Positions 1-64,000 of a stretch of DNA of 64,000 bases are shown piece after piece (positions within the stretch are counted from its first letter, which is position 1; each line of letters starts with the position of its first letter). The notes under the pieces were generated by a model that did no database searches, was not told where the DNA came from, and saw nothing but the letters and a program-made list of their open reading frames with translations. A program made the position numbers and the translations under genes. Source of the stretch: Xylogone sp. PMI_703 (taxonomy: Eukaryota > Ascomycota > Leotiomycetes); assembly GCA_021399445.1 (NCBI GenBank), contig JAJTUQ010000001.1, positions 3,162,001-3,226,000 on the forward strand, written 5' to 3'.

Positions 1-324
1 TCGCTGTTATTATCGTTTCTTGTCAATTTAGATTCTAGCTTCCATAATTTCCTTACCCACCCATGTCTTCGTATGGGTGAGTTGGAGCGAGGTGAGGTGA
101 GAGGATTGCCCCTCTTAATGCTGCATGCTATTATTGGTTATTGATTCATCCACATAATCGTTTCAGCTCAACCATGTGCGACACCGCCGCGTACGTAGTT
201 CTCGAAATAGAGAGAGCCTATACAAGATATACAACGGCATTTTCTAATCTCGATTTTAGGGCCGGATATTTTTGTCTAACGGACGCAAGATTTAAACTTT
301 GTTGACTTTCCCCACAATTGAACC
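1..324. other. gene-free flank upstream of the PI-PLC gene
   Basis: No coding frame can be supported here. The stretch probably holds the promoter and 5' leader of the gene starting at 325. I see no repeat or RNA gene. Confidence 0.5.
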
Positions 325-2175
325 ATGGCGTGGGTTGCTCGTGGAAAAGACCACAGCGGATTCGTTCAGAACAGCTCTGATGGGCAGAGCTCAACAGCAC
401 CAACAATCGCGGCTCACCGTGGCAACCTCTGGTGTCTCTGGAGTGGTCCAGCTGGCGAAATATTCTATGCTATTGGAGACAACAACAATTTCCAATCTCC
501 ATTGCCTTTTCCTGACAGAGGACTTCCGGTTGTTGCTGATGTACTTGGCACTCTCCATGCCGTAGTACTCAGGCCCGACTCGAATATTACCCATTATATC
601 TACGATGATGTTGAGATGGCTTGGTCGCCTCCTACGATAATAAATCTAGGTGTTGGGTTGCGGATCACCAGCCCCGCATTGGTATCTTTTCATAACAAGA
701 TAGTGCTGGCCTATGTCCAAGATGAAGTCCTGATGTTCTCCATGTGGGATCCTGTATCGTCTAACTGGACACAACCGTTACCCGTGAGTGAAGACAACAA
801 ATTCCGTGGCACACCGGCTCTGTTTATCTTGGATACAGTTTTACATGTCCTGTGCGGTTCAGCTGCAGAGGACAACGTGATTCTCGGTTTTGCGTACGAT
901 TTGGAAGGGAACATATGGAAACCCCGTGATGATGTCAGCGAAGGAAAGGCCGCGAGAGGAGTATCGGCGACATCTTATGGCGATAGTGCATATCTCGCAT
1001 TCCAGGAGAACGGTCCCGACGATGACTCGCACAGTATCTTTATAGCAGAGTATGCTAATGGCACATGGCAACCGCGAGAGGATGTTGATGGACAATCCTC
1101 CGCTGATCCTCCTCAGTTGGCAGTATTGAATGGCAGAATAAACTGCATCTTCAATGCGAATAACGAAACGAAAGATCTTATGTGGTACTCGAGAAATCTG
1201 TTAGATTATGATCTGGATTCCTGGATGAGCAACGTTCCTGATGATACTTTACTGTCTAACATGACCATTCCTGGAACCCATGATACCTGTGCTTTATCAC
1301 ACATACCTTTCGTCCGGACACAGTATCTGACGGTTGATAAACAACTTGAGGCCGGAATTAGATTCCTGGATTTGCGGTGCAGAGTGCACGATGATGGCCA
1401 GCTCTATATGTATCATGGCGGCATTCCACTCAACTTGCCAACGTTTCAGAAGCTAGAATCTGTAATGAACGAGGTCTTTACATTTATGACAAAAGATGGT
1501 AGGACACCGACAGAGACAGTTCTGATATCGATCAATAATGATGATACCTCTGGTGATAAGCCGCATGCGGTTTTCTACAGCGCAGTTAAGGAGCACATCG
1601 AGAATACCCCACGGTATGAGGATGATAGGGAGCGCTGGTTGACTTCGAGGACAACAGTAACGTTGGGCGATGCCCGTGGGAGGGCTGTGTTGCTTCGGCG
1701 TTATCAAACGGATCCTGACTTGGAACCCCCGGCGAGAATTGGGATCGATCTCAGCGGGTGGCTGAATAATAACCCTGATTTCACGCTGTTGACGCCCGAC
1801 GGGGTGAGCATCACCCTGCAAGATAAGTGGCAATACTCGGATATTATCCCGCTAGAAGAGCTGATTGCCAGCAAGCACAACTTCGTCAGTAGTATGCTAA
1901 ACAAAGCTGTTGCGGGGTCTCCTGAGGAGTGGTTCATCAACTTCTCCAGTGCAGTCGGTGACCCCGTTGAGAAAGGGGAGATTGCCGAGGCCCACTGGAT
2001 TGCTGTGGGCGGTCATAGTCACTGGATAGGTAAGTTCATTCCTGGCATGAACATTACCATGCGGAGAAAGTCAGAGTGGGGTACTAAGACGAGGTATGGC
2101 ATTGTGCCTATGGACTATCCCGAGCTGCCCAAGGATAACGATATAATCTCATGTCTTATTGGAACAAACTTGTGA
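325..2175 (+). CDS. propeller/lectin-like N-domain fused to PI-PLC X-domain phosphodiesterase
   Basis: Single-exon gene of 616 aa; the ATG sits in a good context (accATGG). Residues 1 to about 300 contain repeated short units ending in W-Y/F-type motifs and look like a lectin- or sialidase-type beta-propeller. From about residue 305 the protein resembles bacterial-type phosphatidylinositol-specific phospholipase C. The first general-base histidine lies in PGTHDT (about H319), followed by FLDLRCR and the second histidine in MYHGG (about H364). Family members cleave phosphatidylinositol or GPI-type phosphodiester bonds without calcium. No N-terminal signal peptide is visible, so secretion would have to be unconventional. 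The PI-PLC call rests on the two histidine motifs; the propeller assignment is weaker. Confidence 0.82.
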   Translation: MAWVARGKDHSGFVQNSSDGQSSTAPTIAAHRGNLWCLWSGPAGEIFYAIGDNNNFQSPLPFPDRGLPVVADVLGTLHAVVLRPDSNITHYIYDDVEMAWSPPTIINLGVGLRITSPALVSFHNKIVLAYVQDEVLMFSMWDPVSSNWTQPLPVSEDNKFRGTPALFILDTVLHVLCGSAAEDNVILGFAYDLEGNIWKPRDDVSEGKAARGVSATSYGDSAYLAFQENGPDDDSHSIFIAEYANGTWQPREDVDGQSSADPPQLAVLNGRINCIFNANNETKDLMWYSRNLLDYDLDSWMSNVPDDTLLSNMTIPGTHDTCALSHIPFVRTQYLTVDKQLEAGIRFLDLRCRVHDDGQLYMYHGGIPLNLPTFQKLESVMNEVFTFMTKDGRTPTETVLISINNDDTSGDKPHAVFYSAVKEHIENTPRYEDDRERWLTSRTTVTLGDARGRAVLLRRYQTDPDLEPPARIGIDLSGWLNNNPDFTLLTPDGVSITLQDKWQYSDIIPLEELIASKHNFVSSMLNKAVAGSPEEWFINFSSAVGDPVEKGEIAEAHWIAVGGHSHWIGKFIPGMNITMRRKSEWGTKTRYGIVPMDYPELPKDNDIISCLIGTNL

Positions 2176-5059
2176 AACAATGGACACCACAACGTACAGA
2201 ACGAATAACATAGACTAGATATTAAGGCATTATAGCATAATACTCACCATTGTCTTCTTGGAGCCCAGCCCCTCATCCTATAGAAGCTTCTCGTCGAGAA
2301 TATCATTCAATATGCGGAAGTGATCCGGTCTTCTAGACCCAAGAATGCACAACACGTAATTGTCTGATGCATAGTACTGATAATCTGGCCTTGCTCCGAC
2401 CTCGATACGAACACCCGCCGTAGATTGCACAAATCAACAACCGAGATTCAAACCTCTGCGTCTCTGCGTGGGCAGCTCTGCCGTTGCCTGGCAACAAGAA
2501 GCCCAATCTCCGCCACCTTTTTTAATAAGATGTACTCGGGTAAATCATTCAGCGAGGTGATACCGAAGCCATGAATAGCACATAGGGGGCCCCTTTGACA
2601 ATGGAGCACGTGGACATAGTTATACGGTGCCGCGCAATAAATGCCTGAGCAGAAGGCCCATCCAGCAGCGACACTGCAACTGAAAAGCACATATTTTGAT
2701 GGAAAGTATGCAGAGAGTTCCCAACCACATCTAGATATCACGGGAACAGTCACCTGTTCAGACCACATGGAGACATGGAACAACATAGCAATGGTCAAGA
2801 TGTCGGCATGGTGTTCGCCGTTCCCCAATTTCTCTTGCTGAGTGGATATGCCCACCAACACTTGCATTGCCGAGCTTGGAACAGGATCTGAGGATGGGTA
2901 AGATATTGATTAATACCGCGTGCACTCATGGCGGGGAAACTTCCCCGGTTCAGCAATAGATCAGCAGCTTCTAAAGTCGAGGTATCTTGAAGCATCTTTG
3001 CTGCTGCTGCAGTATTCGATCGCGTATGCATGGCTTGTTGTACACAAGTACCGACCCCAAGCCAAGAAACAGCTCGTTCTCCTCCGGAAGCAGAAGAGCT
3101 CCCTGACCTGCCCCTGACCATGAGGGATTGGCACATGTGTCTCAGCAGACTAGCATCTAAGGATAGTAAAGAAACGATAAGCCAAGGAGATCAAGATATA
3201 CTTATATAGCTCGCGCCACAATTGCTCATAACGGATGCGTTGACAACCTTGTCGTCATTGGGTGCTCTTACCTTTTTAAGCCACAGTGGTGGACGAGGTA
3301 CGATCTCCAGTCCATTGATCTTGCCCAACAGCATACATTGGCTTAGCTGTTGCAATGGGCACTACTCTGTACACGTTGAGATGATCTGGTAACTAGGCGT
3401 GGGCATTGATAGGTGGTGAGGAGAAGAAAGGATGTAGTTGAGAGCTCAGCAAGCGATATCACGGGTCGCAGCTTGACCCGAGAACCCGGGCCAGCCTTGC
3501 GGTCCTGATTGAGTAGGTACAATGGCTCTCATACAGTACAAGTACCGGTACCAATACATGCCCGGATGCCTGTCCGCAGCATGACCACTGCAAACACCAC
3601 GACTCCAAACACTCCAACACTCCACGCGCCCTCGTGGATGTTTGTCTGCACTCTCCAACAACGCCGTGCTGCCGTGATCACCAACGGGTTTCATTGCCAG
3701 CTTCCACTCGAGGCATCCTGTGGTGGGAGCTGCCGCGAACCGCGGTGCCATTGGCAGGGAGGACTTGGTAAGGCATGAATGATGTCGACGACGTGTGGTC
3801 GATTGGGCTTCTGCCATGAACCTGAACCAGCAACTGTCAACCACCAAGCTGGCAGCGTTCACGCCCAACGCCCAGTCACCGCCATAGAGCATCCAGCAAG
3901 ACTTGTGAGGTCGCAGCAGCAAGCGCACCAGGGCCGCCTCCTCGAACCATAGACGCTGCCAGGAGTGTCCTGGGCCATGCGGTTGCTGGGACTGTCGATG
4001 ATTTCCCATGCAAGGAGGATGACAGTTAGGGATCATGGACCTCCCGGCGGCTCTGGCTGGCTATTTGAGGAGGAGCCTCCTTGGGCAACAATTTCTCCAC
4101 AGCCCAAAGAATCCTCGATGGTGCCTGATGCCCACCACGATGCGCCACGCTGGTCGCCCAATGAAGAAGGCGAGCGTGCTGCGTGGCTGCTGTTACGAAC
4201 AGGTACTATACAGTAGCGTGGTCATCCTCTCCAGTGTCTCTTCCGTCAAGGCATGTACTCTACCTCAAACCCAATCGTCGTCGCGCGACGCGGCGTGCAG
4301 GGGACGCGCCAGGGCAATGGGGGACGCAAATTCCTCAATCCGCCATTCTTCCCCATTCTTTGCGTCCGCACAATCCACTTGCCGCTCTTGAATACGCTGT
4401 GGTTGATGCTTGAGGGGGCCGGCGGCATTAATCATCCCCAAAGAGACAGCTCACCAAATCGCTGGACGACACAACTGTGGTCCCGGTATCGCCAGCCCCC
4501 AGCAGTGCTGGCCCCCAGTGGCGAATTCCCGTGCACCATCACCCGGAGAGTTATTCTCGGGTCAGTAAGTCGCCTTGCGAACTGGCAGTCGGTGCGCGCT
4601 TTCTCCCTATGGCCTAGGCTTCCTGTTGCAGTTGTTGGCAGGTGGAGATGGAAATCTTGCCGTTCGTGGCCCCCAGCCGAGAGCGAGCGTGCTATATAGC
4701 TTCTGGAAGACCAGCTGGCTACGCATCCGAGGTCCATAAATTAACATTAGCTTTCACGCTCAGGTCCCGAGCAGCAAAGCAGAAAAGCGTCGTGGTCGAC
4801 AGCAAGTGAAGAGAGCTGCATCTTTGGTCACCGGATTTGCCCTCACCGCCTCTCTCTGTCAAGCCAGCAGGTACCCTTTGAGACCGAGTCTTTTTGCCGT
4901 GGGACGCCCAGGATTCTATTTACTGGTACTTGTTCCTCAAGTACATTCGACGTAGCTTCCTTTGGAAACTGAAGAGAAAAGGTCACTCTCCAAATTTCAT
5001 ATTGTTCATATAGTTCCCCAGGCTTCCCTTTCCACGGAGTGGTTTTTTTTGCCGGCATC
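2176..5059. other. 2.9-kb gene-free region upstream of the 5060 gene
   Basis: Open frames exist on both strands (for example 3446-4036 minus and 4253-4699 plus), but they overlap each other, lack family-like composition and show no splice logic, so I do not call genes. The part from about 3430 to 5000 is more GC-rich than typical intergenic DNA here and could be a long promoter or 5' leader for the gene at 5060. One copy of a diverged dispersed repeat lies at 3137-3188. Confidence 0.5.
3137..3188 (+). repeat. dispersed repeat, copy 1 (partner at 16194-16245)
   Basis: About 44 of 52 positions match 16194-16245 in the same orientation without gaps. Most differences are transitions (C/T, G/A). 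Both copies start GTGTCTCAGCAGACT. Similarity fades downstream. Confidence 0.55.
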
Positions 5060-6214
5060 ATGATGGCTGCCAGAGGAAATGTCCAGCCGGACTATGGTTT
5101 CAGGCGCTCCAGCACACAGCTGTTTCCCGAATACTCTAAGAGGTATGGAAACAGAATTGGTCCTGATTGCGGAAAGAAACGGCGAACTGACTACACTCAA
5201 AGTCCGGTGTACACGGACATCAGCCGCCCGGCATACGACGCATCTTATTATTCAGTATCTAGGTGAGAAATTACATGAACCCCGAGACTCGAGGGATGCA
5301 GACTGAATGGTGATCTTTGAAGCGCACCTTATTCACCAAATCTGACAATTACCGGTTTCAGTCAGCCGATAACCATGCCAACTTCTTCAAGACCACCTCT
5401 TAGCCGGCAAGAGCCGGCCTATGCTAACACCTTTCACGCCGGTCCACCGCCAGTTGGGTATGGGGCTGGGTCGCTCTATAATTCCTTTGCCAGTCAAACC
5501 TCAGCCTGGGAGTCTCAACGAAGAGCCTCGCCCGAGGATTATGATGATTGCTGTGCGTCTCCTAGCTCTATGGACTATCAGGTCGAGACTTCAAGCCGGT
5601 CATCTGAGAAGTCTAAGCCGGAAAGGAAACACCGCTCTCAGCAGAGGCGGCCATCTAACAGAGATGAGTTCGATGGTCCTCATCAATACTTGAAACGACC
5701 ACCCCCAGAGTATATTGCCCTTCAAGAAAGGGATCTACCCCATCTCCCCACAAACTTGGTCGTTCAAGAGCAGGACAGTGTCCTAACTCAAGTTAATGAT
5801 CGTTTATCTCAGTGTGCTTTTGACTTCGTGGCGAAGTATCAGTTTCCTATTGTGATTGAGTCTTCCAAGCGCCTTGTTGAACGACCGCAGGATCGGGAAT
5901 GGACCGAATGGGTATACCTCCTAAAGCGCCTGGCCACCAAGAGACGTATTCCAGCCAGGGTCCTGTACAATGGTCAGATTAAGCAGTTTGTGACGATCTT
6001 GGAGAACTCCCTCGAGATGCGTCACGCCGCAAAACATCAATCGCGTCCTCTCAAGGACGACAGAAACATCCTGCAGCTAATATCCGCTGGCATACAGGTA
6101 GCTAAACTATTGAAGGATGCCGAGGCCATGTCATATATGGATCAGTTATACATCGCGACCGAGCGCAAGATCCAAGAGCGCAGTAGCAGCAACAACCGTT
6201 ATCGCTCCGGTTGA
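5060..6214 (+). CDS. unrecognised two-exon protein, disordered N-half, helical C-half
   Basis: Two exons, 5060-5262 and 5362-6214, encode 351 aa. The intron (5263-5361) starts GTGAGA and ends TTTCAG; the join restores frame through a split Ser codon. Two ATGs occur in tandem at 5060 and 5063. Residues 1 to about 200 are rich in Ser, Pro, Tyr and Arg and look disordered, with a basic stretch KPERKHRSQQRR. The C-terminal 150 residues are compact and mostly helical, with conserved-looking motifs EWTEWVYLLKRLATKRR and LEMRHAAKHQSRPLKDDRN. I do not recognise the family. The long upstream gene-free region hints at a regulated gene, which is inference. Confidence 0.75.
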
Positions 6215-8684
6215 GGGCCCTCATATGCAACTTTACGTTTTACGTTTGTTTCTTATTCATAACGTTTTCCCGGAATGTTGATCCCTTTTATTCTGTCGAT
6301 CTAGTCTCTGGTAGCAAAATCGTTGTTTCTTCGTTTGAGCTTCTTTGTTCCGGACTTATCCTGAGGTTGGGTATATTTGACTTTTTCCGCTTCCGCCAGT
6401 ATGGTCTTCGGGATCCTGGGTTGATCTACTGCTTCCATAAGCAGTAGCGTTCGCAGAGAGTGATTGGAACTCTGCGAATAATAGGATTGGAGATATGGAT
6501 GGTATGTTACCGCATGCGCTCCACTCAAGGGATCCGATATGGAAATTATCACAACATCAGCTTACAAAGCTCGCCGGGTCAAAAGATTGGAATATATATG
6601 TTATTAGCAGCTGGAATTGTTGTAGTAGAGACTCTGGTACACCTGACGCTTACGCTGGATGTTTCTCAGCTGCACCGGAGGAATTCACGTTTAGTGTTCT
6701 TCATAGTTCGGCGGCTACTTCTTTTCGATTTATCTTATTGTAGCTTCATTGCCGAACTTTTGATACCACATGTACTTGGGCGGAGCCACTTATTATGTTT
6801 ATGGGGATAGAAGGAAATGGAAATACTGCAAAAAACGAGAAACGCATGTACGAGGCAGGCCAGTGTATTTTTTTTACGTTTTAAATCCGGTTCTGTCTGA
6901 AGTACAGGAACACCATTTTGCAGCTACTGATGTGAGATATGAGATGTGCGATGATATGATGATATGATGATAGAAGAGGGTGTTACCGTGTTGGGTCGAT
7001 AGCAATTGTCTAGAAAGGAACATTGTAAGTGAATAGCAATTGAACAGATAATCCACATTACAGCGTCACAGTTCATACGTGTTGAAAGCAGAGATTCAAC
7101 TTGAAGTCTTACTAGCTACAGTGATTTAGGGGCCATGCATGCCAACTAAATAAATTGCTGTCTTATCATCTCTACAGGAATATGCTTTGCAACCAAGGAT
7201 GCTCGGCATTGCATGTTCCAACCTACTCAGATGCAAGGAAGTGGTGCTCACATTTCGTGTTTCACGGAGGATTTAATTCCATGCAAACTACGATATAACT
7301 ATGTTCTAATGCAATACGGAGATGTGTTGAGTAGACGGCAGCTTTTTCTAAAGTAGCTCAAAGGTGGCTGAAGATAGAGAGCAGGTCTGTCTCAAGACAT
7401 CGACTGAGAGTTCTAGATTCTTTGAATTCTAAATGCTATTAAGAGTTCTGTAGATACAAACGACAAAACTAGGGAGAGAAGAGAATAAGTGTTTGTCCTG
7501 ATTAGTCCTCCTGGCGCATTGTTTCGACGTCAGCAGGGTGGACTGGACCGGCTGTCTAGGCCGTTGCTTCTATATTCCACTGAACGATAAATATAAGTTG
7601 ACGCTCCGGTGCATGGAGAGGCATAGGAGGTAGGCAATATGTGGTTCATTTCAATTCTTTTCCTCCTTTCTCTTTGCTTTCGCTCCCTTCCTCGCATTTC
7701 ATCCGAAACAAGTACCAGAGAGATGGGACTACTGATTTGGCTACCCACTCAGGGAGATGTATGGCATAATTTCCCTTTTACTTGACCTTTGGGTGACGCC
7801 GAAGCGTAAGTCACCGTTTCCTTTTCCGAACGCAAGCTCGCTATCTGGATGTCTTTAGGCAGTCTCATAGATAGCGAACGCTTGCATTGATCTAGGTTTG
7901 TGGTACAGTCTTCTCAAATTTGAGAGTTGAGGTATCAACCTGTCTAATGTTGTAAAGAGAGTGGATGCGAAGAAATTTCGTGAGGTTATAGGTTCTGCTT
8001 AGTCATTATCGCACTAGCAAGGGTGCGACGCTTTTTAACGAAGTAGGAAACCTCAAAATTTGTTCTTCTTTCTCTATCACACATTTTACTTTGCACGGTT
8101 AATCAAGGCCTAGATCCCAATCACCAACTGGCTAGACTTCATATTTACGTGCTAGAGTGATTATATTGAGCGGGATTTTCCATGTGGAGGGCTCAGATTC
8201 CTCGCACGTGGCTTCCTGTGAATATGACAACTTCTTTTGTAGAGAATAGTTTGATCTGACAGTAACATCTTATCCAATTGGTCTCTATGTTCGTAAAAGT
8301 AGCAACTGTCCATGTCATCCTGAGATGAGAAGCTACACCACTCTGGAGTTTCTGCGACCTTATTCCAGAGAGACGCTCAAGTAGCCACAGGTACAGAGGT
8401 ACATGACGCAATAAATATATGCCGGAGCCGAGCTGAACCTCGTATCGGGGCTTTAGCAAGGTGTTTCCATGCATGAGCATGTCTGGCCCCAACAATTTGC
8501 ATGTGAACTGAACAGCCAACTCGTGTGCCACCGGCCTCTTGCTTTCAATCATGGACCTAGATCTCTTCACATTCAATTAGTATATTTGTGTATTTACGAA
8601 ATACCGGCGCCTGCAGTGCTTCAGCTGGCGCAAAGGAAATGAACCATCGTGAGCAGTGGTCCTGCCCCACGGCCAGTGTCCGCC
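6215..8684. other. 2.5-kb gene-free region
   Basis: No frame on either strand looks coding; the longest (8193-8576 minus) has no ATG at its open end and no family resemblance. A short GATATGATGAT-type simple repeat lies at 6951-6973. The end of the region is the promoter and leader of the gene at 8685. Confidence 0.45.
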
Positions 8685-11418
8685 ATGCCGGGGTTTCTCG
8701 AACCACCAGCACAACATCAGTCGCATGCTCAAACTCTGCGAGAAGAGCCTCTTAGACGTCTCTCGAGATCCCCTCACCCATACCACCGTCAGCATTTCGA
8801 GATACCTTATGCTTCAGAGCGATTACTTGCTGATAGGCGTCCGGCATTTTTGCCAAGAACTGGACAAACCAGCAGCGATGGTGATAGAGAAGGAAGCCCA
8901 CAATATCAATCCGACAGATATCGAGAGTCAACAAATAGTGACAGCGGGACAGAGGCTGACGATGAGCAATTTCTCAAGAGGTTACCCGCCCCGCGGCGTC
9001 GCCCCCACAAAGGACTCAGAGGAGAAGATGGAAGGCTTTCTGGAGCTTCCACTCCGGCTATCTTAGATGAGGAGCTTCCAAAGTCATTGCAGGGTCTACC
9101 CAAAGCTTCTCAATTATCCTTGTCTCTACAGGAAGTAGAAAGCGGCAAGGCCGCAGCGAAACTTCGGCAGAAACGGAGACTTGAAATCGCAAGGAGGTCG
9201 ACTGAGACTGGACTACTACTATTCGTAGGTTCAATATTAGTATCGGAAGATGATGTGAAGAGGGTTATACAACTATGGAGTCGAGGTGGGTGTTGCAGTA
9301 TGAACTCTTTTTTGACAGATGCTGATCTTTATAGAATTGGCCTACCAGTTTCTCGTCATATCTGCCTTACTTGTGCTATATCCTTTGCGTCTGATTTTCT
9401 CCTTGAGTACTGGTGGCAACTCCCCTAAACGAGTCTCATTATATATTCCGGTCTCTTTTGATCCAGCTCCATTGCTTTATCCTCCGGCTATCACAATGTT
9501 CGTTTCGATGTTACTATCCATTGACAAGCCGGCTACGCTCTTGGCAAGCATTATTCTATCGATCTCATCCCTTCCAGAGCAATTGATACCATCCTTCGGA
9601 GATACTGGGGGTTCCAGCATAGTACACTGGTGCATATCATGCGTACCACTCATGGCAAACGTGCAGGTGGAAAACGTTAATTATTCTAAAGCCACCAACT
9701 ACGCTTCAAACCCCGAGATCCTGGTTTTATTACACCCGATGCACGAAGCCCTCTGTGCCACTCTACATTACCTAACAACCACAAGTCTTCTGCCTGCAGA
9801 GCTGCAGTTGTTATCGGTTGCACTGATCCATCTGCTGCTTTTTGCCTCATCACCGCAGGCAGTTATCCTTGCAGTTATCCTTTGGGTTGGTGGACTTGGT
9901 GTATTTATCACTTGTGGACATGTCCTCAGGTGGGGAGTCATTTTGGCTAGGGTCCCAAAGTGGCGATTCAAACAGGAGATCCCTTCGAGAACATACACAG
10001 GCTTGTTTCCATTTTGGCCTTTCAACCGTGTAAGATCTTCAACAAGGAATAGTTTCCTGGATAATTCTAGCGATGATAGTGATTCAAGACCTCTAATTAC
10101 CTCTAAATCGAGATCGAAGACTATGAAAATCAAGACCCAAGATCGCAACGCCCCGAATGGTGTTGATTCATACGTGGGAGATAAGATTTCAGATATTGAT
10201 ACAACTTCCAAAGATCGTCCCGGAGCTTCTTTGGGAATAGAAAGAAGGCATACGTTTTCTGGACCTTCATCACATTCAAAGAGGGAGAAAACGACATCAA
10301 AAGGCCGCAGAAGGAGGGCGACTTCTGGTTTGTCATCATTTTTCTCCCTTACACAATCACAAGCAAACTTTAGAAAGTGGTTATATGCAGCATTTGTTTA
10401 TGCTTGGGTAGCAATAATAGCCCTAGTTATCATTAGAGAGATAGCTGGAAGATATGCTTTAGGCGGCAATGAACCTGTGGGTTGGGCACTTGGCTATATG
10501 CTTGGAGATATACAAAGATTCAGAATGGAAGTTGTCACTACTAATCTACAGCAATGGATTTGCTTACCACCTCTCTCCGAGCCAGATGGAAAAGAGTCCT
10601 GTTATCTCGGTTGGGTTGAGCATCTGCGACATTCATCTTTTGGAACGGCGAATACTAGACTCATAATTTCTGCATATTGGCTAGGCATCATAATTGTTGG
10701 ATTAGCGGTTGTTTTTCGTCTTTCAGCCATTTATGAAGTCGACACTCGTCGCAAAGTTTTCCATTTTATGATGGTAGCTATGTTTCTCCCAGCGACCTAT
10801 GTTGACCCAACATTTGCAGCGTTCGCACTTATTCTTGTGCTTGCTCTATTCTTACTTCTCGATCTATTCCGAGCATCTCAACTACCACCCTTGTCAAAGC
10901 CACTGGCGTACTTTCTAGCGCCTTACGTCGATGGAAGAGATTTAAGAGGCCCGGTAGTTATCTCTCACATCTTCCTCCTTATTGGTTGCGCCATTCCACT
11001 TTGGTTAAGCCTAGGCACCCTTCCAAGAACCGGTGAAGGCTGTCTTGAAGGCTGGGAAGTTCCTACAAGAGAAGTTAGTATGGTTAGCGGTGTGATATGT
11101 GTTGGATTAGGCGATGCCGCAGCGTCACTTATTGGGCGCCGATATGGAAGACATAAATGGCTCTGGGGCGGCGGGAAAAGCATTGAAGGTAGCGTGGCAT
11201 TTGCTACGGCCGTGGGACTGGCGTTATTACTTGCTAAAGCTTGGCTTAGAATTGGCAGGTGGCCTGCCAATAATAATGATGCATGGATTATGACCACTGG
11301 GAAGGCGGGTATCGCGGCCACGATGGCCAGCATGACGGAGGCTGTTCTGACTGGGGGTAATGATAATGTCGTTGTTCCGATTGTGCTGTGGCTTTGTGTT
11401 AAAGGTTTAGATTTATAG
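8685..11418 (+). CDS. SEC59: dolichol kinase
   Basis: Exons 8685-9285 and 9335-11418 give 894 aa. The 49-nt intron starts GTGGGT and ends TTATAG, with CTGAT before the acceptor, and the frame is restored (WSR then ELAYQF). ATG 8685 is the first in-frame start after a stop at 8640. The enzyme phosphorylates dolichol with CTP at the ER, supplying dolichyl phosphate for N-glycosylation, O-mannosylation and GPI anchors. The C-terminal 400 residues are multi-spanning and carry the family signature: TRRKVFHF, a hydrophobic block ending LLDLFRASQLPP, and near residues 790-820 GLGDAAASLIGRRYG followed by GGGKSIEGS. The first 200 residues are hydrophilic and probably disordered, so the protein is longer than the roughly 500-aa yeast enzyme. 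It converges on VHC1, 254 bp away. Confidence 0.9.
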
Positions 11419-11672
11419 ACATCCATAAAAGTTAACCTCGTTTATAGAGAGATTTTTGTATATACCCGCGATACCCCATATTTCTTGCATGTAAAGGATA
11501 TTTAAAAGAGTGTTAAGAAAAAAATGATTTGCGTTCTGGATATATCATAACTAAGTGGGTTGCTACTTTCGGGGTATATCTAGCTTCATTTGCCCTAAGA
11601 TGCAAAACTCCGTGTCAAATGCTCAATCTGGTCTGTATATGCTCCGTAACCTGTATGCAATCTACTATTGCT

Positions 11673-14600
11673 CTAAAGAGATATGGTAACAGTCATGCTA
11701 TTACTATGCACCATCAACATTGGGGGACAACCCTTGCATAACACTTCTAAATCGCTTAAATAGGTCGTACTGGCTTCAACACTCAGACAAGTTCCTTCTG
11801 CAGGTGAAGGTAGAGTCGTGAACAGGACTGCAGTCTCACTGCTCTGTTGTTGCATTAATTCATTTAGAATTAGATGTTGTGCTCTGCATGGGAGATCGTT
11901 GAAGCTTAATGGTATGGATTGAGTGGAATAGGTAGAGCCACGATGGGACTGAGTGTCTTCTTCAGGTACCTCGGTAACGTCATCTGGAACGTATGATTTG
12001 TTTCGATAGGCTGATGGTAACCGGTTATCCCTCCTTGCTGGAGGGGAAGGTGTATCTGCAAACATAATACTTGGTCCTGGTCCATCCTCCGTGGCAACGC
12101 GAGTAATGGGAACTGGTTTGCTGGTAAACTTGGGCTGCGATGTATGGCGTGCAAGAGGCGGTCGACCTGGTGACATCAAGTCTGAACGATTGCTCACTGA
12201 TGATGTTGGCCTTTCGGAAGCATTTTCTCGTTCTAGTTGATATTCTGAGAGACTTCGGATCAGACCTTCAGGCCGGGACTTCGCTAACGGTTCACGGCTT
12301 TGACTAGTAGATGGAGTTTTGGTTTGACTTTCACGCTTCTTTGAAGAATCTCTCTCTAATGGAGGTAGCCTCGCAATGCTCTCATCGAAAGTTTTCCTCC
12401 TGCGGACAAGCTTGCGCAAAGGTGGTGGTTGTTGATTGCCATTGTTACCAACCTGATATTCATCGATGTCAGCCTCACTTACTACACTTGCCGGCCCCTC
12501 ACTATCACTATCGATAATGGCTTCGGAATCAGATTCGTCACTGTCATCACTAACCCCCGAATCATCACTGATTCGGCTAGAATGATGACCAACCAGGTCG
12601 GGTGGAAGTCGCTGTGCCTGCATATTGAGATTAACGCCGAGCTTTGAGATCCCGCTCATTGTATGTCTCCGTCTTGTGATCAATAGTTTTCGTAGCCCAG
12701 CAAAACGCTGCACCTTTTCTTCTTGATGCCCTTGTTGATAAGCTGCCTCTGGCCAATTCGATCCAGAGGTGAAGATGTTGGCCAGATCATCAGTGGCGGT
12801 GGGCGGTCCACGTTTTCCGCGGTATCTCTGAATCTCATCCCACCATTCTTGGTCTTTCAAGCAGCTCTCAACTTTCTCTTCATCTTCCTTGCTAGAAGCA
12901 GCTCCATTGACAATGACCTCATAAGTTGGCAGATCCCCTGATGCTAACCAAAACACAAGCACTTCAGCTTCGATCCTCAATTTCTCGAGCAGGGTCTTTA
13001 CTCTTCCTCGCTCTTCTTCAACATCGGATTCATATTCCACAAATACTGCAACTCGAAGTTTATATGCTGTCTTCCAAGCCGGTACAGTATTCAGAATAAC
13101 ACCAAGCTGGAGAATCAAAGTATCTGTTCATTATGTTAAGCGCTGGCTTATGGAACTTTTTCTCGCGAAATAGCGTGCATGAGCACTGGTACTTACATGT
13201 GTCAAAATTAGTTGTCAAGACATTCTTATTATCGCCAGCCGCAATTTCGGCTGACATTTGAATCGGCCAGAGATCAATATATTTCTTAGAATTGTTGCCT
13301 TTCGGATTCGGAAGCTCCAGGTCCTGGAAGCCTCTTGCTACTGCAACGTTTATCTGTAGACGCAGAAGAAGATCTTCCAGGATAGTGACATAGCTTGTGG
13401 CGCTCATCATAGCTTCAGTTTTGCACAAGTCGGTAGGGAGTGGCTCCTCAAAACTAGGACTTCTTTCGCCGGCTGCAGATAATGTCTCTAGAACAGCGTC
13501 TGGCTCTCCTACATCCGGTTTCCTAGGTTCACTGTCTTGGACATCAACTAAAGGTTTGCTTCTCCTTAAGTCATCTAGATTATAAAATCCTAACACTGCG
13601 ATGTTAGGTCTCATGCCACCCAGACCAGCACTTAGTACGATGTTTCTCACACCCCATTCCACAGCCGGTGCAATCGTAACATTCACAAATGCCTTAATCT
13701 TCGAGTAGTCAATGAATTTCGCCCAAGCAGTTTGCTGGCGACGTGCCTCTGGAACCGAGCCACCAAAATCGTCTGTTACAATAACATGACCAAGAATATA
13801 GAGTCCTCCCTTCTTCATCGAGTTGCAGAATTGTATCAAAGTTCGTTGTCGTCTTGCATCGTTGATAAAGAGGAGAATCTGCGGCCGCCAGAATTTAACA
13901 TGTTCTTGTCGCAATCTGAGCAGGTACTTTCGAACTTGGTGGTAGATTAGACTTTGCGAAACATCCCCCCAGCTCTTGGGTGGACTGGTGTAATGAATGA
14001 TCAAAAATATGACTACTAGTATGCCAACACAACCGCTGGCGTAGAATCCATCAACGAAGAACATCGCTCCCCCAGATAAAATCGTTCCAAGAAAAGCAGT
14101 CTGCCAGTTGAAGAAATGAAAAGAAGGTCTGAAATTAGGCGCCGACCCTATTTTCAACAAGAAACAAGCAAGGTTCATTACGAGGAAGGTCATCTACGTT
14201 CTTATTAGTTTTCAAAGATATGAAGAAATGTGCGATACAGGGCAAGAGGAACTGGAACAAGATAGACACTTACAAGATATGCCATTGTGACGAAAGAAGC
14301 AATCTGGTTGAGATTGCAAAGCATAACACCTTGTGCCACAACGTAGGTAATCAGTATAGCATACGTCGGTTCATCACCATTTTTTGTCCCTTGCCCGAAA
14401 ACTGAGAACCCAGGCAAGAGATTATCTCTTCCGAGGGCCTGTAAGAGTTTCGCCGACCCAATAACACCCATCAACGTGGAAAAGAAACTGCTCGCGAATT
14501 CCCCAGCAAGAATTAATACTGCCGATATGTTTGTGTCTTGTATAATATTTGCTAGAAGAGCCTATTAGCAATGGAAAATTCGACTAGAATCATAGAAAAT

Positions 14601-15698
14601 ACGTCAATCTTACCATTTCGGAGGAACGAAGAACGCGTAATAGTTGCTGCCAGAGAAAGAATAACCAGGGTATAGGCCGTGAAAGTGGTATAAAGACCAT
14701 AGAGCGTCCCTTTCGGAATAGATTTGCTAGGATTTCTAAGATCCCCCGACATACTTGCCCCCGCAAAGATGCCACTCGTGGCGGGAAATAGAATCCCGAA
14801 CAAGTCCTGAAAAGTTTCTTTCCCCGGTAATTGACTTCCAGCAGCGCCGCGAGTAAGCTGAGGCTTTAAGTTCCCCGTAAAAGTCTCAAGACTCAGTCCT
14901 GTGTATTCGATTCCAAGTTCTCTATCTTCAAAGGGAGATAGAATGAGGGCTGAGAGTGGAATGCTCAAGGTTGATACGACCAAAATAATCAGGAGACCGT
15001 TGCTAGCACGAACGAATATTGCGGATCCAGCCAAACATATCAATGTGCATGTAAGAAGAACAACCGTTGACCAAAGATAGAGATCCCACTGTCCTTCCGG
15101 CATCACATGATACCAATTTCCGGACACAGCGCCGAAATTCAACTTCACGCAGTCTATCAGACCAACCGCATTTAGACCAGTGTTGAATACCAAGCCCATA
15201 TAGAAAACGATTCCAATGGAGCCTCCGAATTCTGGTCCTAAAGATCTGGAAATGAGATAGTATGCACCACCGCCTCTGACGGTGCCATTTGACGCAATGG
15301 CGGATAACGAGAACGTTGTAAAAGCATTAATTACATATGATGCAATGAGCATTCCTGGCTATAGGTTAGCTCCCCTATCTTAAACCCTTTTCGAGCGAAC
15401 ACCTACCCATCATTCCGAGCACTCCAGCTTGTCCGAGAACAAACCCAAACCTGAGGAACATAAGAATACTTAGAATGTTCAAGCAAGTTGGAACATAGAC
15501 ACCGGAGAACATTCCCAGCTTGTGGGTTCCTCCAACAGGTCGAGGAACCAAACCCCGCTTGGGATGCGTTTCTCTGCCATTTGCCCTCTTACTTTCAGCA
15601 TCATCACTCGCTCGAGGCGCTCTTCGGTCGTCATCCCCGATAGCAGTGGTATTGGTCACCCCCTTACCACTGGAGGATCGCCTTCGTAAGAGGTCCAT
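11673..15698 (-). CDS. VHC1: vacuolar cation-chloride cotransporter
   Basis: Five exons on the minus strand: 15698-15407, 15354-14614, 14551-14274, 14193-13197 and 13123-11673, giving 1252 aa. Four introns of 52-80 nt have GTAGGT or GTAAG-type donors, and all joins keep frame. The sequence matches the SLC12 family: the first helix region [20 protein letters not shown], then [20 protein letters not shown] and [20 protein letters not shown], about twelve membrane spans, then a long cytosolic tail with acidic Ser-rich inserts. It ends with the family-typical block LPSPAEGT, then [20 protein letters not shown] and SMTVTISL. The yeast member Vhc1 sits in the vacuolar membrane and moves K+ with Cl-. 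The vacuolar location here is inferred from that. Confidence 0.9.
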
Positions 15699-16193
15699 TT
15701 TGTCTGAACTCTGAAAGAATCAGAGAAAAACAGACGTGTGGTCCGAGAATTATAGTGCCGTGTATATATGTAAAGGCATCTGTGAATCCTTCTCGAGAAT
15801 TCTTATAGCAGTATGAACGCCCAGAGCCCAAGAGATCTGCAAATGTTGAGTTGTACAGTAAAACCGACGTGTTTAAGATTCCCCGCCCTAAAGACCTTTT
15901 GGGCGTCGTGATAGTGAAGATCAACTTCCAGTTTTGACAACTTCTCCCGGCCAATCTCAGTCTACCAGGGCGTTAGGTGCACCACTGCTATCAATCATTG
16001 TCGTTATTACTGGGGAAGTGATAATGCATCTCTTATTGCATTTCTCCACGGCATGTTGCGTGCCCATGCACGGCAACGTCATGAGAGGATTCGCTTACTG
16101 TAGCGCTTCAAGCTTCCACTGATTACGGGTAAACAGCGCCAAGCATGTTGAAAAAACCATCTATATAAAACATCACGGTGTTAGATAATGTCC

Positions 16194-16245
16194 GTGTCTC
16201 AGCAGACTGGCATTTAATGATAATAAAGAAGTGATAAGTTAAGGA
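16194..16245 (+). repeat. dispersed repeat, copy 2 (partner at 3137-3188)
   Basis: This copy matches 3137-3188 over 52 ungapped positions with about eight differences, mostly transitions. It is the more AT-rich copy, which fits RIP-like decay of a mobile element remnant, though that is unproven. Confidence 0.55.
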
Positions 16246-16635
16246 TGATTTATTGAATAGCAACTAATTAACTCCGCAAGACGTTTTGCTCTTTTATCCC
16301 TCCCGTCTTGAATGACACTATTTAATCCGATGATGCTAGACCTTTCTTCTACTTCTGTTTAGTTGTGGGGCATCTCACTGGAGCAGTCTGAGTGAGGATT
16401 ACTTACCTTCCGGATGCAACTGTCATAGCTAACGGGGGTGGTTAAAGTCTAGTGGATGGTATAAACTCGTTGGTTCTTCATTTGTCCTTCACTGAAAAAC
16501 ACTTGATGAATGAATTAAGTGATTTTTGTATTTTTTCGAAATCTGGAGCGTAGCGAGCAGTTGCGGTGCAGCCTAGAACTAGTAGAAGTTAACATATATA
16601 TCAAATACAAATGAAGTTACTTACCACAACCAGCT

Positions 16636-16824
16636 TCATCCAGAATCCCAGCTCTCTGGTTGTGAACTTAACTTCTCTAAGAGCTTACTTATTTCTGATT
16701 GCGTCTTCTCAGACAGTTTCCTGACTTCGGCATCTAGTTCTCCGACTTTAGGAACCAGATCCGTAAATCTTAGAGTCAGTTCTTTGGTAGAGTTCGCGAC
16801 TGCGACCTTCAAATGTTTTGGCAT
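16636..16824 (-). CDS. possible small coiled-coil protein or gene fragment
   Basis: A 62-codon ORF with a true ATG and mixed hydrophobic/charged heptads, including VGELDAEVRKLSEKTQSEI. The end of the frame lies just before a GTAAGT sequence. It could be a small gene or a relic of a larger one; nearby AT-rich, apparently decayed DNA favours a relic. I do not recognise a family. The call rests only on composition and start codon. Confidence 0.25.
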   Translation of the reverse strand: MPKHLKVAVANSTKELTLRFTDLVPKVGELDAEVRKLSEKTQSEISKLLEKLSSQPESWDSG

Positions 16825-18036
16825 TTTCTTATCTTTTTATTTTAAATCACGCTTCAAATACTTCAATCTTTGCATTTGTTGTAATACCGAGGATTTTTTT
16901 TAATTTCCATTATAAGTTTATCTTAAGCTCTGGTTTTGGAGTCTATTTGAAGGCGTACAGGCGCAGAAACGCGGGAACCATCAGCAGAGAAGCGGTTTGC
17001 AGAAGCAGCAAGGGGGCTGAGAGAAACAGATAGTAAACTTCCAAAGCTGTTAATGATTTTGAAATCAGAGTTAGGTGATGCGTTTTATGTGCAACTCTCT
17101 TCAAAGATGCACCGTAACGGAAATGCTTGACACCAACACGTGTAGGCAGATTATATCTTTGATTTCGACAAAGTGTTATTAGGATTGAGAAGTTCTAAAG
17201 ACTCTACTCTGTACAGACTTATAATTTTACAATCATAATAGTGAATACAGTATAAATTAACCTCAGAATTCGCGTATTCTTAGTGAATAATTTGAAACCA
17301 AACTAAGTTATTGAACTTAAAGTAGTGAAGTCAGAAGCATTTCACTGCTTTACAGACGTTTGGTCATGTGACTACTACAATTGCAGGGCCCTAGAGACTT
17401 AAGGTTTGATTTATATGGTTGATATTTGAGTGATAAGTTGTGAATACTCTTGTGAAACTTGTCAGGGATCACTTATCGCCGTTTTTAATGCGATTCCATA
17501 TTTCCACGGCACACAATTTTATATGGAGATAAGTGGGATTTCAGCGAAATTTCACGGACCTCCGAACAGTATATACCACAGGATTGTTGTAGGTCAGGGA
17601 TGTGATAGCTTTGTGCCTGTGATGTAAAAGTGAAGAATGTAAGGACGAGCCTCAAGCTGCGAGGTAATACCGATGAACCACTAGTAGCCGCCGAAAATAA
17701 TCCGCATCACGTGCCGGATAACCACACCTTCCGAGGGTGCAGCTGATAACATAGGTCACAGATCAACTGCGCAGTCATCGCCCTGCTTGCTTATCTTGTC
17801 AACGCGACACCTTACCTTCCTCTTGATAACTATTACCGGATCGGATTTGCTTTCGGTACTAACATCAGAAAGGTTGGTTCCATAAAGCCTATTTTGTAGT
17901 AGAATTGGGTCCTGATAAATGCAGTTTAGGTTCGAAGAGTCACCTCTCTTTCTCCTGCTAACACTGGGAGGCATGAGATAAGGGAGTGATTCCCAGCCAG
18001 CAACACCCTCCTTAGAGATACTCCAGCGAAAATAAA

Positions 18037-20467
18037 ATGTCGACTCCACAGAGTAGCTCGCCGTCTTCGCGACCTCTGGCAGTGCCGATGTCATCATCGC
18101 CTGGCTCTGTAAGAGGTCGCTCACTTAGTAGTTCTGTTCCGAGAGCGACATCGACAGCTCGACTTGCCTCACCAGTTCCCTCACACGGCCAGGTGGGCAC
18201 GCCTCCAGTCACTACCTCGGGTCGTGCTAGCCCACGGCTGCCCGGTAACCTTACTCCTCTTCCAGGAGCTGGCCCGACGACCTCTGTACCTGGCCCAGGC
18301 ATTTCTGCTCTTGCTGCGGCTTTGTCTAATTCCTTGGGGACCACACCTCCTAAACTGGGAACCCCTCCTCTCCGTACGGATTCACCCTCTTCCTCCAACC
18401 ATCAATTACAATTGCCAGCTCCAAATAGTAACTACGGCTCGTTCGACACAAAAGGTAGCCGATTAGTCCAAGGCTCCCCGGGTTGGACAGGGCCAAGTGC
18501 CTACGAAGACCCCGAAATTGTAAAGCGACATTTAGTACAAGCTTCCGAAGTCTCACCAACAGGAGAAGGCTCTGGGGATGACACCGTAACATCAGGCAGA
18601 CAATCCAGTTCATTCAGAGGCGATGGTAGCGGTTCGAGGTCCAGAAAGGCTGTTGATTTTGTTGCTCCAGGGCTCGATGAGAATGAATTCTCCAGCTTAC
18701 GGTTGCAGGGTGGAGATGTCACTCGACCCATATATAGGTGGACTGAAGAAGCTGAAGCACGGGCAAATGGAAGGACACAGCGCAGTAAAAGCTTTCACTT
18801 ATCCCGACCCGAACCGGAGGATGAGGTACTAGATATTGGGTCAATAAAAGTACCTGGAGGGTTTCGACGAAATTATCTACGTCGTGTTGCAGCGAGTCCT
18901 GAGCCTGCCGGCAGAGATGCAGAAGAAGGGGCTGCAAGTGCGGAGCGACGAGGGACACGACCAAAGCTTCTTACGAATAGTTTTATGGAGTTTCTAACGC
19001 TCTATGGACATTTCGCAGGCGAGGAACTGGAGGAGGATGATGAGGTGTTGGCTCCCGACGAATATTTCTCTTCGGATGCTATTGAAGACTCATTTGAAGC
19101 AGGTGGTGAGGGTAGTGATGAAGAGAGAGACCATATGGAAGATAGTGCTCTTCTTACACCCGGCAGAAAGAAGAGAAAGCGCAAGGAACATCCTACCGGT
19201 ACCAGCGGCCCCGTGGGAGCTGCATTGTTACTGCTCAAATCTTTCGTCGGCACCGGAGTTCTATTCTTACCCAAAGCGTACCTAAATGGGGGTATGCTGT
19301 TCTGCAATGTCGTATTGCTCTTCGTTGCAGCTCTGAGCTACTACTGCTTTGTCCTTCTCATTAATACCCGACTCAGGGTCGAAGGCTCCTTTGGAGATAT
19401 CGGAGGGATCTTGTACGGAAAATGGATGCGAAACTTGATTCTCTCATCGATTGTGCTCAGCCAGATTGGATTCGTGGCTGCGTATATTGTCTTCACCTCC
19501 AAAAATCTGCAAGCCTTTATTCTTGCAGTATCCGAATGCAAGACCTATATCGAGATCAAGTGGTTGATTCTGATGCAAATGACGATATTCTTGCCATTTT
19601 CACTCCTCCGTGACATTAGTAAACTCGGCGTTACAGCATTAATAGCAGATGCCTTCATCCTTGCCGGGCTGGTCTATCTCTATTACTATGATATCCTTAC
19701 GATATACCTTCAGCATGGTGTCGCAGATATTGTCAATTTCAATCCGAAGGATTGGACACTATTCATCGGGACGGCAATATTTACCTTTGAGGGTATTGGC
19801 CTAATTATTCCGATCCAAGAGGCAATGAAAGAACCAAAGAAATTCCCTAGGGTTATGTTCGTTGTCATGATTATCATCACCATTGTTTTTGTTTCTATGG
19901 GAGCCTTATCATATGCCGCCTATGGATCTGCTACACAGACAGTCGTCATTCTGAACCTTCCTCAGGACTCCAAGATGGTTAACGGAGTACAGTTTTTGTA
20001 CTCACTAGCCATCTTATTATCGACCCCATTGCAAATCTTCCCAGCGATTAAGATTACGGAAAATGGACTGTTTACAAAGAGCGGAAAATACAACCCCTAC
20101 ATCAAATGGCAGAAGAATATCTTCAGGTTCTTTGTTGTTATGTTGTGTGCCGCTATTGCTTGGTTCGGAGCAAATGACCTCGACAAGTTCGTCTCCATTG
20201 TCGGTAGCTTTGCCTGTGTGCCATTAGTCTATATTTATCCTGTAAGTATCTCTACGCCCCTTCCTGGTGAGACTATGATGGCTAAGAAAATCACAGCCAA
20301 TGTTGCACTACAAAGCTGTCGCCAAGAATAACTTCCGGAAGTTTGCAGATGTAATTCTTTGCATCTTTGGTGTTATTGTTATGGCTTATACGACTGCCTT
20401 AACAGTCCTCAACTGGGCTAGTTCAGACGCAGAACCAAGCCTCCCAGGTTATTGTGACAAAAAATAA
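18037..20467 (+). CDS. AVT3: vacuolar amino acid transporter, AVT3/AVT4 type
   Basis: Exons 18037-20241 and 20297-20467 encode 791 aa. The 55-nt intron (GTAAGT...CACAG) sits in phase 0 near the end, joining VYIYP to PMLHYKAVAKNNF. The N-terminal 380 residues are Ser/Pro/Gly-rich and acidic, so probably a disordered cytosolic region. The AAAP-family membrane domain follows, with the hallmark start GAALLLLKSFVGTGVLFLPK, then EGIGLIIPIQEAMKEP, and about eleven spans to the C-terminus. Yeast Avt3, Avt4 and the fission-yeast Avt3 homologue export neutral amino acids from the vacuole. The gene symbol is by type, because Avt3 and Avt4 cannot be told apart by eye. Confidence 0.88.
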
Positions 20468-20906
20468 CCATGAGTAGAGTCATGTTTCATAGCGGCATAC
20501 GAATGTATATTGTTTTTTCCTCTTGCTGTGGGCCTGGCATAGATATTCTTTTCCTTGCATAGCGAGCATATTGTTTCCTTTGTTTCGGTTTGGTTACTTC
20601 TCTGATAGGATAGCATGTTTGGCGGGGACAGGATAGATATACTCTTAACAGAAATTGGATAATCATATTATTTGAAGATATTATACAGGTTAGCATTTAG
20701 TAGTCTTCTTGGTAGTTCTAGCTTGCGCCGTTGTAGACTTTCCCAAAAATCATTTTGCTCTCCATGTGATAACCGATAGAATACGGTAATTGTGATATAC
20801 GCGAAAAGTCGCGACACGCGTGGACCAACTATCAGATTTCAGTACCCATTTTACGGTCCAACGTCAATATTACTCCCATACCCATGAAAATAATTTGAAA
20901 ACAGAC
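20468..20906. other. intergenic region between AVT3-type gene and POL31
   Basis: These 439 bp hold the 3' end region of the transporter gene and the promoter of the polymerase subunit gene, including the MCB-like cluster at 20798-20821. No other gene is visible. Confidence 0.5.
20798..20821 (+). promoter_or_regulatory. MCB/SCB-like cell-cycle elements upstream of POL31
   Basis: The stretch contains ACGCGAAAA near 20799 and a perfect ACGCGT at 20816-20821, about 86 bp before the POL31 ATG. MBF (Mbp1/Swi6 or Cdc10 complexes) binds ACGCGT in front of G1/S replication genes in yeasts. Finding both motifs before a replicative polymerase subunit supports G1/S control, by analogy only. Confidence 0.5.
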
Positions 20907-22599
20907 ATGGCACTTTTAGAAGGCGGAGAACGCCTTCTCAGCGCCCCTTCGTAGGTTTAGTTACTCAATAATGAAGTAGGGTAGATAAGATTAACACAAT
21001 TGCTAGAGACCAAGAGTATGAGCCGCAACAACGGGAACATTCCAACTACAAGTCATTCGATACATACGAACTCCAAAAAGAGAAACATTACCAACAGCAA
21101 TATGGGGACATGTACTTTCTACGGCTAGCACGCCTAAAACCTTTCGTGGAACGAAATGCAGCCGAAGCATGGGACGGTTTCCAGGTTGCGGGAGAAGTAG
21201 TAAGGAAAGTAGACAGGGTGCTTGACGTACGGCAGGGAGAGTTATGTTGGGTCGCCGGGACAATATATATGGAGATGCCCCTGAAACCTAATATTTTGGA
21301 CGATATCTCGAGAGATGTAAGTCGGGACCAATTGCTATCCAAGTAAGGGTGGTGGTCTAATGCGAGATAGCACTGGTCTTCTGTGCCAGAACCGTTGGGG
21401 AAATACATATCCCCTAACGGCGAGGATCAGATGATGCTGGAAGATGAATCAGGTCGATTACGACTTACGGGAGCGCCACTGCTAAATGAGATCCTTGTGA
21501 CGGGCTGCATTGTGGCAGTTATGGGAACGGAAAATGCCAATGGAGATTTTGACGTCGTTGATATCCGTGTGGCAGATCTTCCTCCACAGGAGAAGCGATG
21601 GGACGGATCGGATGGACCTAAACTGGAAAAATTAAAAAAAGAAGACGAAGATGTCTCTATGGGTTCTAGCAGTGGAAAGAAGATTGCTATTGTTTCCGGT
21701 CTAGCATTCTCAGGGAAGAGTACAGCTCATTCTCTGCAGTTGGATCTGCTTTCGGAATTTCTTTTAGGTGAAGCCTTGGATCCTAACTCACAGCAGGATG
21801 CTGCGAGAATCAGTCGTCTTATTATTGCTGGAGATTCCATAGCTACTAGTATTGCGGACGCCATTCCTGACGGTACTACTAGCGACAAGAAGAAAATACA
21901 CAAAAAATACGGTTATGATAGCAGCGCATACAATCCTGCTCCAACAGCACATTTCGACAGCTTCCTCTCGTCCCTCTTACCTAGCATTCCGGTTACTCTC
22001 ATTCCTGGAGCGTCGGACCCTGCAAATGCTAGTATGCCACAACAACCAATTCATACCGCCATGTTTCCATCTGCTAGAGCATACGCGGCCGCTCCAGTAA
22101 GTGAAGACGAGTCCAAGGAACATGGTTGGTTTGATAACGTTACAAATCCTTGGAATGGAGAGATTGAAGGGTGGAAAGTTCTCGGAACCGGAGGACAGAA
22201 CGTTGATGATGTCTACAAATACGTAGAAACAGAGAGCAGAATCAGTATAATGGAGGCTATGTGTAGATGGCGTTGCTGTGCCCCAACAGCGCCAGATACG
22301 TTATGTAAGTCCACTACGTTTTGTTTCCTTTATTAGTAGTATATTCAAGGAGCTTTAATAGCTAACGGTATTCAGGGAGCTATCCATTTCAAGATGATGA
22401 TCCTTTTGTCTTGGACTCTTGTCCACATCTCTACATTGTTGGTTCCCAGCCAAAATTTGAAACCTCCGTAATTGAAGGCCCGGATGGACAGATGGTTCGT
22501 TCGATAGCAGTCCCTCGGTTTGACGAAACTGGTGAGATTGTGCTGGTGGATACGGAAACACTAGAAACATCCATTGTTAAGTTTACTGTTCCTGGCTAA
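20907..22599 (+). CDS. POL31: DNA polymerase delta small (B) subunit
   Basis: Four exons, 20907-20950, 21007-21316, 21371-22304 and 22376-22599, encode 503 aa. Introns are 54-71 nt with GTAGGT or GTAAGT donors and TTAAC/CTAAC branch sites. The second acceptor (after GATAG at 21370) is fixed by the conserved DHW residues at the start of exon 3. The protein has the N-terminal OB region (GEDQMMLEDESGRLRLTG) followed by the inactive calcineurin-like phosphoesterase domain (IAIVSGLAFSGK, LIIAGDSI, VTLIPGASDP) and the ending FDETGEIVLVDTETLE. It bridges the catalytic subunit and Pol32 in the replicative DNA polymerase delta. MCB-like sites lie just upstream. Confidence 0.92.
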
Positions 22600-22829
22600 A
22601 TAGAACAGATCAATTGTCATCACTATCCCAGTCTTCTGCTTTCAACTCATATTTAATTAGAGCTTCTTTCCTGTTTAGCCACGGCCTTTGGAAGCAATAT
22701 TAGTTCTGATATAATGATGAGTATGGATATTATGGAAATATTTCTGAAAACCTCGCTCTCAGATCTGATTGGTTTCTCCTCTCATTGTAGGAGAAACGGT
22801 ATATAGAATAAGATGACCCTCATCGACCT

Positions 22830-23975
22830 TCATGGTCTTTTATAAGCCAGCGATTCCAACTCCTCCCCTTCCTCCATTAAACGACACAGATTCCTCTCAC
22901 ATGCAATCTCCCCATCCTGAAAAACTTCATGGATTCGATCCTCCAATTTACGCAACTCTCTTTTCGTGGAACTGAATCGTGCTATGGCCAATTCCCTTGC
23001 CGCCGGATCATTTGCAAACCAGCTCAATAGGTACCTCTTGGTCGGCATGTGACGCATATCCACCTGGATTAAAAATCTTTTCCACACCGAGTCCGTCTCT
23101 TCATCATCATCCGTTGGAGATACCAGCTTGTTGATAACAATGTTCAAGGTGTTGCATGGCAGTTTGCAGATTATTTTCATGAGACATGCGTTTTTGTGGA
23201 AGAAGTTCACGAATGTAGTGATACGTTCTGTGGCACCTCCCCGTTCAACCTCGACACTCTGTGGAGTAATACAGATTGTTAAGCTATCGAGAACTACCTC
23301 TGTGTCTACCAGCTTTCGAAGACATGTGAAAGCTATTGCTTGAAATGCCCGAGCTGAGCTATCGCGGTTGAAAAAAAGGATGACATTACGCAGAGATTTC
23401 AGGTAACTCGTATTAACTAGAGAACGTTGTTGTGTAGCTGATCCGAAGGAAGTACGACGAATGATAGCACCGAATACATTGTGCTTGAAAAGAAAGCGTG
23501 AAGATTCTTCAGCTATTTGTTTGCAAATCATCATGATGTTATGATCGCCTGGTGATAACTTCTCGATCTTACTCCATGTATGATCCATAAGGATGGTCTC
23601 CCGGTGAATGAGGATATATCTATAGACATTTTCTCTTACTTCGAGTGGAATTAGGAGGAGGTATGGATATCTTGGGCGATTTTCATTTGTTCCTTGCTCA
23701 TTTTCTTCAGGCCTAGAACCATTAAGACCATATTCTGAGGAGATGTTCTGTGATCCTAGACCAAAGTAGTTATGTCTGCGCTTTGGCTTCAGGGCAGTTA
23801 TGGGACTAGTATTCATAGCCCCGAAAGTGACAAGACTCGGTGAGTCTTCGCGTAGTTTTTCGACATAATTGACTGCTTCCCCCGTTTTATCGAATAGATT
23901 GATGCCCAAAGACCTGTGATATCCCCTGTATCTATGCCGTCTTTTTGGAATCGGTACTCGACGTTTGGGGGCCAT
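22830..23975 (-). CDS. F-box-like / fungal-expanded protein of unknown role
   Basis: Single exon, 381 aa, with the ATG at 23975. Residues about 99-115 read LLLIPLEVRENVYRYIL, the first-helix pattern (LPxEVRxxIY) of the large fungal family of F-box-like or 2EXR-type proteins. IMMICKQIAEES, the usual second conserved helix, follows. The N-terminus is very basic (PKRRVPIPKRRHRYRG), and could be a nuclear signal. The C-terminal half has no motif I know. Ligand or substrate is unknown. It is convergent with POL31, 230 bp apart. Confidence 0.75.
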   Translation of the reverse strand: MAPKRRVPIPKRRHRYRGYHRSLGINLFDKTGEAVNYVEKLREDSPSLVTFGAMNTSPITALKPKRRHNYFGLGSQNISSEYGLNGSRPEENEQGTNENRPRYPYLLLIPLEVRENVYRYILIHRETILMDHTWSKIEKLSPGDHNIMMICKQIAEESSRFLFKHNVFGAIIRRTSFGSATQQRSLVNTSYLKSLRNVILFFNRDSSARAFQAIAFTCLRKLVDTEVVLDSLTICITPQSVEVERGGATERITTFVNFFHKNACLMKIICKLPCNTLNIVINKLVSPTDDDEETDSVWKRFLIQVDMRHMPTKRYLLSWFANDPAARELAIARFSSTKRELRKLEDRIHEVFQDGEIACERNLCRLMEEGEELESLAYKRP

Positions 23976-24449
23976 CACTGCTTTGGGTATCTTATTTGAA
24001 AGAGGAGGACTGAAGAGACGAGAATAGTAAAAGAGGAGGTAGTGGAAACTGGCTTTGTCAAGGTGATAACTATCGATAGCACCACCACTATATGATTGAT
24101 CCTCGAGCTAGGATAGTAAAGTTCAGTTTTATAGTCAAGCTAGACTTTTTGAAGATAAAGTATGTGCAAGTAGTATATAAATATCTGAAAGTGAAGATTT
24201 AGATTGTATTAAAACGAATTATATGTTTCAGAGTGCTACGAGGGATCTCTCAGATAATGACTGTTTGATACATAGGCTTGGAGGAGACCATATCAGTCTA
24301 TACGAGCTCCTTGCAATGGTATAGTAGAAAATTGTGGAATGAACGTTACGAAAGTTAAATTTGTAGCTTTGGTATAATGTCTCGGACCTAACACTCTCCA
24401 ATTGCTCTCAAGCACCACAACATCATCTGAATGGCTATTAAAAGTGAAA
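23976..24449. other. AT-rich intergenic stretch
   Basis: Between the F-box-like gene start and the end of the NAT9-type gene. It probably holds the F-box-like gene promoter. Nothing else is seen. Confidence 0.45.
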
Positions 24450-25343
24450 TCACTTCTCTTCACCACCGTAATACCGCACCTCCTGATATCCCTCAACCCC
24501 ATACTTCTCCAACAACCCCCTCACCCTCTCCTCTCCCAAAAACCCCTCCAACACCAACTCAAACTCCCCAAAGTAATTCGGACTCTGATACACCTTGATA
24601 AACCCAATGCTCTCAAACAACTTAATACTCTTCTCGTTACTCCCCCCGATCTTGACCTTTAACTGCAGCAACGACATCTTCTCTAGATCTTGACCCTCAG
24701 CCTGGGCTTGTCCTCGCTTGTACTCAGCCAGGATCTTCTGGAGATGCGTCTGGAGATAGTAGAGGAATGCGAGAATCGCCGCTCGTCCGTAGCCTTTGCG
24801 CCTCATGGCCGTGGGAGCGATCATGAGCTCCAGTTCTCCTATGCAGCCTTCCTCGTCTTCGTCGGCGGGGGAGAGGAAGAGATTTACATCACCGATCATG
24901 CGATCTGGCGCGTCGGCGAGTCCGGGTTTAAGCAGTGGTGGATCATCCTTCTTGACCAGCCCAGAGAAGGAGGAGGTGGTGGTGGGAAGACAGGCGATGA
25001 ATGTGAGTTTGTCATGATCGGTTCTCCAGCTTCTCTGCATCTGGTACTCTTCGTCGAGGGACAATGGCTCTGATGCGGTGGCTTCTTGGATTTCCTGTGT
25101 ACGGTGCTGTCAGTTTTTCATGAACTCCTGTAAGATGTTGTATTAAGGGGTGAATTGTAGCACCTCACTCTTCATCCATTCATGGTATGTGACGACGTGT
25201 GATTTCTCATATGGCACCAAAAGAACAGCGTTCGTTAGAATGGCTTTGAATCCATGAGCGTCAGTAAGAGGACCAATTTCAAAATTCTAATATATTAAAT
25301 ACCGGTATTTTTATTAATTAACATGGTGGATAATCCGTACCAT
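24450..25343 (-). CDS. NAT9: GNAT N-acetyltransferase, NAT9 type
   Basis: The proposed minus-strand exons are 25343-25341 (the ATG alone), 25286-25164 and 25094-24450, giving 256 aa. The last two are secure: VPYEKSHVVTYHEWMKSE joins EIQEATASEPLSLDEEYQMQ in the NAT9 pattern, and RRKGYGRAA is the acetyl-CoA loop, with IGFIKVYQSPNYFGEFELV near the end. The 69-nt intron has an unusual GTGCTA donor. Upstream the frame is open only back to 25286, directly after a TTAG acceptor and with no ATG. The best start is an ATG at 25343 followed at once by GTACGG, 54 nt upstream. Family members acetylate protein N-termini or related amines; the substrate is unknown here. The exon-1 model is tentative. Confidence 0.78.
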
Positions 25344-25760
25344 TAACTTTGATGTTGAAACAAGAGTGAATGAGTTTCGCCCAATTATAGTTGAACTCAA
25401 GACATTTTAAATCGATGGCTATTTCGCTGACTGAACAGCCAGTTTTTCCCCAGTGCCAATACGCCCAAGAGCATCAAAAGAAACCCACGCAAGATGCCAG
25501 ATAGTACTGGGTGATTTCAATGAAATTTCTTATATTCCCCGAATGCTCAACTTTTATTTCCGACTTTTACAAAGCACTACCCATTACTGTCTAATACTAA
25601 AAACCAGAGAGCCCGACTTCAGAGTAGCTATTTACAGTACCAATCAAGGCACTTTTGTAGCTGATATTATTAACGTCTAAATCCCATCTTTGGGTAGCTC
25701 CTTTTTAAAACTCCTCCCATGTAGTCTCAGAACCAAAAGCACCTTTTCAAAACCTGCCCC
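25344..25760. other. intergenic stretch between NAT9-type and serine dehydratase genes
   Basis: 417 bp with no supported gene. It probably carries the NAT9-type gene promoter and the dehydratase 3' end region. Confidence 0.45.
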
Positions 25761-26893
25761 TCAAGCCTTCTTCAGAGAAGCCGCTTTTCTTTTGTGGAAT
25801 TTCTTCACCACAGCATCATCATTTGCGTATTCCCTTTTGTACTTACCCAAGACATCAAGATTTACATTAGATCCACCACAAATAACTATAACAATGTTCA
25901 GCTTTTCAAACTCCGAGCTGTCTAACTCCGGAAAGAGGAGACTAGCCAAGGTACCATTGTATGCGGGAGCGATGCTCACCCCACACGCAGGCTCAACGAC
26001 TACCCTCTCGTCATCTGCGAAACATACTGCACCCATGGCGGCTTCGGCGTCGCTGAGTACACAGCTGACTACTTCCGGCTGTTGGCCGTATTCAAAAGCT
26101 TTCTCAGCAACCTGCGCAGCTCCGAGACTAGTTGCGATGCCGGTAATAGTGTCCATCTTTGAGAGTGCGCCGTTCCTTAAACTGAGGGCGAGGGATTGTG
26201 TACCCTCAGTCTCCATGGCAAGAACTTTTGCTCCTCCCTTTTGGCCAGCACGTAGTCGACCGTGTCTTTCTAACCCTTCCATGATTCCAGAAAATAGTCC
26301 ACCACCGCCTACGCTACATACCACAGCATCATATCCACCTTCGTCTCGCATCTGTACCTCCAGCTCGTCGATCAAAGTCCCGTTTCCGGTCCATATCTTA
26401 GGGTCATCAAAAGGAGACACATACACCCCGTCTTTATCTTTTGCCAGCAACTCTTCTCGTAGATAAGTGTCTGCCTCTTTCCAGTGGTTGCCCACCTGCA
26501 TAACCTCCACGCCTAGGACTCTCAATTTCTCAACCATAAACGCAGATGTTGTTAGAGGGACGACAATGGTTGCATTCTGTTGTAGAGAAAGTGCAGCTGT
26601 TGCACAGGCGAGGCCGGCGTTGCCTCCGGACGAGCAGTAGAAGTGTAGGGGCTTGGACGGGCTTCGAGTGCTCATTGAATGAAGAATAAGGTTTCCGATG
26701 CCTCGGGACTTAAAAGAGCCACCAGGCTGGAGGTACTCTAGTTTCAGGTAGACGTTACTTTGAAGCTGTCAGTACTTTCTAGGTAATTGTGGGGATAGAG
26801 AAGATGAAAGTACCATCCTGCTTCGCGAGACAGCGCTGGTGATTTGATACAGGGAGTCTGGATCCATGGTTCACTTGGGACATTGGAACCCAT
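25761..26893 (-). CDS. PLP-dependent L-serine/threonine dehydratase
   Basis: Exons 26893-26814 and 26757-25761 encode 358 aa. The 56-nt intron (GTACTT...AAAG, branch TACTGAC) splits a Cys codon. The fold-type II PLP signature is complete: PLP lysine in GSFKSRG (about K43), the phosphate-binding loop CSSGGNAGLA, the SVGGGGLFSG loop and the late ICGGSNVN motif. The enzyme deaminates serine (and often threonine) to pyruvate or 2-oxobutyrate plus ammonia in amino acid catabolism. The start at 26893 is the first in-frame ATG and sits just before the conserved PWIQTP. Whether serine or threonine is preferred cannot be read from the sequence. Confidence 0.9.
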
Positions 26894-28359
26894 GTTGAGT
26901 TGTATTTCCCCTGTTTTTGGACTAGGTGTTTGAATGAATCGAGTGCTGCTTAAATTTTCACAGCCCCGAGCAAGATAGACGTGCAATCCTCCAGGCGGGA
27001 ATTAGATGAATATATGCTCTGGTAGACGGTATGAACGGTATGGATTTCCAAGTCGTCAGACCGGGGAAAAATATCCCTGAAAACTTTGCGTAAACACGTT
27101 CCTCGGGATGAAATGGATTAGGTGGAGGAAGCTGTCAGAACCTGCATCTGAGAGGTGTTGACAGATGCAATGTGACGGTGTCTCTTTGCACAGTGTGACC
27201 TAATTGCTGCGCTCCAGGAGCCAGTACCCAATGTTCATGGTCATAGGACAATCAGTCAATGGTTCATGAACGCCAGCCTGTAGACGTTCGGGACCTCAAC
27301 CATTCACCCAAAGGCGTAGGAGACTTTTCCGCCCTGGGAGCCCCACCTACAAGGTATGCGCAAGCTGCAGGACCAGCGATGATAGAGGGGTTGATAAGCG
27401 CGATAAGGAGCAGAGCTTCTAGGCCGACGAAAGCCGCCAGGGGGGACCTCTCCGAAATAGGAAGATCGCAATGGAACCGCCAACCGCGCCCTTCGAATAA
27501 CGTAACAGCATCGACGACGTGTGACGGTGACTGAGATCTGGTGGTCTTCCTGACCTTCTCGTTAAGTAAAAACGACGCAAACGGGCTGGAGCCACCTGCT
27601 GCTTGGGGCATCCGGATCCTCCACCGCTTCTCCACTGTCGTACACTTTCTTCTGGAATTCTCGGTATCCGCTGTGTGGAGTAAAGGGAAGTTTTTTTTTT
27701 GCTCATCGCGTGAGGGATTATCTATAATATCTCCGCATAACACACGGTTTACGAGATATAAAAAAGTAGCTGCGAATGTGCTAAGTACTACTGAAGGGTA
27801 AGGTCAGATGGCCCTGAATAATAGCTTAATTGAAGCTGTTGTTGAGCTGGACTAGCTCCGTGGCCCCGGATATCGGGATCTCCTCTTTCTGAAGGACCAA
27901 GCCGTTGGGTTTCAATCCAAGCCCTGCTCGAATGCTTTGTTGAGTGGTGTTCTGGAGCAAAGGGCTCTCTTGCCAACAGGTATCTCATCCTAGCATCCCC
28001 TGCCGGGAGATGCGTGCGCAGACAGCTTTGGGAAGCTAAAAGACACTGGCTTGCATACGCATACGTAGCACCCAAGAAGTGGTTAGCTGATAGATACTAC
28101 CAAGAGTGAGTAGATCGATCGAGATATCACGCTGCATTCCGAACCCGGGTAGCCTAGGACCTTTAGTTTGCAGTTACCTCCCAAAACATTAAGTTTCCCG
28201 TTGATGTAAACTTGGAATTTTCCAGATCCCCCTCCCTACTAGAGTAATACGCCATGCTTGCTCCACCTGAACTTGAAGCTCTGCATTATGGAAGAGGTAA
28301 CATGAGCAACTTATACTGCCCTACCTATCGATTTATTGCCTTCTCAACTCCTCTATGAC
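26894..28359. other. 1.5-kb gene-free region
   Basis: Overlapping frames on both strands at 27259-27801 are about 90-160 codons long but low-complexity and mutually shadowing, so none is called. The stretch holds the dehydratase promoter and the ALG1 3' end region. Confidence 0.45.
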
Positions 28360-29859
28360 TTAATCACAAAATCCCAGTAATTTTCCAGCTACTCCATCCC
28401 ATTCTTCGTCCCATCTCCGGCTTCCCTCTCTTACTGCCCCTTTCCTCAATTTCGCTAGCTTCCTTCCTCCATCCTCAGGGCTGAACAACTCTTTCAGGAT
28501 CGTGGCTAGTCCTTCTGCATTCTTAAACCCTTCGCCATTCTCACCCTCATGAACGAGCTCGCTCCAGCTCTCGTACCCGTTATACCCGGCAACAGGTAGT
28601 CCTGCGCCAAACATATCTACAACCTTCATGGGAAGATCCACGCCCGAAGAACTCATATGCAGACAAACACCTAAATCAGCGCACGCAAGTAGCGTAGCGT
28701 AGTCTTCAATGGAGAGCCATGCTGTAGAAATGGTTACGTGCTCGAGCTTCTTGGTGCGCTTCAACTCCGCGATTTGAGCTAAATAATGCGCCTTTTGGGG
28801 ACCTTTGCCAGTGATGATGGCTAGAAGTGGAGGGAGGCAGTCGGAGCTTGGGGCAGAGGAGACTGAAGAGGAATAAGATACGAGCGCTGAAAGCAGAATG
28901 TCAAAGTCTTCATCTGGGGTCCAGGAGGTACTGCTAACAAGCAGTTTTGTCTTGCCAGCTATAATACTATTGGCATATTCTTTGGTCTCAGGGACGCGTT
29001 GTAGAAACTTCAAACGTGCCTCGGGGCTTTCAATAGGCTGAAATATGGCTGCAGGTCTGTCGTGAAGGGTAAAAATTGGACTACGAATGTAGTATGGTGC
29101 ACCTCGCAGCTGCTTTGCCATAGCGTCCGTCACTGTGAAGGATGCCGTAGGAGCCCACTGCCCTAGCCATATCTCGTAGGCCTTGGATATGCGCACGAAC
29201 GGATGGGCCGCGCCCTTTGTGCCTGCAAGAATGCTCCAGCCATAGTTATGCCAATCTATTATGAGATGAGTGTTGCGTAGGAAGCAGACGACGAGTGCAA
29301 TTAGGAGTGTAGGTATTGAGGGTGGGTTCTGGACAAGTAGCCAGCGTGCCGGTTTGGTGCGGTAACCGATGACGTGGAAGAGAGTGTAAATCTGCCATAA
29401 AACCTTCAATGGCCCAGCAATAATGAATGGGAGAGCTTTGCTACGCAAGATTGGTGGTGGGAGGGCCAGAGGAACAATAGTAATTAAAGGGTTATCCAGG
29501 CTGGGAGGAATCGCGGACTCTAGGAAGGTGATGCATACAGATTAGCTTCTGGAGTTTCGGACTAATTGATGCCCTTGGTAAAATAACCTACCCTGATAAC
29601 CTATAAGATCCACTCTTCCACCATGTTTTGCGATGCTCATGGCATGGTATTGCATCCGTGGGCTGCGGCCTATATCTCCGAGCACCAGCACTTGGACGGA
29701 GATCTTGGGTTCAGTGCGCAGTGTGTTTGAGCCATCACCAGCTTTTGCCGTAGTTTCCTGTGGTGGAGAGTGTCTGACATACCTGCTGGGAAGCATCAGG
29801 AGAAATATAGTGAATATGGTTGAGGCAACTACAGCCAACGTCAGGAGCTCATCCAGCAT
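28360..29859 (-). CDS. ALG1: chitobiosyldiphosphodolichol beta-1,4-mannosyltransferase
   Basis: Exons 29859-29592 and 29519-28360 encode 475 aa. The 72-nt intron has GTAGGT donor, CTAAT branch and CCTAG acceptor, and joins DLIGYQ to ESAIPPSL. The start is the first in-frame ATG and leads directly into a hydrophobic signal anchor ([19 protein letters not shown]). ALG1 adds the first mannose from GDP-mannose to dolichol-PP-GlcNAc2 on the cytosolic face of the ER. Diagnostic blocks are [62 protein letters not shown] and MFGAGLPV. It is divergent from the zinc transporter at 30637. Confidence 0.93.
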
Positions 29860-30636
29860 TTCGAATTCTGGGGAATATGCCCCTCCTTGTTGTCTGGAGG
29901 GAAATTGTGGCGGCTCCCTGGGCGCGGGACTCAAGGACCACTCAGGTAAGCATACATCGACTCCATGCAAGGGACCTGTTCGCCGACTAGAACTATGATG
30001 CTACTGGCAAGTTGCCATTTGAGGTCGTGATCCTTTTGCAGGAGGGTCCTGTTTATCTGAATGCAAAGTTGCAACGTAAGAGGGCAAGCGCAGCCGCGTT
30101 GTCAGCACCCAAGGCCGGCCTCAGGGGGCCGCAGCGCAGGGGCCAGGCGGGTTGCAGAAGCCATGACGCTGCACAACACACCCAAGATCGCTCCAGACGC
30201 ACCAGCCTATCAGCGCCACCGGTGGGTTCCTGTGGTCCACCGCTGCCGAAATCAGGGGGACGATAATTAATCAACAGAACTCCACGAACACCGCCTTCAC
30301 CTCGACAATTCTCCCTCCACCATCCTTCAACAAGCGACCAGCTCTCTCTTGACTGTAGAGTAGTCTGGCCCTCTTGCATAGGGCTGGCACTCGTGATTGA
30401 CCTCGCGGACAAGGCTGAGCCTTAGAGGCGGTCGCTTTCTGGCCTAGCCAATCACTTTTGCTCTCGTTCAGCTATCTCCAAAGAGCCAAGCTGCCTCTGG
30501 ACGCCAATCCAGCACGGAGTCTAGCCCACGACAACCACCGAACCAATTCGGTTGACCTTCAAACTCATGCGGGCGGAGAGTTCTCTTCTGCGGGCTGCAT
30601 AGCTCGCTCTTATTCTTCAAGACTCCGTCCTCGATC
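29860..30636. other. divergent promoter region, ALG1 / zinc transporter
   Basis: 777 bp between two start codons on opposite strands, relatively GC-rich in its middle. An open minus frame at 30053-30412 is not supported as a gene. An upstream exon of the transporter gene cannot be excluded. Confidence 0.45.
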
Positions 30637-32317
30637 ATGGCTTCATCCTATGCTTTGCCGGCTTCTGCCATGACCCACGGTCACCTGGGCCATAACCACC
30701 TTCATGCACATTCTCACTCACATTCGCACTCCCATTCTCACTCGCCAAATCGACATGCCCAGTCGCCATCCAGATCATTGAGATCTGAGAGATCAAACGG
30801 AAGCCTACACACGCATTCACAATCAGAATTGGGGACGTACGGGCCGCCGAGTATGAACGGCACGAATGGAAATGGCTCTATTTATGGAGGAATGGATGAA
30901 AAACACGATCATCACGACCACCATGACCACCATGATCATCATAATCACCACGACCACCATAGCCATGACCATGACCATGACCATGACCACAGCCATCACG
31001 GCCACGACCACAGCCATGATCACGACCACGATCACACGCATGACCGCAGTAGCCATATACACGTCCATCATGACCACCATTCTGGGTCTGTGTTGGAGAC
31101 TCGCTCTCGATTTACAACTTTCCTGCTCCCCCATGTTCAACAATGGCCGCTTCTGCATGTGATTCTCACCGACAAGGACTCCCGTCGGATCTTCTATTTC
31201 ATGAGGTATTCGTCTTTACGTCCTATGAAAAATGTGTTGACAATATTGCTAACAGTGACTCAGCCTCAATTTCGGTTTCATGATCATTCAAGCGATCTAT
31301 GGTGTTATTACCGACTCTCTCGGTCTCCTTAGCGACAGTATTCACATGTTCTTCGACTGTCTAGCGCTCGCTGTGGGATTGTTTGCATCTGTTGCAAGCA
31401 AATGGCCCCCAAGTAGTCGGTTCCCTTATGGCTTCAGCAAGATAGAGAGTCTTTCAGGGTTTGGGAACGGAGTATTTCTGATGTATGTGAAACATAATTA
31501 CTGAAAGAAGTGGCTAACTAATGTTTAATACAGACTGATCAGCGTGGAAATCATCATAGAGGCAATTGATCGTCTTGCAGAAGGCCGTGAAACGAAGCAT
31601 CTAGCTGAATTGTTCATCGTTAGTTCTCTCGGACTAGCTGTAAACTTGGTAGGTATGGCATGTTTTGGTCATCATGGCCATGCTGGTCACGACCATGGAC
31701 ACTCCCACGGTCATTCACACTCTCATGACCGTGGACATGGCCACGATCATGGCCACAGTCACGGCCATTCACATGACCACTCTAATGAAAATATGCGTGG
31801 CATCTTTCTCCATGTTCTTGCAGATACCATGGGTTCCGCAGCTGTGATTGTCTCAACAATTCTGATCCACTTCGTAGGCTGGTCAGGCTGGGATCCTTTA
31901 GCGTCAGTGATTATAGCTGTGCTGATTTTCCTCTCATCTATCCCGCTTGTTTCCTCTTCCGCAAAGAAACTTCTCCTCGCTGTCCCTGATGATGTAGAAT
32001 ACAGCCTCCGCGACACGCTAGCAAACGTTAGCGGCCTCCGTGGTGTAGCGGGATACACAGTCCCGAGATTCTGGATGGGAGAAGGTGGTGATGGTGGCAA
32101 TATGGGCAAATCCGGCGACCAATGTGGCGGAGAGAATGAGAAAGTTCTGGGGGTCATGCATGTGACAGCAATTAGAGGATCCGACTTGGACGATGTTAGG
32201 CAACGGACTCGCCAGCTCCTGTTGGATAAAGGCATGGACGTTGTAGTGCAGGTTGAAAATGGAGATGCATATTGCTGGTGTAGAGGAGCCGGGGGAGCTG
32301 GCAGACGGTATAGCTAA
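30637..32317 (+). CDS. MSC2: cation diffusion facilitator zinc transporter, MSC2/ZnT5 type
   Basis: Exons 30637-31205, 31264-31482 and 31534-32317 give 523 aa; introns are 58 and 51 nt with CTAAC branch sites. The first 150 residues hold very long His/Asp repeats (HSHSHSHSHS and many DHDHDH units), and a second His-rich loop lies near residues 300-350. CDF metal-site motifs are visible: LGLLSDSIHMFFDCLAL and HVLADTMGSAAV, each with the H/D pairs that bind zinc. MSC2-like proteins load zinc into the ER/Golgi and work as heteromers with a Zrg17-type partner in yeasts. Yeast Msc2 has extra N-terminal spans that I do not see here, so the name is by type. Confidence 0.85.
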
Positions 32318-32891
32318 GTGTGCTCGGCGCTTTAGGTAGTTCGGGCCCCGTTTGCTTCATCGAGAAGATGTCGATGCCCTGGCTCTTATCTTCTCAACGG
32401 CTTACATACATAGGGATATGGCGTTTATATGTTGTTCCGTACTGGTACGTGTACTCATAGCGTGAATTTTGATGTTGGAGTTTTTATCTTTGCATTGGAA
32501 AGGATAGAAGGAGGGTGAGCAGGGTGGAGGCTACCTTCATCTTGTATATAAGTTAGTTATTAACGTTACTGTTGAGGGCCAAATGATACCATGAATCTAG
32601 AATAATGGTGTTATCCACTACTCTCAAGTCTTTGTTGTCTCAACTTTTGCGGTCTATTAGGTTTTCTAAACCGCCGTTCTTCGTTATCTTCCGTGCTTTT
32701 GTATATCATGTACTTCCTCGTCCCAAAAGGGGTCATGCACCAAAAGGGCTGCAGCTGGCTCTAGTCCTTACTCCCTGAGAGCTTTAGATTTCCATAATGA
32801 CGCTTATATGAATTGGTATCTATATACAGATATTATCGCTAAGTCAAGATGGTCTTTCCAATTTTTTACTTATTTTTCCATTCCCTCTACT
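32318..32891. other. intergenic region between convergent genes
   Basis: 574 bp between the zinc transporter and the thiolase gene, which converge. No gene or RNA is seen. Confidence 0.45.
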
Positions 32892-34262
32892 TTACACGCT
32901 CTCGATTCTCTGCACAACAACTGCAGTAGCTGCACCACCACCATTACAGATTGCAGCAACACCATACTCACCAACCTTCAACTGGTGCAGTAATGTTGTC
33001 AGGATTCTAGATCCCGAACTACCAAGAGCATGGCCCAGGGAGATCGCGCCGCCCAATGGATTTATATTCGCGCCTTCAAGACCAAGGATCTTCTCGTTTG
33101 CCTTGATGACGGCTGCGAAGGCCTCGTTGAATTCCCAGACTGCCACATCTTCCTTCTTGATTCCTGCTCGCTCTAGCGCAATTGGGACAGCCTTCGCAGG
33201 TGCGGTTGGGAAATCAACGGGGTCCAATGCCGCATCTGCGGAGCTGCAGATTCGGGCGAGGACTCTCGATCCGGCACCGTACTCCTGAGCAATAGCCTTG
33301 TTTCCTAGAACGAGTGCGCTGGCACCATCGTTGAAAGTGGAAGAGTTCGCTGCGGTGACTGTGCCGGTTCCATCACGGATGAAGGCAGGCTTCAAGGTAG
33401 GTATCTTCTCGAGCTTGATATCGAGGTATCCCTCATCTGTGTCGATGATGGTGTCTCCCTTCTTGCCTTTCACTGTCACCGGAGCGATCTCATCCTTGAA
33501 GGCACCGGAGTCCCAGGCCTTTTTGGCACGAGCGTAGGATTGGATTGCATATTCATCCTGCATCTCTCGAGTGACGCCATACTTCTTCGCTGTCTCTTCT
33601 GCGCATACACCCATGTGGAATTGGTTGTACACATCCCACAGACCATCTTTTATAAGTCCATCCTCCATCTGGATGTTCCCGAAGGCGGGCAATCCACTGG
33701 ATCGAGGTATATAATACGGCACCCGGGTCATGCTTTCCATACCTCCTGCTATCTGTGCCTCGGCTAAGCCGAGCTGGATGTTTTGGGCGGCAAAAACAAC
33801 GGCTTTTAGACCGGAGGCACAGACTTTGTTGATGGTGACGGCTTCGACGCTTGACGATAGTCCTGCAAAGAGAGCAGCTTGACGGGCTGGGGCCTGACCT
33901 ACGGAGCCCTGGAGGACGTTGCCCATATAGACATCTGTAATCTTGGAAGCGGGGACTTTGGATTTCTCGAGGGCGGATTTGATGGCGACGGCGCCGAGTT
34001 GAGGGGCTGGAACGGTGGTGAAAGAGCCATTGAACTAGATATTGTTAAATATATGCATAAGAGTAAATAGTATTCAAAAAAGGGGTTGAGAGCTTACTTT
34101 TGCTGTTGGCGTCCTGGCAGCGCTCAAGATGTAGGCATCTTGGATCTGTTGTCTTGCCGAGGCAGTTGAGCCGAACTGTCTTGATAGCTGTGCCACCCGC
34201 TGGTTGGCAACAGCGGATTGTCTAAGTGAAGAGGACATTGTGGAGCGAAGAATGGAGGACAT
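32892..34262 (-). CDS. acetyl-CoA acetyltransferase (thiolase), probably mitochondrial
   Basis: Exons 34262-34098 and 34034-32892 encode 435 aa; the 63-nt intron has GTAAGC and ATCTAG ends in phase 0. The first 40 residues are rich in Arg, Ser, Gln and Ala without acidic residues ([20 protein letters not shown]), as in mitochondrial presequences. Thiolase signatures are complete: nucleophile in [11 protein letters not shown] (about C127), [17 protein letters not shown] and the late catalytic Cys in [10 protein letters not shown]. It interconverts two acetyl-CoA and acetoacetyl-CoA. The presequence suggests the mitochondrial isoform of ketone and amino acid metabolism rather than the cytosolic Erg10 of sterol synthesis. 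It is divergent from RAD6. Confidence 0.92.
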
Positions 34263-34861
34263 GATGGGTATATAGACAAATGGAAAGAAAAATACAAGCA
34301 CCGGGAAAGGATTAAGAATATTTTACTCGGGGGGTTTCGGTTGTTAAAAACGATACCGGCTGGACGTGTTCCGCATCGTTATGACGGTGGTGCGCATAAG
34401 CTCGGCTTTCGAAGAAGAAGCGGGAGCGGGTTGCGGCGATATCGTTGGAGCTCTGATAAGTAATTGCTGGAAACTATGATGGCTAATCAGCACGTGACAG
34501 CTCTCCACCCAGAGCCCTCTTCAGCCACCGCTTTGTGGGAGGCATAAAAGTTATCGGTCTGATACTCTAGAATCCTCGTCGATCTTCTGTTGTCCTGCAA
34601 ATCGAACCCCTCATTCTAACATCAACAGACAGCTCTTCTGCACATAGCTTCGCAGTGGTCCAGCATAATCTCCCACTAGTGCTGCATTCAAACCCCGCAA
34701 TCGCGAAAAGAGCGATAACATTCGCCTTCCTGCCCGCCAATTATCATCCCTCCGACATCAACAGCCGTCTGCGCTGCCCAACCTTGACACAATCTTCAGC
34801 CTTCCAATCTTTCCTGAAAATACCACTCTAGAGACTTCATCTCTCCCACCTACGAGATACA
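34263..34861. promoter_or_regulatory. divergent promoter, thiolase / RAD6
   Basis: 599 bp separate the two ATGs. A CACGTG box (bHLH/Cbf1-type site) lies at 34491-34496. The RAD6 side is C/T-rich, as is usual for fungal 5' leaders. Confidence 0.4.
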
Positions 34862-35509
34862 ATGTCTACTGCAGCTCGTCGTCGTCTCATGCGAGACTTC
34901 AAGGTGAGTGGCGACCGATCTTGAGCAGCACACGACCCTTAGCTAGATGAGACTAATTCTATCTGCAGCGCATGCAAACCGATCCTCCGGCCGGTGTATC
35001 AGCTTCGCCTGTTCCAGATAATGTCATGACTTGGTATGGAGAGATTTGGAAGCTTGCTGTTATGTTACACAACGGCTAACGTTTGTGCCCAGGAATGCGG
35101 TGATCATCGGGCCAGCAGATACCCCCTTTGAAGATGGAACATTTCGACTTGTTATGCACTTCGAAGAGCAGTATCCAAACAAACCACCAGCCGTCAAGTT
35201 TATTAGCCAGATGTTCCATCCAAACGTGTACGCCACTGGCGAGCTGTGCTTGGATATTTTACAAAACAGATGGAGTCCGACATATGACGTGGCGGCGGTC
35301 TTGACCAGTATTCAAAGGTACGGATACTATGCACGGGCAATAAAGGGGCTTTGGCATGATGATCTATTCTAACATCTATCGGCAGTTTACTCAACGATCC
35401 CAATACCGGGTCTCCCGCCAATGTAGAGGCCAGCAACCTCTACAAAGACAATCGGAGGGAGTATACTAAGCGTGTAAGAGAGACTGTTGAGAAGAGCTGG
35501 GAGGATTAG
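34862..35509 (+). CDS. RAD6: E2 ubiquitin-conjugating enzyme Rad6/Ubc2
   Basis: Four exons, 34862-34903, 34969-35033, 35093-35317 and 35386-35509, encode 151 aa, the usual length in filamentous fungi, which lack the long acidic tail of the budding-yeast protein. The start [20 protein letters not shown], the [15 protein letters not shown] block with the active-site Cys (about C88) and the end [10 protein letters not shown] are nearly invariant in the family. Introns are 59-68 nt. Rad6 works with Rad18 on PCNA in damage tolerance and with Bre1 on histone H2B, and with Ubr1 in N-degron turnover. Confidence 0.97.
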
Positions 35510-35958
35510 ATTCGTACATAATCGTTTCTTGCTGTACCGTGATATGGGAGTTTGTGCATTATGAGACCATGATATGGACAGGGTTCAGGCGTTTCGGAGT
35601 GCTTCCGGGGAAGGAGTCATTTAGTGAGCCCGAGAACACGTGCATAGCAAACCCTTTCTAGCGTTGTTAATATACAGATTATGCTAAGAAAAAAGAATAT
35701 TTCCCCAGACTGAGGCGGAGATTTTTTTTGTTTACTGTGGCGTCTAATTCGCTGGGGTTTGTTTTAAGTGATAAAACGCATCGAGTGGCCCGATTACATT
35801 ATGCGACACTCGAGACCCCTTACGCGAAATATTTAGCGTGGATTTCAACTTGTTGACAACCTCCTTATCGAAATTACTGCGAGAGCACCGTTGACGCTGC
35901 CCTCGACTTCTCCTTCCTGTACATATGTCCATGCCAAGTTAGTTGACATATCGCCAGC
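35510..35958. other. intergenic region between RAD6 and kinesin gene
   Basis: 449 bp containing the RAD6 3' end region and the kinesin promoter and leader. No other feature is seen. Confidence 0.45.
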
Positions 35959-38838
35959 ATGTCGAACAGTATCAAAGTGGTTGCGCGGTTTCGACCGCAG
36001 AACCGCGTTGAAAATGAGCAAGGCGGCCTGCCCATTGTTACCTTTGACAGCGAGGATACCTGTACCCTGGACGTCAGTAGTCATACCCGGGTCGCAACTT
36101 TGAAATGGTAATAGCTACTAACATGTTATTAGTCCAAGGAGGCCACTGGATCTTTCACTTTTGATCGTGTGTTTGATATGAGCTCGCGCCAGAAGGATGT
36201 ATTCGACTTCTCGATTAAGCCGACGGTTGACGACATCTTGAATGGTTACAATGGAACTGTCTTCGCATACGGTCAGACTGGTGCTGGTAAATCTTATACG
36301 ATGATGGGTACGGATATAGATGATCCCGAAGGGCGGGGTGTCATTCCTCGAATAATAGAGCAAATTTTTGCCAGTATTCTTGCCAGCCCGGGAACCATTG
36401 AATACACCGTCCGGGTCAGCTATATGGAAATCTATATGGAACGTATTCGAGATTTACTAGCACCGCATAACGACAACCTACCTGTGCACGAGGAGAAGAA
36501 CCGAGGTGTATATGTGAAGGGCCTTTTGGAGATATATGTATCCAGTGTGCAGGAGGTCTTTGAAGTTATGCGTAGGGGTGGGAGTGCCAGAGCTGTTGCG
36601 GCGACGAACATGAACCAGGAGTCCTCACGTTCACACTCTATTTTCGTCATCACCGTCACTCAGAAGAATGTCGAATCAGGTTCCTCAAAGAGCGGTCAGC
36701 TTTTCTTGGTCGATCTTGCGGGTAGTGAGAAGGTTGGAAAGACTGGTGCCAGTGGACAAACCCTTGAGGAAGCCAAGAAGATTAACAAGAGTTTGAGTGC
36801 GCTTGGAATGGTTATCAACAACTTGACGGACGGAAAATCATCACATATTCCCTATCGTGATTCGAAGCTTACCAGAATTCTACAGGAAAGTTTGGGTGGT
36901 AATAGTAGGACAACGCTGATTATCAATTGCTCGCCGAGTAGTTATAACGATGCAGAGACCTTGAGTACCCTCAGATTCGGTATGAGAGCGAAGACCATCA
37001 AGAATAAAGCCAAAATCAATGCAGAGATCAGTCCCGCGGAACTCAAAGCTTTGCTCAAGAAAGCCCAGACTCAAATTACCACGTTCGAAAATTACATACA
37101 GTCACTGCAGGGCGAAGTGGAACAATGGCGCTCTGGAGAATCAGTTCCGAAGGATAAATGGGCCCCCCCTCTTGCAGCTGTTGGCCTCAGCCGTGCTAAA
37201 GCTGAACCCCAAACTCCAAGACCCTCAACACCGTCAAGGCTCACGGAAAGTCGGGCAGAGACACCGGCCATTTCTGAGCGATCAGGTACACCTAGCTTGC
37301 CATTAGATAAGGATGAGAGAGAGGAATTCCTGCGTCGTGAAAACGAACTGCAGGACCAGATATCCGAGAAGGAGACCCAGATTGCGGCTGTTGAGAAACA
37401 ACTTCGAGAGACAAAGGAAGAGCTCACTTATCTTAAAGAACACGATAGCAAGATTGGCCGTGACAATGAGCGACTGACTAGCGAAACAAACGAGTTCAAG
37501 ATGCAACTCGAGCGGTTAACATTCGAGAGTAAAGAAGCGCAAATCACTATGGACAGTCTTAAGGAGGCAAATGCGGAACTAACAGCAGAGCTTGATGAAC
37601 TCAAGCAACAGCTGTTGGATGTAAAGATGAGCGCAAAGGAGACCAGTGCAATCTTAGACGAGAAGGAGAAGAGAAAGGCTGAGAAGATGGCTAAGATGAT
37701 GGCCGGATTCGATTTGGGAGGAGATGTGTTTAGCGAAAACGAGAGAAATATTAGAAAAGCTATTGAGCAGGTTGATGCACTACATGTGCAGAGTTCAGCT
37801 GGGGAAGCTATTGCTCCAGATGAGCTGGAGGAGCTCAAAGCACGGTTAATCGAGACCCAGGGAATTGTGCGGCAAGCCGAGCTTTCGATCCATGAAGCTT
37901 CTGCGGATGAAGCAGGAGCGAGACGCCGGGAGGAGCTTGAAGCACGACTTGAAGCTGTTGAGAGAGATTATGAGGAGCTCCTCGAGCGCAATCTCAGCGA
38001 AGCTGATGTTGCTGAAGTGAAGGCTCGTCTAGAGAACGCCTACTCTAACAAGCAAACTATCCAGACAGAGATGGTTCGAGATCTCAAGGCAGAGATTGCT
38101 CAGAAGTCTGGAGAAGTTCAGAGGCTTAAGGCTATGAATGAGGATCTTCAACAGAGGGTGAAGAGCGGTGCGGTCGCAAATGGTACCAGCGGGACAACAA
38201 ACGGCAAGACTATTCAGCAACAAATTGCTGAGTTTGATGTCATGAAGAAGAGTCTCATGAGAGATTTGCAAAACAGATGCGAGCGTGTTGTTGAGCTTGA
38301 AATCTCTCTTGATGAGACCAGAGAACAATACAACAATGTTCTTCGTTCATCGAATAACCGCGCACAGCAGAAGAAGATGGCGTTCTTGGAGAGAAATCTT
38401 GAACAGCTCACCCATGTGCAGAGACAACTAGTTGAGCAGAATGGTAGCTTGAAGAAGGAGGTTGCTATTGCTGAGAGGAAACTCATTGCTAGAAATGAAA
38501 GAATCCAAAGCCTTGAGAGTCTGTTACAAGATTCTCAGGAGAAATTGACTGCAGCGAACCACAGGTATGTGAATACGAGTAACTCTTACCGAATAAACAC
38601 TAATACTAGAGTCAGATTTGAAGCTCAGCTTACTGCCGTCAAGGAGCGACTGGAAGCTGCCAAGTCTGGCAGCACCAGGGGCCTAGGCTCGCCGACTGGG
38701 CAGGGTGGATTTAGTTTCGTTGGCGCTGGAAGTAGGATTGCGAAGCCATTGCGAGGCGGCGGAGGTGACGCCCCGATCGCCACCGCAGATATCCCTACAA
38801 ACAAGAGGAGTTCATGGTTCTTTTCAGGGCAGAAATGA
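35959..38838 (+). CDS. conventional kinesin-1 heavy chain
   Basis: Three exons, 35959-36072, 36133-38564 and 38616-38838, encode 922 aa. Intron 1 (60 nt, GTCAGT donor, perfect TACTAAC branch) joins CTLD to SKEATGSF. The N-terminal motor has the P-loop GQTGAGKS (about residues 85-92), switch I NQESSRSHS and switch II DLAGSEKVGKTG; a neck and long coiled-coil follow. The tail carries IAKPLRGGGG, the autoinhibitory kinesin-1 motif. Fungal kinesin-1 carries vesicles, dynein and endosomes toward hyphal tips. The last intron (38565-38615) is 51 nt and free of stops, so retention would insert 17 residues in frame. Confidence 0.95.
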
Positions 38839-39373
38839 GGGTCTTAAAGACTGCTAGATAGATTATCTGTACGGAAGATTAGATGAGTTACGTATACCCA
38901 CGTCTTTCAAATTCAAAGAGTTGTAATTGGCCCAAGGTTGGCCTTGCTCTCTTGGATTGGCATGATTGTTCATGGTTGGATTATAATTATGATACACATA
39001 GAGTGGAGCCACAAAGTCTTATTTTAGCGGTGGGTTGGTTAGCTAGTCCTAGGAGCTAAAAACGGTTCCCCAACTTTGGTTGATTTGTCGCTCATTTCAT
39101 CCGTTGAATATGTGAATATGTATCAATATGAGGAACTTGTAATATCGGTAGGGATGCGGCTTACACCCCTGCTAGAGTCCAAGGATTGGCCTTGAAGCCT
39201 AATGAAAACCCCACGGAGTCCACATTCCGAGCCAACGCACGCGGATAGTAAAAAGACAGTAATGGTGGTAGTTACTGGAAATGAGACAATAGTATGACAT
39301 GTTGTCTCATCTTTTATACATGGTATATTTCAATAGCATTACTTGAGAGGTGCCTCGAAGAGGATTGAAGACC
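38839..39373. other. intergenic region between kinesin and NLR genes
   Basis: 535 bp with no supported gene. It includes the kinesin 3' end region and the NLR promoter. Confidence 0.45.
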
Positions 39374-42300
39374 ATGGAAGGCGTAGGAGCGGCCGCCACG
39401 ATTTTGCAACTCATATCATTCACAGGAGAAGTCCTCTTGTCTGGCTATGGTTTCCTTAACAAAGTCCATAAGGCACCTGCAGAAATACGAACTCTTTTGC
39501 GTGAGATAGCCACATTAAATGCTCTCCTTGACCAGCTTCAGTCCCTTGTCACAGATAAGGATTCTTCTGATGTACACGTGAAAGGTGCATTGGATACCCT
39601 TGACAAATTAGGCGTCTTTGGAGAATGTGAGAAGTTAATGGAAGTGGTGAGGAAAGGCATTAGTGCTTGTGAGTTGGAGGCGGGACAAAATGTTAGAAAT
39701 CTGGGGAAGAGGATTTTGTGGCCATTTAAGGAGAAGGAAACGAAGGAGACTTTGGTGCAGCTAGAAAGATTGCGAGCGGCATTAAGTGCAGCTGTTGTGG
39801 TGGATTCTGCGTGTGTATCTTCTTATTTATCTTTTATGTTAGTTTAATTTCGGATTGGCTGATGACTTTCACTTGTAGACAGAAACTGAGGAATCTGGAG
39901 AGCCTTGCCTCTCGCATCGATACTCATGTCCTCGACGCGCTGTAAGAGCTCTTCATCCCATTCTATTTATCCTTGTTAAATTTCTCTAAGGAACGGACTC
40001 AATGATATTGAGATGGTTATGCGCCGGACATCCAATGATATCTCTTCTCTCAAAGTAGGTTTTGAAGCGCAAGCAGAGGAAGAAGAGAAGTTAGCCATTC
40101 GACGATGGCTATATCCCGATAGTGTCGATTCCGATGCAGCTTTTACCGCAGCACTTAGTGTTAGACATTCAGGTTCCGGACAGTGGCTATTGGATTCAGA
40201 CGCTTTCAAACAATGGACAGGTAGCGATCGTGATTTTCTATGGTTGTATGGCATTGGTAAGTTTTGCCGGTGATAGATATCAGCCGTCACTGACTTCTAT
40301 GATAGCCGGATCCGGAAAGACCATTCTGTCGTAAGTTGGACAAATTGTGGACTTCTAAAGAATGATCCCTTGGAATATACACAAGATATGGTGGTATTGA
40401 CTCATATTTCAGGGCAACTGTTGTTGATCACCTCCTCCAAACATCAAAACTGAAACAATCGACTGTCTTATATTTCTTTTGTGATCATAGAAATCCTAGT
40501 GGACGGAATTTTCAAGACCTCTTATACTCTGTCATTAAACAGTTACTGGATCAAGATTCGGAGTGTTTCTCTGTAGCAAGATATTGGCGTGACAGACAAA
40601 CGCAAGCTATCAAGGGGCAAGATGCAGTTGCAAAGCCGCTTAGCCCTTCGGAATATATTGGACTGGTCCAACAGTTGTGTTCACGATGGTCTAACGTTAA
40701 CCTCGTCGTAGATGCTATGGACGAATGTAATGACCTAGATAATTTTATGGGCGGTCTTACAGCTCTGACCTCAAATAAGTCGAATATTAGGTTGCTTCTA
40801 ACCAGTAGACACGACATGGAGCTCAAGCGTGTGATTGAACCAATCGCAACCCACGAAATACCATTGAGTGACCACATGGAAGTCGATATCGACTCATATC
40901 TCAGAACGGAATTGAAGAGTAGAATTGCTTTGAACAAACTAAAGTTGAAACAAAGGAATCTCGAAGATTCTATAGTAGACGCACTGAAGGAAAAAGCGGA
41001 TGGAATGTATGTGGTAATATGAACTATATCGAAACGATTTACTTACTTCAACAGGATCTTAATTGCGAAATTGCAACTGGATTATATCTGTGGCTTGAAG
41101 TCCGATAGAGCTATCAAAGAAGCTCTATTGAAGCTTCCGTCGGGAATATATGAGACTTACGATGAGATACTATATCAACTATGTTCGAAAAATCCAGATG
41201 CTGTTGAAGACATTGTACAGATGCTGTATTGGCTACTAGGAAGTATGGTGCCCCTTACACTAGAAGAACTTGCAGAGGCAATATCAATCCGCCCCGAAGA
41301 TGACTCTCTAGACGAATCAGGAATTGTCACAGATCTACTTGATTTAGCAGCCTCTTGCGGAAGTTTAGTTACTGTTCGCACAATTGAAACTGATAGTGGT
41401 CTCATCCAAGATCTCAGAGGGCCACGAATATCACTGATAACTTTAGCACATACGTCAGTTGAAGAATATCTCAAGTCTGGTAAGATCGGTAGAGGTTTAA
41501 TGGACATGTTCCATATGGATATGGGAGCAATACATCTCAAGCTGGCCCGTGTTTGTTTGCAATATGTTGGATTTGATGACTTTCGAGAGCCAATGAATTT
41601 GCCAGTATGATTAATATCCTATATGTGCTTCTTATCTCAGCGAACTGACGATGTCCAGGCTATGAAGCGAACCGTTTTCCGGCAAATACCTGACTTGAAT
41701 GCAGAGAGGCGAGTGCTCCAAGAGAGGGTATCTCGCTATGCCTTAGTAGACTATGCATCCCGATATTGGTCTGACCACCTTCGACAAACTGAGGTGCCAC
41801 TAGATGAGGATACTCTTCCACTCCTCAAGTGGTTCATGGAAGCATATAATGATAAGCAATATCAGGGGAAATATATTTCTTGGCAGCAGATGTACCATCG
41901 CGATATCGTGTTCTACTGTCCTAATCGGCCACCACTATTCTATGCTATCGAGTTTCGTATCAACAGTCTCATTGAGATGCTCACCCCAACAGATGTGAAT
42001 CAACTTATTGGTGACATGGCTCCGTTGCACGTGGCGGCAAGTTGTGGTAATCTAGAAGCTGTCAAGATGTTCCTTGCTCGAGGTGCCTCAATCCATTTCT
42101 ACAGCGGACCAGAAGCACGTGTGATGACAGCGTTACACTTTGCTGCAGAAGGCGGCCACATCGATGTGATCAGATACCTCCTCACAAAGGGCGCAGATCC
42201 TGATGCGCGCAGTCAATCATTGTCTACTCCGTTCTACCGGGCTGCCCGTTCTGGATCACTGAAAGCACTACATCTGTTACGTGAGGCTGGATGCGACATC

Positions 42301-42804
42301 AACACTGAAACATGGGATCACTTCACTCCACTATTTGAGGCCGTTGCTTATGCTCGAGTGAAGATTGCGGCGCAACTGCTGGAGTGGGGGGCAGATCCTA
42401 CAATAGAGACGGATATGGGTAAGCAAAGCGCCATAAAATTATTGATCAAGTGGAAGAATGAGCGGAAAGGAAATCAAAAAAGGCTTCTCACATCGGAGGA
42501 TGTTCTAATGGAGTTGAGATCTATGAAAAGTTATCAAGAATTTGAAGAGTACTTGAAGGGCCTAAGGCCCCAAATCGTATTGCTTGAGGAGATCAGAAAG
42601 GACACCAGACCGGGAACTGAGCGGGAAAAGGATTTGAGATTTAAATTGGATGTAAGAAACCCATCACCTCCTTCCGCAGTTAATAGACGTAGCTAACGAA
42701 TTTAGCCCACGAGAATCCTTAGAAGTGCTGATTTGCTTGATAAAGACGATGAGCGTGAGATGATACATCCAAAGAGCCTTCCTCATAGAAGCAAGTTTAC
42801 CTGA
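39374..42804 (+). CDS. STAND/NLR protein: fungal N-domain, NACHT, ankyrin repeats
   Basis: Eight proposed exons: 39374-39810, 39879-39941, 39991-40256, 40306-40330, 40413-41006, 41055-41604, 41659-42651 and 42706-42804, giving 1008 aa. Residues 1 to about 60 (GAAATILQLISFTGEVLLSG) resemble SesA/HeLo-type N-domains of fungal STAND proteins. The NACHT has Walker A GIAGSGKT near 254-261 and Walker B NLVVDAMDE near 360. At least four ankyrin repeats follow from about 765 (APLHVAASCGNLEAVKMFL, TALHFAAEGGHIDVIRYLL). Such proteins act in non-self recognition and regulated cell death. Exon 4 is a 25-nt micro-exon inside the P-loop. The last intron is inferred from GTAAGA, CTAAC and TTTAG; without it the protein ends at 42696. 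Confidence 0.85.
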
Positions 42805-42890
42805 TTGACTATTGGGAAAATATGAGACATCAATAGAGGGCTTTCCCATTCTCCGGTATTGGCGAAATTCATGTCCCTCCAGAAGTGCCT

Positions 42891-44361
42891 TTAATCTTTC
42901 TTGCTTGTGAGTTTTTTCTTTCTCCAGATGGGGTTTCCATCATCATCGAATTCAGCCCACTGAAAGAATTCACATCCATCTTCCCTTTCAGCTGAGTTTC
43001 CAGCGTAGCACATCCAAAAATACTTGCCCCAATTCTCTTTTTTCTTCTGAACAGCTCTTAAAATACACGGCAAGCCGCAATCACACTTCGGAGTGAGCTT
43101 CGGATGTAGACTCGCCTTATAGTTACGATAGGTGATGTTGATTCGCTTGTTTCCTGCAATAGGATGAGGGTCAATGGATTTAGCAGGAGCAATGCTATGT
43201 TTCCATTCTTCTTGCATCTCAGCGTGCATTACCAGAAGAGAATTGTGAGGGAGGTGGATGGCTATTTGACCTTGGGCATCGGATGCCTCTTTGGACTTGG
43301 ACGTGCTGGACTCATCCGAAGGAACAATGCGGCGAACGCGAAATTCCCGTGCCACGCCTAGTGATATAGAGCCAATTATTGCTCGTGGCCCAAGATAGGT
43401 AAGTTGATCGCTGTGGTAACCTACACTTTCGGCTGCTCCAGTATAGCAATTAACGAATGCTGCATTGGGAGACCATGGTAAGGGTGACTGATATTTTAAC
43501 TTCTTCCCATCTGGATAGTGAGACTTGATGCGATTTTGAACTTCCGAGTTCACAGCCTCGGTTACTCTGGTCGAGATGTATCTCATCTGGGGAGTAAGCT
43601 GTCGAACGTCCTGAGACACATCAGTTTCGCTGGCATTTGTACTTTGGACATGTACAAAACTTTGAAGGTAATAGCACACCCAGATCGAGGTACTAGACGA
43701 GATGGTTCGTAAAGTAGCATTGTGGGAAAGGACGTACCGTTAAAAGTCCGCCGTTATAAATGTACTCTGACTTCTGTCTCGCCTGTTCCTCTAAACTCTC
43801 CACGTAGAAACACGAAGTATGTGGACTCTGCACTACATTGTCAAAAAGTTTGAATGTTATCTTCTCGAAAGTTTCCGATTCCGCCAACAATTCCTCAAGC
43901 AAGGCATTTGCGTCCTCGGGAGGTAGGAAGTTGTGGATAATCGTACATGGCGTATGGGCAGCCACGTCCTCAGGTGTATAGAGATGGAGTGTTTGGCCCT
44001 TCTTTGAGAGTAGTTTGCGTTTCTTTGGTGATAAACTATCTATGCTAAGGGATGGTTGGGAGAAGGCTGAGAGCGAACTTTGATATCCTATGGCAGCACT
44101 CGTCGACGACCGCTTACGTGGGGAGGCATCATTCTTGAGTGCCTCTGCAGTTTTATCTACATCGCCTTCATGTGCAAGCAAGATATCTAGAAGCGCGTCT
44201 TGGGCCATACGAGGGTATAAAGAAGAGAGCAGCGCCAATTTGAAATCGGTAGATTCTTCATCTCCATCTCCATGAGCAGTGTGGGCGGCGCTTTCACTAT
44301 CGGCCGAATCCGGAGAAGGAGTAGTAATCCTTCGTCTCTTTCGAGAGACGAACGCATCCAT
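42891..44361 (-). CDS. AlkB-like 2-oxoglutarate dioxygenase with CUE and GRF zinc-finger domains
   Basis: Exons 44361-43738 and 43610-42891 encode 447 aa; the 127-nt intron has a GTACGT donor and CTCAG acceptor in phase 0. Domain order: a basic N-terminus (SRKRRR), a CUE-type ubiquitin-binding segment (FKLALLSSLYP ... GDVDKTAEALK, about residues 40-78), the AlkB core with iron ligands in YHSDQL (about H274, D276), the distal His in WKHSIAP and arginines in RINITYRNY, then a GRF zinc finger (CDCGLPC ... YFWMCY ... CEFFQW). AlkB enzymes oxidatively remove alkyl groups from DNA or RNA. CUE and GRF suggest recruitment to ubiquitin marks and to single-stranded DNA. Divergent from PEX7. Confidence 0.9.
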
Positions 44362-44869
44362 AACAACTCATAGGGTTCTGCGTCGGTTCTTGACCGCAGG
44401 TATATAATGGATTTCCATGATGAAGGGCCTAAGTCCCATCAGTATGTGTCATAGGGCGTCGTCTATCGTAAGTTATCACTGTGATCAAAATGACCAATGA
44501 ATGCGATTGAAAATAGGAAAATCGTGCTACTCCCAGAAAGGCAAAGTAGGTCAGATTATTTTTTCCTTTTCGATAACTCTCCTGTATGGTTTACCTTCTT
44601 TTAAATTCGCTCCCGTGGCCAATGGCAGCTGTTGTTGCCTTAAATCAGAGGAAAAAATTAAACGCGAATTTGGTGCCAACTCACGTGACACACCGCCTTC
44701 GGCATTGTGTCCACGGCTGTCAGAAGCCAACCTCGCCAACACCGAGCAGAGTGACGGCATCTTAGGCCCCTCCTGCGACAAATCAACCTACAAATAAAAA
44801 GAACAAGTCCCTTTCTCAAACCGCGCGATGGTATTCCGGTCGCGCTGAGAATCGCATTGCTTCAAAACC
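44362..44869. promoter_or_regulatory. divergent promoter, AlkB-like gene / PEX7
   Basis: 508 bp between two start codons. A palindromic TCACGTGA lies at 44681-44688 and an ACGCGAA (MBF-like) at 44662-44668. These are motif matches only. Confidence 0.4.
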
Positions 44870-46132
44870 ATGAACGGCATGTTAGAGTACCGCACTCAGG
44901 GCTTTAATGGCTACGCAGTGAAGTACTCGCCTTTCTTTGATTCCCGCATTGCCGTCTCTGCCTCGGCCAACTTTGGGCTGGTGGGGAATGGGAGGTTGTA
45001 TATTCTAGGCCTCACTCCGAACGGGATAGTGGCCGAGAAATGGTAAGAAAGCAATTATCATTGAAATTCTTAATATATACTGATTGAAATATTCAATTGA
45101 CTAACAATTTCTTACTGTCGCAGGTATGATACTCAGGACTCCCTGTATGATACATCGTGGTCCGAGGCGCATGAGAACCAGCTTGTTGTAGCGTGCGGTG
45201 ATGGCTCTGTAAAGTTATTCGATATCGGAGTGAATGACTTCCCTGTGCGATCATGGCAAGAGCATAATCGCGAAGTGTACTCGGTCAGTTGGAACCTGGT
45301 GGCCAAGGATACGTTTATATCCAGCTCATGGGATGGAACCATCAAACTTGTAAGCATATCCGTTTTCTTTGAATCAACCCTTCCACCGTAATCTACCAAA
45401 TTTATGTGAGATCGCTACATAGAGAAACTTTGAATGATATAACTGACAAATCTATTTCCACAATAGTGGTCACCCGCTCGCCCTTCATCGATCCTCACAC
45501 TTCCAACTCACTCCTGCACCTACAGCACCGCCTTTTCTCCACATTCTCCCTCAGTCCTCTCTTCCGTATCAAGCGATTCCACTCTCCGAATATTTGATCT
45601 TCGCACACCGGCATCTGCGTCAAACCACCTAACGCTCGCGATCCCAATTCACGGCACGCCAGGCAAGGCTCCAGGAATGGGCATCCCTGCTGTAGGGAAC
45701 AATCCTCGTAATGCTTTCCCACCCTCCGAATGTCTCACACATGACTGGAACAAGTATCGCGATACTGTAATTGCTACTGCAGGTGTCGACCAGATCATCC
45801 GCACGTTTGATATCCGCCAGCCTAACGCTGGGCCGACGAGACTGCTGTACGGACACGATTATGCGGTGAGGAAGATTGCTTGGAGTCCGCACCTTAGCGA
45901 TGTACTACTCAGCGCGAGTTATGACATGACGTGCAGGGTTTGGACAGATGGATCAACAGCTGCAGAGGTGCCTGGAGTAGCAAATATGGGAAGAGAAATG
46001 GGAAGAATGGGAAGGCATACAGAGTTTGTTACGGGTGTTGATTGGTGTCTGTTTGGCGCCGAGGGATGGTGTGCTTCTGTTGCCTGGGATGAGAGGCTAC
46101 TGGTTTGGGATGTGAGAGCTGTTATGGGATAG
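44870..46132 (+). CDS. PEX7: peroxin 7, PTS2 receptor (WD40 protein)
   Basis: Exons 44870-45042, 45124-45349 and 45467-46132 encode 354 aa; introns of 81 and 117 nt keep frame (EKW/YDTQDS and TIKL/WSPARPSS). The start MLEYRTQGFNGYAVKYSPF is typical of Pex7. WD repeats are visible as LVVACGDGSVKLFDI, SSSWDGTIKLW, SVSSDSTLRIFDLR, TAGVDQIIRTFDIR, SASYDMTCRVW and SVAWDERLLVWDVR. Pex7 binds the N-terminal PTS2 signal of thiolase and other peroxisomal enzymes in the cytosol and docks with a Pex20-type co-receptor in filamentous fungi. It is convergent with the xylanase gene. Confidence 0.94.
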
Positions 46133-46443
46133 CGTGGACAGTTTTTCAAGGCAGGTTTGAGGATGAGGCGAGGGATGGAAATAAAGAGTCATGGATAGAG
46201 GAGGGATGTGCTTTAAAAGCGAGGAACTTTGGTTCATTGTGATACCAAACCAGGCGCAACGGCGTTTTCTGTATTTCTTTGTTTTACTTCTGCCAACTTC
46301 TAGTCTTGGTAAGGCATGCATGGCATTCATGTACGAGTGTAAGGAATATAGATAAGTGGACGGGTACAAAGTCTTATTGGCATTTCTTAGCCTTTCATAA
46401 AAATCACATTCAGTGTGCCAGAGCCTACATCCTAGATAAGTGT
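46133..46443. other. intergenic region between convergent PEX7 and xylanase
   Basis: 311 bp of 3' flank for both genes. Nothing else is seen. Confidence 0.45.
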
Positions 46444-47705
46444 CTACCGATCGCAAGTCTTGCCAGGAGCAGTAGCATTTCTCAATGCAGTGCAGGTTCC
46501 CATGTAAGCTGGGTGCTTGGTGAAGTTTGCGAACCAGAGATCAGCGGAGCCGTATCCTTCGAACACACCTGGAACCCAGGAGTACTATAGAAGTGGAGTT
46601 AGTGACTGTGTACTTTCCACCGAGAACAGGAACTGCTAAAGGAAACGAGGGTGGAAGGACAAAAACTTACAGGGTCATAGAAATCCCAAACTGTGATACC
46701 GACGCATCGGTCAACTTGCATGCAAGCTCCAACGCTGGCCTTGTAATCCTCGCTCTGCTGTGCCAAGTTCTCTGGAGTCTCAGGCTCCAACAATCTAATA
46801 TCTAGCTCGGTAATAGCCACATCCAGACCCAAATCCGTGAAGCTCCTCATGTTGATGATTTGATCATCCATGCTGGGCGTCTGTCCGACAATAAAATGGC
46901 TCTGCAAGCCAACGCCATCAATACGGATACCAGCCTCTTTGAGGGGCTTAACAATGTTCTCGATGGCGCCTGTGGACTTGGGGCCAGGGGATTCGATGTT
47001 GTAGTCGTTGTAGTATAGCTTGGCCTTTGGATCTGCCTTTGCTGCTGCTTCGAAAGCAATCTTGATGTATGAAGGACCGATGACATCTAGGAAGACGTCG
47101 TCACGAAGAGTACCGTCTTCGTTGAGAGCTTCGTTAACCACGTCCCAGGCGTAGCATTGGCCTGCCCAGTGAGATGCCTCCTTGGTGACATGATTAACCA
47201 GAGCAGCGGTTAAAGTCTCGTTGGTCCAGGTAGTTGAGGTAACCCATGGGGCTAGTTGGGAGTGCCAGACGAGGTTGTGGCAACGAAGGAGTTGATGGTT
47301 TCCTGTAGCCAGATCTGCAACAACTGCACCGTTGGTAAAGTTGAAAACGCCTTGCTCGGGCTCAACGTTCTCCCACTGAGAAAGTATATTAGCTTTTTGT
47401 CACCATGTGCAAAATGAAAGGACTTTCTACCTTCATGCCGTTGGCAGGTGTGAGCTGTCCGAATTCTCTTCTGTTGTGGACAAGCTTATAGTAGTCCGGG
47501 CTACAAGAAAATCCTGGGTTAGCAATCGAGCAATGGCACAAAACGAGCTAATATGCGATGTAAGGACCTCTTACTTGCTCAATTCTCCATTATCAGTGGC
47601 AGTACCGAAGTATTTCTTGCCAGCGCTCTTAGCAAAGTGGTTCAATTGAGCCGACACAAATGGCAAGGCGAGTAAAGCCGCAGCTGCGTTGTTTTGGAAA
47701 CGCAT
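46444..47705 (-). CDS. secreted GH10 endo-1,4-beta-xylanase
   Basis: Exons 47705-47575, 47500-47431, 47375-46671 and 46584-46444 encode 348 aa, normal for a single-domain GH10 enzyme without a cellulose-binding module. The first 19 residues form a signal peptide ([13 protein letters not shown]). Conserved blocks are [41 protein letters not shown], acid/base Glu in [10 protein letters not shown] (about E149), GVGLQSHF and the nucleophile in ITELDIR (about E257), then ITVWDFYDP followed after the last intron by YSWVPGVF. It cleaves internal xylan linkages in plant cell walls. Introns are 55-86 nt. A GGCTAA site 155 bp upstream suggests XlnR control. Confidence 0.94.
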
Positions 47706-49641
47706 TTTGTGTGAATTATGACTTAAGAAATCCTGAGGATTCCAATTGAGGAGACAGCTGGTTATTATATATGAATATACCTGGCAATTGAACTACAAGG
47801 AGAAGCAAAGCTTGACTGTCAACAAGAGCTCGGAGGAAAGAAGAAAATATATATTATACTTAGCCTCTGCAATTCATCCGTCTGGCCGGCAAGGTAGAAG
47901 CAGGAACAGGGATGTGAAGCTACCTTGTACACTTCCAGACTGGACCTTTCTGCACCCCGCTGGACCTTGCAGATGGTCAGGGCAAGCCAGCGTACGGTAT
48001 GAATCTTTTCAATAGCTCCGTCTAACTGGGAGAGACCCTTGCCGAAAGAGTTCTTCCGATGCATGTTGGCTATAGTGCATTTCTGCTCTGCCTATCTTAC
48101 TTCGTCTTTCATCCAGCAGTCTCATCCTTCGCCATGCATTCACTATACATTCCCAACTGACGACAGCTGTTGCAAGGACATCCAGTCCCTGCTCATGCAC
48201 GCCCACAGACAAGGGCATATTAGCTGGGAATTGACTAATGATAGCAAGGGGGAGAGTTGGTGCCAATCTAATGAGCGAAGAGAGCAGTACCGGTACCAAC
48301 CAACAGAGTGACCAGCACCGGATAAACAGAAACAGCGAGGCAGGATACGTCTGGCCTCTTGCCATGGACCTGGCAGTATGCTGGCCTACCTCCACTTCTT
48401 TGGAGCCAATATTCCCTAGCTGCTGGTGAGGAGCGAGGTAGATATTGCTGTGGCTTGTGGCTTCATCGTCTCTAGCTCTTGTGACAACAGGATATGGAAG
48501 ATTCAGGCACAGCGGGGCATACTCCGTAAGCTGGGGCAGAGGAAGGCTGGAAGCACATCTCCGTCTAGCTCCTCAGCAGAAGGCTAAATGAAGCAAGGCC
48601 ACCGATCGCAAATCAATCTGCCCTGGCATATTTCCGATCGTTTGGTAAGTTGCTGGAAGTATCAATGCTGCCAGTGCAAGTCTAGATCCCGCACCATTAG
48701 CGTCGGAGACCACGAGAGACCGCGTCAAAGAACTGCCAACAGTGGCAAAGCTTCTCTGCAGTATCCCTCAAATTTGCCGCCAGTTCACACGTACTGCGAT
48801 GCCAGTAGCCAGTCTCAACTTCCGGGAGCTACACGGATAATAACAGACGGAAGAGAGGGGAAGTCGAGGATGCGGATAAAACTGCGGGCCAGCGAAACCC
48901 ATGCGCCTCGTCTCCGGGGTCAATGAGCAGACTCCACTTCCCCGGTAAATCTAGAACCTCCTCCCCAGAAAGGGCAAAATGGAGGGGAATTTCAATGATC
49001 CGAGCAGCCAAAATCCCATCGTCATCCTCAATTTTTCGTCTGAATTGCTTGACATTGGAGGCGCCCGTAGCTTCTTGGCGCAAATTCAGGCTCAAATGGA
49101 ACTCTACTTACCTTCCGAATTTAGGTTACTGTAGTTTCGGTTGTATTGCAGCCTAGTATGATAGAGAATGAGGGTTAAAGTGTTTTAATTCAGGAAAGCA
49201 TTGGGGAATGCCCGATACTTAGGTCATACGCTTAGCCAATAGATTCCTGGATTACCGTAATGACAGATACATAATCTTTGTCGATTTTGCCGTCGAGCCA
49301 AAGTGAAAATAAATCATATATACGATATAAGTCCAATGCAAAGGGCAAGATCGGATGGGCTTACTTGAATGCTCTCAGTTTTCAAACCCAGTGGCCTATA
49401 TTTCACCATTTGGTTTGAAGTACAACAAAACGGAACCAAATAACTGGGAAAATCTTAAGGTCAAGGCTATCAAGAGTTGAGCGAGTCTTGGTATCGAACT
49501 CAACAAATCATTTCTGTTATGTTTGAAATCTATCAAGTTATATGCTCTCTTCTCACAAAGGAAAGGCAATACTGCCTTCCAAGTTTCATTAGATCGCTAT
49601 CTTACTTATCTTTTCAATGCCGCGCTCATCAACTTGGCTTT
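47706..49641. other. 1.9-kb gene-free region upstream of the xylanase
   Basis: No frame on either strand is convincing. It contains the xylanase promoter: an AT run around 47765-47780 (TATA-like on the minus strand), GGCTAA on the minus strand at 47860-47865 and GGCTAAA on the plus strand at 48582-48588. The remainder appears anonymous. Confidence 0.45.
47860..47865 (-). promoter_or_regulatory. putative XlnR/Xyr1 box
   Basis: GGCTAA on the coding strand of the xylanase, 155 bp before its ATG; a second GGCTAAA lies at 48582-48588 on the other strand. XlnR-type Zn2Cys6 activators bind GGCTAA/G in front of xylanase genes. A 6-bp match alone is weak, but the gene context raises it. Confidence 0.4.
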
Positions 49642-50268
49642 TCACAGCTTTTCTCTTCTCTTCCTCAAGATCTCGTCCATTTCTGTACGCTTCTCCACAA
49701 CTTCATTTAATCTTCCAGCCTGTTCCCAAGCCTTAGCCAGCCTTTTATCGATATTGCCGTTCTCATCAACTCCCAACATCTTCCCCTCAACGACCAATGG
49801 CAACTCTACTTGCCCCTCCCAAGGATCCATCTTGAGTCCCTTGCAAACCTCCCTCAAGTGCGCTGCCGCCTTCCCACCTCCTCTCCCACCATAGCTAACA
49901 ATAAGTGCCGGTTTCTCTTTCCATTCGTGGTAGATATGGTCTATTGCGACCTTAATGGAGGCCGGGAATGACCAGTTATATTGTGGCGTTAGGAATACGT
50001 AACCGTCATAAGAGGAGACTGCGGCTGACCAAGTATTCACCTCGGGAGTGGAGTACGGGTTTGGCGGGAGAGGATATGGAAGATCCGCTGGAAGTGTAAT
50101 ACCCTGAGGAGAGATTGGAAGCGGGTAATCGGCCAGGTCGAGGATCGAGATTCGTGTTGAAGCGGATGTGTGTTCTAAGAGAGCCTTGAGGAGGTAGGCC
50201 GCGATTGCAGGCCCAATGCGAGGTGTGCGTGTTGAGCATATAATTAGGGCTACATTTATGGTCCCCAT
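49642..50268 (-). CDS. NADPH-dependent FMN reductase family protein
   Basis: Single exon, 208 aa, with a clear ATG. It has the flavodoxin-like fold signature: the FMN phosphate loop near the start (ICSTRTPRIGPAIAAYLL), then FLTPQYNWSFPASIKVAID, where FMN stacks, and PALIVSYGGRGGGKAAAHLR. Family members reduce FMN, quinones, azo dyes or metals with NAD(P)H in the cytosol. The C-terminus is charged and helical. The physiological substrate cannot be read from the sequence. Confidence 0.88.
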   Translation of the reverse strand: MGTINVALIICSTRTPRIGPAIAAYLLKALLEHTSASTRISILDLADYPLPISPQGITLPADLPYPLPPNPYSTPEVNTWSAAVSSYDGYVFLTPQYNWSFPASIKVAIDHIYHEWKEKPALIVSYGGRGGGKAAAHLREVCKGLKMDPWEGQVELPLVVEGKMLGVDENGNIDKRLAKAWEQAGRLNEVVEKRTEMDEILRKRREKL

Positions 50269-51323
50269 TTGATGCTGATTTCTTGTGTCTCCTGTACTAT
50301 TTCCCTCCTTGTAGATATAGGGTTGGAGAATATATCCCGGATTTATGCTTTAGATGAGCGCAAGAAACCCCATGTATATTCCCGTTCTAAAGCAACAAAA
50401 AGACAAATTTTTAAAGAGAATTAACTGAAAGAAGGGCCTTAGTAATTAACTAGGAGCACAAATAAGTTTATTGCTTAAAATAGCAATGTTATTGCGACAT
50501 ATATCGGGGTTCTGTTGCCTATTTCCGGACCCGAACAGGGCTAAACTTCAACTGCAAATATGCCCTTGTTCGGATCCGAAACTCCAGACATTATACTCAC
50601 CTTTATATTGCAAATTGTGCAAATCATGGTTCAACAGCCTTTGATGAAATGTATTCAATCAGGTTGCGTACCATTTAAACCAATCAGATCGATAATTTCT
50701 CGATTTAACAACGAAACCCTTTCTGGCCTGAAGATTTATAAGAGTCTTTGACTAACTCGCAGCTAAGCTTTGCCAAGCTTCCCATGTTTCCATACATAGA
50801 GCTGCTTCACCCATATGAACTATCCAATAATTAGACCGGATGATACATAAAAGCTTTGAGCTGCACCAACTAGGGCACTCTCTACCGAGTTAAAATAACA
50901 TTAATCAGCATCGTCAATCTATCTATCTCTTCAAAAGCAAGTTTTATAAAGAAGCACATGAAGGCACTTGAATTATGACATCGAAGTCAATCCGGAGTGA
51001 CCTTTCCAGAAATGGACCCATCGCTGTGCACTTTTTCAACTCGCTTAGTGACTAATCTACTTCGAGGGACCATAAGACATGAAGATGATGAGGATGATGA
51101 TAAAATCTATTAAGCTTAGTATAGGGTAGGTGAAACTATTATCCTATGCTCTGCTCAGTTGAACATGTAGGTTGCCGGGGAGGAGTCGAGTCGCAACGCC
51201 AGCAGAGGTTTGTGGTGAGAACTAGATTAAAATAAGAGATCAAAAGGAAAGTACTTTAAATATCTATTCCCAATACTTTTGCGTTATTGTAAATGAGCTA
51301 AAAAGAAAGATGCAAAAATATTA
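50269..51323. other. AT-rich gene-free region
   Basis: About 1.05 kb with no supported gene. An imperfect inverted repeat lies at 50523-50580 and a short GATGATGAGGAT-type run near 51080. Confidence 0.45.
50523..50580. repeat. imperfect inverted repeat, about 19-bp arms with 20-nt spacer
   Basis: The left arm at 50523-50541 (ending CCCGAACAGGGC) is nearly the reverse complement of the right arm at 50562-50580 (GCCCTTGTTCGGATCCGAA), with two or three differences. It could be a terminal repeat relic, a cruciform or a binding site. Confidence 0.5.
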
Positions 51324-51410
51324 TGATTGATGCAGGGATCGAACCTGCGACCTTTTCCGAGTTTCTAAGAAACTGTAAAGGAAACGTGATAACCACTACA
51401 CTAATCAACC
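51324..51410 (-). tRNA. tRNA-Val (UAC) with 14-nt intron
   Basis: On the minus strand the acceptor arms GGTTGAT and ATCAATC pair over seven bases, the D stem is GTG/CAC, the anticodon stem TTTCC/GGAAA and the T arm GCAGG-TTCGATC-CCTGC. The loop reads TT-TAC-A, then a 14-nt intron (51360-51373) at the standard 37/38 site, then C. Without the intron the tRNA is 73 nt. A run of five T follows on the coding strand at 51314-51318 as Pol III terminator. Confidence 0.93.
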
Positions 51411-52047
51411 GGTGCAAACTAATTTCTTCGTATTCGCGTTCGAAAACACAGTGTTGGTTCATACCAGCACGTGCCTATCACGTGCATGTAAGCTAAACCT
51501 ATTCCGGAGGAGAGCCGTAGCCGTAAGCTATATAACCCCTCCGGCCATACGTAGTAGAAACAACAACCATCTCCCAATATAACGCAATTAGCATACCGTA
51601 ATTACAGTATTACGTCGTGCCACGCGTTATGGGAGTGTACCGACACACAGGATGCATGATATGAATGATACTTCAATGCGGAACTGATAAAAACATAGGT
51701 CTCAGACTTAGTAGGCATATTTTACGTGGGCTGGATTATTCAATGTAGCGACTACTTTTCTACAAACAATGTCAAGGATTAAACTAAGGTACCCGTAATG
51801 GTAGCTATCAATGAAATCAAATTAACCTTAATCCTGCTTACTAATACATAAGAACGATTAAGTTAAGCGTTTCAATGTAACGGTCTTGATACTAGGTTAT
51901 TACCATGTAAGCTTACGAGACGAGTGGGGATCACAAAAATTCGATGACAAGATGTCAAAAATTAATATCTTATTAAGCTAGCAGTAATTCAAAATGAATA
52001 CCACATTACAGATTGTGCCAAACGCAAATATTGAAGAGTATTTGCTT
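51411..52047. other. gene-free region 5' of tRNA-Val
   Basis: 637 bp, AT-rich. Two CACGTG boxes lie 11 bp apart at 51468-51473 and 51479-51484, about 60 bp upstream of the tRNA. Nothing else is supported. Confidence 0.45.
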
Positions 52048-54131
52048 TTAGGAACTGGTTGATAATGGGACAAATGGCTCTGTATGTGTAGCCTGGGCCG
52101 AGCCGTTGGTTGCATAGTTCTCCGAGGCATGAACGGTGCCAGTGGAGATGTCAAGCCCATCAAGTGATCGCTCAAAGAGAACTTGAGAGGCCAATGCTAT
52201 GGACAAAAGATGTTAGTACTGTACTGTGCAGTAGTAGATGCTGACAGATTAATTGGGCAAGGTGGGAAGGTCAGCTTACGTTGGAAATAAGGAACTTGAT
52301 GTCCACTCTCGTAGATTCTCACAAAGCTGAAGTTACCCCGCTCTCGAACTTCACCGTATTCGGTCCCGTCAATCAAAAAAGGGGCGTATCCAGCCGCTCG
52401 GAATTCTTTTGCATGGGTGTAGTTGACTGCTAAGCTGACTGCTTCGCCTCCAAACCTGGCTCAGGGTTAGTGATTTTCAGCCCCTGTACGGATCCCATAT
52501 CGAAGGGGCGAGGATTATAATGAGATACGCTGTATATCGACAAAATCTTCCCAATAGGGCAATGACTATTACTTACCAGTTACATATATAGTCCGCGTCA
52601 CCATAATACAACACGATTCTAACATCTTTGTCAAGGAGCTCTTCTAGGGACTCCATGGCATTGACGTAAACAGCATCGCCGGTTTGTTGGAAACGGAGAA
52701 GTACATCGTTATTTGTAGAAGTCCAGTTCAGACTAACCCCCAGGGCATTTTGTACAGGGGCGGTATTCAGATACTGGCTGAGAGGACCGACTGGTGGCAC
52801 GGCGGCATCAGATGAAACTCGGATGTCGTATGTTCCCCGACCACCATAAGAGTAATAAGGCCCTAGCATCATCAATATCAACATCTGTTCAACGGGTGAG
52901 CCACTGTACCTTGAACGTTATCTTGACACATATCTGCGGCCTCTTGGCAGATGACTTCTGTGACTAGAGAATCCGCGTACGCTTCACGCGACCCGCGGCA
53001 TAGCTGGATCTGAGCTAAGCAACCACTAGCAAAATTCAATGCAAACTGCATGTAGTCGTAGACGGTCTGATTAACAGCAACAATCCCGTATGTGTTTTGA
53101 GTAGCCATCTTTGGGTATGAGAACGCTTGGGTGGCCCAGTCAATGAGACCATTGCCGATCTAATAATATCAGTAATAATCCAACGGCTACACGATAAGAG
53201 AATAGAGAGCTTACACCAAGGGTGTTGAAGTTCAACTCGACTCCTTTAGTACTTCCTTTCTTCATGGCCTGATTTTGCTCATAGAAGTAGTCGTAGAAAA
53301 CTGGCCCGTCTAGTAATTATATTAGCATTATGTTTTGCTAAGGTAAATTTGTATTTGCTTACAATGTCCTCCATAAGATTCAGTCCAGAGATTAAAGGAC
53401 CGTGACTTTACTTTTGAATCCAAATGTGGTAGATTGGTAAAGAGAGCCTGGATGGCGTGCCATGCAGTAACAGCGACGACTTGTGTGTTTTTCTCTGCGG
53501 TATAGTTTGCAAGAGGCCATTCTGGAAATATGATCAGTTATAACTCATAGACGCTTACATCACACTAACCTCCGTCAACAGGAGAAGGCTGATAGTCTCC
53601 CGTATAGTCGTTTATTGAACCGGGAGCTTCTGTAGAGTAAGAAAATCCAGTGCCAACGGGTTGCGAGAGGTAAAGCATGTGAGAATGATTGGACCATGAG
53701 TAGGGGTTATAAACAGGTCCTTTGTCGTCTGTAACTTTGCAGGCTCCATTTTCTGCGACTGAATTAGTAACCTGATAAGAGTGACTATAAAGTTTCATAC
53801 CAATGAAAGCAGCAAGAAGCGAATCACTCCCAGGACCACCAGTGAGCCAGAGAGTGACAGGTGCGGTTGTTGGATTATGTCTAGCTTCAAGAAAGTAGAA
53901 GTAGACGTGAGTTGTAGGATCTAGGTCGATATATCCTGAATATGTCCTTACTCCAGGAGTAGTCTCACAAATTTCCGGTTCTTTATACCGGATCTGCACT
54001 CCGCCAGGAGACTTGATTGTCTTTATTCCAGTAGGCTTAGCTGGGATATGGCTGGGTTGGCTCTTGCTTTCCACAATGGGAGACAAGAGGAGCAGTGCCG
54101 CTGCTAGGTAGCTAGACGCCTTAGCAAACAT
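52048..54131 (-). CDS. secreted serine carboxypeptidase, S1 type
   Basis: Eight exons: 54131-53801, 53752-53570, 53521-53363, 53309-53215, 53159-52910, 52862-52577, 52455-52280 and 52196-52048, giving 542 aa. I chose the ATG at 54131 because it opens a clean signal peptide (SSYLAAALLLLSPIVES); an upstream in-frame ATG at 54230 would bury it. The S10 signatures are present: LWLTGGPGSDSL, nucleophile in WTESYGGHYG (about S220), Asp in YYGDADYICNW and His in ESGHQVPYF (about H487), with several N-glycosylation sites. It removes C-terminal residues from peptides at acid pH outside the cell or in the vacuole. The first intron (53753-53800, 48 nt) is stopless and a multiple of three. Confidence 0.92.
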
Positions 54132-55436
54132 GATGGGCAATGACGAGAAACAGAGCTCGAGGAATGTTGGGCGTACCGGCACTCTACTTTTATGTACAAA
54201 TCCTATCGCTCGTTCGTAACTTGGAACCATAGCAACTTCCAGCCCAATTTTTCCATTCAATGACAGTGAGCCAATCCATAGTTAGCCCATAAGTCTACAC
54301 CTGTCCAAAGTTATGGTAGCTTCCAACATCCTGAGAGACTGGTGATCACTTTCTCTATTCCTCCTTAGATGATACCTTGCTTAGCTGGGCTGCAACCCAG
54401 CAAAATTGGACGTAGCTCCAGAGAACGGGTGATTTTCACTGAACCAAGCAGATAGAGACACGCCTAAAGCAGGAGCTGCAGCCTTGTTCATTAACCCCCT
54501 GAGGAACGTAAGCTGACAGCAAGTGCGGGTACGAGGCCCTAGTTTACCACAAGTTGGACTGCTGGTAGCGTGTGCGGGGCCGGTAGTTGTTGGAGGCCCT
54601 TTCCGGGGAGCTATCAACCAGCAGCTAGCTGACAGTTCTAGGGTCATCCCATTCTTCCTCATCGCTAATTCTAACCTATCAACCTTTTTAGAGCAGTTGC
54701 CATTAACTAGTACAACTCTTCTACAGCAAAGAAATACGTGTGATATTATCCTTGTGGATTGTTTTTACCATCTCCAAGGACCTGAGGTTAGAAGCCTAGT
54801 ACAGTGTGCGCCCTTAGGTACTGTTACATCGCCCTTGTAACTATCTTATCTGCCCCGGCAAGCTTCCCTGGTCTTTCAGCATCAGTTCCAAAAGAGGCGA
54901 GTTTGCGATCTCCAGAATAAAGGGGTGACCAACCACGCCAATCTCATTTCCGGGCCCGTGTTGACGTGAGATTTGGATAATACTTTGACCAACCTTATGC
55001 AGGGCTAAAGTTGGCGAGCACCCAACGCCTGGCTTGTCCCGCATCTCGTATTTCAACCTTCCATAATGCGTAGCCAGAGATGCCATGGATATTGAGAAGC
55101 CTGCGACCTATTTGGCTGCCCGTCACCTTGTTTTCAGCTCTGGAAGACTAGCATAGGCTCCATCGATAACCTATCGTTAACTGCCGTCCTATAAAAAGTT
55201 TATGGCACACAACTTAGAGCTCGCACCGGATGCGATGTCTATTGCACTAATGGATACATGAAGCCAAAAAGGTACATACTATTGATCATCGGGAACATTT
55301 CAATAGAGCTTACTCATCCTTAGTTATCAACCTATGGTCTCTGCCTACAGAATCGTAAGCAACTAAAAATATGTCTAACACAACCAGGTTGAAAAATATG
55401 GAGCCTCTAGAATCAGAGTACCAAGGAGGTTCCCTT
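54132..55436. other. 1.3-kb gene-free region
   Basis: Small frames at 54381-54840 and 54841-55086 lack family features and are not called. The stretch holds the carboxypeptidase promoter and the 3' flank of the next gene. Confidence 0.45.
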
Positions 55437-57106
55437 TTAAATATTGTGACACAAGTCAATAGTTACCGAGTGAGCTCCCATATCCCTTCTGATGTCCTGT
55501 AACAACCATTCCATCGGGGTTGCATATGTAATTTCATTAGAGCGTGTAACAGGTACATCTCCCACTCTATTTGCACTGTGCAACATAGCCACGACTCTAC
55601 CATGTATATCGAAAACGAGTGATCCAGAATCTCCGCCGCTTGAGAAAGGCTTTGTTCCAGGAAGGTTAATAATGCAGAGTTCGGTCGTGATCAATGATCC
55701 TCTTCGACAATCCGAGCGTATTTGATTTAAGGATCCTCCAATCCATCCACTTGTTCGCCCATGCTTAAGTACCCTCATGCCCATCATGTCCATATGGCCT
55801 TCGGATCCAGTTCTCTTCAACGCCTGTTCTATTTCAACAGATGTAACGACCTTTGTTATCTCTTCGTAAGTGAAATCGGAGCTTATGGTGTGTCCACCAG
55901 TAGTTATGATTGTTCTGTCTCTTAGGCTAACCTCGAAAGTTGGGGGGTTGAAATTCTAGGTTAGCTCTTTTCTGTATTAGTTAAAACACTGAATGCATAT
56001 AAATACTCACAAGGTTCCACGGCTCCCTGCTATTAAATCGGTTCTTGTCCAACGATATAAGTGCCCAGTCTCTTATAGATCCACTTCTGTCATCTTGAGA
56101 TATACCTGATACCCGAGCAACCTTGCCAAAAAAGGGGACAAAAGTTTCCATTCTGCAAAGGCTCTCTGTGAGATCTCGTAAAAGTGTACGATCGGCCTCG
56201 ACCGCTCGTTTACGGCCTTCGCTCCATGGACGGTCGAGAATGAGACTCTTCTGCTCTGCTTCATCGTGAGATTGGCATATAACTCGTGTGGCTCCTATCT
56301 CTGCTTTTATCTCTTGTATATTTCTATTCAAGTCGGCTGTAGAAGGTTGGTCAACTAGTATCTCAGAGGTGACTACCATATCGTCGTCCGCCTTAACGCA
56401 GTGATGACAGGTAAGGCCGAGAGTTTCATTGTCTACGCGTATAAAACAAGGCAAAGTACCAGTTAAAACTTTGGTCTGTGGGGTTTCACGAATTCCAACG
56501 CTCGTACCGATATGTGGTACTTGTAAAGGAACTTTTCCGTCAGCAATAGTTGAAAGCACTCCGCCTTTTATTTCTGCGTGAACATCGTCCCAGCCATTCC
56601 TAGAATTGTAATTCAGCAAATATTTAAAAAGATCATCCATAAGGAGAACTATCATTTACATACAGGATCATCAGGTTATGGACGTCGTTTACAGCCTTCT
56701 GCGCGTCATCTACATTTGTGCTTGCGATGTCTGCAGTTATGAGGACAACAACGGGGTTTTCAAGGGCTTTCGTACTATATCCAATTCGGAAAATATCAAT
56801 GGTGTACCATGGAATATCTCTCAAGCAGTTCCTGACTCCCAGGCGCGTGGTGTTGTTGTAGCCAGTGATGATATCGTGGTCACCAACCGGATAGATGTTC
56901 TTTGGTGCTGGTGGCTCTTCCCGTGTGGGAAAAGCTCCAGAAAATGTGTGGTTCTTATATTGAAATGCGTGATTTGAGCTCCTTGCCAGGAGTATAGGAT
57001 TGATGTAATCATCGTTGGATAGTCCATGATACCAGTGGCGTCTCTCATGATTAAATTCTTCTAGGTCGTCGAGCTTTAAGGCCGACATATCTGCTATATC
57101 AGTCAT
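55437..57106 (-). CDS. trypsin-fold serine peptidase-like protein with novel N-domain
   Basis: Exons 57106-56664, 56599-56011 and 55955-55437 encode 516 aa. Introns of 64 nt (GTATGT) and 55 nt (GTGAGT) keep frame at NLMI/LNGWDD and PWNL/NFNPPT. The first 150 residues have no motif I know. The rest fits a chymotrypsin-fold domain: His in LGLTCHHCVK, Asp in DWALISLD and Ser in SGGDSGSLVF, all three of the triad. No signal peptide is visible, so it is probably intracellular. An acidic helical insert sits between His and Asp. The substrate is unknown. The catalytic call rests on the three motifs in the right order. Confidence 0.82.
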
Positions 57107-57635
57107 CACCTATGACAGTGCTGACAGAATTGATTCGGCTGAGTCTCTGGACGAGTCTATATTTCGATGCTATTAATGAAATATAGAGTAATTTTTAAGT
57201 AGTGTAAGTAGGTTTGCAGTTTTGGCTGGGAAGGCATTGTGATATGGACCGGCTGGTCGGAAATCACAATCACCCAGGTTGTGGACCAATTCTAAGGATA
57301 GCTGGGCGATTTGGCCATATTGGCCTAAATATTTTATCGCCATGAAGTGAACAATTAATGTAGTAATTCTCGATTGGATTAAATTAAGTCTGTTATCGCG
57401 ATGAGCATAAAATTCACTAACGAAAAAAGTTCACGGTGAATATTGAGAGTCCATATGGTAGTCTCTCTTGATTGAAGGTGACTTCGAGAAGGGGTCTTAG
57501 AAGTTGATACTCTATCTCTACAAAGTGAATTTACACTTTCTTCTACGTATGCAATGCTTGTTACATCTATGACACTTTCGCTAAATCTTGCTAAATCTTG
57601 TTGATTACTGGACTCTGTCTTTCGCAGACAACTGC
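57107..57635. other. AT-rich intergenic stretch
   Basis: 529 bp. A 10-bp direct repeat (CTAAATCTTG twice) lies at 57581-57600. No gene is seen. Confidence 0.45.
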
Positions 57636-58772
57636 TTAAGATGATCCTCCATTAGCCTCCCTCTCAAGCCTTCTCCAACTCTTGGGATAATCTCTTGCAA
57701 TTCTGTACTCTTCTGCATCCGCTTGCACTCGTTTAACGAGCCCTTCTCGCCAACCTCCGTTAGCATCATCCACCCACGCCGGAGTGTCCCCAAAGCTCCA
57801 AGACAAGAATTCCTCTGCTCTAGCGCCATCCGATGCCTCTAGCAGACCAATTGCCAAGTCTACAATCTCCGGTCTGTCATCACAAGCGTAGAATACAGAC
57901 GCAGAGCAGACCTTACAGAAATACCGCTGTACATCTGGTGACGATTGATAGTAGCCTAATGTTCCGACTGCTGGATCAGCCCCGTCCACTGCTGCTTTTA
58001 GCTCTGCTATTGTCTTTGGGAATGCGTGACCGTTCGCTTGAGATATATTGGGTAACTCTACGAATGTCCAGTTAACTATTTCGTTTCCGAACTGTAGACG
58101 GCAAGAATTGCACACATCGAAGCTGGCGAAATGTTTATTTGTTCGTGGGTCGATGAACCACGGAAGTTCCTCTCTCTTCTTGCTGGCGTAGTTTCCACTG
58201 TGGATAAGTAACTGGATACCTTTGCAGTGACACCAAATAGGGATGGCTTTTTGTTCTTGCTTTCCTTCGAACCCCGTCAAGCTTGATACCTGTGGCCAGT
58301 TCCATGGAATTTCCCCAGAAATTTCTTCGTACCGGGAAATCTCCTTACCATCAGAATTTGGCCTTTTTAGCCAGACAGTGGCTCCACCGTCAATGGTGTC
58401 TTTGACAAAGAGGTGTTTGTTGAGCCTGACGAGGTCGGCGTCAATATTTTTCAAAACCCCGCTGAAGACGCCAAGCTTGGTGGGATACTTGCGTGACTCA
58501 TAGAACATTAGGGTTGAGCAAGTCCCACAGAATATATACGTGATGTTTGCGGAAAACTCATATCCTTGAAGCCTGCTAATGTCGACATCCTCACGTGGTT
58601 GAGGCCAAGTCACTTCAGTCATGTACAGTGCACCCGTGCAATGACGGCAGGAGTTGCAGTGGCAGGCACTGCCTGGCAGCGGGAGCTCGGACGTAGAGAT
58701 CTCAGTGCTAAACGTGTGTGTTTTGCAAAGGCACTCTGCCGTAACCGTGATGATACCTGATTGAGGACCCAT
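57636..58772 (-). CDS. tandem GFA-domain (Mss4-like) zinc protein
   Basis: Single exon, 378 aa; the frame is open further upstream but ATG 58772 is the first start. Two GFA/DUF636 units follow each other. Unit 1 (about 10-130) has CLCKTH, CHCNSCRHCTG and FCGTCSTLMFY. Unit 2 (about 205-340) has CHCKGI, CNSCRLQ and FCKVCSASVFY. The paired Cys motifs bind structural and catalytic zinc. GFA was named for bacterial glutathione-dependent formaldehyde activation; most fungal members have no known substrate. The tandem layout suggests an internal duplication, with the second copy diverged. Confidence 0.88.
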   Translation of the reverse strand: MGPQSGIITVTAECLCKTHTFSTEISTSELPLPGSACHCNSCRHCTGALYMTEVTWPQPREDVDISRLQGYEFSANITYIFCGTCSTLMFYESRKYPTKLGVFSGVLKNIDADLVRLNKHLFVKDTIDGGATVWLKRPNSDGKEISRYEEISGEIPWNWPQVSSLTGFEGKQEQKAIPIWCHCKGIQLLIHSGNYASKKREELPWFIDPRTNKHFASFDVCNSCRLQFGNEIVNWTFVELPNISQANGHAFPKTIAELKAAVDGADPAVGTLGYYQSSPDVQRYFCKVCSASVFYACDDRPEIVDLAIGLLEASDGARAEEFLSWSFGDTPAWVDDANGGWREGLVKRVQADAEEYRIARDYPKSWRRLEREANGGSS

Positions 58773-59759
58773 GGTCTTGTAAGCGTTAGAACAGTGCAGA
58801 CAGTAGAGGGTGATGTTGCGTTTCGAAGAGACTATTAAAGTGACTTGCGATTCGATATAAGTCACACCACTTGATTAGATTCTGGACGTCTTAAAAAGAG
58901 ATTTCTCTGTCAATATCAAATCATCGGCCCGGCATGCGGGTGAAGTGGCTTGCTGAGTTTAGGCGCAGTTGCCTAGATCTCGGCGGCCGATCATATCTGT
59001 TGGGAGAATAGGAAGAAACGGTTGACCCGACTTGATTTCTCGCGGTATAAGTGGGGTGAGGTCTTTGATATATACTTGATATATAAACCTGTTGACGTCA
59101 CCAGGCGGATGTCTAGTGAAAGCGTATGCACGCATAATACGCTTTACCTGTGGGTATTTCAGTTGATAAGCTTTGCTGGCAGTTGTGTGAGGCTGAAGGG
59201 CAGGCTATCATACAAGAGCATAAATTCCCAGTATCTGATTTCTCGTTTCCTATAGAAATTCAGAATATTTCAAGAATTAAGATCATTTCATGGGCTTATA
59301 TTGCTTTTTAATTGTGGAATCCTTAGAGTTTACAAGGGATCGACGTGTAATTGTATCGAGGGAACGAGCAATTCTGAGACGCACTTCATAACCCTAATTA
59401 TCTTCATTTTCTAGAACGACAGCAGTCTCTAAAATAATGGTTAGATTTAAATAATATTGCCCGCGGGTGCACAAGGTTGAATCTTCGTACTACAGAATGA
59501 ACGCAAGTCATATTAGATTCACCACAATTGTAAATTTATAGATTGCATTTTGTTGATAAAGTAGCTGAATCTAGCACAGGGACTTTTATAGCTTGATATA
59601 GCCTCAAAAGCAAGTGGCCGGATCGGGTATTTTAGTCTGCTTAACAACAATCTGGAAATGACTACTTTTATTTCTGTATCTAAAAGAAGGTGTAACCGTG
59701 TATCCAGGTCTGAGTGACTGCAATATCTAGTTTAACTAGGGTGTGCATGTTAACGGATA
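58773..59759. other. AT-rich gene-free region 5' of tRNA-Phe
   Basis: 987 bp. Short frames such as 59022-59255 are not convincing. No repeat is seen. Confidence 0.45.
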
Positions 59760-59910
59760 GGGGCGATAGCTCAGTTGGTAAGCGACCTCAACTCATCAGA
59801 AACGGAATGTGTTATTAACAATCTCACCAGGGAGAGCGTCAGACTGAAGTAAAACTTCATTCTATCAGATAGATATCTGAAGGTCACCGGTTCAATCCCG
59901 GTTCGTCCCA
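59760..59910 (+). tRNA. tRNA-Phe (GAA) with anticodon intron and a 53-nt D-loop insert
   Basis: Acceptor arms GGGGCGA and TCGTCCC pair over seven positions (one G-T). D stem GCTC/GAGC, anticodon stem TCAGA/TCTGA, loop CT-GAA-G..A and T arm ACCGG-TTCAATC-CCGGT are all intact. A canonical 25-nt intron lies at 59850-59874, between positions 37 and 38; its ACTTCA can pair with the anticodon region, as in normal tRNA introns. A second insert at 59778-59830 splits the D-loop. Removing both leaves 73 nt. The A box (TAGCTCAGTTGG, 59767-59778) and B box (GGTTCAATCCC) remain, and a T6 terminator follows. It could be a working gene that needs two kinds of splicing, or a disrupted copy. Confidence 0.85.
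59778..59830 (+). other. spliceosomal-intron-like insert in tRNA-Phe D-loop
   Basis: The 53-nt insert begins GTAAGC, has ATTAAC with its likely branch A 12 nt before the end, and ends CACCAG. Length and motifs match the mRNA introns of neighbouring genes (mostly 47-86 nt). Only this register obeys GT-AG, and it restores the exact D-loop AGTTGGGA. It is not at the standard tRNA intron site. An alternative is cleavage by the tRNA endonuclease, since AGTTG before the insert can pair with CAACT at 59789-59793. Confidence 0.75.
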
Positions 59911-59913
59911 TTC

Positions 59914-59919
59914 TTTTTT
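59914..59919 (+). terminator. Pol III terminator of tRNA-Phe
   Basis: Six T in a row, four bases after the discriminator A of the tRNA. Confidence 0.8.
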
Positions 59920-60596
59920 GAATTTTTTAAACAACCTCTCCGAACATGTATTTTTAATATATATGAAGGGAGTGTATATCTATCTCCCTTCCAATTTTTT
60001 TATGAGTGGGTGCATCCTGTAGACAATCAGAGAGCTCGCTTAGCAGACACTCAGGGTTGACAATACTTTTTCTTACTGTAGTTATTATGATGTTAGGTTC
60101 ATAACTACCGAGGTGTAGACTTTAGATATTAATGTCAAGCATTCCACTTGTCGCGGTTCAATAAGATAAGTTTGCCCTCGTCATTCGTATATATAGTGTG
60201 TTTGTGATGAAACGACTCTCCCTTCTCATACGACAGCTGGGCTGTGGATGAGAAGTTTAGATTGAGGTATAGGCGATCCTTATAATTGATGTATATAGAT
60301 TTGTAGTCCTTTTCAGTTCTTACTAATCTGTATCATCACCACTACTGGCATGTCAACCCCTAGCAAGTGCCCCTGTGCCGTTCCTTAGTCTTATCTAGCC
60401 CATAGCTTATAACGGTTTCTACGGTTACTTAGTGGTTCGGGAAACACGGGAGACCTCATAATATCTCCCTCGTGCAGAGTCAGAAAGAGCATGCAGAATA
60501 TTGAGAATGAGATCTGATAGAAGAGAGGGCTTCAAAAAATTAATAACGAGAATGGAATTGCATTGCAACTATTCGAAGATGCTTCCATTGAGTGTA
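59920..60596. other. gene-free region 3' of tRNA-Phe
   Basis: 677 bp, AT-rich. No supported gene or RNA. Confidence 0.45.
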
Positions 60597-61407
60597 TCAT
60601 GCACTTCCTTTTTCTAAATACTCCTTCTCTTCACTAGTAGTCTCTCGACCCAGGGGCCCGTTACGATGCGGAAGACGACCGAACCTCTCAATAATTCCAT
60701 AACGGTCCTTTTCTCCATTCAGGAGAGAGTTACCAAACTGTATTGCTGTTGATGGTCTATCACTGAAATCAGTAGCGTTCATACTGTTGAATTCAAGCGA
60801 GAGTGACAGACAAATGATATTCTTCTGCATCACTAATCATCTTCTCGTATGCAGAAATGGCCACACGATGTAACTCTAGATCTTCAGAATGTGTTAAAGG
60901 CATATAAAACCACATTCTTAACGCAAACCGACACTGTAGAGTAGGACTTTCAGGGATACCATTCTTTATAGCGCGCAAGGTAATTTCTCTGGCAATCAAG
61001 TCATAATAGTTAAATACCAGCCGGGATTTGTCACCACGATATGAATTGCGGGTTATCTGATCGAAAAGAAGTACAAGTGACAACCAGTCCAATGGTAACA
61101 CTGGATTCAAGGTTTGAAGGATATACTCTGCTGTAAGGTTGGATGATCTTATTTCCTCAAGAATTGTATAGAACTTGTCACTGGAACCAGTAAATGATTG
61201 ACCATTAATATGAATTGGGAGACATTGCCCTACTCACATGCAAATTTTATCAAACTCCTCATCTGTTCGGAACCATCGAAGAACTTTTTCTCTTCCAGGA
61301 GCAAGATAATCATCCTCGTTCTCTAAATGTTGAAACCAAACTTGGCGAATATCTTCGAGAACATGAAGGGTTATGAGGTTCTGTAGAGGTAGTAATGATG
61401 CGGCCAT
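60597..61407 (-). CDS. DUF924 family protein
   Basis: Exons 61407-61238, 61180-60812 and 60762-60597 encode 234 aa, the usual DUF924 size. Intron 1 (57 nt) has GTGAGT and TTCCAG. Intron 2 (49 nt) has a weak GTCTGT donor but is required to reach the conserved end in frame. Family motifs: VWFQH near the start, PLDWLSLVLLFDQITRNSYRG, WFYMPLTHSEDLELH and the terminal RFGRLPHRNGPLGRETTSEE. The alpha-helical fold is TPR-like; no biochemical function is established to my knowledge. The start at 61407 is the first ATG before the conserved HVLEDIRQVWFQ. Confidence 0.85.
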
Positions 61408-62571
61408 ATTTAATGAATGAAAAGGATATATGCAATAGATCCCCGCATAAATGTCGCTCTAAAGTAGGTGTCAAATATATGAATTTTCTGCGTACAGGAA
61501 CTTTGAAATAGAATTTCTTTGCTAGAGCAAAAACACGCATTACTGGTACATGGCACGGATCTGCTTAACGTGCTACATGCATGGCGGAAGAGCGACTGCA
61601 ATGATGACGTCTATAAGTATATATATGTAAGTGTATAGGCTTTACTCCCACGTAAATGTGTATTAGACCCAAATTCGAGAACTTAGTGTACGTAAGGTTT
61701 CAAGCCACCTTCCGCTTTTGAAATTGAAATTAGTAAGCCTGAGATACGCGTATAAACCTCCACTTAACCATAGTTAGCTAATCTGTGATAAGATTATGCT
61801 CTTAGGCAGATATCGCATCATAGTTATCATAGAGGTTTATTGAGGAGAAAGGAGAAGCCTCTACTAATATGTTTCGACTGTTCATCTGACGTTGGCTATT
61901 TTAACCTAGTATAATACGGCAACTATTTCGGCCAGCAGAACATATTTACTAAAGTGATAAGAGACCTGGTATTGAAATAAAGACCCGCTTAAGGTTGATT
62001 TATTGACGCTGTTAAGCATTTTCTCATCACAGATGATACTGTAGAGCTAATATACCGCCTTATATGAAGCCACATACATCTAAAAGCTATTACATCAGGA
62101 CCACTATGATGGACTTTGCTCTTTAGCTTAGCCTTTCCATTATACCACTCCATAAGGCCGTGCTCTGATACTACTACCAGTCTCATGTTTCTAACTGCAT
62201 TAAGTGCTGCCCTCCGGTAAATAAGTAACCTGACAACTCCAGTCCGCGTATCGAGCCGTGAAAGAGCACTTGCTCGATCAAACCAGCATGCTATCATCTC
62301 TGCCGAGCAACAAGTATTAACTTGGAAACATAGTGTATTAACGCAGCGTGACTAATTACTTACATTTAAAATGAAGTCTCTGGTGCCCATCTGCCGCAGC
62401 CATTCATAGTCGAACAACACTATTAGCATCTATTAGCCTGTAGAGACAGAGCTAAATCACTAAATTCACTTTATATTGATTTTCCTAATATCAATATATC
62501 AATGATCAATCTAACGTACACACCCTCCCAATTATCACTCATCATACTTTTAACGCAATCCTACATGAATC
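61408..62571. other. AT-rich gene-free region
   Basis: 1.16 kb. A minus-strand frame with a true ATG at 61989-62297 (102 codons) lacks recognisable features; tested splicing to an upstream GTAAGT at about 62364 creates a stop. It may be a relic. Confidence 0.4.
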
Positions 62572-63192
62572 TCACAAAACTTCCACCTCAAAATCCCTAA
62601 ACTGAACCACAAACTGCTCTTCCTTATCAGCAGTCGGCTTCGCCGCATAAACCCCAACCCAACACTCCAGCTTCCCCACCTCCTCAAACTCCGCCAACGC
62701 CCACGTAACCTCCCTCAGCGGTTGCCTCTTCCCATCAGCGCCTAAGACATACGCCCACAGCGTATCATCCTTGTCCCTCCTCTCGAACTCGATCGTCACT
62801 CCCTTCTCTGCCTGTTCCCCATCAATAGCGACGAGACTCCAGTCCGCCCAGCGGTCTGCGGCGACGGTGCTCACATAGGGCTTGCCGTCGTAGAATTCGA
62901 CTCCAGATTTCACCCAGCGGCGTTGTGGGTTTTGTTTGGATGGTGGAAGGGCGAATACCAGGCCGCCTTGGTCAAAGAGGGTTCTCCAGGGGGCAGTGAT
63001 AGTGACGCGGACGCGCTTGAAAGTGTGAAGAGGAAGGGATTTGTAGATTAAGGGGGCGTTGAAATCGTCTAGGGCTGGTGGTTTGCGCCAGATGTCGGAT
63101 GGGGTTGGGGGTGCGAGGGTGAATGATGTGGTAGTTGGTGTGGGAGGGGCCTCGTTGAGGTTGAGTGTTTGGAAGGGGGTTGAAGATGTCAT
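62572..63192 (-). CDS. DUF1349-like concanavalin-fold protein
   Basis: Single exon, 206 aa, with a clear ATG. The arrangement resembles DUF1349 proteins, which adopt a jelly-roll fold: an early PSDIWRKPPALDDFNAPL, then TAPWRTLFDQGGLVFALP, WVKSGVEFYDGKPYVSTVAADRW with WSL after it, and a late RDFEVEVL. In that family, residues around DQGGL and the K-x-G-x-E-x-x-x-G segment line the sheet face. Function is unknown, with carbohydrate binding often proposed. The N-terminus is Thr/Pro-rich and shows no signal peptide. Family assignment is by pattern only. Confidence 0.8.
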   Translation of the reverse strand: MTSSTPFQTLNLNEAPPTPTTTSFTLAPPTPSDIWRKPPALDDFNAPLIYKSLPLHTFKRVRVTITAPWRTLFDQGGLVFALPPSKQNPQRRWVKSGVEFYDGKPYVSTVAADRWADWSLVAIDGEQAEKGVTIEFERRDKDDTLWAYVLGADGKRQPLREVTWALAEFEEVGKLECWVGVYAAKPTADKEEQFVVQFRDFEVEVL

Positions 63193-64000
63193 TGTTCTGC
63201 TTTCTTTCGACTTTGTCTCTTCTGGTTTCGTGAAGCTTATTAATATGTTTTATTTCTTTTTCTCCTTCTCTTTAAGGGTCTTATGAGATGTAAGAAGTTA
63301 AAAAGTTAGGCCAGGCACTGTTGATGGGTTGTGAAATGCGGGGAGATAGAACGTGTGTACCTGACAAAGTGGGATGAGAGAAGTTCAAATGAGATGAGCT
63401 GAGCTGATGAAAAAGGTAACAATGTCGAAGCCAAAACACACCTACTCTATAAATACTCTATATACTTCCCCACAATACCGAGGTTTACGCGTCCAGAAAA
63501 GACAACGCAACGGTATTTTCGGGACTCAAATCCGACAAAAATCTGGCCTTACATCAAAAGCCACAAAAGCCGAGCAGTAGGCAACCAAAAAAGAGCCTAT
63601 CCGAAACTCCGCAGTGGGCGTATACTTGGCGTATGTTCTGAGGGCAAGCAATGTGGCTGTGAAGGGACGAAAGAGTGATTTAAGGTTAGAAGATGGGGTA
63701 AAATTACACATTAATCGCATGTGCTGTCGCTGAATAACTCGCCGTAATTAAAGGTGTAGAAAAAGTGCTTGATTTAAACTTTCGCAGAAACTACGGAGGA
63801 TTATTGTCGTGCTTCCTGTATGCCGTATACGGGAAGGGGACCCACTGCGAGATGCGATGGAAGGGGAGGGGTGGGAGTTGGATGATGCGTGTTAAAATGT
63901 AGTGAAATACAGATCTACTATGACACAATTGGTAACTACCTAAACAGGTAAATAGCTTGGAACTCACTCGTTAGTGGTACCATGGTGTTGCAGTCCCTCG
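63193..64000. other. right-hand flank without supported gene
   Basis: 808 bp holding the promoter of the gene at 62572-63192 and anonymous sequence. A small minus frame at 63526-63720 is not convincing. Confidence 0.45.

Follow-up and report, generated by a model that had tools for sequence, protein, structure and literature searches.

Candidate spliceosomal introns across the nuclear tRNA genes of the ascomycete Xylogone sp. PMI_703

In Xylogone sp. PMI_703, a tRNA-Phe(GAA) gene contains, besides an ordinary intron at 37/38, an insert of 53 nt in the D-loop that is best read as a U2-type spliceosomal intron in a gene transcribed by RNA polymerase III (Pol III), one of no fewer than 29 that occur across at least 26 tRNA genes; from the sequences, we give this reading a probability of about 0.92. 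The gene lies in the window, the whole stretch of 64,000 nt that was analyzed. That the D-loop insert goes beyond chance is confirmed, since three of the four tRNA-Phe genes are interrupted at the same site and 23 further tRNA genes have the same architecture; the phenomenon is far larger than first noted. The parts of the window gene are as follows.

59760..59910, + strand: nuclear tRNA-Phe(GAA) gene with two introns; the joined exons measure 73 nt and ARAGORN reads them as Phe(GAA)
59760..59777, + strand: exon 1, with the 5′ strands of the acceptor stem and D-stem and the D-loop through G18 (numbered by eye)
59778..59830, + strand: GT-AG (spliceosome-type) intron of 53 nt at 18/19, GTAAGC...CACCAG; L002 and L003 have inserts at the same site
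59778..59783, + strand: 5′ splice site GTAAGC, read from the sequence
59814..59819, + strand: ATTAAC, branch-point-like, with the proposed branch A at 59818, then 12 nt to the intron end
59831..59849, + strand: exon 2, with the rest of the D-arm, the 5′ strand of the anticodon stem and the anticodon GAA through position 37
59850..59874, + strand: canonical 37/38 tRNA intron of 25 nt; with the GT-AG intron taken out, ARAGORN reports an intron of this length
59875..59910, + strand: exon 3, from position 38 through the discriminator base
59889..59899, + strand: uninterrupted B box GGTTCAATCCC, an internal Pol III promoter element
59914..59919, + strand: run of six T, a Pol III-type terminator, 3 nt past the gene

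The two inserts, of 53 nt and 25 nt, lie within 59760-59910 as originally predicted, and GTAAGC, ATTAAC 12 nt from the end and CACCAG are all present (TTAAC is the second commonest branch-like motif of the catalogue described below, after CTAAC). The joined exons had been called flawless; their length and the ARAGORN assignment stand, but by eye there is one G4-U69 wobble pair. That no register but GT-AG restores the D-loop goes too far as a claim: GG..CA, GT..AG and TA..GG are equally good, so that GT-AG is allowed and not forced, and against the diverged copy L004 a fourth register has an equal mismatch count. Because of this ambiguity at the window site, the evidence had to come from other copies.

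In the proposed route, the A and B boxes would direct Pol III transcription of the window gene. The spliceosome would then recognize GTAAGC, branch at A59818 and join 59777 to 59831, which would restore the D-arm. Excision of the 37/38 intron, by Sen endonuclease and tRNA ligase, would come last. By the A-box consensus, the first G of GTAAGC completes the GG that ends the A box. Within the 25-nt intron, CTTCA is able to pair with TGAAG of the anticodon region (by eye). ARAGORN recognizes nothing in the unspliced gene; on the 64-kb window it returns zero tRNAs, missing even the ordinary tRNA-Val(TAC) that Rfam detected at 51324-51410 on the minus strand (with a 37/38 intron of 14 nt). The minimum-energy structure predicted for the unspliced precursor lacks the native D-arm and has instead a 3-bp stem with the intron AGC (of GTAAGC); in this predicted fold, AGC pairs with the 5′ strand of the D-stem and thereby mimics a D-arm (59769-59783). 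The centroid structure leaves the D-arm region open.

The genome searched is the assembly of Xylogone sp. PMI_703, a member of the Leotiomycetes, alone (50.1 Mb, 25 contigs). A DNA search recovered four tRNA-Phe genes: the window copy, L002 (contig C20), L003 (C23) and L004 (C19). L004 has the 37/38 intron only, with an uninterrupted D-loop. The other three have D-loop inserts at one common site, of 53 nt in the window copy (GTAAGC..ATTAAC..CAG), 54 nt in L002 (GTAAGC..ACTAAA..TAG) and 52 nt in L003 (GTATGT..GCTAAC..TAG), the branch motifs being chosen by eye. Their exons are 94.5–100% identical, against 54–66% for the three inserts.

The same architecture recurs throughout the genome. The catalogue comprises at least 29 GT-AG inserts of 49–64 nt (median 55 nt) in at least 26 tRNA genes, at the 11 positions listed here (numbered by eye).

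Phe: 18/19, three genes
Pro-AGG: 19/20, two genes
Pro-AGG (L045): 14/15 and 32/33, two GT-AG inserts and a 19-nt insert at 37/38, one gene
Pro-TGG: 21/22, one gene (its 37/38 intron is 14 nt)
Thr: 21/22, four genes
Leu-TAA: 26/27, two genes
Leu-CAA: 30/31, three genes
Leu-AAG: variable arm, four genes, two of these with a second insert at 18/19
Ile-AAT: 26/27, two genes
Elongator Met (L142, CAT): 16/17, one gene
Arg-ACG: 31/32, one gene
Arg-TCT: 25/26, two genes

Two GT-AG introns occur in each of Pro-AGG-3, Leu-AAG-3 and Leu-AAG-4. None of the 29 inserts interrupts the acceptor stem or the T arm, and none is at 37/38 (positions by eye; the window insert is at 18/19). From position 14 to the T arm is the range that holds all catalogued sites, which leaves the B box uninterrupted in every case. 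By the A-box consensus, the first G of the introns at 18/19 is the one needed to complete the A box, and the introns at 14/15 and 16/17 lie inside it.

The catalogue was compiled by eye with the target known beforehand, from 80 stretches that were either tRNA-like by eye or matched by Rfam. They came from patterns combining a B box with a T run and from an Rfam search. Two such patterns gave 84 places (24 in the reversed control) and 75 places (93 in the reversed control); two further ones contributed genes among the matches listed of 268 and of 151. In the Rfam tRNA search of the genome, 63 of 1824 candidates were scored and the best 57 of the 63 used. A pattern for D-loop inserts matched twice in Phe and twice in Pro-AGG, with a single match for the reversed control. 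The census omits the weak Rfam matches C19:7489993 and C19:7490833 and is not exhaustive; isotypes such as Asp, Val-AAC and Gly-GCC did not appear. Five loci were left out of the 29: L077 and L078 (no AG), and L140, L102 and L096 (degraded look).

With respect to the boundaries, 16 of the 16 inserts that have an uninterrupted reference in the same genome (8 sites) permit the GT..AG register, the placement being made by mismatch counting alone with 1–6 registers per insert and a chance of about 0.0023 per register. The other 13, bounded by the cloverleaf, permit it as well (29/29 in total). In L077 and L078, two Arg-ACG loci (G000:C1, 6.08 Mb), GTAAGT and TTAAC are kept and, at the only cloverleaf-compatible boundary (by eye), the ends are TG and CG instead of AG. 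The anticodon stem of L077 is still complementary by eye, and this copy may have lost its 3′ splice site recently or may use an unusual one. L102 (C19, 7.29 Mb) is an Arg-ACG fragment. L140 (G000:C20, 5.69 Mb) is Leu-like but degenerate, its 5′ part being truncated and followed by GTTAGT; by eye it is probably a dead interrupted copy.

The inserts have the signals of fungal mRNA introns. At the 5′ end, GTAAGT occurs in 11 of 29, GTGAGT and GTTAGT in 4 each, GTAAGC in 3 and other sequences in 7. The 3′ ends are TAG (15), CAG (12) or AAG (2). A YTRAY motif is found 5–36 nt before the end in 28/29 (mean of 2000 shuffles 11.1, maximum 21) and CTAAC in the branch window in 15/29 (shuffle mean 2.1). 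The best branch motif is CTAAC in 14/29 and TTAAC in 7/29; it is weak in Arg-TCT-2 and Phe-2, and its distance to the 3′ end is 9–15 nt in 27/29. For fungal introns, passages of PMC5832005 give the branch consensus RCTRAY and a distance of 6–36 nt from branch to 3′ site. The catalogued inserts thus display sequence features of the U2 type: GT..AG ends, fungal 5′ site and branch consensus, and a short distance from branch to 3′ site.

Inserts at such positions could also be ectopic tRNA introns of the kind that the tRNA splicing endonuclease removes at bulge–helix–bulge (BHB) motifs in Cyanidioschyzon and Crenarchaeota. Many of the interrupted genes also hold 37/38 introns, and the spectrum of positions (D-loop, 25/26, 30/31, variable region) resembles that of the BHB introns described in parts of PMC4090602. 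In a loose test, a 4-bp match between exon and intron is found in 8/29 (20 placements each), but this is near the chance level, which we estimate by hand at about a third. When a 4-bp central helix between two 3-nt bulges is demanded (a geometry applied to the GT-AG register only), the pairing is complete in 1/29, about what chance would give. Moreover, BHB introns would not be expected to share constant GT..AG ends, branch motifs and a uniform length, so that we regard endonuclease cleavage of these inserts as very improbable.

The reading as spliceosomal introns is also in keeping with the spliced products. With all introns removed, ARAGORN gives the assigned isotype for 24 of the 26 interrupted genes (the 37/38 boundaries in this set being those assigned by us). 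The remaining two reflect our own assignments: L142, entered as Ile-TAT, is an elongator Met with one 5′ T too many, and in Pro-TGG the 37/38 cut was 1 nt too long. With the GT-AG introns alone removed, the correct anticodon is obtained in 20/26, against 3/26 for the unspliced genes; as ARAGORN misreads even the uninterrupted Ile-AAT with its 37/38 intron left in, the program is no clean judge of 37/38 introns.

Once spliced, several paralogues are letter-identical: the three Pro-AGG, the four Leu-AAG, the two Arg-TCT, Phe-1/2, Thr-1/4 and Ile-2/3. Two interrupted Thr-AGT genes become identical to the uninterrupted form, and one interrupted Ile-AAT gene to the uninterrupted one. Between exon-identical copies, the introns are 45–70% alike (different-site pairs included; random baseline 49%), except for Thr-1/4, whose introns are 90% alike. 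Identical exons beside diverged introns are expected if selection acts on the spliced product.

Such conservation speaks against a second explanation, in which the interrupted genes are pseudogenes struck by short insertions and the tRNAs are supplied by other copies. Arm insertions in eukaryotes have been taken as pseudogenes, mostly in one of many synonymous genes, in the sections of PMC4090602 that deal with them, and a few loci of the present genome (L078, L102, L140) have a degraded look, with L077 and L078 lacking AG. Some families do have uninterrupted genes, namely Phe (1), Thr (2), Ile-AAT (1) and elongator Met (2), so that the interrupted copies are dispensable there. The original prediction had allowed for a dead copy beside intact tRNA-Phe genes, and on that point half was borne out: L004 is one uninterrupted gene among four. 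Hence tRNA-Phe alone cannot prove that splicing is necessary.

The dead-copy reading does not explain the isoacceptors that are found only as interrupted genes. The census contains 68 uninterrupted tRNA genes of the genome itself (73 ARAGORN rows minus 5 from phage) and the 26 interrupted ones. The ARAGORN names of several were fixed by eye: L085 is Leu-TAG, L129 Leu-CAG, L091 Glu-TTC, L033 Arg-TCG, L049 elongator Met, L132 Ile-AAT, and L079 and L122 are Tyr. Among the 68, in this non-exhaustive census, there is no Pro-AGG, Pro-TGG, Leu-AAG, Leu-CAA, Leu-TAA, Arg-ACG or Arg-TCT, and all four proline genes found are interrupted. Direct genome searches for an intact copy yielded none for Pro-AGG, Leu-AAG, Arg-ACG or Leu-CAA-2. 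These searches are insensitive to fragments or diverged copies (that with Leu-AAG missed two of the four known genes and that with Leu-CAA-2 both other Leu-CAA genes); an uninterrupted identical match should be easier to detect than the copies missed. With seven isoacceptors lacking an uninterrupted gene in this census, and with splice motifs common to the inserts, we hold the pseudogene explanation to be no more credible than BHB cleavage.

Maturation of the interrupted tRNAs, including those of the isoacceptors found only interrupted, therefore probably needs the mRNA-splicing machinery. It seems to us very likely from the sequences that spliceosomal introns have spread across the nuclear tRNA repertoire, so that the spliceosome would be needed to read several codon families, namely those served by all proline genes found and by Leu-AAG, Leu-CAA, Leu-TAA, Arg-ACG and Arg-TCT, and would be needed twice in some genes (Pro-AGG-3, Leu-AAG-3 and -4), with Sen cleavage next where a 37/38 intron exists. 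A spliceosomal-type D-loop intron beside an ordinary tRNA intron, with mixed processing, as first proposed for the window gene, is the best-supported reading.

Pol III terminates at T runs. Runs of four T occur in 2 of the 29 tRNA introns (shuffle mean 7.1), against 5 of 12 mRNA-type introns predicted in the window via a related motif, a small sample with lengths of 49–117 nt (Fisher p 0.016). Runs of five T occur in 0/29 (shuffle mean 2.0), against 1/12 in the same set. This scarcity fits transcription by Pol III. Downstream, a run of four or more T follows within 2–13 nt in 26/26 interrupted genes, which is largely selection, most having been found by the pattern of B box and T run. Splicing by the spliceosome as a rule goes together with Pol II transcription, and the signals might belong to a longer Pol II RNA rather than to the tRNA, but the downstream T runs (selected as they largely are), the lack of T5 in the introns, the exact joining of the exons into a tRNA and the presence of the same introns in U6 make this even less probable than the two preceding alternatives.

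The U6 genes of the same genome offer the closest parallel to the proposed spliceosomal introns. The U6 model gave 10 matches, one above the curated cut-off, and the best two of the 10 were parsed. L159 (G000:C20:2705914) has one GT-AG intron of 53 nt, and L160 (G000:C21:3523655) has three, whose lengths are 52, 51 and 54 nt; the 5′ site of one, GTTCGC, is weak. The branch motifs are 10–15 nt from the intron end, and the spliced products are identical, with 95 nt. The mRNA-type introns that the original prediction mentioned for some fungal U6 genes are present here as well. With U6 and tRNA introns alike in length and layout, a route from Pol III to the spliceosome plausibly operates in this fungus.

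Teaching sets nuclear tRNA introns apart as a class of their own, excised by a protein endonuclease and a ligase, and the mRNA-splicing machinery has no known part in the maturation of tRNAs. The window gene has a canonical 37/38 intron of this class (Sen endonuclease, Trl1 ligase), placed one nucleotide past the anticodon, as well; the 53-nt insert, in contrast, sits elsewhere, has GT-AG ends and a branch motif, and breaks the D-arm.

mRNA-type introns are known in the U6 snRNA genes of Schizosaccharomyces pombe and other fungi, as parts of PMC5832005 report. The tRNA inserts resemble them as short GT-AG introns with a branch motif in a small structured RNA made by Pol III; unlike U6, itself a part of the spliceosome, the host RNAs here are tRNAs, from several isoacceptors, and in many of them the same transcript contains a Sen-type intron as well. 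Fungal U3 snoRNA genes likewise have GT-AG introns of the normal kind, which in some cases differ among paralogues; there too the host is a small non-coding RNA (PMC5832005), but a single one and no tRNA. In 2017, the same source stated that, of the small structured RNAs, only U3 and U6 were known to contain introns often. Ectopic tRNA introns of Cyanidioschyzon, the Guillardia nucleomorph and Crenarchaeota also occupy the D-arm, the anticodon stem and other positions, with up to three per gene; according to portions of PMC4090602 and PMC3978253, they are bounded by BHB motifs or, in Guillardia, are 3–24 nt long, whereas the present inserts have mRNA splice signals and no excess of BHB.

We found no earlier description of spliceosomal introns in nuclear tRNA genes in the open-access PMC literature, a scope outside which most subscription papers and all preprints lie. 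The available text of PMC4090602 contains no occurrence of “spliceosom”; the account of tRNAscan-SE 2.0 describes, in the part available, noncanonical intron detection for archaea (PMC8450103); PMC4125763 concerns protein genes; and the available portions of PMC13130702 and PMC13148404 treat ordinary tRNA genes only. Spliceosomal introns are already known, and so is their presence in U6, a Pol III product; as an intron class of nuclear tRNA genes they appear to be new within the literature searched. Searches for relatives in viral contigs gave no fungal tRNA (28 stretches in one scan, none with a B box downstream), and those in bacterial and archaeal genomes matched one bacterial record and no fungal tRNA.

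If the proposed reading is true, one precursor would pass through two unrelated splicing systems and the boundary between intron classes would be crossed at large scale. Failure of the spliceosome would then entail the failure of whole isoacceptor families, and translation capacity would be directly coupled to spliceosome activity. It would become possible to test by what means short Pol III transcripts, with exons that can be as short as 5–18 nt, are found by the spliceosome, how introns colonize structured RNAs, and whether other fungi have genes of this kind that tRNA gene finders miss.

As to the origin of the inserts, the catalogued introns give no sign of a recently dispersed mobile fragment: same-site paralogues are mostly well below 80% alike, and those of different isoacceptors reach about 69% at best. 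A family of introners (mobile introns) would be marked by many near-identical copies and by target-site duplications. A 5-nt direct repeat, such as a target-site duplication would leave, flanks two D-loop introns only, those of the Leu-AAG genes L086 and L120, and allows six equivalent registers.

Two Thr genes, L095 and L113 (G000:C12, 4.218–4.220 Mb), have anticodons CGT and TGT on a body that is otherwise Thr-AGT, with a GT-AG intron. By eye, they have an acceptor-stem mismatch and may be dead; the uninterrupted Thr pair is located about 25 kb away.
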